Shown here one piece after another: positions 1 through 39,216 of a stretch of 39,216 bases of DNA. Both the position numbers and the translations under genes were made by a program. Position 1 is the stretch's first letter. The number at the start of each line of letters is the position of its first letter. The DNA lies in NCBI GenBank assembly GCA_938074745.1, contig CALJEJ010000035.1, positions 1 to 39,216 on the forward strand. Reading direction: 5' to 3'. The notes beneath the pieces were generated by a model. The model did no database searches. It was not told the origin of the DNA and was given only the letters and a program-made list of their open reading frames with translations. The stretch comes from an uncultured Endomicrobiia bacterium (GTDB lineage: Bacteria > Elusimicrobiota > Endomicrobiia > DTEH01).

Positions 1-131
1 AGACGTTCACAACTGCGTTTAATTTTAATATCTTGATATTCATTAAAATCTTTAGGTGATATTTGTTTAAGTTCCTTAATATACGAACTAAGTTGATCTA
101 TTTTGCTCAAAATCCTGTCTTTATCTAACAT
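1..131 (-). CDS. hepT: HepT-like toxin (HEPN/DUF86 RNase), N-terminal part only
   Basis: This is the first ~44 codons of a gene that runs off the left edge. It is not in the ORF track because it is partial. The translation begins MLDKDRILSKIDQL and continues with YIKELKQI and a KRSCERL segment, the usual start of HEPN-domain HepT (DUF86) proteins. In the family, HepT is an RNase toxin with an RX4HXY active site; that motif would lie outside the window, so activity cannot be judged. The start codon overlaps the end of the MntA-like gene by 11 bp (ATGTTAGATAA), so the two are translationally coupled. Known family behaviour is that MntA inactivates HepT by AMPylating a tyrosine of the active-site motif. 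Confidence 0.75.
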   Translation of the reverse strand, partial: MLDKDRILSKIDQLSSYIKELKQISPKDFNEYQDIKIKRSCER

Positions 132-522
132 CTGCTATCTCCTTGAGATACTCTCTATATATATGTTCAAAATCATTAAATTCTTCTATTGTTTTGAAAA
201 CAATTTTATACATTTCATCTTCGTCTCTTAAAAATAATATTTTCCCTTCTTTTATAATTCTTTTTCTTATGTAGATTGGTAACTGTTGGAAAATTTGGAT
301 ATCTAAATTAAACTCTTTAAGATATTTTAATTTTTTGTATGAAAGATATTTTGCAGAATAATCTCGTGATTTTAAAACTAAGCATATATCAACATCTGAA
401 AGACGACAATTTTCTTTACGAACATTACTGCCAAATAAAATTACTGAAACTATTTCTTTATCTAATTTTGCAAAATTTATAAGTTTTTCTATTTTATTCA
501 TTGGAAGAAACACCGTAGCCAT
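121..522 (-). CDS. mntA: MntA-like nucleotidyltransferase antitoxin
   Basis: A 133-aa minimal nucleotidyltransferase. The signature GSX10DXD is visible near residue 32 (GSNV...SDVDI), preceded by the hydrophobic strand VSVILF. Length and motif fit MntA antitoxins of type VII toxin-antitoxin pairs. The downstream overlapping gene is the HepT-like toxin, which supports the assignment. The track starts at the first ATG, but Met8 (MNKIEKLI) is closer to the usual family start; neither has a clear Shine-Dalgarno sequence, so the start is uncertain. It follows the 70-aa gene on the same strand by only 22 bp, so this pair and the NTase module upstream may be one transcription unit. Confidence 0.8.
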   Translation of the reverse strand: MATVFLPMNKIEKLINFAKLDKEIVSVILFGSNVRKENCRLSDVDICLVLKSRDYSAKYLSYKKLKYLKEFNLDIQIFQQLPIYIRKRIIKEGKILFLRDEDEMYKIVFKTIEEFNDFEHIYREYLKEIADVR

Positions 523-544
523 TACATTTCAAAAGAAGGTTTAT

Positions 545-736
545 CTAAATTTTCCATACAATCACATCTTTTTTATTTCCCCAACTGTAAGCAAGTTTTT
601 GTAATTCTACAAGTATTTTTATTTTTTCTTCAAATGGTAGTTTTGCATCTTTTTTACGAGTTTCTTCTTCCTTCTTGAATAATTCTTGTCTAGTATAGAC
701 TTTTTTACCGATAACAATTTTTTGTTCACTTCTCAT
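545..736 (-). CDS. small conserved-looking partner of the upstream nucleotidyltransferase
   Basis: A ~63-aa soluble, highly charged protein (MRSEQKIVIGKK...). The track starts it at 757, but the ATG at 736 is preferred: it overlaps the stop of the upstream nucleotidyltransferase by 11 bp (ATGAGAAGTGA) and has a GAG-containing purine stretch in front. The sequence has an N-terminal IxGKxVYTRQEL part and a C-terminal FEEKIKILVELQKLAYSW...VWKI part. I recall short proteins of this type next to nucleotidyltransferase toxins, but cannot name a family. No catalytic motif or membrane segment is seen. Coupling to its neighbour suggests it is an accessory or antitoxin-like component; that is inference. 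Confidence 0.6.
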   Translation of the reverse strand: MRSEQKIVIGKKVYTRQELFKKEEETRKKDAKLPFEEKIKILVELQKLAYSWGNKKDVIVWKI

Positions 737-1241
737 ATTTTTTTCTAAACTCTTCAAATTTCTTTTTTAACCCAAATTCATTAAGAATTCTCATAAGTTT
801 TGTTTTATCTACTTTTGTTTGAGTTAAAAGCATCTGTATTTTCCTTATATCTTTATCTCTTCCTGCACGTAAAAATAGTGCAATTAAATATTCTGGCGTC
901 ATTATTTTGGTTTTTGCTCCTTGATACTTTGTTTCCACAGCATTCTCTATTGCTTTTTTTTCAAGTTCATCTGCAGTGAAAATGTCTACTGGAATACCTT
1001 CTATGATTATCTTATGCCCATCCCAATTAGTATATCCCTTTTTCTTTAGATATTCATAAATCGGTGTAAGTATGATTAAATTTTTTTCGTTCGGTTCTGT
1101 AAAAAGTATAACAAATATATCCAAATCGCGGGTGAAAAATGGTTCTGTCCATCTTAAGGTTGCTATTGCGCCACCAATAGCGTAATCTTTTATCAACCCT
1201 TTTTCTTTTAGTTCGTTTATAATTTCTAATGTTTTTTTCAT
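726..1241 (-). CDS. AbiEii-like nucleotidyltransferase
   Basis: A 171-aa protein with the nucleotidyltransferase fold core GGAIATLRW followed by TRDLDIFV, in which the paired Asp residues of the metal-binding DxD motif are present. A later segment (IEGIPVDIFTADELEKKAI) supplies a possible third acidic residue. The layout (GG-A-x-x-R, then T-R-D-x-D) resembles AbiEii/type IV toxin nucleotidyltransferases rather than the GSX10DXD MntA class. The gene is followed by an overlapping 63-70-aa partner. About 30 bp upstream is a decayed reading frame that could be the remains of an AbiEi-type regulator. Substrate and target are unknown. Confidence 0.65.
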   Translation of the reverse strand: MKKTLEIINELKEKGLIKDYAIGGAIATLRWTEPFFTRDLDIFVILFTEPNEKNLIILTPIYEYLKKKGYTNWDGHKIIIEGIPVDIFTADELEKKAIENAVETKYQGAKTKIMTPEYLIALFLRAGRDKDIRKIQMLLTQTKVDKTKLMRILNEFGLKKKFEEFRKKYEK

Positions 1242-1271
1242 CAGCGAAAAATCTTTAGGAAATTTTTTAAT

Positions 1272-1394
1272 TTAATTAGGAAACCTTTTTAACCAGTAAT
1301 TAACTTGCCCTCTGATATCTTAAGATCTCTTTAAAGTTTTAGAATCGATCATAATACGGTTTGAATAATATTTTAGAAATTCTTTAAATTTCAT
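1272..1394 (-). pseudogene. decayed small gene upstream of the nucleotidyltransferase, possibly an AbiEi-like antitoxin remnant
   Basis: Not in the ORF track. Reading the minus strand from an ATG at 1394 gives MKFKEFLKYYSNRIMIDSKTLKRS, an in-frame TAA, then DIRGQVNYWLKRFPN and a second TAA. The part after the first stop still reads like a protein (RGQVNYWLKR resembles the helix-turn-helix start of AbiEi-type regulators, where arginines and a tryptophan precede KKG). The position, directly upstream of a nucleotidyltransferase toxin-like gene on the same strand, is where an AbiEi antitoxin would be. The evidence is short and the family call is a guess. Confidence 0.35.
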
Positions 1395-1410
1395 AGTTTA
1401 TTTCTCTATA

Positions 1411-1426
1411 TTGATAATTTTATCAA
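1411..1426. promoter_or_regulatory. short inverted repeat upstream of the decayed frame
   Basis: TTGATAATTTTATCAA has 5-bp perfect arms (TTGAT/ATCAA) around an AT core. It lies 17 bp upstream of the ATG at 1394 on the minus strand, a plausible operator position for the toxin-antitoxin unit. In AT-rich DNA such a repeat can also be chance. Confidence 0.25.
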
Positions 1427-1472
1427 TTTGTGGAAATAAGTTTGAACACCATAGTTTTATAAATATTTTTTA

Positions 1473-1484
1473 GCGAAGTTTCGC
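1473..1484. repeat. small GC-containing hairpin after gmd
   Basis: GCGAAGTTTCGC forms 5-bp perfect arms (GCGAA/TTCGC) 10 bp after the gmd stop codon on the minus strand. The T-run lies on the wrong side for an intrinsic terminator of gmd, so it may only protect the mRNA 3' end. Weak evidence. Confidence 0.25.
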
Positions 1485-1493
1485 CATTCTTTA

Positions 1494-2453
1494 TTACTTC
1501 TTCAACCTCTCTATGTCAGATTCTACCATCATTTCAACAAGTTCTTTAAAAGTTACTTTTGGTTTCCAGCCAAGTTTTTGTCTTGCTTTGGTTGAATCGC
1601 CTACTAACAAGTCAACTTCTGCAGGACGGTAAAGTTTTTGATCCACTACAACATATTTTTTCCAGTCAAGCCCAACATAAGAAAATGCAAGTTCTACAAA
1701 TTCTTTTACTGAATGTGTTTCACCTGTAGCTATTACATAATCGTCGGGTTTATCTTGTTGTAGCATAAGCCACATAGCTTCTACATAGTCTTTAGCAAAC
1801 CCCCAATCTCTTTTTGCTTCTAAATTTCCTAAACGCAATTCGTTTGCAAGACCAAGTTTTATTCTTGCAACACCGTACGAAATTTTTCTTGTAACAAACT
1901 CTAACCCGCGTCGTGGCGATTCGTGGTTAAAACAAATCCCGCTGCAGGCAAAGATGTTATAACTTTCACGATAGTTTACAGTAATATAATGGCCGAAAAC
2001 TTTTGCAACTCCGTAAGGACTTCTTGGATGGAACGGAGTTGTTTCTTTTTGTGGAATTTCTTTTACTTTGCCAAACATTTCTGAAGAAGATGCTTGGTAG
2101 AACCTTGCGTCGGGTTTGTATTTCCTTATTGCTTCAAGAAGTTTTAAAACGCCGAGACCTGTTATTTCTGCAGTTAATATTGGCTGCTCCCACGAAGTGG
2201 GAACAAAAGATTGTGCGGCTAAATTATAAACTTCGTCAGGCTGAATTTTTCTAATAGCCTCATCTAATGATGTTTGGTCGTTTAAATCCCCAGAGATAAA
2301 TTTAAGTTTATCTCGGATATGTTCAATTCTTTCATAATTTTCTAAACTTGACCTTCTTACTAACCCGTAAACTTCATAACCTTTGCTTAATAACAATTCG
2401 GCAAGATAACTGCCATCTTGTCCTGTGATACCTGTGATTAACGCTTTTTTCAT
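1494..2453 (-). CDS. gmd: GDP-mannose 4,6-dehydratase
   Basis: A 319-aa short-chain dehydrogenase/reductase of the extended type. It converts GDP-D-mannose to GDP-4-keto-6-deoxy-D-mannose, the entry to GDP-fucose, GDP-rhamnose or GDP-perosamine. The N-terminus [21 protein letters not shown] contains the NAD(P)-binding GxxGxxG motif and the QDGSYL sequence typical of Gmd. The active-site YxxxK (SPYGVAK) is near residue 147, the SSSEMFG strand supplies the catalytic Ser/Thr region, and NHESPRRG is the substrate loop characteristic of Gmd. It is slightly shorter than many Gmd proteins (340-370 aa) but complete. It is 13 bp downstream of the HldE-like gene, so probably co-transcribed. The enzyme acting on its product is not in the window. 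Confidence 0.93.
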
Positions 2454-2466
2454 TTTTTTAAACTTA

Positions 2467-3843
2467 TTAAAATTTTTCTATTATACAATTACCAACTTGT
2501 TCGTCAGTAATTAGATTATCTAAGAAATCATCGTTACCTTTGACTAATATATCCGGTTTCAAAGTTTTAAATACTAAATCTAATGGTTCATTATTAAGAA
2601 GTATTACCAAATCAACACATTCTAAACTTGAAAGAATATCAGCCGTATCTTTTTGATGATATTCAACAGCAGCTTTTTGTTTTTTAACTATTTCTTCAGG
2701 ATAGAGTAATACTATTAATTTATCTCCCAACTCTCTTGCTCTTATTAAATTTCGAACTTGAGAATGTTTTATAGGGCTAAATACTCCTTGGGTTACGACA
2801 ATTTTTTCACCAAGAACTTTCCAAGTTTGAATTAATATTTCTGCAGAATGTAAAGTCAAAATTTTATGGCTGCTTGCTAACAAACCTTTTTCTTTATTCT
2901 TCCAAGCAGATTCAAGTTCCATGATTGTGATTGGTTGAGACCCTAACTTGCCTACAACTATTCCTGCTGCAAGATTTGAAATTTCAGCAGAGATGTTAAT
3001 TGGCACACCTGAACATACTGCAACTGCAAATGTTGCAATTACTGTATCTCCTGCACCCGTAACATCAAACACTTCTTTTGCAACTGACATAATAAACGTA
3101 TGTCCTTGTGGTCCAACAAGACACATACCTTTTGGTCCTCTTGTAACCAATACATAACGAATACCGTACAACTGACGAATTTTATAGGCTTCTTTTAGCA
3201 ATTTATCTTCATCGTCACCTATTTTTGTCCCACTTATTTCTTCTAATTCAGCAATATTCGGCGTGATAAAATCTGCATTAGAGTATCGTTGCCAATTTTT
3301 TCTTTTTGGGTCAACAAACACTAATTTGTTGTTTAGTTTACACAAATTAATAATACTTTGAGATAAATCGCTAATTAACACACCTTTCGCATAGTCTGAA
3401 AGAATTACACCATCAGCATCTTTTATTTCTTCTTCTATATTTTTTAACAACTGTTGTTTATATTTTTCTCCGCAATCCCAGATTTCTTCTTCATCCAAAC
3501 GAATAAGTTGTTGTCTTGCAGCTATGATACGAGTTTTAACTGTTGTTATATGAGAGGTATCAACTATTAAACAATCTTTTATACTATTATCTTTAATAAT
3601 TGTCGCCATAAGTTCACCTGATACATCAGCTCCACGAACTCCAAATAAACTAACCTTACAGCCAAGTTTAACAAGATTTAATGCGACATTACCAGCCCCA
3701 CCTAAAGTAAAACTTTTGTGACATATTTTTACTACAGGCACTGGCGCTTCAGGAGAAATTCTATTCACTTCGCCAGTAAAATAAACATCTAACATTACAT
3801 CGCCAACAACTACTATTTTAGTTTTTGAAAAGTTTTGTAACAT
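2467..3843 (-). CDS. hldE: HldE-like protein: PfkB heptose kinase with an eroded nucleotidyltransferase half
   Basis: A 458-aa protein with the two-domain plan of HldE (D-glycero-beta-D-manno-heptose-7-phosphate kinase plus ADP-heptose synthase). The kinase half (about 1-310) looks intact: [14 protein letters not shown], the [10 protein letters not shown] sugar-binding segment, DPKR, TPN..E and the catalytic DVTGAGDT near residue 261-267. The C-terminal half (about 340-458) aligns to the nucleotidyltransferase domain, ending [11 protein letters not shown], but its catalytic HxGH motif is lost: the expected CFDILHAGH reads VFSPIKHSQ, so both histidines are gone. The kinase probably works and the adenylyltransferase probably does not. 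A good Shine-Dalgarno (AGGAG) precedes the ATG. The gene leads into gmd, consistent with LPS-core or surface-sugar synthesis. Confidence 0.85.
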
Positions 3844-3930
3844 TTTTATTACTCCTAAATTATTTACTACTCATTTTGTATTAAAAACCCAAAACTGGCC
3901 TGTTGTTTTTTAAGGCTATCTGTCAGTTTG

Positions 3931-4161
3931 TTATAAAAGTTTGTTGTAGCGTGTTAAAATTTTTTTAAACGGTTTTGGAGTATGGTTTATAAACTGGTTA
4001 TATTCATTAAGAAAATTCAAAAATTTATCAATATCTACCTTGCCGTTTATAACAAAAGGATTATATCTGTTGTTTGAAATTTTTCTAAAATCTTCTTTTA
4101 ATTTTTTTGATTTAGCAAGTGTTTTAATTTCTTTTTTTTCTTCTTTAGTTAGTTTTACCAT
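3931..4161 (-). CDS. small hypothetical charged protein
   Basis: A ~76-aa lysine-rich soluble protein. The track begins at a TTG (4191) that would overlap the regulator gene by 26 bp; the ATG at 4161 (MVKLTKEEKKEIKTL) gives a 4-bp gap and is preferred. It reads as helical at the N-terminus, with a central NNRYNPFVINGKVDIDKFLNFLNEYN segment and a PKPFKK tail. I do not recognise a family. Its tight position after the MarR-like regulator suggests co-transcription. No metal, membrane or catalytic motif is visible. Confidence 0.6.
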   Translation of the reverse strand: MVKLTKEEKKEIKTLAKSKKLKEDFRKISNNRYNPFVINGKVDIDKFLNFLNEYNQFINHTPKPFKKILTRYNKLL

Positions 4162-4165
4162 ATTT

Positions 4166-4738
4166 TTACAAAAATATTCCTGATTCAGCAAGAAAATCTA
4201 ACAAATACACAAAATTATTTTTGTTTTCTTGTTTTGGTTTTATGGAATTCTTTGTTTCAGTATAAAAGATTGCAGTGTTTTCTTCTTTTTTTAATTTGTT
4301 GATTGGTGGATTCTCTTTTATGACAAGATATTCTAAGTTTTTAATTTCAGGAAATGTTTTGAAAGCAAATTCTACTATATCGGTCAATTCGTTGTCGCCT
4401 ATAATTATAAATTTTTTTACTCCTTGTTGTTGGAAGTCTAATATAAGTTGTTGTATTTTTGATTTTATTTCTTTAAAAAGTTTTATTGTTTTTAATGTGT
4501 AATTATATGATTTTTTTGCTTTTTCAGCGAACCCTTTAGGTGTGAGTATATATTGAATTTTTCTTCTATTTAATTGTTTTACTTTTATATACCCCGTCTT
4601 TATAAGTTTTTTTATAATGAGATTTGTAAGACCGAGTGAAAGGCCAGTTTTGTTTGCTATAGTTCTTTGGTCAGGCAAATTATTGTTTGATATTTCTCTT
4701 ATTACTGCAAATTCTTTTTCTGAGATTTTTAATGACAT
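4166..4738 (-). CDS. MarR-like winged-helix transcriptional regulator
   Basis: A 190-aa protein. Residues ~8-75 form a winged helix-turn-helix (EKEFAVIREISNNNLPDQRTIANKTGLSLGLTNLIIKKLI...GYIKV...YILTPKG), as in MarR-type regulators including those found in exopolysaccharide loci. Residues ~76-190 form a second part that begins with a long helix and then KKFIIIGDNELTDIVEFAF, which looks like an alpha/beta (Rossmann-like) effector or nucleotidyltransferase-like domain; its ligand is not obvious. The gene sits among nucleotide-sugar genes. Two identical-arm 17-bp palindromes flank its own promoter (see that entry), so autoregulation is likely. A long leader of about 165 nt precedes the ATG, with AAAGG as the nearest Shine-Dalgarno-like sequence. 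Confidence 0.75.
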   Translation of the reverse strand: MSLKISEKEFAVIREISNNNLPDQRTIANKTGLSLGLTNLIIKKLIKTGYIKVKQLNRRKIQYILTPKGFAEKAKKSYNYTLKTIKLFKEIKSKIQQLILDFQQQGVKKFIIIGDNELTDIVEFAFKTFPEIKNLEYLVIKENPPINKLKKEENTAIFYTETKNSIKPKQENKNNFVYLLDFLAESGIFL

Positions 4739-4895
4739 TGGAAAAACCTTTTAAGACCTCCTAAACTTCTTTTTGACAGACTAAAAAACACACCCCTTTT
4801 TATCCCCTCTTAATAGAGGAAAGACAAATGTTTAATCTTCCTCAATTACCATACCTGAAAAAAAGATGAACTTTACAAAATAAAAAAATAACAAT
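4739..4895 (-). other. untranslated leader of the MarR-like gene
   Basis: This stretch of ~155 bp holds no gene. On the minus strand it contains a 6-codon mini-frame (ATG...GAAGATTAA), a weak hairpin CCTCT-ATTA-AGAGG at about 4816-4829, and a consensus AGGAGG that is 18 nt from the ATG, too far for normal use. A leader-based control is possible but nothing here is diagnostic. Confidence 0.3.
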
Positions 4896-4972
4896 TGTTC
4901 AATTTGTGAACATTTTATATTATTTTCAAAAATTTGTCAATAGGTAAGAAAAAAATGTTCAATAGTTGAACA
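4896..4972 (-). promoter_or_regulatory. promoter of the MarR-like gene flanked by two 17-bp palindromic operators
   Basis: On the minus strand a -35 TTGACA (plus coordinates 4935-4940) and a -10 TAAAAT (4912-4917) are exactly 17 bp apart. One palindrome, TGTTCAATTTGTGAACA (4896-4912), touches the -10 and covers the expected start site. The other, TGTTCAATAGTTGAACA (4956-4972), lies 16 bp upstream of the -35. Both share the TGTTCA...TGAACA arms and their centres are 60 bp apart. This is a textbook layout for a dimeric repressor, most simply the wHTH protein encoded just downstream. Confidence 0.72.
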
Positions 4973-4994
4973 AATACTAGCTGAGACCTAAATT

Positions 4995-5416
4995 TCAATC
5001 TGTATTTTTTAGTTTATTATACACACTTTCTATTGCTGAAAAAACTTTTTCACTTCTAATAAATTCGTAAATATTCTTTGCTTGGTCTAAATCATAAATA
5101 TGAACTATCAGATTTCTTTTTTCTATCATATCTATAAAAACATCCTCATATTTTTCGTCAATAAGTTTTGCTTTAAACGCTTCTTTAAAACATTTAAGTG
5201 GCGTTGGACAGTCTATACCTTCTAACCTCAAATATTCTTTTAATGTTTTCCACATACTTTCAAATGTATATTCAAACCTTTTTGTAGCAATTTCAATAAT
5301 TAGTTCTTTTGAGTTAAGAAATTAAACAATTCCTGTGACTTTATTATCTCTTTGAATTTAATAAATGCTTTTTCAAACTTTTCAAAAGTTCTTTTGAATT
5401 TTTCTTTCCGTACCAT
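4995..5416 (-). pseudogene. HI0074-like nucleotidyltransferase partner, interrupted by a one-base frameshift
   Basis: The track lists only an 86-aa C-terminal frame (4995-5255). The same frame runs upstream without a start as ELIIEIATKRFEYTFESMWK. A second frame, starting at an ATG at 5416 with GGGG just upstream, gives MVRKEKFKRTFEKF...ELFNFLTQKN and stops at 5300. Adding one A to the A4 run at 5307-5310 (TTTT on the plus strand) joins them as FLTQK|ELIIEIA into a ~142-aa protein. That is the usual length of HI0074-type substrate-binding partners, which contain RFEYTFE and the HxYD (VHIYD) motif seen here. The restored gene overlaps the end of the cognate nucleotidyltransferase by 73 bp. The break could be genuine decay, slippage or an assembly error. 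Confidence 0.75.
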
Positions 5417-5718
5417 ATTTTCCCCTCGGTCAGAATATTTTTCAATAAAACTTTATTTATGTTATTTTCAGTAAGATTGACTAAGTCAATTTCTCTCAGC
5501 GTATGTACACTTTGATTTAGTTCTTCTCTTATTAATGCTATTGTTTTTGACGGTATTTTTTCTTCTCTATATATGGCTAAATCTATATCTGAAGACGTAT
5601 CAATCTGGTTTCTTGCTAACGAACCGTAAACAATTAAGACATAATTATTTCCGAGATAATGATTTAAAATTTTAGTAATTTCAGTCTTTATTTTTCCTAT
5701 TTTAGACAGTCGGTTCAT
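5344..5718 (-). CDS. HI0073-like minimal nucleotidyltransferase
   Basis: A 124-aa MNT-fold protein with strand VLIVYG and the complete GSX10DXD motif (GSLARNQIDTSSDID) near residue 37. A third acidic residue is likely in LREIDLVNL. The C-terminal helix LLKNILTEGKIWYG is typical of this family. The next gene is its HI0074-like partner, now frameshifted, so this was a two-protein antitoxin/toxin-type module. The product may be an orphan if the frameshift is real. Confidence 0.82.
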   Translation of the reverse strand: MNRLSKIGKIKTEITKILNHYLGNNYVLIVYGSLARNQIDTSSDIDLAIYREEKIPSKTIALIREELNQSVHTLREIDLVNLTENNINKVLLKNILTEGKIWYGKKNSKELLKSLKKHLLNSKR

Positions 5719-5840
5719 AATGTAAAACCTATCCTTAACTTACAGAATTGTTTCTACTAACAATTCAAAGTCTTGAACAATTTTATAAAATATAAATTTT
5801 TGTGTGTATGAACCAATGAAGAAGTTTGAACTTGGAACAT
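5719..5840 (-). promoter_or_regulatory. intergenic region with an 8-bp-arm hairpin and an operator-like repeat
   Basis: GAATTGTTTCTACTAACAATTC (5745-5766) is a perfect inverted repeat with 8-bp arms and a 6-nt loop, about 30 bp upstream of the nucleotidyltransferase ATG. Next to it TTCAAAGTCTTGAA plus ACAA (5764-5780) resembles the TGTTCAA...TTGAACA operators near 4.9 kb, with a 4-bp centre. A TATAAA-like sequence lies just upstream. The arrangement suggests a regulated promoter for the HI0073/HI0074 pair; not proven. Confidence 0.35.
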
Positions 5841-6853
<1,013 letters not shown>

Positions 6854-6857
<4 letters not shown>

Positions 6858-8389
6858 TTTCCATTACTCCTATTATGTGTTTTTAAGTATCTTTCTACTA
6901 AATGTAATGCCTGTTGTGTAGTAGAAATTTTACCTAACAATTGTTGTTCTTCTACAAATCTTAATATTTCTCCTATTAAAGGGCCTGCAGAAAGATTAAA
7001 TTTTTCCATTATAATGTGTCCGTTAACAAGTCTTGGTAATGACTTTTTATGTTTATATTCTATAAACTTATTTAGGAGTAATCTTACGAACTTTCTAAAC
7101 TTAGGCATTTCTTTAAGTTTTAAATCTTTTACACGTTCTGGAATTGAATCATACGAATATCTATCTGCTAATGAAAGTACGATCAACAACCACAAATTAT
7201 CATCTAATTCACGAAACAACCTTAAAAAAGCACGTTCTGTAAGTGTTTTGCTATGACAGAGGTTGCCTATACGCATGTGATTTTCTATTAACAATTTTAT
7301 AGTGTGTATATCATCATTACTGAACCTCAAACGTTGTAAAATTTCTGCTGCAATTAATGCAGATTTTGTTTCATGATAAAAAAATCGTATTCTACCTTGA
7401 TATTTTTTCACTACTAACGGTTTTGCAATATCGTGGAACAATGCAGCAAGTTTTGATAAATAAATTTTATTTTCTATATTTTGTTTAAAAACTTGGTAAT
7501 GTTGTGGGAACAACCGTTTCAAAGATGATAATACATACTCAGTTTTTTTATAGGTTAATTTTATATGTTGCCATAACCCTTCTGGATGGAAATAGAAATT
7601 TCTGAACTTAGAATTTTTACCTTTTATTTTTGCTATTTTTATTTCTGGAATTATTTCTTCTAAAACTTTGTTTTTGTCCAGCCACTCTAATACATTGTAA
7701 GAATTTAAATTAAAAATTTTTTTGAGTTCTTCAATAATTCTTTCTTTTGCTACATATTTAAGTAGATGTTTAGATTTAGAAACTAACTTTTCAATTTTAG
7801 CTTCAGGAGTAAAACCGTAACACATAAATCTCGCTACTCTTAAAATTCTTAACGGGTCGTCGGTAAACACTTTCGGATTTACAATTTTTAAAAGTTTATT
7901 TTTAATATCTTTTACACCACCATATTTGTCTATTATGTTAGCAGTAATAAATTTTTTTTCTTTAGTAGTTAAATATTTAATAAAATATTCTAATTTAACT
8001 GCTAACATATTAATTGTGAAATCTCGTCGTGAGATATCTGTAGATAAATCTTCGTAATTTGAGATATCCACAGTAAATTCTATATTTACGTTTGCAGTTT
8101 TTTCTACCACCACTGTTCTATAAATTTTCCGTTCTTGATCTAATAAAACAAAAGGTAGGTTATATTGTAACAAAATTTTTTTTAATTTATTTTCTACAAG
8201 ATTAAAAACAATTATATCAATATCAACTTTGGTATGTCCTGTAGACAAAAGTTTTTCTAAAAAGTTATAAGTTAAAAAAATATCTCTTAAAATTCCTCCT
8301 ACAACATATGAATCATCAAAAGATAAATTTATTTCTTTTAATAAACTGACAATTTTCATTTGTAATTTATTTGGTGAGTATTTCGCCAT
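6854..8389 (-). CDS. cca: CCA tRNA nucleotidyltransferase / poly(A) polymerase family protein with HD domain
   Basis: A ~511-aa class II nucleotidyltransferase. The head has [12 protein letters not shown] and VDIDIIV (metal-binding DxD), then [11 protein letters not shown] and [12 protein letters not shown], the nucleotide-recognition motifs of this family. An HD domain follows ([13 protein letters not shown], near residue 320), with a C-terminal tail. It most likely adds CCA to tRNA 3' ends, fitting the tRNA-Leu in this window, which has no encoded CCA. The track start (8395) is a TTG inside the upstream ABC gene; the ATG at 8389 (MAKYSPNKL) is preferred, still overlapping by 23 bp. An ATG at codon 13 is also possible. 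Confidence 0.88.
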
Positions 8390-9086
8390 TTTCAATTTTT
8401 ATAATTTGGTCACAAAAATATTCTGCAAGATTTTCGTCGTGAGTGATAAATATATACGAAAATTTGAACTGTTGTTTTAGTTCAGCAAAAAAGTTTAACA
8501 TTTGTGCTTGCAAAGAAACATCTAAAGCAGAAAGTGGTTCATCTAAAATTAAAAGTTTTGGGTATAAACACAACACTAACAATATTGCAACACGTTGTCT
8601 TTGTCCACCGGATAACTGGTACGGGTACATTTTTAGCACGTCTGGAGACAATTTTACTGTTTCTAACAATTCAGATATTTTTTTATTTACTGTAGAATCT
8701 TCAACTTTAGTATTATTTAATTTAAAATACTGTCGTACTCTTTCTTTGATTAAAAATCCTATATTTAATTTAGGGTTTAACATAGAATAAGGGTTTTGAA
8801 ACAAAAGTTGGACCATACAAGCAAATGTTTTATTCGGGTAAGAAAAAATGTTTCTCCCTTCAAATAAAACTTCGCCACTATCAGGTTGCTCAATTCTAGC
8901 TATAATTTTGGCTAAAGTTGTTTTTCCACAACCTGACGGTCCTAACACACCTAACGCAGTGTTTTCTTCTAAACTGAAGGTTATATTTTTTAATACAATT
9001 TTTTTTGTTATTTTTGTGTGTAACAATTGAGAATATACAGGATAAGATTTTGTTACATTACGAACTTCTAAAATATTATTTTTCAT
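8367..9086 (-). CDS. oppF: Opp/Dpp-type ABC transporter ATP-binding protein (F subunit)
   Basis: A 239-aa ATPase of the peptide/nickel family with Walker A GPSGCGKTT (near residue 53), signature LSGGQRQRV, Walker B LLILDEP and the H-loop IFITHD. It lacks the ~80-aa C-terminal extension usual in OppF/DppF and stops soon after the H-loop, closer in length to NikE-like subunits. It overlaps oppD by 11 bp and the downstream CCA gene by ~23 bp. It would energise import of peptides or a small solute across the inner membrane; the substrate cannot be read from the sequence. Confidence 0.88.
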   Translation of the reverse strand: MKNNILEVRNVTKSYPVYSQLLHTKITKKIVLKNITFSLEENTALGVLGPSGCGKTTLAKIIARIEQPDSGEVLFEGRNIFSYPNKTFACMVQLLFQNPYSMLNPKLNIGFLIKERVRQYFKLNNTKVEDSTVNKKISELLETVKLSPDVLKMYPYQLSGGQRQRVAILLVLCLYPKLLILDEPLSALDVSLQAQMLNFFAELKQQFKFSYIFITHDENLAEYFCDQIIKIENGEILTK

Positions 9087-10149
9087 AAAGTAAACATTTT
9101 ACTTTTTGTCCTTTTATAGAATACAACTGTGGTTTTTTAGTTTCGCATCTATTATTTCTTTGTGGACAACGGTTTAAAAATATACATTTTTCGTAAATAA
9201 AATCTTGGTCTGTAAGATCTGGTAGTTCATAAGGTATAACTGGAAGTTTTTGTCCTTTTTTTGTTTTATCTACACTACAAGACATTAAAAGTTTAGTGTA
9301 GGGATGTAATGGATTATAAAAAATCTGTTTAGTTAAACCTGATTCTATAATTTCTCCAGCATAGAGGATATATACATAATCCACATAATTTTTTACGAGA
9401 TTAATATCGTGAGTAATAAGAATTAACGAAGTTGAAAAACTTCCTACAAGATGTGTCAAAAGAGATAATATAGTATGTTTTAATGTTGCATCTAATGCTG
9501 TGGTAGGTTCGTCAGCAATTAGTATTTCTGGGATGTTCGCTAATGCAATTGCAATACATACACGTTGTATTTGTCCACCGGAAAGTTGGTGTGGATATTT
9601 TTTATAAATTATATGTGGTTCAGGAAGTTCTACCTTAGATAGAAGTTCAATAACTTTATCATAAACTTCTTTTTTTGTAATATTTAGGTTATGGTTTAGT
9701 ATTACTTCACTAATTTGTTCACCTACACGTAAGACAGGGTTTAATGCTGTAAAAGGATCTTGGAATATCATACTTATATGATTACCTCTAATATGATTTA
9801 ACAATTCTTCATCAAGTGTATGAATATCGTATGATGTAGTTTGTGTATTTTCGTCGTAATGTTCTTCAGTAGTGACTATACTATATTTATCTAAACATAT
9901 AGAACAATTTTCTTTTTGAGGGTAAAAAATAATATTGCCAAAATATGTCGTTACATTGTTAGGATTAAGTTGCAAAATAGCATTTGCTAACGTAGTTTTT
10001 CCAGAACCTGATTCTCCAACGAACGCTATTTTTTGTGCTTTATAAAGTTCAAAATTAATTTCTCTAAGAGCAAAAAGATATTTATCTTTGGGTTTAATAT
10101 AGAATGCTGTTTCAAAATCTGTTATTTCTAATACAAGTTTTGAATTCAT
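9076..10149 (-). CDS. oppD: Opp/Dpp-type ABC transporter ATP-binding protein (D subunit) with an unusual insertion
   Basis: A 357-aa ATPase with Walker A GESGSGKTT (45-53), Q-loop MIFQDPFTALNP, signature LSGGQIQRV, Walker B ILIADEP and H-loop ITHD. The C-terminal Opp-type extension carries four cysteines (KCIFLNRC...RCETK...KCLLYEK), the pattern of the conserved Cys motif at OppD/DppD C-termini. Between Walker A and the Q-loop there is ~30 extra residues (about 76-108) compared with typical OppD, including CSIC. The start overlaps the permease gene by 4 bp. Confidence 0.9.
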   Translation of the reverse strand: MNSKLVLEITDFETAFYIKPKDKYLFALREINFELYKAQKIAFVGESGSGKTTLANAILQLNPNNVTTYFGNIIFYPQKENCSICLDKYSIVTTEEHYDENTQTTSYDIHTLDEELLNHIRGNHISMIFQDPFTALNPVLRVGEQISEVILNHNLNITKKEVYDKVIELLSKVELPEPHIIYKKYPHQLSGGQIQRVCIAIALANIPEILIADEPTTALDATLKHTILSLLTHLVGSFSTSLILITHDINLVKNYVDYVYILYAGEIIESGLTKQIFYNPLHPYTKLLMSCSVDKTKKGQKLPVIPYELPDLTDQDFIYEKCIFLNRCPQRNNRCETKKPQLYSIKGQKVKCLLYEK

Positions 10150-10946
10150 TGTTCTTTTGGGTTCAACAAAATTCTTAACCCTTCGGCTAAAAAGTTAAAC
10201 CCTACTACTGTAATAAAAATTGCCATTCCAGGAAATAACGATAACCACCAAGCAATGTGTATATAATCTTTTCCAGAGGTTAAAATATTCCCCCAAGAAG
10301 GGTTAGGCGGTTGAACTCCTAAACCTAAAAATGACAATGCTGATTCTGTCAAAATTGCGCTACCTATACCTAAACTGAAAGTTACTATCACTGGAACAAT
10401 TACATTAGGTAAAATGTGGACAAACAAAATTCGTGAAGTACCCAATCCAGCAAGTTTTGCTGACAAAACATATTCACGTTCCTTGATAGACAACACTTCT
10501 CCACGGACATATCTTGCAAGTCCTGGCCATGAAGTTAAACCTATTACTACCATGATATTATAAATACTCGGTTTCATAAACGAGATTACCATAAGAATTA
10601 AAAAAAATGTTGGGAAACATAACATTATATCTACTAACCGCATTATGATAAGGTCAATTTTTCCGCCGTAATATCCTGAAATCAAACCTAAAATTGTCCC
10701 TATAACTGTTGCAATACTTACAGCAATTATTCCTACACTTAACGAAACACGAGTAGAAAATATCATACGGGAAAAAACATCTCGGCCAAGTTCGTCTGTG
10801 CCAAACAGATGTTTTAATGAAGGCGGTTGTAACCGATTTGTTAAATCTTGTTGTATTGGGTCATATGGCGAAATAAATTTTGCAAACAATGCAGTAAAAA
10901 TTAGAATAGATACAATTATTATACCAATAACGAGTTGTTTATTCAT
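10146..10946 (-). CDS. oppC: Opp/Dpp-type ABC transporter permease (C subunit)
   Basis: A 266-aa inner-membrane permease with an N-terminal helix (LVIGIIIVSILIFTALFA), the family segment PSLKHLFGTDELGRDVFSR, and five further helices. The EAA-type coupling loop (YVLSAKLAGLGTSRILFVHILPN) contacts the ATPases. The region LTESALSFLGLGVQPPNPSWG is typical of DppC/OppC. It overlaps oppD by 4 bp and lies 110 bp after oppB. Confidence 0.92.
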   Translation of the reverse strand: MNKQLVIGIIIVSILIFTALFAKFISPYDPIQQDLTNRLQPPSLKHLFGTDELGRDVFSRMIFSTRVSLSVGIIAVSIATVIGTILGLISGYYGGKIDLIIMRLVDIMLCFPTFFLILMVISFMKPSIYNIMVVIGLTSWPGLARYVRGEVLSIKEREYVLSAKLAGLGTSRILFVHILPNVIVPVIVTFSLGIGSAILTESALSFLGLGVQPPNPSWGNILTSGKDYIHIAWWLSLFPGMAIFITVVGFNFLAEGLRILLNPKEQ

Positions 10947-11020
10947 TATCCGAATCGTCCTTTTTTGTCTAATTTATTATTACCATGTTATCGCTAACGC
11001 GGTAGAAACTTTTTTATTAT

Positions 11021-11064
11021 TACAAGATGTAAATTTATTTATAACAAGATGTAAATTTATTTAT
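11021..11064. repeat. 22-bp tandem duplication at the oppB stop codon
   Basis: The unit ACAAGATGTAAATTTATTTATA occurs twice head-to-tail with period 22. The second copy contains the oppB stop codon, so the first copy looks like a recent duplication of the gene end and trailer within the oppB-oppC gap. Confidence 0.85.
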
Positions 11065-12025
11065 ATCTTACTCGTGGGTCAACATATACATACACAATAT
11101 CGGCAATAAAGTTACCCAACAAAGTTAACGCAGCAGTAATTGTTCCGATACCCATTATCAACGGATAATCTCGTGCCATGATTGCTTCATAACCTAACCG
11201 TCCCATACCAGGATATGCAAATATTGTTTCAAAAATAAACCCGCCGCCTATCAAATCAGGTAAAGATAAACCTAAAATAGTCACCACAGGAATTAATACA
11301 TTCCTAAACGCGTGGTAAAACACAACTTTTTTTCTTTGTGTTCCTTTACTCAAAGCAAATTTTATATATTCGCAATTAAGTTGTTCAATCATACTACCGC
11401 GGACATACCTTGCTAACCCTGCTAACCCGCTAAATGAAGAAATTGCTACTGGCAAAATAAGATGTTTTAGTATATCCCATATTTTACCGACAAAAGGTAA
11501 ATATTCCCAGTTGACACTTCGTAATCCAGAAATTGGCAACCAGTTAAGTTTTATCCCAAAAACTATCATACACAAAATTGCTAACCAATATCTCGGTATT
11601 GAATAACCTAAAAAAACCACTATAGTGGTGAGTTTATCAAAAAACTTATTTTGATACATTGCTGAAAGTATACCTATTGTACACCCTACAAAAAATATTA
11701 TCCCTAAGGATAAAATATTTAACAACAAAGTTGCAGGAAGTCGTTCACTAATTTTTTTTAGTACAGGTTTATCGTCTTTAAAAGAAGTACCAAAATCTAA
11801 TCTTATCACACGTAAAAACCAGTTAAAATATCTTATATGTAATGGCTTATCTAACCCGTACAATTTTACTAACCGTTGTTTCGCTTCAAACGAAATTCTG
11901 GTAGACATATCCATCATATCTTGAGGTTTTCCCGGAGAAATGTTTATCACAACAAAAGTTATTACTGTAATTCCAATAAATGTTATAAATAAAACTACTA
12001 TTCTATTCAACAATAATTTTATCAT
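11057..12025 (-). CDS. oppB: Opp/Dpp-type ABC transporter permease (B subunit)
   Basis: A 322-aa permease with six predicted helices. It has the family N-terminus (IVVLFITFIGITVITFVVINISPG), the periplasmic LYGLDKPLHIRYFNWFLRVIRLDFGTSF segment and the EAA loop YIKFALSKGTQRKKVVFYHAFRNVLIP. A good Shine-Dalgarno (GAGGAAAAG) precedes the ATG. It is the first gene of oppBCDF and is divergent from the lipoprotein gene. No substrate-binding protein (OppA/DppA) gene is present here, so the binding protein must be encoded elsewhere. Confidence 0.92.
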   Translation of the reverse strand: MIKLLLNRIVVLFITFIGITVITFVVINISPGKPQDMMDMSTRISFEAKQRLVKLYGLDKPLHIRYFNWFLRVIRLDFGTSFKDDKPVLKKISERLPATLLLNILSLGIIFFVGCTIGILSAMYQNKFFDKLTTIVVFLGYSIPRYWLAILCMIVFGIKLNWLPISGLRSVNWEYLPFVGKIWDILKHLILPVAISSFSGLAGLARYVRGSMIEQLNCEYIKFALSKGTQRKKVVFYHAFRNVLIPVVTILGLSLPDLIGGGFIFETIFAYPGMGRLGYEAIMARDYPLIMGIGTITAALTLLGNFIADIVYVYVDPRVRYK

Positions 12026-12152
12026 TCTTTTCCTCGGCTAAATAAACTGTTTTTAAACTTTTAATTACAAAACTTAAATCTTTTTTTCTACTGTTGAATA
12101 ACAAAAATATTTTTAATAAATATCTGCAATTAAATTTTACAACATTAAAAAA
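12026..12152. promoter_or_regulatory. divergent intergenic region between oppB and the lipoprotein gene
   Basis: 127 bp, very AT-rich, separating divergently transcribed genes, so promoters for both must lie here or overlap the gene starts. A TTGAAT on the plus strand is present, but no -10 is convincing; none is called precisely. Confidence 0.35.
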
Positions 12153-13358
12153 ATGAAGTTGAGAAATTGTTTATTTATATTAATAGTGATATATACTTTT
12201 GTTTCTGGCTGTTACACAAAAAATAACAACGAACAACAAATTCCTACTAAATCTGCAACCATACAGAAGGTTCGTGTAGGGAAACCCGAGTATGTCCGCG
12301 GGATACATTTAAGTGCATGGACTGCAGGCGATATTAAATTTAGAGCACGATTTGAAAATTTATTATCTCGGGATAAACTTAACACTATTGTCATTGCAAT
12401 AAAAGAAAGTGAAGGACATATTTATATTCCGTCAGTAAAAATTGTTGAAGAATACAACATCCCTGTATTCCCTATTCCAAAACTAGAACAATATCTTGAC
12501 TATCTTAAATCCAAAGGTGTCTATCCAATAGCACGTATTGTGGTCTTTAAAGACAACTCGCTTGCGCATAGAAAACCAGAGTTTGCAGTAAAAAATCCTG
12601 ACGGTAGTTTATGGAAAGATTACAAAGGATATAGCTGGACCGACCCATACAACAAAAATGTCTGGAGGTATAACGTAGAAATTGCGAAACGTGCAGTAGA
12701 ACTCGGGTTTGAAGAAATACAGTTTGATTATATCCGTTTTCCTTCTGACGGAAATACTAAACTGTGCCGTTATTCACAAAAACATTCTTCAATTACTGCA
12801 ACAGAAACTTTGGTAAATTTTTTAACCTATGCTAAAGAAGAACTAAAACCGTTCAATATCCCTGTTTCTATAGATGTTTTTGGTTTAACACCATCAGTGA
12901 ACCATGATATGGGAATCGGACAAAGATTTTTAGAGTTATCCGAAGCGTGCGATTTTATTTCTCCGATGATGTATCCTTCCCACTATAGAAAAGGTGAATA
13001 TAACATACCTGACCCGAACAAAGAACCGTATAAAACTGTTTATAGAAGTGTTTACGATGCTAAATTGTTATTAAAAGACAAGATATATAAGTTAAGACCT
13101 TATCTACAAGATTTTTCGTTAGGCTACAAATACGGAGTAGAAGAAGTAAAAGCCCAGATATATGCCTGTTATGACAACGGCGTGTTTGAATGGCTCTTAT
13201 GGGATCCTAAATGTAAATATACTTTAGAAGCAATTGAAGAGATGATAAAATATACACCACAAAATTATAAACCTTTCATAAAAAAATCTACTATTACTTA
13301 CCAAACTAATGATTCTCATTTGCAAAACATTTCTTCGTCAACACTAAATCAACACTAA
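12153..13358 (+). CDS. lipoprotein with DUF4015-type putative glycoside hydrolase domain
   Basis: A 401-aa protein. Residues 1-20 form a lipoprotein signal ending in the lipobox FVSGC, so Cys20 is the likely lipidated residue. The rest is a TIM-barrel-like DUF4015 (PF13200-type) domain: YVRGIHLSAWTAG, YPIARIVVFKD, the repeated NPDG and Y-S-W-TDP segments, then LGFEEIQFDYIRFPSDG, where the acidic/tyrosine residues match the conserved core, and FISPMMYPSHY. Family members are predicted glycoside hydrolases without firm biochemistry. The gene stops 4 bp before the end of the convergent macro-Nudix gene, with no terminator between them. Confidence 0.85.
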   Translation: MKLRNCLFILIVIYTFVSGCYTKNNNEQQIPTKSATIQKVRVGKPEYVRGIHLSAWTAGDIKFRARFENLLSRDKLNTIVIAIKESEGHIYIPSVKIVEEYNIPVFPIPKLEQYLDYLKSKGVYPIARIVVFKDNSLAHRKPEFAVKNPDGSLWKDYKGYSWTDPYNKNVWRYNVEIAKRAVELGFEEIQFDYIRFPSDGNTKLCRYSQKHSSITATETLVNFLTYAKEELKPFNIPVSIDVFGLTPSVNHDMGIGQRFLELSEACDFISPMMYPSHYRKGEYNIPDPNKEPYKTVYRSVYDAKLLLKDKIYKLRPYLQDFSLGYKYGVEEVKAQIYACYDNGVFEWLLWDPKCKYTLEAIEEMIKYTPQNYKPFIKKSTITYQTNDSHLQNISSSTLNQH

Positions 13359-13362
13359 ATCG

Positions 13363-14325
13363 TTACTTTAATGACTCAAAATAATCCTGCAAAATTTTTT
13401 TATGGTCAAACACGAGTTTGTATTTATCGCTCAATATTTCTTCTTTTGTTGCAACAATAACATTCTTTGCATCAGAAGAAGCTTTAGCTGAACCTTCAGC
13501 TTCAGCAATAAACACTGTAGAAATTGTGTGGAACCGTGGGTCACGGCCAGGTTCTGAATAACTTTTAAACTGTCTTAAATTTTTTACTTTCAACCCAGTT
13601 TCTTCCTCAGCTTCTCTGATAGCCGTAGTTTCTAACGATTCGTTATATTCTACAAACCCTCCAGGTAACGCCCAACCATACGGCGGGTTCTTACGTTCTA
13701 TAAGAACAATACCTTCTTTATTTTTCCCAATTTTCACTTTTATTATTATATCCACTGTAGGTATTGGATAATGTCCAATTTTACGCTGAATATATCCAAT
13801 ATGTTCAGGAACAATCTTGTTAAAAATTTCAAACCCTGATTTATCAAATAAAACAAATATTATCTTTCTAATTTTTGTTTCGTCATGTTCTACTATATAC
13901 TTTGCAACTTCTTCAGCCATAATTTTAGCTGCTTCTTCATAAGGAAATCCGCCCACACCACAACCTAACGCTGGAAACGCTATTGAAGTTACATCTTTTT
14001 CTTCTGCAACAAACAACGAATTCCTTGTTGCTAAACGAATATACTCTTGGTTTGTTTTAAAATCTAATCCCATAGTAGCTGCATGGATTACATATTTATA
14101 TTTAAGTTTTCCTGCAGAAGTTACTACAGCAGAACCTATTTTTATCTCGCCTATTTTATCACACTCTTTTTGTATATCTTCTCCACCTTTACGTCGTATC
14201 GCACCGGCAACACCACCGCCCATCTTTAGTTTGTTATTTGCAGGGTTAACTATTGCATCAACTTCTTCGGGAAGTTCAGTAATATCACCTTGCAAAATTT
14301 TTATTTCTGTATTTTTTAGTTTCAT
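13363..14325 (-). CDS. macro domain fused to a Nudix hydrolase
   Basis: A 320-aa two-domain protein. Residues 1-~172 are a macro domain: [17 protein letters not shown] is the ADP-ribose-binding loop and [12 protein letters not shown] the second loop. The position of the MacroD catalytic Asp (GGGVD) is Ala, as in the AF1521-like group. Residues ~185-320 are a Nudix domain with a complete Nudix box (GX5EX7REUXEEXGU, residues 223-245: GFVEYNE...REAEEETGL). Both domains classically act on ADP-ribose-type ligands, so the fusion could release and then hydrolyse ADP-ribose or O-acetyl-ADP-ribose. It overlaps the bL28 gene by 4 bp and is translated with it. Confidence 0.88.
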
Positions 14326-14516
14326 AAATATTCAATTTCTGTTTTATATGTTCGCATACAACGTGTACAAATGTACCCTTTATAAATTTTGTTTTTGAAC
14401 CTAAATTTTTTCTTTTGTACATTAGGTAAAAACCATCTTGGGGTAGATTTTTTTGAATGAGAGACTGACCTACCTGCAGTAGGACCTTTGTTACATAAAA
14501 GACATCGCCTTGACAT
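14322..14516 (-). CDS. rpmB: 50S ribosomal protein bL28
   Basis: 64 aa. [23 protein letters not shown] and [10 protein letters not shown] are diagnostic of bL28. Both CxxC pairs (CLLC near the start, CTRC near residue 49) are present, so this is the zinc-binding C+ form. The 88-aa frame listed from 14551 in another frame is a shadow. A strong Shine-Dalgarno AAAGGAG precedes the ATG. Confidence 0.95.
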
Positions 14517-14574
14517 AGCTTTCTTCTCCTTTCAACAAAACAATAAATCACTCAATAATTACAAGTTGTGTTTT

Positions 14575-14603
14575 TAAATATAAAAAAAAATTTAGTTTAG
14601 CAA
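14575..14603 (-). promoter_or_regulatory. candidate promoter of rpmB-macro/Nudix
   Basis: On the minus strand TTGCTA (14598-14603) and TATTTA (14575-14580) are separated by 17 bp. This would put the start site ~50 nt before the rpmB ATG. Sequence matches are moderate in a very AT-rich gap. Confidence 0.4.
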
Positions 14604-14632
14604 CAGGTAGAGAAAAAAATTTTTTTATCCAT

Positions 14633-14680
14633 TGACATTAAGATAAATAATTTTGTATTTTTAAAAAAAATTTCTATAAA
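14633..14680 (+). promoter_or_regulatory. candidate promoter(s) of the gld-like ABC operon
   Basis: On the plus strand TTGACA (14633-14638) is followed after 17 bp by TATTTT, and TTGTAT (14653-14658) is followed after 16 bp by TATAAA (14675-14680). The second lies ~30 bp before the first ATG. No clear Shine-Dalgarno is visible before gldA. Confidence 0.45.
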
Positions 14681-14708
14681 ATTTTCTTCCCTCAAAAATA
14701 CTAATCTT

Positions 14709-15647
14709 ATGATTCAGATAAAAAATTTAACAAAAACTTTTGGTAATATAGTTGCCTTAAACAATATCTCGTTTGAAATTAAACACAACGAAATTTTAGG
14801 CTTACTGGGACCAAACGGTGCCGGGAAAACTACATGTATGCGAATACTTACTGGATTTTTAACTCCAGATAACGGAGATATTACCGTAAATGGTTTTAGT
14901 GCAGTTTCAGATTCATTACAAGTAAAATCTTTAATCGGTTATTTACCTGAAAACAATCCGTTATATGAAGATATGAATGTGTACGAATATCTAAAGTTCA
15001 TCGCTGAAAGTAGAAACATTGACACACCGTTTACTGATAATCTCAACACAAGAATTAAAGAAGTAGTAGAAATTTGTAAATTAAAAGATGTGATCAATCG
15101 TAACATTAGTGAACTTTCTAAAGGTTTCAGACAACGAGTAGGGTTCGCATCAGCAATTATTCATAATCCTAAAATCTTAGTTCTTGACGAACCTACTGCA
15201 GGACTTGACCCTAACCAAGCACACGAAGTTAGACAACTTATCAAAGAATTTAAAAAAGATAAAACGATTGTTTTGTCCACACATATACTTTCAGAAGTTG
15301 AAGAAATAGCAGACCGTGTTGTAATAATCCACAAAGGTAATATTGTAGCACAAGGAAATATTTCAGAATTACACTCTTTGGTATTAAAGAAGAATGTTAT
15401 TCGCTTCGGAGGAAGATTTAACAAAGATTTAAAAAATTATCTGCCGAACGTAATTAAAGAAATATACAATATTACACTTATTACACAACAAGATGATTAC
15501 CAAGAATACGAAATTGAAACAGAGACTGATGTTGATATAAGAGAACAACTGTTTAAATTATCTATTGAAGAACACTGGACTGTAACAGAACTGCACCGTG
15601 TGTCTATTCCGTTACAGGACATTTTCCGAGAATTAACTAAAGAGTGA
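14709..15647 (+). CDS. gldA: GldA-like ABC transporter ATP-binding protein
   Basis: A 312-aa ABC ATPase with Walker A GPNGAGKTT, signature LSKGFRQRV, Walker B ILVLDEPTAGLDP and H-loop LSTHIL. The ~80-aa C-terminal part after the ATPase matches the accessory region of CcmA/GldA-type exporters. It drives the membrane protein of the next gene. In Bacteroidota GldA-GldF-GldG is needed for gliding; in other phyla homologues are called ABC-2 family and their role is open. Confidence 0.85.
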   Translation: MIQIKNLTKTFGNIVALNNISFEIKHNEILGLLGPNGAGKTTCMRILTGFLTPDNGDITVNGFSAVSDSLQVKSLIGYLPENNPLYEDMNVYEYLKFIAESRNIDTPFTDNLNTRIKEVVEICKLKDVINRNISELSKGFRQRVGFASAIIHNPKILVLDEPTAGLDPNQAHEVRQLIKEFKKDKTIVLSTHILSEVEEIADRVVIIHKGNIVAQGNISELHSLVLKKNVIRFGGRFNKDLKNYLPNVIKEIYNITLITQQDDYQEYEIETETDVDIREQLFKLSIEEHWTVTELHRVSIPLQDIFRELTKE

Positions 15648-16360
15648 ATTTTATGCCAAAGATTAATTTTAACAAAATTTTATGTATTGTAAAAAAAGAG
15701 TTGCAGTTGTATTTCAACTCGCCAATTGCATATATTGTATTATCTATCTTCTTGTTACTTAGTGGTTTCTTTTTTTCCCGTCCTATATTTGTACAAAATT
15801 ATGCTACGTTACGCCATTATCTTGATATATTACCACTATTATTACTTTTCTTTATCCCAGCAGTTGCTATGAGGACATATTCTGAAGAATATAAAACTGG
15901 AACTATTGAAATAATTTATACTTTACCTTTTAGTAAATTAGAAATCTTGTTGGGGAAATATATCGCTACTTTAATAGTAATCCTCGTAGCAATGGTATTA
16001 ACATTGTTGTATCCTATATCATTATTGTTTTTAGGACAACTGGATATTTTAGCAACAATTTCTGGTTACATTGGAGTAAAGCTTCTTATACTCATGTTCA
16101 CTTCTGTTGCAATCTTTGGTTCAAGTTTAACAAAAAATCAAATCATAAGTTTTGTAATCTCGTTTTTTGTCCTATTTGTATTATTTGTTATAGGAAAACT
16201 TGGATTTTTCTTACCTACAAATGTTACATATTTAGGTATTGACTTACACTACGAAAATTTTATCCGCGGTATAATAGATGTTCGTGACATAATATATTTT
16301 TGTTCATTAACATTTCTAATGTTATACTTTACCTATTTAGTTACTAATAGACAACGATGA
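15644..16360 (+). CDS. gldF: ABC-2 type permease, GldF-like
   Basis: A 238-aa membrane protein with about six helices (for example IAYIVLSIFLLLSGFFF and the LLLLFFIPAVAMRTYSEEYKTGTIE segment, a signature of GldF/ABC-2 permeases). The track start is a GTG (15644) that overlaps the upstream stop by 4 bp; the ATG at 15653 with an upstream AAAGAG is an equally good start. It forms a transporter with the GldA-like ATPase. Confidence 0.82.
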   Translation: MNFMPKINFNKILCIVKKELQLYFNSPIAYIVLSIFLLLSGFFFSRPIFVQNYATLRHYLDILPLLLLFFIPAVAMRTYSEEYKTGTIEIIYTLPFSKLEILLGKYIATLIVILVAMVLTLLYPISLLFLGQLDILATISGYIGVKLLILMFTSVAIFGSSLTKNQIISFVISFFVLFVLFVIGKLGFFLPTNVTYLGIDLHYENFIRGIIDVRDIIYFCSLTFLMLYFTYLVTNRQR

Positions 16361-17916
16361 AACAATATCAAAATATTATAATAAACATTGTTTTTGCAGT
16401 ATTAGCTGTAATTTTCGTAAACTTAATATTTTATTTTGGTTTTTTACGGTTTGATTTCACAAGTAACAAAATTTATTCGTTATCAAAATCGTCAAAAAAA
16501 TTGTTAAAAAATTTAGATGATTATATACTTATCCGTGCAATATTTTCAAAAGAGTTGCCTGAACAATACAAGTTTATAAGATTGTATGTAGAAGATATGT
16601 TAAAAGAATATAAAGCTTACTCTCGTGGTAAAGTAAAGTTTGAATTTATAGACCCTATGGAACCAAAATCTAAAATTAAACCGCAGGAAGCGTATTCTAT
16701 GGGTATTGCACCAATACGGTTTACTACTCTTGCCCGAGATAAATACGAAATGAAAGAAGGATTTATGGGTATCGCAATGTTATACAGAGACAACAAGGAA
16801 GTAATCCCTGTGGTGAATAATATTGAAACCTTAGAATATGATATTACTTCAGCAATAAAACGATTAACTACAAAAACCAAAAAAGTTGTTGGTTTGCTAA
16901 CAGGCCATGGTGAAAATACACTTATTTCTGAAGAAACACAACAAATCAGAACTCAATTAGAAAAGTTGTACGAAATAAAAAGTATAAATATAAAAGAACA
17001 AGATGTGTTATCTTCTGTAGATGGGTTAATAATAATTGGTCCAAAGGAAAATTTTGAAGATAAGGAATTATTCTATTTAGATCAATATATTCTTTCAGGG
17101 AAACCCGTTGCTTTTCTGTTAAACAAATATGAAATCAACACACGGTATTTTTATGCAAGAAAAATTAATTCTAACATTTTTAACTTTTTATCAAATTATG
17201 GTATTAACATAAAAGATGGTCTTATTGTAGACCCTCAATGTCAAAAAATTGCTCTTCGGATGCAACAAGGATTCTTTGTAATAGAAAATATTTTAGATTA
17301 TCCGTTTATGCCCATAATTACGAAACTTAACAAGGAACATCCTATAGTAAAAGATTTAGGCCAAGTTGTGTTACCTTTTGTCTCACCAATAGAAATTAAA
17401 GTTGACACCAAAGATGTTAACTATAGCATTTTGCTTGAAACATCTAAGAGTAGTTTCTTAAAAAAAGATGTGTATACTATAAGTCCGATAGCTTCAGATT
17501 TTCGTCCGGACAAAGACTCTCTACGTGGACCGTTTATTGTAGCTGCAGAATTCCGAGGAAAGTTTAAAACATATTTCAACAAAGAACAATTGGATAAATT
17601 AAAATTGTCTACCACGACAAAAATCTTAACAGAAACAGATACAAAAGTAAAAGAATCTAGGATAATTGTAGTTGCTTCAGATGAATTTGTAGATAAAGAA
17701 GTTGCATTACTAGCTAACATAATAGATTTTGTAGCACAAGATTATGAACTGTTGACTATTCGTAGTAAAAAAGTGTTGTTAAAACCTTTAAGACAAATTC
17801 CAGCAGGAATTAAAATTGTTTATAGATATTTCATAACATTATCTTTACCTTGTTTAATAATTCTGGCAGGGTTATACCGCTGGTACTACAGAAAAAATAA
17901 AGTTTTAGTAATCTGA
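16357..17916 (+). CDS. gldG: GldG-like ABC-associated protein
   Basis: A 519-aa protein with one N-terminal membrane helix (IIINIVFAVLAVIFVNLIFYFGF), a large extracytoplasmic part (~45-480) and a C-terminal helix followed by a short basic tail. The segment FTSNKIYSLSKSSKKLLKNLDDYI is typical of the GldG / ABC_transp_aux group. It overlaps gldF by 4 bp (ATGA). In Bacteroidota GldG works with GldA and GldF in gliding; here the substrate is unknown. Confidence 0.82.
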   Translation: MKQYQNIIINIVFAVLAVIFVNLIFYFGFLRFDFTSNKIYSLSKSSKKLLKNLDDYILIRAIFSKELPEQYKFIRLYVEDMLKEYKAYSRGKVKFEFIDPMEPKSKIKPQEAYSMGIAPIRFTTLARDKYEMKEGFMGIAMLYRDNKEVIPVVNNIETLEYDITSAIKRLTTKTKKVVGLLTGHGENTLISEETQQIRTQLEKLYEIKSINIKEQDVLSSVDGLIIIGPKENFEDKELFYLDQYILSGKPVAFLLNKYEINTRYFYARKINSNIFNFLSNYGINIKDGLIVDPQCQKIALRMQQGFFVIENILDYPFMPIITKLNKEHPIVKDLGQVVLPFVSPIEIKVDTKDVNYSILLETSKSSFLKKDVYTISPIASDFRPDKDSLRGPFIVAAEFRGKFKTYFNKEQLDKLKLSTTTKILTETDTKVKESRIIVVASDEFVDKEVALLANIIDFVAQDYELLTIRSKKVLLKPLRQIPAGIKIVYRYFITLSLPCLIILAGLYRWYYRKNKVLVI

Positions 17917-17923
17917 TACTACT

Positions 17924-18889
17924 ATGAAACGATATCTTATATGGGTGATTACAATTTTGTTACTTGGTAGTATCTTTATTTTACGAACTGTTACTCGTTA
18001 CAGTTTTAAACCAAAAAAAATTTTTGCTAATTTACACATTATAGAACTTGAGTTTAAAAATTCAAAAGGTGAAAAATTAAACATAAAAAAAGAGAATGAT
18101 GAATGGATAGTAACAAAAGTATCTACTTCAACTGAACAAAAACATGTTTATGCTGGTAATAAAGAGCAAATTAATCAACTTATAGATAACATAAAAAATT
18201 CTGAAATTGTAGAAATTGTTTCAAGAAATGAAACTTCTTATCCAAATTTTGAGTTAGACGAAGAACATGCTGTAAAGGTAACTATTACTTTTTTAAAAAA
18301 TAAAAAAACCAATAACAAAAAATTCTTCATAGGCAAAGAAGGCGGTTTTTCTTACGAAGAAAGTTATTTAAGGATAGAACCCAACCCTGAAGTACTACTT
18401 GTAAAAGGTATCAAAAAACTACAGTTTAACCGTCCATATTACGAATTTTGTAATAAAACAATTTTGAAATCTAATATAGAACAAATAGATTTTTTTACTA
18501 TTACATCTGACGGAAAAAGAAAAAAATTCAACAAAAATCTCCTAAACGGGACAACTTCATGGATTTTAGTAGAAACAAAAAAATCTATAGATATAACAAA
18601 AGTAAACTCCTATTTAAACTTCTTTAAAGAATTTAATGGAGATGCTATTTTAGACCACAAAATTTCTTCTCTTCCAAAACCTGTTTTACAAATAAATTTA
18701 CACTATCAGGACAAAGGTGAAGTACTGTTACAGTTCTATCAAAGAACTGATACAGACGAAGGAAGTTTCTTCCCAGTAAGAATTCTTTTAACTCAACCTT
18801 CATCAAGTATAGAATTTTGTGCCAACAAAGAAACTACATTTGGAATTTACGAATTCAGATATAACGATTTTAAATCTTACCTTGATTAA
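17924..18889 (+). CDS. DUF4340-type membrane-anchored protein
   Basis: A 321-aa protein with an N-terminal membrane anchor (LIWVITILLLGSIFILRTV) and an extracytoplasmic, beta-rich lysine-heavy remainder. The GEKLNIKKENDEWIV opening and the KFFIGKEGG...SYLRI segment match the DUF4340 pattern. This family regularly follows GldG-like genes in many phyla, matching its place here 8 bp downstream. Its function is not known. Confidence 0.75.
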   Translation: MKRYLIWVITILLLGSIFILRTVTRYSFKPKKIFANLHIIELEFKNSKGEKLNIKKENDEWIVTKVSTSTEQKHVYAGNKEQINQLIDNIKNSEIVEIVSRNETSYPNFELDEEHAVKVTITFLKNKKTNNKKFFIGKEGGFSYEESYLRIEPNPEVLLVKGIKKLQFNRPYYEFCNKTILKSNIEQIDFFTITSDGKRKKFNKNLLNGTTSWILVETKKSIDITKVNSYLNFFKEFNGDAILDHKISSLPKPVLQINLHYQDKGEVLLQFYQRTDTDEGSFFPVRILLTQPSSSIEFCANKETTFGIYEFRYNDFKSYLD

Positions 18890-18904
18890 ATAAAAATATT
18901 CTTC

Positions 18905-18950
18905 TCAACTATATAATTTCTAAAAAATCAACTATATAATTTCTAAAAAA
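18905..18950. repeat. 23-bp tandem duplication between convergent genes
   Basis: TCAACTATATAATTTCTAAAAAA is repeated exactly twice head-to-tail with period 23, between the ends of the DUF4340 gene and the MsbA-like gene. No terminator-like hairpin was found in this 66-bp gap. Confidence 0.9.
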
Positions 18951-18955
18951 AGTTT

Positions 18956-20698
18956 TTAATTATTATTTGAGATTGGTAATTGTTGTAAAGAAAGTAATAC
19001 AGGATAAAACTTACCGTTGGAAAGTAATTCTTGATGTGTCCCGTGTTCTACAATTTCACCATTGGAAAATACATAAATATAATCAAACTTTGTTACTAAA
19101 TTTAACCTGTGGGTAATAAGAATTACTGTTTTCTGCGAAATAACGTTCTCTATTGCTTTCATAACTATAAACTCAGATTCTGCATCTAAAGCCGAAGTAG
19201 GTTCGTCAAAGATAAAAATCTCAGGGTTGGTTAACAAAACTCGTGCAATAGCTAACCTTTGTCTTTCTCCACCGCTTAAAGTATACCCTCGTTCACCTAC
19301 AACAGTGTCAAATTTATCCGGCAAATTTTGTATAGTTTCATAAATATAGGCTAATTTTGTTACTCTGACAAGTTCTTCCTCGGTGACTTCTTCTTGTAGC
19401 CCATAAGAAATGTTGTACTTTATTGTATTGTTAAACAGGAAGGTATCTTGAGTAACCACACCGAACAATTTTCTTAAGGATGATAACGAAAAATTTTTTA
19501 TATCAATATTGTCAATAAATATTCCACCAGAACTAACATCGTAAAACCGAAGTAACAAATTTACAATAGTACTTTTTCCAGCACCTGAAGGACCTACAAT
19601 GGCAACTTTCTGTCCTTTTTTTATCTCAAAGTTAATATTGTTGATAATTTTTTTATTTCCGTCATAAGAAAAAGAAACATTGTGAAACCTGATATTTTTT
19701 TCAAATTTTGCAATCATAGGATTTGGAATTTCTATAATAGAACTTTTATGTTCTAAAATACTAAATACACGGGTTATTGAAACAACCCCTTGCTGAATTA
19801 TCGGGTTGATTTCAGAAATACGTTTCAACGGTTGATAAAAAGATAACACTACTGCGAGAAATGCGAAGAACCCTCCTGGTGTCCATCTGCCAGAGATAAC
19901 ATCGTTTCCACCGAGAAACAATACTACAGCAACTCCTAACGCACCTATAAATTCCATCACAGGAGAACTCAACAGTTCTGTTTTTGAAAATTTTAAAATT
20001 GAAGAATAAACTTTTGTGTTAGTATTACTGAAATTTTTTATTTCTTTTTTCTCCTGACAGAAAACCTTTGTTATTGATATTGCAGAGATACTTTCTTGCA
20101 AGTTTTTGTACAAATTAGCGATTTCAGTTTGAGCGGTTTGTGAATATTTACGTAATTTTTTTGAAAATATATATATTGGAAACAATGCTATAGGTAATAC
20201 TATTAAACTTAATATTGCAAACTTGGCTGAAAGATAAAACAATACTATCACAAGACCTACGATAGTTAATGTATCAGTGACAATCACAGTCGGAACTTTG
20301 GATAATAAAAGAAAAATATTATTTAAATCGTTTGTAAGTTTAGCTATAGTTGCCCCTGTAGAAGTTTTAGTAATAAAATAATCAATAGAAATTTCTTGTA
20401 ACCGTTTATATGTATCTTCTCGTAAATTTTTCACAATGTTGTTCGCTATGAAGATATTAATATAACTTTTTATGTATGCCAACATACCGTTTAAAAGATA
20501 TAATATTGGTATAAGAACTACTAACCACATTAAAAGTTTTATATCCTTAGAAACAAATATTCTATCAACTAAAGGTTTAAGTAACCACCGAGTAACTGCA
20601 GTCAATACAGATACACCTACCATACATAATGAGGAAATAACAAATTTGTATTTATACGGCTTTAGGTAAGGTAAAAGTTTTTTAATCTGTTGTATCAT
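18956..20698 (-). CDS. msbA: MsbA-like ABC exporter (lipid A flippase candidate)
   Basis: A 580-aa half-transporter: six-helix membrane domain (~1-310), then an ATPase with Walker A GPSGAGKST, signature LSGGERQRL, Walker B IFIFDEPTSALD and H-loop ITHR. The gene overlaps lpxB by 17 bp at its 5' end, so it is translated with the lipid A pathway. This context favours the MsbA role of flipping lipid A-core across the inner membrane, though the sequence alone cannot exclude another lipid or drug substrate. Confidence 0.82.
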   Translation of the reverse strand: MIQQIKKLLPYLKPYKYKFVISSLCMVGVSVLTAVTRWLLKPLVDRIFVSKDIKLLMWLVVLIPILYLLNGMLAYIKSYINIFIANNIVKNLREDTYKRLQEISIDYFITKTSTGATIAKLTNDLNNIFLLLSKVPTVIVTDTLTIVGLVIVLFYLSAKFAILSLIVLPIALFPIYIFSKKLRKYSQTAQTEIANLYKNLQESISAISITKVFCQEKKEIKNFSNTNTKVYSSILKFSKTELLSSPVMEFIGALGVAVVLFLGGNDVISGRWTPGGFFAFLAVVLSFYQPLKRISEINPIIQQGVVSITRVFSILEHKSSIIEIPNPMIAKFEKNIRFHNVSFSYDGNKKIINNINFEIKKGQKVAIVGPSGAGKSTIVNLLLRFYDVSSGGIFIDNIDIKNFSLSSLRKLFGVVTQDTFLFNNTIKYNISYGLQEEVTEEELVRVTKLAYIYETIQNLPDKFDTVVGERGYTLSGGERQRLAIARVLLTNPEIFIFDEPTSALDAESEFIVMKAIENVISQKTVILITHRLNLVTKFDYIYVFSNGEIVEHGTHQELLSNGKFYPVLLSLQQLPISNNN

Positions 20699-21851
20699 AA
20701 ACTTTACTATTTTGAACTAGAATCTTACAAATTTTTTCTACGACTTTATCAGTAACACTACTATTTGGATTTTTTAATATAGATTTAATTTTATCAAATT
20801 CTAGTGTAATTTTTTGGTACCTATCAGCATCGGCAAGAACAGAATTAATATACTCGCATACTTTTTTTATATCAATATACTGAATAAACTCAGGCACTAC
20901 AAATTTGTCTAAGATAATATTGGGTAGTGAAATATAATTTAAACTTTTCGCAATGATAATTTTTATTAACCAATACATTATAAATGGCAATTTATAAACC
21001 ACTACTGTAGGAATGTTGTATAACACATTTTCTAATACTACTGTTCCACTAACAGATATAGCAAATATTATTTTATCTCGGTATTCAGAGTTATATGAAA
21101 TGTTAACATTACAAAGAAAATCCGTTGATTGACAAGTAGACTGAAATTTAGTTATTATTTTTTTGTATAACTTTTCGTATTGAGGAAATCCAAAAATTAT
21201 AAATTTAGTATTATTGTCATAATTTCTAAAATAATATTCAGCAATTTTTAACATCTGAGGTAGGTTCCATTTAATAACCTGTGCTCTACTGCCAGGGAAT
21301 ATACCAACCAAATTTTTGTATTTTTTTGATTCTGAAATAGAAGGTTTCACTATATCCATTATTGGATGGCCATAATATTCTGTAGTAATCCCGTATTGTT
21401 TATACAACTGTGGTTCAAACGGGTAAATGTTTATTACATAATCTACATATTTTTTTATTTTTTTTAATCTATATTTTCTGGTAGCCCATACCTGTGGAGT
21501 AATATAATATAATACTGGAATGTTATATTTCTTTGCCAACTTTGCTATTTTTATATTAAACCCGTAATAATCTAACAACACGACCAAGTCAATTTTTTTA
21601 AACAAAATTTTTTTAATTTTTTTTATCAACTGAAGAAATTTTTTAAATAAAACAAAGGGAGAAAAAAAACCGTGTGCGTCATAACTTACAACATCAGCTA
21701 CAAAATTGTCACAAAAAGGTTTTGAATTCTCACCTCCTAAAACATATTTTTCTATATTTAAATTGATTTTATTTAATTTTTTTAACAATTCACAAAGATA
21801 TTTATCTGCTGACCTGTCTCCACAAGAAAACAAAATTTTGTAGTTATTCAT
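20682..21851 (-). CDS. lpxB: lipid-A-disaccharide synthase
   Basis: A 389-aa GT19 enzyme that joins UDP-2,3-diacylglucosamine and lipid X. Evidence: PGSRAQVIKWNLPQML (PGSR motif), the SVSGTVVLENVL sequence and the LNYISLPNIILDKFVVPEFIQ segment, all diagnostic of LpxB. The N-terminal motif usually written GExSGD appears as CGDRSADKY, a notable change. It is embedded in lpxI-Gfo/Idh-lpxB-msbA. A peripheral inner-membrane, cytoplasmic-face location is expected. Confidence 0.9.
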   Translation of the reverse strand: MNNYKILFSCGDRSADKYLCELLKKLNKINLNIEKYVLGGENSKPFCDNFVADVVSYDAHGFFSPFVLFKKFLQLIKKIKKILFKKIDLVVLLDYYGFNIKIAKLAKKYNIPVLYYITPQVWATRKYRLKKIKKYVDYVINIYPFEPQLYKQYGITTEYYGHPIMDIVKPSISESKKYKNLVGIFPGSRAQVIKWNLPQMLKIAEYYFRNYDNNTKFIIFGFPQYEKLYKKIITKFQSTCQSTDFLCNVNISYNSEYRDKIIFAISVSGTVVLENVLYNIPTVVVYKLPFIMYWLIKIIIAKSLNYISLPNIILDKFVVPEFIQYIDIKKVCEYINSVLADADRYQKITLEFDKIKSILKNPNSSVTDKVVEKICKILVQNSKVYDTTD

Positions 21852-21871
21852 TTATTTCCATGTACATAAGT

Positions 21872-22816
21872 TCAATCATTATTAGTTTCTAAACAATTTA
21901 AAATTTCTATTGCTACACCGAGTGCGTCACGAGCATGTTCTGCAGTAACTTTTGGTGGTTGGTTTTCTATTATAGATTTTATAAAATATTGTAGTTCAAG
22001 TTTTAACGGTTCTTCTTTAAAAATTTTAGGTCTTATAAGTTCAATTTCAGATGGAGAAGTTACTATATCTTTTTTTTTGCGATATATTTTTGTTTGTTGT
22101 CGCATGAAATCTAACGAAATATAACTGTCTTGTTGAAAAATGCGCATTACTCTATACTTGTTCATAGAAATTCTTGATGCGGTAAGGTCGCATATACAAC
22201 CATTTTTAAAGCGTAAACGAGATTTTACTATATCATATTTCTGAGTAAACACTTTACTACCATAAGCTTCTACACTATGTAGTTCAGATTTTACAAATGA
22301 AAGAACTATGTCTATATCATGTATCATGAGGTCTAACACAACATCTGTATCAGCTACACGTGGGTCAAAACTGCCTAATCTTATAGATTCTATAAATCGT
22401 GGCGAGGTTATATAAGTTTCAACAGTTTGTATTACTGGATTAAACCGTTCCACATGGCCTACTTGTAATATAAGATTTTTTTCTTTAGCAATTTTAACAA
22501 GTTCTTCTGCTTGAGAAATTTCTGTAGTAATAGGTTTTTCTACTAACAAATGTTTACCTGCGAGTAATATTTCCTTTGCCATTTTATAATGTAGTGGTGT
22601 AGGAACTACAAGTGATACAGCATCTATTTCAGGCAACACTTTTCTAAAATCTGTTTCTACATTTACATTATATTGTTTCTTAAATTTTTCTAATTTAGAA
22701 ACGTCTATATCCACTATATAAGAAAGTACAACAGAATCTCGCATGTTATAATATATTCTTACGTGATGTTGGCCCAAATTACCAACTCCTATTACTGCAA
22801 CTTTTACTTTATTCAT
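21872..22816 (-). CDS. Gfo/Idh/MocA-family NAD(P)-dependent sugar oxidoreductase
   Basis: A 314-aa protein with the Rossmann motif VAVIGVGNLGQHHVRIY, a GHVERFNPV segment near residue 120 containing EKP (VEKPI at ~93), and the mobile C-terminal alpha/beta domain. Between lpxI and lpxB a Gfo/Idh enzyme is often a sugar-nucleotide 3-dehydrogenase, of the GnnA type that makes UDP-2,3-diamino sugars for lipid A with amide-linked chains. Its usual partner aminotransferase (GnnB) is not in the window. The 4-bp overlap with lpxI shows co-translation. Confidence 0.85.
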   Translation of the reverse strand: MNKVKVAVIGVGNLGQHHVRIYYNMRDSVVLSYIVDIDVSKLEKFKKQYNVNVETDFRKVLPEIDAVSLVVPTPLHYKMAKEILLAGKHLLVEKPITTEISQAEELVKIAKEKNLILQVGHVERFNPVIQTVETYITSPRFIESIRLGSFDPRVADTDVVLDLMIHDIDIVLSFVKSELHSVEAYGSKVFTQKYDIVKSRLRFKNGCICDLTASRISMNKYRVMRIFQQDSYISLDFMRQQTKIYRKKKDIVTSPSEIELIRPKIFKEEPLKLELQYFIKSIIENQPPKVTAEHARDALGVAIEILNCLETNND

Positions 22817-23640
22817 ATTCCGTACAACTTTATTGCTAATTTATCCATTTTTTTTATAACTTCAGGTTTGTCTATAATCAATGTTTTTTTACTTTCCACT
22901 GCTAAAAGTTTAACTTTGGCTAGATGTAAAATTTTTACTGTTTTAGGACCTATTACTGGTAAATCAAACTTCATATCTTGGTTTGGTCTGGCTACTTTTA
23001 TAACATAACATTCTGGACCAGCTAATTTACTCCCACGCAAAATACATTCATCAGTTCCTTCCAACGCTTCTACTGCTACTACTATTTTATTTTTTACTAC
23101 AACAGTAAGACCTATATCTGATAAAGAAATTGTTTTTGCAATATTATAACCATAATTTATATTTTCTAAATCTTCTTGTGTAAGTTCTCCGGAAGTCATC
23201 ATTCCTTTATCTGCAAACAAATGTGGTAAATATTTATCTATAGGGTCAATTACTATATTTGCTTTTCTAAACTCTTCTAAAATAACAGAAAAAATTTCCA
23301 TTGCAGAATATGTTTTCATTTTTGAAAACATCTCATTCGTAGCAGTGTCGAACATCAGTTTATCTTTGGCAAGAAGTTTATGTGGGACAACTCCTAATAA
23401 AACTACATTAGTTACATTCCAGTTTTTAAAAAAATTAATGATCTCGTACAAATGTACGAGATCAAAGATTTCGTAGTGTTTTGCAAAATGGAAAATTTTT
23501 TTTGAAGTATAATTTTTAATTCCTGCAATATAAAGTTCTACGGAGGGAACAATTTTTTGTTTATATGATGAGACTAATTCTTGGACAAAAACTTCAGGAA
23601 GTTTGCCATATCCTGCAACGAGACCTATTCGCTGGTTCAT
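22813..23640 (-). CDS. lpxI: UDP-2,3-diacylglucosamine diphosphatase (LpxI type)
   Basis: A 275-aa DUF1009-type protein. It starts MNQRIGLVAGYGKLPEVF, ends in the predicted C-terminal domain with VEALEGTDECI and GPKTV, and its length and place before lpxB match LpxI, which releases UMP from UDP-2,3-diacylglucosamine to give lipid X. It is the third of the lipid A enzymes in this order and has a 4-bp overlap with the Gfo/Idh gene. A perfect 24-bp palindrome lies inside its coding sequence (23440-23463). Confidence 0.9.
   Translation of the reverse strand: MNQRIGLVAGYGKLPEVFVQELVSSYKQKIVPSVELYIAGIKNYTSKKIFHFAKHYEIFDLVHLYEIINFFKNWNVTNVVLLGVVPHKLLAKDKLMFDTATNEMFSKMKTYSAMEIFSVILEEFRKANIVIDPIDKYLPHLFADKGMMTSGELTQEDLENINYGYNIAKTISLSDIGLTVVVKNKIVVAVEALEGTDECILRGSKLAGPECYVIKVARPNQDMKFDLPVIGPKTVKILHLAKVKLLAVESKKTLIIDKPEVIKKMDKLAIKLYGI
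23440..23463. repeat. perfect inverted repeat inside lpxI
   Basis: GATCTCGTAC-AAAT-GTACGAGATC: 10-bp arms with a 4-nt loop, within codons that read DLVHLYEI on the minus strand. The arms have 5 G/C of 10, unlike the surrounding AT-rich sequence. The hairpin could form in the lpxI mRNA. Confidence 0.9.
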
Positions 23641-23653
23641 TGGATTAAAAATA

Positions 23654-24142
23654 TTATAAGTTAGCTTTTGTGTTCAAATAACACACTGCAACTGCAATTG
23701 CATCGTTTACATGTTCAGAACCAATTTTTTCTTTTTCAACGAGTAAATTTATCATTTTTTTTAACTGTTCTTTAGATGCGCCACCATATCCTGTAATTGC
23801 TGATTTTACTGTTTTGGCTGAATATTCTACTACTTTTAAATTGAACATACCACATAAAAGGTATACAATACCTAAAGCTAAGTACGAGTTGATTATATTT
23901 TTAGCAATACGAGAATAAAATTGTGACTCTATACTAACAACATCAGGTTTGTATTTTGAGATAACATTTTTAAGTTCTACAAAAATTTTGTATAACCGAG
24001 AAGATATATCTTTTTCACTAGAAGTTTTTATTACACCGCAAGAAATTACTTTATATTTATCAGTTATTTCTCTTTCCACCACAGACCATCCACAATTAGC
24101 CAATCCTGGGTCTATTCCTAAAACAGTTATATTTTTAAACAT
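23654..24142 (-). CDS. ruvC: Holliday junction endonuclease RuvC
   Basis: A 162-aa RNase H-fold resolvase. Catalytic residues can be placed: Asp in GIDPGLANCGW near the start, Glu in VSIESQFY and, at the C-terminal end, HVNDA. The last motif has His-x-x-Asp rather than the E. coli Asp-x-x-Asp, as in Thermus RuvC. It lies 2 bp after yebC. RuvA and RuvB are not in the window. Confidence 0.95.
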   Translation of the reverse strand: MFKNITVLGIDPGLANCGWSVVEREITDKYKVISCGVIKTSSEKDISSRLYKIFVELKNVISKYKPDVVSIESQFYSRIAKNIINSYLALGIVYLLCGMFNLKVVEYSAKTVKSAITGYGGASKEQLKKMINLLVEKEKIGSEHVNDAIAVAVCYLNTKANL

Positions 24143-24144
24143 TT

Positions 24145-24897
24145 TTAGGATGAAACTTTATCTAATATTTCTTTAGGGATATCAAAGTTGGCGTATACAT
24201 TTTGTACATCATCATGATTTTCTAAAGCTTCCATCAGTTGTAGTACTTGTTCTGCTTGTTTCCCATCAAGTTTTATATATGTTTTAGGCAATTTAGTAAT
24301 TTCAGCTTGTGTGAGAGTATATTTTTTAGCAAGTTCAGATTTTATTTGTTCAAAATTTTCTACAGAGGTTATTATCTCATAAACTTCTTCATCATCAGAT
24401 TTAAAATCTTCTGCACCAAGTTCCAATGCTACTGCCATAAGTTCGTCTTCAGAACAAACTGATTTGTTTATTGTAATATATCCTTTTTGTGAAAAATTCC
24501 ATGAAACACAACCTGATTCTCCTAAAGTTCCGTTATACTGATTAAAAATCCTTCTTATTTCTGATGTAGTTCTATTTTTATTATCTGTTGTTGCATCTAC
24601 AATTATTGCCACACCACCAGGACCATAACCTTCATACACTACTTCTTCGTATTGTACTCCGTCGGAAAGTTCTCCGGTACCGCGTTGGATAGCTTTTTTA
24701 ATATTTTCCTGTGGCATGTTAATTTCGCGTGCAAGTTCAATTGCTCGTCTCAAACGAGGGTTATTATCAGGATTTCCTCCTCCTTGTCGTGCAGCAACGG
24801 TCAACTCTCGCATAACTTTGGTAAACATTTTACCACGTTTTGCATCTTGAGCCATTTTTTTATGTTTAATTCCAGCCCATTTTGAATGTCCTGACAT
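24145..24897 (-). CDS. yebC: YebC/TACO1 family protein
   Basis: A 250-aa protein with the family opening [22 protein letters not shown] and the [24 protein letters not shown] segment. YebC/TACO1 proteins assist translation of difficult stretches such as polyproline, and were earlier described as regulators. A very strong Shine-Dalgarno (AGGAGGTGG) precedes the ATG. It is often adjacent to ruvC, as here, and starts the lipid A operon downstream of the tRNA. Confidence 0.96.
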
Positions 24898-24964
24898 AGT
24901 TTGTCCACCTCCTATCTAAACAAGTTTGTAGAGATAGACATTTTTAAAAGAATATAGTATTTTT
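24898..24964 (-). promoter_or_regulatory. spacer between tRNA-Leu and yebC
   Basis: The short spacer contains the strong Shine-Dalgarno of yebC (AGGAGGTGG). No separate promoter is evident, so yebC and the lipid A genes may be transcribed together with the tRNA. Confidence 0.4.
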
Positions 24965-25046
24965 TGCCGGGAGTGGGATTTGAACCCACACGGATAATAC
25001 CACACGCCCCTCAAACGTGCGCGTCTGCCAGTTCCGCCATCCCGGC
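24965..25046 (-). tRNA. tRNA-Leu (anticodon GAG)
   Basis: On the minus strand GCCGGGA pairs with TCCCGGC to form a 7-bp acceptor stem, followed by discriminator A. The T arm GGGTTCAAATCCC is present. The anticodon stem CACGT/GCGTG encloses TTGAGGG, giving anticodon GAG (Leu, CUC/CUU). The class II variable arm is present. The gene's 3' end is followed by AAA, not CCA, so CCA must be added by the enzyme encoded at 6.9-8.4 kb. It lies 23 bp after the histidine kinase gene and may be part of its transcript. Confidence 0.95.
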
Positions 25047-25069
25047 ACAAAATTTTAGAAATATATATG

Positions 25070-26530
25070 TTACACTTTTTTTTCTTCAAAATCAACAGGT
25101 AGATAAATAATAAATTTTGCTCCTTTGTTAACTCCTTCTGAATATACTGTGATTTTACCTTTATGATGTAAAATAATGTCTTTAGTAATAGACAACCCCA
25201 CACCAGCAAATTTTGTTTTATCTTTAGTAGTAAAATAAGGTTCAAAAATAGCCTCTAAAAATTGTTGTTGTATCCCACAACCTGTATCTTGAAATTCTAT
25301 TACCACATATTCTGAAGAACCGTTTTCAAGTTTTGTAATATACGTTTTTATTTGTAACAATTTTGGTTTTTCAGGGTTTATTTCTTCCATCGCTTGTATT
25401 GCATTATTTATAATATTAAGAAATGCTTGTTGTATATGTGGCAGTGAAATTTTTATTTTAGGAATATCATGACCAAAATTAATAATAGTTTCAATATTAT
25501 GTGCTTTTAATTCGCTATCTGCAATAAATAAAGTGTTTTTTATTACTTCGTGAATATCTTCTAAAGTATATTCATATTCTTTTTGTCTTGAAAACTGTAA
25601 CAATCTTGATATACTTTCACGACAACGTTTTGCAGCACGTTCTATTTTCTCCACATGCTCTCTTAATGGAGAGTTCAATGGAAGTTTTTCTAACAACAGT
25701 TGTGCTTGACCTAACACACCTACCAACGGATTATTAAGTTCATGAGCAATACCGCCAGCTAACTGGCCTATGTTTGATAATCTATCCATTTGCAAAATCT
25801 GTGTTTGGAAATTTTTTAAATTTTTTACCATCCAGTTGAACCCTTTAATAACTTCACAAAATTCGTCTTTGGAATTAAAATTTATCTCTCTATATTCACC
25901 TTTTGCAAGAAGTTTTGTTCCTTCTGACAATATTTTTAACGGTTTTATTAACGCTTTATAAATTTTTATAACAAAAATAACACTTGAAAATATTGACCCA
26001 ACTACAATTATTATACACAAAATTAAACTCACGATACTAATTTGAAAGATCTGTTTTTCAATTATATGTGCTTTTTTAGTATAAATATTACTTTTGTCTT
26101 CTACAATTTTTAAAATATTTTTATACAACGGCAAGAATTCTTCATCTATTATTTTAACTTTTGTATCATAATCTTTTTCATTAAAAATTTTGGTTACTAT
26201 TTCAACAAACAAGTTATACTGTGATAGAATATCTATTCCAGATTCTTTTTGTTGCCATTGGTTAACAAGTTCTACAGTTCGTGGAACAGTTAAATCAAAA
26301 TTTTCTTTCTCTTTTACATCGTGGAGTAGCATATAATAATCTACAATTTGTCGTTGTCTATTTAATAACTGTATTATTTCTGTTGTCAAATTAATTTCAT
26401 CTTTTAAAAGAACAAATTTTGTAAAATAATTTCTTAAGAAATACACTATTGACACCCAAAATAAGCATACTACAATTATTATTCCTAATAGTACTCCGAA
26501 GGCTACTTTTAATTTAGTTTTTATTTCCAT
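25070..26530 (-). CDS. membrane sensor histidine kinase
   Basis: A 486-aa protein: TM1 (~9-31), a ~130-residue periplasmic sensor of mostly helical character (32-160), TM2 (~164-190), HAMP (~191-245), HisKA with phosphorylatable His263 in GGIAHELNNPLVG, and an HATPase domain with N-box NIINNAIQAM, G1 DTGCGI, F-box FEPYFTTK and G2 GVGLSI. The HELNNPL form is typical of NtrB/HisKA kinases. No response regulator gene is next to it in the window. It follows the motor cluster but after a 198-bp gap, so co-regulation is not shown. Confidence 0.92.
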   Translation of the reverse strand: MEIKTKLKVAFGVLLGIIIVVCLFWVSIVYFLRNYFTKFVLLKDEINLTTEIIQLLNRQRQIVDYYMLLHDVKEKENFDLTVPRTVELVNQWQQKESGIDILSQYNLFVEIVTKIFNEKDYDTKVKIIDEEFLPLYKNILKIVEDKSNIYTKKAHIIEKQIFQISIVSLILCIIIVVGSIFSSVIFVIKIYKALIKPLKILSEGTKLLAKGEYREINFNSKDEFCEVIKGFNWMVKNLKNFQTQILQMDRLSNIGQLAGGIAHELNNPLVGVLGQAQLLLEKLPLNSPLREHVEKIERAAKRCRESISRLLQFSRQKEYEYTLEDIHEVIKNTLFIADSELKAHNIETIINFGHDIPKIKISLPHIQQAFLNIINNAIQAMEEINPEKPKLLQIKTYITKLENGSSEYVVIEFQDTGCGIQQQFLEAIFEPYFTTKDKTKFAGVGLSITKDIILHHKGKITVYSEGVNKGAKFIIYLPVDFEEKKV

Positions 26531-26549
26531 TCTTAGGCAAGAGGATACA

Positions 26550-26571
26550 AAATCCTATAATTTAAGGATTT
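26550..26571. terminator. weak hairpin between the motor cluster and the histidine kinase
   Basis: AAATCCT-N8-AGGATTT is a perfect 7-bp-arm inverted repeat. On the minus strand it is followed by TTTTG, and on the plus strand by TTT. It could be a weak terminator for the motor operon or an element ahead of the kinase start, 20 bp away. The rest of the 198-bp gap (26531-26728) shows nothing else I can support. Confidence 0.3.
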
Positions 26572-26728
26572 TTTAAAAACCACACAATTGTTAAGATGAC
26601 GAACTTGAGTTTAATTTTATGAGAGAAAAAATATCAATTTTTTGTGAAGGTAACCAAAACGAAATGTTACAAACCTCTAAGACAACTGTTTTTCTACAAA
26701 ACAATTTTTTGAAACACATCTGTTTTTT

Positions 26729-27442
26729 TTATATCCTTGAAATAACAAGTTCAATACGTCTATTTTTAGCCCTTTTTTCTTCTGTATCGTTAGCACGTGC
26801 AATATCTGTAGAAAGTGTCACAGGTTTAAATTCGCCATATCCTGCAATAGTAAACCTTTCCGGAGGAATTTTTTTTACATTAACAAAATAGTTTAACACA
26901 GACATTGCCCTTGCAATAGACAATTCCCAGTTGTTTGCAAACTCTTTCGTATGAATAGGAACATTATCAGTATGTCCTTCAATTATAATTGTATTTGTTT
27001 CTGGTAGGGTAAGTAACATCTCTGCTACACTGTCCAAAACAGAAATAGCAGTTTCGTCCAGGTCTGCTTTACCTGAAGCAAACAATACAGCTTTTTCACC
27101 AAATACAACACGAATTTTCTGTGCTGAAATATTAACTTGAGCACCTTCTGCCAAACCTCGTTCTTGCATATATTTTTGTAATTTATCAGCAAATTCAGTT
27201 TCTCGTTCCTTTTTTTCTATTTCTTTTTTTAATTTGAAATCTATTTTACCAAGTTCTGCTTGTATTCTCGTTACAACTCTTTCATAATCAATTTCATGGC
27301 CATAATATGTATAAGCGTACAACAAAAAGAAAAATATCATTAAAAAAGTCATAAGATTGCCGTATGGCACTACCCAAGAACTAGTATCTGGCTGATTTTG
27401 TTCTTCGGAACTAAATATAGTTTTTATAAAATTCTTTTTCAT
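26729..27442 (-). CDS. MotB-like protein 2 (Asp-to-Asn in the proton-channel helix)
   Basis: A 237-aa stator-type protein with one N-terminal helix (~27-47), a linker and an OmpA-like peptidoglycan-binding domain (~115-237, with IIIEGHTDNVP and NWELSIARAMSV). The helix begins VPYGNLMTFLMIFFF. In MotB the matching segment is FADLMTLL, whose Asp carries protons and is essential; here it is Asn29 (codon AAT). It lies 1 bp after the first MotB-like gene. Either it is a partner that anchors but does not conduct, or it uses another residue. A G-to-A substitution would explain the change. Confidence 0.88.
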   Translation of the reverse strand: MKKNFIKTIFSSEEQNQPDTSSWVVPYGNLMTFLMIFFFLLYAYTYYGHEIDYERVVTRIQAELGKIDFKLKKEIEKKERETEFADKLQKYMQERGLAEGAQVNISAQKIRVVFGEKAVLFASGKADLDETAISVLDSVAEMLLTLPETNTIIIEGHTDNVPIHTKEFANNWELSIARAMSVLNYFVNVKKIPPERFTIAGYGEFKPVTLSTDIARANDTEEKRAKNRRIELVISRI

Positions 27443-27443
27443 T

Positions 27444-28106
27444 TTATCTTTTTATAATCTTAATTCCGATACGTCTATTTTTAGCTCTATTTTCTTCAGT
27501 ATCATTTGGTGCAACAGGTCTATACTCGCCATATCCAACTGCAGACAATCTCGCCGGACTTATCTGATGATACCGAGAAAAATATTCTATTACAGAAAAC
27601 GCTCTTGCAGCGGAAAGTTCCCAGTTAGACTTGTATTTCCCACCAACTATAGGTACATTATCTGTATGTCCTTCAATAACAATTTCGTTTGGAATAGATT
27701 TTAATGTTGTAGCGACTTCGTCAAGGATAGTTTTAGCAGCATCTTTTAATTCTGCTTTACCAGAATCAAACAATACTGGCGAAGGTAGAGTAATAACTAT
27801 TTCTTCTTCTTTAACTTCCACTGTAGCAATATCTTTAAGTTTATCAGTTAACTGTTCTGTTTGCTGGTTGATTACTTGTTCTACTGTAGGTTTATCAGAT
27901 TTTTTCCCTAACTGTGCTAAGGTTGAGATAAGTTCTTGCCGTTTTACTGCGCTTAACCTTGTAAAAGCAAACAAAATTAAAAAAAATAATGCAAGGTTCG
28001 TCGTCATATCTGAATACACAGTACGCCAAGTGTTTAACCCTTGTTTAACTTCTTCTGATTCTATAACTTCTTCTTCAATAGGTTCTTCTACTTTATTTTC
28101 TGGCAT
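27444..28106 (-). CDS. motB: MotB-like protein 1 (proton-channel Asp present)
   Basis: A 220-aa stator B subunit. An acidic N-terminus is followed by TWRTVYSDMTTNLALFFLILFAF, in which Asp33 occupies the place of the essential E. coli MotB Asp32. The OmpA-like domain (~95-220) has IVIEGHTDNVP and NWELSAARAFSV and should bind peptidoglycan. It starts 7 bp after motA. With MotA it forms the expected A5B2 stator. Confidence 0.93.
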   Translation of the reverse strand: MPENKVEEPIEEEVIESEEVKQGLNTWRTVYSDMTTNLALFFLILFAFTRLSAVKRQELISTLAQLGKKSDKPTVEQVINQQTEQLTDKLKDIATVEVKEEEIVITLPSPVLFDSGKAELKDAAKTILDEVATTLKSIPNEIVIEGHTDNVPIVGGKYKSNWELSAARAFSVIEYFSRYHQISPARLSAVGYGEYRPVAPNDTEENRAKNRRIGIKIIKR

Positions 28107-28113
28107 ATACTTT

Positions 28114-28878
28114 TTACCTTCTTTTTTGTCTCATTTTATATGCTAAGAATGCTTGTAACCGTCTACTTACAATAGATGGTATTTCACCTGCTTGTATTGC
28201 CAAAATTCCTTCAATTGCAACTTCTTTAATTAAAAGTTCTTCTTCGGTATATGCATTAAGTTTGTTCGCTATGGGTAAAAAGATAAAATTTGTTCCAAAA
28301 ATACCGTAAAATGTTGTAATTACTGCTACTGCCATTGAAGTACCTATTGCTTCTGGATTGGTTAAATTTTTCAATACTCCAACAACACCTATTAAAGTAC
28401 CTAACAGTCCAAACACTGGCGCATACGCACCCATACTACGAAAGACAGAATGTATCTGTTGATGTCTTCTTCTGATAAACGTGATTTCTTTGATAAGATT
28501 TTCTCTGACTATTTCTGGTGGTAACCCGTCAAGAACCATCTGTAATCCATCTACTAAAAAATGGTCTTTAATATTTGGTAACTCGTTTTGCAACGAATCT
28601 ATACCGGAACGTTTTGCTACTTCTGCAAGGTGAACTAATAAATTAATATACTTTTCCGCGGTCCAACGCCGTTGAGGGAATAATGCTAACATCATTGCTG
28701 CTGGTACACGTTTTAAGATTCTATATGGATAAGTTAACAATGTAGAAGCGATTGTTCCACCAAGAACTAATACTAAAGAAGGAAAATTGTATATAAGGTT
28801 CAGTATACCACCAACTTTGAACACATAATATACTGCAAACACGCCTAACGCTAACCCTACCAATGTCATCAAATCCAT
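28114..28878 (-). CDS. motA: MotA-like stator protein
   Basis: A 254-aa inner-membrane protein with four predicted helices and the family sequences GGTIASTLLTYP and GAYAPVFGLLGTLIGVVGVL, whose Pro corresponds to the first essential proline of MotA; a second proline is in FIFLPIANKL. The cytoplasmic loop has charged residues. A GGGG-containing Shine-Dalgarno precedes the ATG. It is 18 bp after the FliF-FliG fusion. Confidence 0.94.
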   Translation of the reverse strand: MDLMTLVGLALGVFAVYYVFKVGGILNLIYNFPSLVLVLGGTIASTLLTYPYRILKRVPAAMMLALFPQRRWTAEKYINLLVHLAEVAKRSGIDSLQNELPNIKDHFLVDGLQMVLDGLPPEIVRENLIKEITFIRRRHQQIHSVFRSMGAYAPVFGLLGTLIGVVGVLKNLTNPEAIGTSMAVAVITTFYGIFGTNFIFLPIANKLNAYTEEELLIKEVAIEGILAIQAGEIPSIVSRRLQAFLAYKMRQKRR

Positions 28879-28896
28879 AACCGTTATTTCCCCTTT

Positions 28897-30393
28897 CTAC
28901 TTTTTAGATTCTACAATTTCAGCTTCTACAGTAAGACTTTTTTGTCTTTCAAGTTGTTCTTTTACAATTTTACTACGTTCTATATTTATTTCTCCTGAAT
29001 TTATTAAATCACGGATTGTAGAGACTATTTTCTTTTGTTCATTTTTAATAACCTTTTCACCAATTTCACCTAACAAATCCATTTGTTCTGCTAACATTGC
29101 ACGACCACCTTCAGTTAAACAATCCATAACTTTGTTTTTTATTTCCTCTGGCGTATTTTTTAACGCTATTGCTAAAGATATTCCACGACGTTGTGTTTCA
29201 CGAATAATTTTTTGTAATGTTGGTTTATCCAAAAACAAAATGTCTTCAAACAAAAATATTTTTTCTCTAAGTTTTTCTGCCAACTGCGGGTTCTGAAAAG
29301 ATAACGTTTGTAATATATCTTCTTGAACATCTTTATCTGCTTGGTCTAACAATGACAGAAAATAATCTTCTCCACCAATACAATAATCTATTCTTGATTT
29401 AATACTCTGTTCAATTTCTTGAACTTCTTGTGGGTCAGGCAGTTTCACTGAAGCAAGTTCTAACGCTACTTTTGTTTGTGTTTTTCTATCCAACATTGAC
29501 ATAAATTCTGTAGCCAAATCTGACGGTAAATAACTTACCACGAGCGCTATAATTGTTGGTGTTTCATCTTTCAATAAATACCAGAGGTTTTTTAAGTTTG
29601 CTCTGTTGATAAAATCAAAATGTTTCTTGGTAGTTTCTTTTTCTTTTTTCCCACCAACAGTTAATTCCATTGTTCCACCCATACCACCAGCAGCAGGTAA
29701 TCCTAAAGGTTCAGTTCCGGGTAATAACCCTTGTTGCATCTGTCCAGTCATATCCATTTTTTGTGTTCCGGAGAGTCTTGCATCAGCGTCAATTCTTAAT
29801 TGTACAGCTTTCACAATTGTTTTAAAAAAATGTGTCACAGGACCAAACAAAAATAATGCTATTACTAAAATTATAAACGGTAAATACAAATGTGGTAAAA
29901 TTTGTTCCAATATTGCTTGTAATGTAGGAACTTTTTGAAACTCTATCCTGCTAATATTAATTGTATCTCCTCGTTCAAGGTTAAGATTTATAAGTGCTGG
30001 TAATTCAGATTTTATTCTTTCTAAAACTTTTGGCGAAATTGTGTTATCTACTGCTATGTTGATTACAATTTTTTCAATTTGTAGTTGTATTGGCAAATTT
30101 TGTTTTTGTTCTACAGGGATGTATGAATAGGTAACACCTGGCAAATATTCTTCTTCACGTAGATATACTCCTGGGTAAGCCTCTGTTGTAGTAGCAGTTT
30201 CTTGTGTTGGAAGTTTCAGATATACATTAGGCACAACAACAAAATTTTTACTCCCTATAATTCGTTCTACAATAAGTTCAACTTTTTCTTGAATATTTTT
30301 TTCAAGTTGTATCTTTTCTTCGTTTAAAGACAAACTGTAAATACCAGCAGTTATAAAAAACAAAATTGTTATAGTAAAAAATTTTTTTTTCAT
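28897..30393 (-). CDS. FliF-FliG fusion: minimal MS-ring segment joined to the FliG motor domains
   Basis: A 498-aa protein. Residues 1-22 form a signal peptide or TM. Residues ~28-152 resemble the FliF ring-building segment before its last helix: EKVELIVERIIGSKNFVVVPNV, then IEKIVINIAVDNTI, and ALINLNLERGDTINISRIEF, the FliF sequence RGDxxxVxxxxF. TM2 (~168-186) leads into a Gly/Met-rich linker (~205-255). Residues ~265-470 match FliG middle and C-terminal domains: TIIALVVSYLPSDLATEFMSML, then REKIFLFEDILFLDKPTLQKII, SLAIALKNTPEEIKNK and IVSTIRDLINSGEI. The EHPQ motif of FliG-M appears as DETP, and the FliG N-domain, which binds the FliF tail, is missing. The covalent link makes that interaction unnecessary. 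Confidence 0.9.
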   Translation of the reverse strand: MKKKFFTITILFFITAGIYSLSLNEEKIQLEKNIQEKVELIVERIIGSKNFVVVPNVYLKLPTQETATTTEAYPGVYLREEEYLPGVTYSYIPVEQKQNLPIQLQIEKIVINIAVDNTISPKVLERIKSELPALINLNLERGDTINISRIEFQKVPTLQAILEQILPHLYLPFIILVIALFLFGPVTHFFKTIVKAVQLRIDADARLSGTQKMDMTGQMQQGLLPGTEPLGLPAAGGMGGTMELTVGGKKEKETTKKHFDFINRANLKNLWYLLKDETPTIIALVVSYLPSDLATEFMSMLDRKTQTKVALELASVKLPDPQEVQEIEQSIKSRIDYCIGGEDYFLSLLDQADKDVQEDILQTLSFQNPQLAEKLREKIFLFEDILFLDKPTLQKIIRETQRRGISLAIALKNTPEEIKNKVMDCLTEGGRAMLAEQMDLLGEIGEKVIKNEQKKIVSTIRDLINSGEINIERSKIVKEQLERQKSLTVEAEIVESKK

Positions 30394-30436
30394 TTATTGT
30401 TCCAACTAAATAACTAAAAATTTATATTTTTTTATT

Positions 30437-30877
30437 CTATTTTTCCCGAACAATATAATCACTTTTTGACGAAATTTTGCTGTCTATTCTTAACAACAGT
30501 TCGCGGTTAATACGACTTTCTTCTACAACTAATTGTGCAATATGGTTTGCAATTTCTATTTGTCTATCAATTTTTTCATCCATTTTCTTTAACATTTCAG
30601 TCTGTCTATTTAGCATCTCAGTCTGTTTGTTTAACATCTCGGTCTGTTTATTTAACGTTTCAGTCTGACGGATAACAATTTCTTTAATTCCTTTTGTAGT
30701 TTCAGCTAACTCTTTTGTAGTTTCAGCCAACCCTTTTGTAGTTTGTGCTAATTCTTTTGTAGTTTGAGATATCTCATACACAAGTTTTCTTGTCCCGTTA
30801 AACACAAACAACGCTACACCACCTACCGAAGCTACTGTCCCTATGAATGTTATTATAGACACAGTTATAGTATCCAT
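30437..30877 (-). CDS. membrane-anchored heptad-repeat (coiled-coil) protein
   Basis: 146 aa. An N-terminal helix (ITFIGTVASVGGVALFVF, ~9-27) is followed by a long coiled coil of 7-residue repeats: TKELAQT, TKGLAET, TKELAET, then LNKQTEM three times, continuing into a charged tail. No cysteines or catalytic motif are visible, and I do not recognise the family. It is the first gene of the motor cluster, 43 bp before the FliF-FliG fusion, which suggests a structural or scaffold part. The start has no Shine-Dalgarno and sits 6 nt after a -10, consistent with a leaderless mRNA. Confidence 0.8.
   Translation of the reverse strand: MDTITVSIITFIGTVASVGGVALFVFNGTRKLVYEISQTTKELAQTTKGLAETTKELAETTKGIKEIVIRQTETLNKQTEMLNKQTEMLNRQTEMLKKMDEKIDRQIEIANHIAQLVVEESRINRELLLRIDSKISSKSDYIVREK
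30593..30775. repeat. two runs of 21-bp tandem repeats within the coiled-coil gene
   Basis: Four units at 30593-30676 (CATCTCAGTCTGTTTGTTTAA type) and four at 30692-30775 (TTTTGTAGTTTCAGCTAACTC type). The 21-bp period equals one heptad. The copies differ at several bases, so the repeats are not fresh. Confidence 0.9.
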
Positions 30878-30883
30878 AAACTT

Positions 30884-30912
30884 ATTTTACCGTAAAAAAA
30901 ACTTTTTGTCCA
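30884..30912 (-). promoter_or_regulatory. promoter of the motor cluster, probably giving a leaderless mRNA
   Basis: On the minus strand TGGACA (plus coordinates 30907-30912) is 17 bp from TAAAAT (30884-30889), each one base from consensus. The ATG begins 6 nt after the -10, so transcription would start at or next to the start codon, and no Shine-Dalgarno is seen. Confidence 0.6.
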
Positions 30913-31021
30913 CTTTTTATTTTCACTTTTTTATTTTTTCACTTAATTACTTACTAGCTGCTTTATTTTGGAATTTATTATATATACACAATTTTTTATC
31001 CGGTTATCAACAAAATTAAAA
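30913..31021 (-). promoter_or_regulatory. gap between the PorV-like gene and the motor cluster
   Basis: Together with 30878-30912, a 144-bp AT-rich gap. On the minus strand TTGATA is followed 18 bp later by TATATA, a possible second upstream promoter. No strong terminator hairpin was found, so read-through from the upstream operon is possible. Confidence 0.3.
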
Positions 31022-32641
31022 TTATTTCTGTTGTGTTTTAAGACTTTCTTTTACTCGTTTTATAAACTCAGCCAACCTCGTATCTTTTTTATCCAAAGAC
31101 AATGCTTGTTCCCACATTTTTATTGCTTTTTCTTTTTCTCCCATAGCATAAAATGCAGAACCTAACTTTTTATATGCTTCAGCATCTTCAGGTTCAAGAA
31201 ACAAAATTTCGTCACATAAAGCTACTACACGTGCATAATCTTTTTTCCTAAACGCAATTAACGCTTCATTATGTTTCTGGTCGACAATAGTTCTACCGCT
31301 GGGCAACTCAATTTTTTCTGCTCTGATGCCAGTTTTTTCTTCTATTTTTGTCAACAACCGTGCTAAAGTTCTGTTTTCTGGTGATTTGCTTAATGCATAA
31401 CTTAAAAGTTTTACTGAATTAACATTATCTCCATTAATAAAATATCTCACTCCACGTAGAATTTTTGAATTTATATCTCCTTGTGCAGGTATAGTGGTAT
31501 AAAACGACGCTACTAAACTTACACGGTCTATATAAATATCTACATCGGTTGCCTCAGGTAAAACTTCTTTTGCTTTGGTAAATTTTGACAATGCCTGTTT
31601 AATATACCCACGAGTTGCATCTCTTATACCTTCTTCTAACAATGTTTGGAAATACTTCTTTTTTTCTTCTTCTGTTTGCAACTTTGCTTCTACTATTTCT
31701 ATATCTTCAGCAGTAGGCATACCTTTTATTTTTTCAGCCCAAAGTTCTTCTAACGTTTTGCCAAATTTGAAATCTAACGATATTCTGTGTGTGCTCCCAA
31801 GATAATCTTGAAGTACCAGCGCATAATCAAAATTTATGTTTTTATATATTACACCAAAACCTAATGTTGTTTCAAGATTGTTTCGTCCGGCACGTAGGTT
31901 AAACATTTTCCAAATAGATGTTTCTAATCCAAAACTGTAAGTATCCAACAATGAAGAACCTGTTTTTCGTTTACCTACATCAATACCTAAAATAAAAGTT
32001 TCAAAAGGTTTTATCCCTAAACCAAAGTTTACTCCTAAAGGTAACTTATCTTCTGTATCTGACAATGTCAAAGTAAATAAATTATTGAAATTTGCACCTA
32101 ATGTTATAGCAGAAGAAACAAGATAAATAATACCAATGTTTGTCGTAAAAAAGTTTTGTGAATATGTATAAAGAGAGTTAGAAACGAATTTTGCATTACC
32201 ACCAGTATAAAATTTCCGTATTATTTCCCTACCCCAGCAAAAGTTGAACAATACACTGTTAAACGAAAATTCGTTGCCAGTAAACTGGTTATATTCATTA
32301 GTTTCTTTAGCACCCCAGGAAGTTAGATGAGAAACACCTACTGCAAAATTGCCATAATCAACTGTTGGATGGACATAACCAAAATAGTTCATTATAGTAT
32401 TTTCGTAAAGAATTGCGGTAGCAAAACCTACCTCTTTACGGTTTATCATTCCTAATAACCCGCTGTTTAAATAACTGCTGAACACGTCAGCAGACAATCC
32501 TGCATAAGTGTTACCCATAGCGTTCACTCGTGCACCTAAAGGATAATTTAATATTGATGTTGTTTCCACTGCTACAATAATCCAACTTAGAAATAAAGAA
32601 TATATAACAAACCCTAATTTTCTTTCTACAAAAAATTTCAT
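31022..32641 (-). CDS. PorV/UPF0164-like outer-membrane barrel with C-terminal TPR domain
   Basis: About 539 aa from the ATG at 32641, which overlaps the upstream giant gene by 4 bp (ATGA); the track's 32662 start is less likely. A signal peptide (~1-24) precedes PLGARVNAMGNTYAGLSADVFSSYLNSGLLG, the pattern that opens PorV/UPF0164 beta-barrels (GARAxxMGxAxxAxxxDxxxxxxNPAGL). Alternating beta strands run to ~310. A TPR region (~325-535) includes AEAYKKLGSAFYAMGEKEKAIKMWEQALSLD. PorV-like proteins deliver T9SS cargo to the cell surface in Bacteroidota; here the upstream gene encodes a CTD-bearing protein, so a similar role is plausible. Confidence 0.78.
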   Translation of the reverse strand: MKFFVERKLGFVIYSLFLSWIIVAVETTSILNYPLGARVNAMGNTYAGLSADVFSSYLNSGLLGMINRKEVGFATAILYENTIMNYFGYVHPTVDYGNFAVGVSHLTSWGAKETNEYNQFTGNEFSFNSVLFNFCWGREIIRKFYTGGNAKFVSNSLYTYSQNFFTTNIGIIYLVSSAITLGANFNNLFTLTLSDTEDKLPLGVNFGLGIKPFETFILGIDVGKRKTGSSLLDTYSFGLETSIWKMFNLRAGRNNLETTLGFGVIYKNINFDYALVLQDYLGSTHRISLDFKFGKTLEELWAEKIKGMPTAEDIEIVEAKLQTEEEKKKYFQTLLEEGIRDATRGYIKQALSKFTKAKEVLPEATDVDIYIDRVSLVASFYTTIPAQGDINSKILRGVRYFINGDNVNSVKLLSYALSKSPENRTLARLLTKIEEKTGIRAEKIELPSGRTIVDQKHNEALIAFRKKDYARVVALCDEILFLEPEDAEAYKKLGSAFYAMGEKEKAIKMWEQALSLDKKDTRLAEFIKRVKESLKTQQK

Positions 32642-35600
32642 CTTATTACACCTATTTTCCATCTTTTTTGTTGTATACTACCAGTTTCATCTTTAGCTTC
32701 TATTACAAGAATATACATCCCTGTAGAAAAATCTTTACTTTCAGGACAATCTACAAAATTTGCTCCTTGTTTACCTCCATCGGAACCAGAAACAATTTTT
32801 CGTTGCCAAACAAGGTTGCCAAATAAATCAAATATTTTAAGGTTCACATCTGAATCTTTAGTTAGTATATAACTTATCTTTAGAACTGTTTTTCTGACAT
32901 CGCACGGATTAGGGAAAGTAGTTAAATTTGTAATTATATCTGAAGGTAATTGAATAACCACTGGCGAAGATTCTTTCGTCCAGTCAGAATATAAACCTGC
33001 TACATTCATTGTTCTTATACGATAATAATAAAATTTTTCTTTTTGTTTACCTTTCATTCTGAACTCTATATTAAAATTATAATCTTCAAGGTTATACCCC
33101 AGATTTGAAAACAAAGTTTTAAAATTCACAACTTCTACATTTGTAGGGTTCATTGGAGTAGTTACAAAAGTGTGTGTAAGTATCAAATCGTCATTTATCA
33201 CATTACGTGTAGAAAATATTATTTTATTTCCTGAAACAGTTTTTAAAATTTTGTTTGTATAGACTGCTCGGAATAGGGCCGTAAAATCAAGGTCTATACT
33301 TTGTACTTCAGTCCATAAAATTTCATTTCCTACTTTTTCCTGCAATATTATTTTTGATACTAAACTTTCTTGGTCGTCGTAATATTTACAGTTCAACCAA
33401 AACATATCATTACTTGGTGAAGAACCTTGAGGTTGTTGTGGTATTTCTGGTGGAGTACAGTCTACTAAAATTGTGAAATAATTTAGTCTTATGAACCCAG
33501 CGTTACTTTCTGATTTTACCCACACATAATAGATATTATTATGTTGCAAATTCAATCCTGAAAATGTATATTCTTGAGGTAAACCTATTGGAATAAACTT
33601 ATTCAAATCTGGATTATCATTTAAACTTCGTGGTTTATATGAAGCCAATCCTACATATCCTGTTTTTATTCCACCGCCTTCCGGTGCAACCGAGTACCAA
33701 CTAAATTTTATCTCGTTAGTATTAGGAATATAATACACAATATTTTCTACTTCTTTTCCCGTATCTATTCCTCTACCTAAAGGAACTGCAGGTGTAATTA
33801 TAGGTTTTGTAGGAGTTCTTTTATCCAACAAATTTATTTGTGAGGAGGAAAAATAACTAAACGGTTTCTGTTTATTAGGTAACGAATAATAAAATCCTGT
33901 CGGGTCAACACCAAAACCTATTGTTTTATCCGGTATTGCCTCTTTGTTAAAATCAAAAACTATAAATATTCGTGATATTTCGTCAAGAACTAATACAGGG
34001 TCGTATTGTAAATTTCCAGGGTTGAAAAATTTTAGTTCACACTTGCCAGAACTGTCAAACACGCCTGTAGAAACTAACACGTCAGTATAAGTGGAGAACC
34101 GTAAATCGCCATTGTCTAAATATACCTTTACCTGTTTCACAGTAGAAGAAGCTTCCGAAGTACCTTCGTGCGAAATTATCAGTTTCTGTAGTGTAGCATC
34201 ACAAAATGCTAACAAATCTATTTTTGCTATAAGTACATCTTGTTCATACAAAGCTGCTTCTTGTGGTGCTAACGAAGTAATTTCTGTAGAAACTTCGTCA
34301 GGCCAATCTGTTATAGTAAGTTCTGGAGAAACTAATGGAAAGTTTGCATTATCTACTATATCAGCACCACCTAAAGTGAAATATGTCGCAGTGGATAAGA
34401 CAAGTTTCAGTTTTTCTTCAGGAGTAGCGTTCTTGGGAATATAACATGTTATAAAATATGTCGCGTACTCGCCTAAACGTTCAATTTTGTCAATACGTTC
34501 CGGTTGAGAAAAAATAATTATCGCTGAATTGTTCTCAAACGTGCTACCACCTAATTTAATGTCTGAAGAATCTAAATCACCGTCACCGTTTACATCACGC
34601 CATACTTCTACTACTGTAGCGGAACTGCGGTTAAACCGTGTATACCTATCTGCTGCAGGTGTCCCTGAAGTAATCGTAGATTTATCAACACGTAACCGAG
34701 ACCAATCCGCTACACCTGCGTCTATTGATACACCGATAGGTAAAACTATCCTACGTTCACTTTGATAAATTTTTTCCGGTATACGAGCAATAATATCGCT
34801 CAACGGTTTCACATAAACAATATCTCGGGATACTTCTACACGAACTGTAGCTGATTTAATTTCGTCAACTATATCACTCAATTGCGACTGGATAGAATTC
34901 ACCCCTTCAGCGTCAAGCAAGAAGTATGTCGTGGTTAACATTGTTTTAATTGCAAACTTCACTTCTTGCTCTTCAGAAGAATATAACGAATCTGGCGAAA
35001 CTGTAACTACTACATAAAAGTATTTTACTGTTTTATCGGTAATTGTCTGAACTTGTGAAAATTCTAACAATGCAATACCGCCAGAAAATCTCGCAGAAGA
35101 CAAAAGGTTTTCAGGGAAAATATCATCTTTGTAAATTTTTATACTTTTAATATCCTCGTCACGAATATTTACTCCTGTGAGGTTCACTCTTAACTTCCTA
35201 AACGGCGATTCTGACTTGTCAGTTCTTAACCCAAACTTCATCATTATTCCTGAATCACCTTGTTCTAAAACAGAAGTTAGTTGATACCCGCTATCACTAA
35301 TTAAATATGTCCGAGTATCAACTTCTACTAACTGGACATTAACCACAGGAGGGATTACTGTAAAATATTCTAAAGTAGTCGTATCCTTGTAAGTAATATA
35401 TGGTAGATTATTTCGTGCAAACGCTACCCCTTGACTTATATTCAAACAACCAAAATCAAATTTTAGTGCAAAAGTTGTATCCAAGGGCGCATCTACTGAA
35501 AGGTCTATAACAACATCGTAATAATATGTAGCAAATGTTACTGAAGGTTGTGGAGTTAAATTTATTTCCGCACGGGAGTTTATAAATACTGAGGAACCCA

Positions 35601-38600
35601 ACAATTGACCACCTCGGAAAATTTTTATTGCATTGATATACTGGTCATCTAAAGTACCTAATTTGTCTACTATGACTTTAGCAATTTTCGTAGGAACTGC
35701 AGTGTCATAAGCAAACCGAACACCTAACTGTGCAACAGGTTGGTTTGTCCTCCCTTGGACAATTTTTGTAGCGGTGGTTCGTGGAGAAACTACTGTCGCG
35801 TTCCATAAATAATTTGGTGACTTACCTGACATAAAAACTTTTTCCCAACTTTGACCTAAATCTTTTGAAAGATAAATTGTTCCGCTGCTGCCTACTACAA
35901 CAATTTTTGTTGGGTCTATAAACCTGCAAGAATAGAATGTAAGATTTTGTGCCTGAGGTGGTGAAATATCTGTAAAAGTTGTTCCACCATCTGAAGTTAA
36001 ATAAACTTTACCACCACTACCACATAAAATACCTCGTGTTAAAGAAATAAAATGTAAACTATAAAATGTTACTGAAGTAGAAATTGTTACTGAAGTAAAA
36101 CTGTTTGCTCCGTCAGTAGTCTTTAGAAACAACCCGTTTGCACCACATAAAAAACCGTTATTAGAATCAATAAATTGTACTTTATACAAATCCGTAGCAC
36201 CTATGGGTAAATTTACCAAAGTAAAACTGTTTGCTGCGTCAGTTGTCTTTATCAAAGTAGAATTTTTCCCACAGATAAAACCTGTGTCATTAACAAAACT
36301 TATAGAATACAAATTTTCTGTTACTGGTGAAGTGATAGGAAACCAAGTCTCAGCTGTATCAGTTGATTTATATATAACTCCGTTATTACCACAAAGAATT
36401 ATTGTAGAAACAGTAACAAAATTTACATCGTTTAATTCTTCAGTACCAACTTGTGTCTGTTGATATGTAATAAACGAATTTGTTGATTTTATCACTAAAC
36501 CGTTTTTACCACAAACAACACTCGCAAAATTGTTAGAATCTATACTGTTGAACTTTTTGTTAACATCGTTGTTATAAATTTTTGTGAACCACTTATTTCC
36601 CGAATCTGCAGTAGCTTTTAAAATCCCTTTATCTCCTACTACATAACCGTTATTATTATCTACAAACAATACTGATTTATAATTTTGTTCCACTACTTCG
36701 GAAATTGTTATATACGCCTCTCCTGCATAGAAATAATTTCTTACTACAACACTTTTTCTCCCAGCATCTGATAAAGTAAAAGTTACCGAAGAAGGTTCTA
36801 TTAATATTCCCGAAATACTACTGGATAGTACTGCTACACCTTCAAAATCTACTGCTATATTATTTAATTTATCCAGTGCAACAATATAACACGGTTTGTC
36901 TACTTGAATCTGTGCTGAAGGGTCAAACGACCATCTTCCTTGAGGATCAATACTCGTAGCTACAGCAAACGAAACTGCTTTCCCGGGAAGAACCGTATGT
37001 TGTTGTGAAACCGTAAGCCAACCTTGTTCACCATTCCACTTTTCTAACGCTGCAAGTTCGTCTACATAAATAGTGGGATTACCAGAATTCTCGTCTCTAT
37101 AATAAAAAGAACCTTTAGAATACCCAGGTAATATATTTAACCTGTTTATACCAAAATTTACCCCGTCTAACGAAAACTCGCCTTTGGTAGAATCTGACCG
37201 TAACTCACATTCTCCACCAAATTGAGAAATTATTTCATCACCATCTTCGTCTATACATTGAACTTCAATTTTCCCAGAAGAATCGCCTGCATAAAATGTA
37301 TATGGCAAAGTAGTAAATTTCAATGTATGAACTTTAGAACTACGTGAACGTAACAAAAACAGGTTATTAACATTTGTTGCAACCAAAGACCTATTACCTT
37401 CAGCATCTTCAGTACGGATAGAAAACCAGTATGTAAGACCAGGAACAAGACCTGTAATAATACATTCCTGAGGCTCTCCTGCAGAAACATTAAAAGTAGA
37501 AATTATAACCACACCGGAAACGTTCCCAGTAGAAGTTTTTATTTCAGTAATATTTTCAAACTCTTGTTCTGTAGTAATTATCACTCCTGCACGGTATTTT
37601 ATTATATATTTACCAGACACAATATTCCCTGAAGTAGCATCTTCAGTTGGTGCTGTCCATTGAAGTTTCACTGTTCCTTCTTTACCCTTACCTCGTTGTA
37701 CAACCAGATCTGTAATCTGTGATGGACAACCAACAAATTTGAACGGTCCTAAAAGTTGTTCTACAGGAGAGGGGATATTCTCATAATTATAACTGCGAAC
37801 AATAAAATACCAATTCTCACTGTTTTCCGTGGCTATAGGTAAATATTCCGGTGGTAAACCTGAAACTTCCGCACCACCTCCTAAAGTGTGTGTAGCGGAC
37901 GATGGGTACCACAAAACAGCAGAACTTTCATCCCAACTAGAAGTTGTCTTCCAGACAACTTTGTAATATGCAACCCGACCTACCCCAGTAGAGTATTCTG
38001 AAATAAACGAAAATGTTTGTGTCCTGTACCATACATCAGTAGAAATTGATATGTAAGTATAGGAAGTCAAAAATGCGACGAACTTTTCAGCTTTTACTGC
38101 AGGTGGTAGAGGATGTGTGTATTTGTAATACGGTGCATCTTGACCATTTATATTTCTTGCAGCGTTACCACCGTTGTCGTTATATGCGACAACATACCTA
38201 CCGTATTGCGTGTTCGCAGAAAGGTTCTCTTCATACCAAACAGTTGTATCCGGCGAAAGTTCCGCAATTAATCCTTCAGAAGTAGAAGTTATAACCAGAT
38301 ACCCACCATCTTTGTTATACGGCCGTGTGTCAGAATAAATCCTGTATCCACTGAGGTAATACGTAGGAGTTGATGTTACCCATGACCATTTTATTGTAGT
38401 AGAAGATATTACTTCACCTTTGAACTGAACAGCTCGTAACGGTAACGGTTCAAATTCAAACCCTATCTTGTCAACTACTGGCGTTGTACTACCGTCGGAA
38501 TAGAATTCTATTTTGTATTGTACATATCTTCCCCGACCTATTATATTAGACGGTTCAGGATACGGGTTCATAATGAGTTCTCTCCATACCGGAAAAGTAG

Positions 38601-39216
38601 AAAGTTTAACAAACGAAGTATTACTTGTCCTTGCATAAACTTTTATACTTTGCCCATTTGTTGTAACAGTCCATGAAGCATAGACAAAATTTGTGTTATC
38701 ACTATAAGTATCATACACCTCGGATAAGAAATAGCCATATTGATAATAAGGAGTATATGATTCTATACTTTCTATACTAACAGTAGGTTCTGGTGTTGTA
38801 TATTTACGAACAATTATTTTATCCACCCAACCAGAGTCATAACCATAACTACCACTAGCGTCCTTGGTATACTCCCATTGGAGGTTTCTTATCCCAGCGG
38901 AAAGTACTGTAGAATACAGGGTCCAACCTGTTTCGCCTCTAATTCTACTTTTTACCTCACCATCTACACGAAATCTCAGTTGGTCTTCCGCATTACTTTC
39001 ACAGGACACCATCCAGTAAAATTCTATCCTTGCCTGCATTGAAAGGTTTATACTTGTCCTTATATATGTCAGTTGATTATGTGTAATAGAACCGCTAATA
39101 ATATCATACTGTCCTTCGTAAACATTTACTGTCCCTGTAGACTCTTTACCCTTATATAAAGGTTCACTACTAACATGAATTCTGAAATATGGTGGATCAC
39201 CACCTCTCACCCACGG
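32638..39216 (-). CDS. giant secreted surface protein: FN3-type domains, Ycf48/BNR-like propeller and FlgD-Ig/T9SS-like C-terminus (5' end outside window)
   Basis: At least 2190 aa. The track begins at a GTG at 39210, but the frame continues to the window edge (PWVRGGDPPYF), so the true start lies outside. From the N-terminus: beta-sandwich and fibronectin type III-like domains, e.g. SGYRIYSD and LQWTAPTEDATSG (~250-640); Ig-like region (~650-845); ~7 Ycf48/BNR-like repeats of ~40 aa (~845-1122, NNGFLCGANGLFLKTTDGANSF); further beta-sandwich domains; and a C-terminal ~90-residue domain (from about 2100) with FPNPCDVRKT, LKIFDLFGN and STGMYILVIEAKD, a FlgD-Ig/T9SS type A-like sorting domain. 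It is likely a secreted adhesin-like surface protein, co-translated with the PorV-like gene. Confidence 0.88.
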   Translation of the reverse strand, partial: PWVRGGDPPYFRIHVSSEPLYKGKESTGTVNVYEGQYDIISGSITHNQLTYIRTSINLSMQARIEFYWMVSCESNAEDQLRFRVDGEVKSRIRGETGWTLYSTVLSAGIRNLQWEYTKDASGSYGYDSGWVDKIIVRKYTTPEPTVSIESIESYTPYYQYGYFLSEVYDTYSDNTNFVYASWTVTTNGQSIKVYARTSNTSFVKLSTFPVWRELIMNPYPEPSNIIGRGRYVQYKIEFYSDGSTTPVVDKIGFEFEPLPLRAVQFKGEVISSTTIKWSWVTSTPTYYLSGYRIYSDTRPYNKDGGYLVITSTSEGLIAELSPDTTVWYEENLSANTQYGRYVVAYNDNGGNAARNINGQDAPYYKYTHPLPPAVKAEKFVAFLTSYTYISISTDVWYRTQTFSFISEYSTGVGRVAYYKVVWKTTSSWDESSAVLWYPSSATHTLGGGAEVSGLPPEYLPIATENSENWYFIVRSYNYENIPSPVEQLLGPFKFVGCPSQITDLVVQRGKGKEGTVKLQWTAPTEDATSGNIVSGKYIIKYRAGVIITTEQEFENITEIKTSTGNVSGVVIISTFNVSAGEPQECIITGLVPGLTYWFSIRTEDAEGNRSLVATNVNNLFLLRSRSSKVHTLKFTTLPYTFYAGDSSGKIEVQCIDEDGDEIISQFGGECELRSDSTKGEFSLDGVNFGINRLNILPGYSKGSFYYRDENSGNPTIYVDELAALEKWNGEQGWLTVSQQHTVLPGKAVSFAVATSIDPQGRWSFDPSAQIQVDKPCYIVALDKLNNIAVDFEGVAVLSSSISGILIEPSSVTFTLSDAGRKSVVVRNYFYAGEAYITISEVVEQNYKSVLFVDNNNGYVVGDKGILKATADSGNKWFTKIYNNDVNKKFNSIDSNNFASVVCGKNGLVIKSTNSFITYQQTQVGTEELNDVNFVTVSTIILCGNNGVIYKSTDTAETWFPITSPVTENLYSISFVNDTGFICGKNSTLIKTTDAANSFTLVNLPIGATDLYKVQFIDSNNGFLCGANGLFLKTTDGANSFTSVTISTSVTFYSLHFISLTRGILCGSGGKVYLTSDGGTTFTDISPPQAQNLTFYSCRFIDPTKIVVVGSSGTIYLSKDLGQSWEKVFMSGKSPNYLWNATVVSPRTTATKIVQGRTNQPVAQLGVRFAYDTAVPTKIAKVIVDKLGTLDDQYINAIKIFRGGQLLGSSVFINSRAEINLTPQPSVTFATYYYDVVIDLSVDAPLDTTFALKFDFGCLNISQGVAFARNNLPYITYKDTTTLEYFTVIPPVVNVQLVEVDTRTYLISDSGYQLTSVLEQGDSGIMMKFGLRTDKSESPFRKLRVNLTGVNIRDEDIKSIKIYKDDIFPENLLSSARFSGGIALLEFSQVQTITDKTVKYFYVVVTVSPDSLYSSEEQEVKFAIKTMLTTTYFLLDAEGVNSIQSQLSDIVDEIKSATVRVEVSRDIVYVKPLSDIIARIPEKIYQSERRIVLPIGVSIDAGVADWSRLRVDKSTITSGTPAADRYTRFNRSSATVVEVWRDVNGDGDLDSSDIKLGGSTFENNSAIIIFSQPERIDKIERLGEYATYFITCYIPKNATPEEKLKLVLSTATYFTLGGADIVDNANFPLVSPELTITDWPDEVSTEITSLAPQEAALYEQDVLIAKIDLLAFCDATLQKLIISHEGTSEASSTVKQVKVYLDNGDLRFSTYTDVLVSTGVFDSSGKCELKFFNPGNLQYDPVLVLDEISRIFIVFDFNKEAIPDKTIGFGVDPTGFYYSLPNKQKPFSYFSSSQINLLDKRTPTKPIITPAVPLGRGIDTGKEVENIVYYIPNTNEIKFSWYSVAPEGGGIKTGYVGLASYKPRSLNDNPDLNKFIPIGLPQEYTFSGLNLQHNNIYYVWVKSESNAGFIRLNYFTILVDCTPPEIPQQPQGSSPSNDMFWLNCKYYDDQESLVSKIILQEKVGNEILWTEVQSIDLDFTALFRAVYTNKILKTVSGNKIIFSTRNVINDDLILTHTFVTTPMNPTNVEVVNFKTLFSNLGYNLEDYNFNIEFRMKGKQKEKFYYYRIRTMNVAGLYSDWTKESSPVVIQLPSDIITNLTTFPNPCDVRKTVLKISYILTKDSDVNLKIFDLFGNLVWQRKIVSGSDGGKQGANFVDCPESKDFSTGMYILVIEAKDETGSIQQKRWKIGVIR

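Follow-up and report, generated by a model that had tools for sequence, protein, structure and literature searches.

A MotB-like protein with asparagine in place of the channel aspartate is encoded next to an aspartate-bearing MotB in an uncultured Endomicrobiia bacterium, and this Asp-less state of one of two tandem MotB proteins is real, clade-conserved and recurrent in the Elusimicrobiota, where it arises again and again and is afterwards kept. The genes lie beside a FliF–FliG fusion, and we consider it likely that together they encode an obligate heteromeric MotA5–MotB1–MotB2 stator, in which one Asp is sufficient and which turns a FliF–FliG rotor within an envelope machine independent of flagella. 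The window, by which we mean the whole stretch of 39,216 nucleotides analysed here, is contig C35 in a genome of 1.52 Mb that comprises 85 contigs and is 94% complete. An earlier note on the same DNA had proposed a stator with one active and one inactive B subunit or a non-conducting anchor; this interpretation holds in part, and it missed both the absence of a flagellum and the rotor fusion.

The channel Asp, Asp32 in Escherichia coli MotB, has long been regarded as essential for ion flow. The two MotB genes of the window are intact open reading frames arranged in tandem on the minus strand behind MotA (28114–28878, minus strand). MotB2 (26729–27442, minus strand; 237 amino acids) and MotB1 (27444–28106, minus strand; 220 amino acids) are both MotB-like according to Pfam, scoring 31.2 and 31.1 bits for MotB_plug (cut-off 24) and 73.9 and 80.5 bits for the OmpA-like domain, again both above the cut-off. 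Residues Y30-A31-D32 of E. coli MG1655 MotB align with Y31-S32-D33 of MotB1, within the motif YSDMTTN and with Asp33 encoded by GAT (28008–28010, minus strand), and with Y27-G28-N29 of MotB2. The plus strand reads ATT at 27356–27358, giving the minus-strand codon AAT for Asn29, so that codon and alignment both confirm the Asn that the earlier note had placed at the Asp32 position. MotA is of the flagellar type (Pfam MotA_ExbB, 89 bits; best NCBIfam matches MotP, MotA and PomA), with four transmembrane helices and both channel prolines conserved. The prolines, equivalent to E. coli P173 and P222, are present in 91 and 92, respectively, of 92 operons compared across the phylum, and judged by sequence the stator is of the flagellar MotAB type.

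These operons come from a search with a tandem-type MotA profile, which matched 82 of 341 Elusimicrobiota genomes and yielded 92 complete MotA–MotB1–MotB2 operons, a sample in which related genomes are counted several times. In all 92, a single MotA gene precedes a pair of MotB genes. In the order MotB1/MotB2, the channel position is Asp/Asp in 65, Asp/Asn in 12, Asp/Gly in eight, Asp/Ala in two, Asp/Ser in one and Asp/Thr in one, and the Asp is missing from MotB1 in the remaining three (Cys/Asp in two and Gly/Asp in one). One partner thus lacks the Asp in 27 of the 92 operons and both partners lack it in none, so that at least one channel Asp is present in every complete operon. Single-MotB stators sampled from the phylum carry the Asp in 20 of 20 cases. 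When MotA, MotB1 and MotB2 were concatenated and a tree was built with the Asp positions masked, MotB2 required at least six changes between Asp and non-Asp, to Asn, Gly, Ala, Ser or Thr, and MotB1 two, to Cys or Gly; because there are only two MotB1 loss events, the absence of double losses is not significant by itself. The best 80 loci of a genome-wide search contained no tandem MotB pair outside the Elusimicrobiota, other phyla being only shallowly covered. Among the loci examined, the single MotB of an ordinary flagellar operon in Clostridium folliculivorans (L089:6983–7690) has Ser at the channel Asp (WLIPFSSTT).

Within the window's own clade the Asn of MotB2 is common to the window and genomes G003, G007 and G013, the G003 protein being 65% identical to that of the window. 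At the level of the class, Asn also occurs in G049:C3, Asp is found in the MotB2 of G005, G008, G015, G024 and G042, and MotB1 always has Asp. The earlier note had asked whether the Asp/Asn split is conserved in relatives, and it is, in this clade and through the repeated losses described above. That note also took Asp in both copies of relatives as a sign of a strain-specific mutation or sequencing error, which proves too strict: the majority of operons are indeed Asp/Asp, yet the Asn is fixed within clades, and Asp/Asp relatives therefore do not make it a strain mutation. Since Asn occupies the channel site in relatives down to 44–46% protein identity, sequencing error is excluded.

The Asp-less copies are under purifying selection. 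For close pairs dN/dS is 0.06–0.11 in MotB2 with Asn or Gly and 0.16 in MotB1 with Cys, in the same range as the Asp-bearing copies (0.04–0.16); the more diverged pair of the window and G003 gives 0.155, with dS near saturation. The peptidoglycan-binding residues of the OmpA-like domain (TD, NxxLSxxR and NRR) are kept in all Asp-less copies in which the C-terminal domain is covered. The view in the earlier note that the Asn protein is retained rather than decaying is thus upheld by an intact peptidoglycan-binding motif and a dN/dS of 0.06–0.16. A decaying paralogue, a strain mutation or a sequencing error is ruled out as an account of the Asn by its conservation within clades, the intact reading frames and the low dN/dS; we found no point in its favour and regard it as barely credible.

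The OmpA-like peptidoglycan-binding residues are the best-kept part of Asp-less MotB2, as would be expected if the protein stood outside the MotA pore as an extra peptidoglycan anchor, with its OmpA-like domain as the link to the motor. The transmembrane helix, however, is also conserved in the Asp-less copies, and a residue of the MotA pore shifts with the Asp state, if weakly; we therefore think an anchor outside the pore quite improbable. The pore residue in question is MotA 188, which lies in the channel helix beside the residue that matches E. coli Thr209. Of all MotA columns it correlates best with Asp loss in MotB2 (phi 0.81): 22 of the 24 operons whose MotB2 lacks the Asp have Thr there, and 56 of the 65 Asp/Asp operons have Ala. 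A kinship-corrected test left five pairs, with three for, none against and two ties (p about 0.25). The covariation is suggestive only, because the position was picked post hoc from all columns and five pairs cannot reach significance; it is as if MotB2 lined the same pore as MotB1.

Another reading retains two working sites and holds that the ion-binding acid has been relocated within MotB2 or MotA. A case of this kind may be seen in G207 (L190:4434–5108), where MotB1 has Cys at the Asp site and an Asp one helix turn later, at a position that is otherwise an invariant Asn in MotB1. Its sister in G229 (L218), however, has the Cys and no shifted Asp, and the transmembrane helix of the window MotB2 contains no further Asp or Glu, which makes relocation very unlikely.

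The two MotB proteins are not equivalent. Four residues after the Asp position, MotB1 has Asn in 91 of the 92 operons and MotB2 in 13, while Pro three residues before it occurs in MotB2 in 79 operons and never in MotB1. The two proteins fall into separate groups in the tree, although the split is weakly supported and one MotB2 group is misplaced. Two operons, G128:C6 (L227) and G205:C51 (L258), have a MotB2 with a MotB1-like helix (YSDMMTN and YGDMMTN), perhaps through gene conversion or a separate duplication. The layout is reversed between the partners in G024:C8, where MotB1 has kept the Asp and lost the peptidoglycan-binding motif and MotB2 has lost the Asp and kept the motif, a mirror image that fits labour divided within one unit.

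The gene directly upstream of MotA encodes FliGf (28897–30393, minus strand), the presumed rotor subunit, in which a signal or transmembrane segment and an RBM3-like region homologous to the C-terminal part of FliF are joined through a transmembrane helix to the middle and C-terminal domains of FliG. Both FliG domains are matched in Pfam (FliG_M and FliG_C, 60 and 89 bits), and the protein is 23% identical to E. coli FliG over 205 residues. FliG_C is found in 36 of 36 FliGf homologues and YscJ_FliF_C in 21 of 36, and a FliGf profile searched against the PDB retrieves FliG (1.9e-56) and FliF chains (7.5e-07). An AlphaFold model (mean pLDDT 80.9, pTM 0.47) matched FliG structures in Foldseek at 1.9e-11 and FliF MS-ring structures weakly, at about 3e-03. 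In the torque helix of FliG, E. coli Lys264 is matched by Lys or Arg in 33 of the 36 homologues, and an acid persists at Asp288/Asp289 in 34, the two exceptions coming from Asp/Ala and Asp/Gly operons. A third, diverged operon lineage (L051 and L277–L285; Asp/Gly and Asp/Ala) is one whose sampled FliG fusions lack this acid. FliGf lies directly upstream of MotA for 91 of 103 MotA genes examined.

FlhA and FliM/FliN domains were absent from the window genome and 59 relatives in searches whose controls gave matches, and a published survey likewise reports that flagellar genes are absent in Elusimicrobia (PMC7031533). A flagellar context is thus ruled out. The FliF–FliG fusion beside MotA and the MotB genes, taken with the absence of FlhA and FliM/FliN, indicates that the operon encodes a stator and a rotor without a flagellum. 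The window genome also holds a second pair of PorV-like and FliF–FliG-type genes (G000:C6, L287:4859–8439), with a FliG protein of 628 amino acids and no adjoining MotA or MotB. Such pairs without adjoining stator genes occur besides other stators in G001, G003 and G007 as well, and one stator may serve two rotors.

Further genes of the same orientation surround the operon. Upstream lie a small membrane and coiled-coil protein (30437–30877, minus strand), whose weak relation to ZorA-type coiled coils reflects low complexity, and an outer-membrane barrel of the PorV/PorQ family with a TPR tail (31022–32662, minus strand; NF033709, 80.9 bits, just below the cut-off of 90). A PorV/PorQ-like barrel adjoins FliGf in class relatives as well (L038, L039, L045 and L287–L292). 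Farther upstream is a very large multidomain protein of 2190 amino acids (32638–39210, minus strand), presumably secreted and tied to the motor by position alone; it has Fn3-like and Ycf48-like repeats, a C-terminal tail that by eye is like type IX sorting domains, and reaches the end of the window. Just downstream of MotB2 is a HAMP histidine kinase identified by Pfam (25070–26530, minus strand), which also follows MotB2 in G003 (L037:9614–11065) and possibly regulates the motor.

The recurrence of an Asp-less MotB kept by selection suggests a natural motor with one ion-binding site instead of two. We infer heterodimer formation, single-site ion flow and rotation, together with an output at the outer membrane and the task of the machine, along the following lines. 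Asp33 of MotB1 would be the working ion-binding site, and MotB2 would fill the second axle position, bound to peptidoglycan through its OmpA-like domain, with Asn29 resembling a site that is always protonated; MotB1 would then be the sole route for ions. According to a published model, the B subunits of a 5:2 motor work in alternation, and a turn takes ten ions in steps of 36 degrees (PMC9389320). The same turnstile with Asn on one side would be expected to use about five ions per turn in 72-degree steps. Loss of the Asp would be tolerated while one partner retains it, which agrees with the zero double losses in 92 operons. The stator would push the FliG part of the fusion, and the RBM3-like periplasmic part would relay the motion, probably to the outer membrane at the PorV-like protein. 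One-site operation is not required for the system as such, since the majority of operons are Asp/Asp.

A half-Asp stator might also fail, because homodimeric MotB with Asn in place of the Asp brings the motor to a halt in both E. coli and Borrelia burgdorferi, although some of these stators still assemble (PMC6663468). It follows that inactive MotB2 homodimers could act as a brake or spacer, and the operon may encode two stators that share MotA, in which MotB1 homodimers conduct and Asn-MotB2 homodimers compete for rotor sites and serve as a brake or a bearing or to regulate assembly. In B. burgdorferi, MotB-D24N units do assemble, reaching an occupancy of about 45% around the motor (PMC6663468), and the maintenance of the Asp-less copies under selection accords with such a role. 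To our knowledge, MotB is homodimeric in every solved flagellar stator. Each Asp loss should then create a new function, however, yet five different residues are seen in MotB2 and Cys or Gly in MotB1, with no double loss, and Asp/Asp as the commonest state of the paralogues is left unexplained. We regard two stators as unlikely, if worth serious attention, and favour the heteromeric stator. The one-active, one-inactive arrangement of the earlier note gains from the recurrent, one-sided loss of the Asp and from the Asp retained in every operon; that both MotB proteins sit in one pentamer is something we infer.

Whether a 5:2 stator needs both Asp residues is an open mechanistic question, which is hard to ask in homodimers because one mutation hits both B subunits. 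A two-gene stator in which evolution has fixed the loss of one Asp makes it directly testable and predicts step size and ions per turn. A FliG-based motor without a flagellum, FliM or FliN also bears on the role of rotor proteins in filament-less bacteria, which a survey of flagellar loss recorded and whose function it left open (PMC12199754). No published description of a FliG/MotAB system in the Elusimicrobiota was found in the open-licence literature, and the part of a 2025 survey of MotAB evolution on which we draw mentions no two-B operons (PMC12505986).

Among known systems, the flagellar MotA5–MotB2 stator (E. coli MotAB, Campylobacter jejuni 6YKM and PomAB) shares with the window a MotA with both channel prolines, a MotB with plug and transmembrane helix and a peptidoglycan-binding OmpA-like domain whose binding residues are kept, and a FliG partner with a charged torque helix. 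It differs in that here there are two different MotB genes, of which MotB1 has the ion-binding Asp in its transmembrane helix and MotB2 has Asn29, in a genome without the flagellar export gate and FliM/FliN. The gliding motor AglR–AglQ–AglS of Myxococcus xanthus resembles the operon in having one A-type and two B-type genes, the layout of all 92 operons, and no flagellum. AglQ and AglS are both predicted to carry the Asp, and whether they form hetero- or homodimers is not known (PMC9389320); unlike the OmpA-type B subunits found here by Pfam, they are TolR-like, and the system has no FliG. The flagellar FliF–FliG rotor of the MS-ring and C-ring has the same RBM3 homology, transmembrane helix and FliG middle and C-terminal domains, whereas here they form one short fused protein without RBM1/RBM2, FliM/FliN or a filament. 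The GldLM motor of type IX secretion is, by description, likewise of 5:2 stoichiometry with coupling to the outer membrane, and a PorV-family protein is a neighbour here; by description also, GldM lacks an OmpA-like domain and the GldL sequence is not MotA-like. What is probably new against these systems is a B subunit encoded by two genes, presumably as a heterodimer, that would offer a single ion-binding site to a FliG-based machine lacking a flagellum. Tentatively, and with slightly less than even confidence, we would set beside them a natural one-site 5:1:1 rotary stator that has two different axle subunits, of which one alone binds ions, that evolved as either partner repeatedly shed its Asp, and that drives a non-flagellar FliF–FliG rotor.
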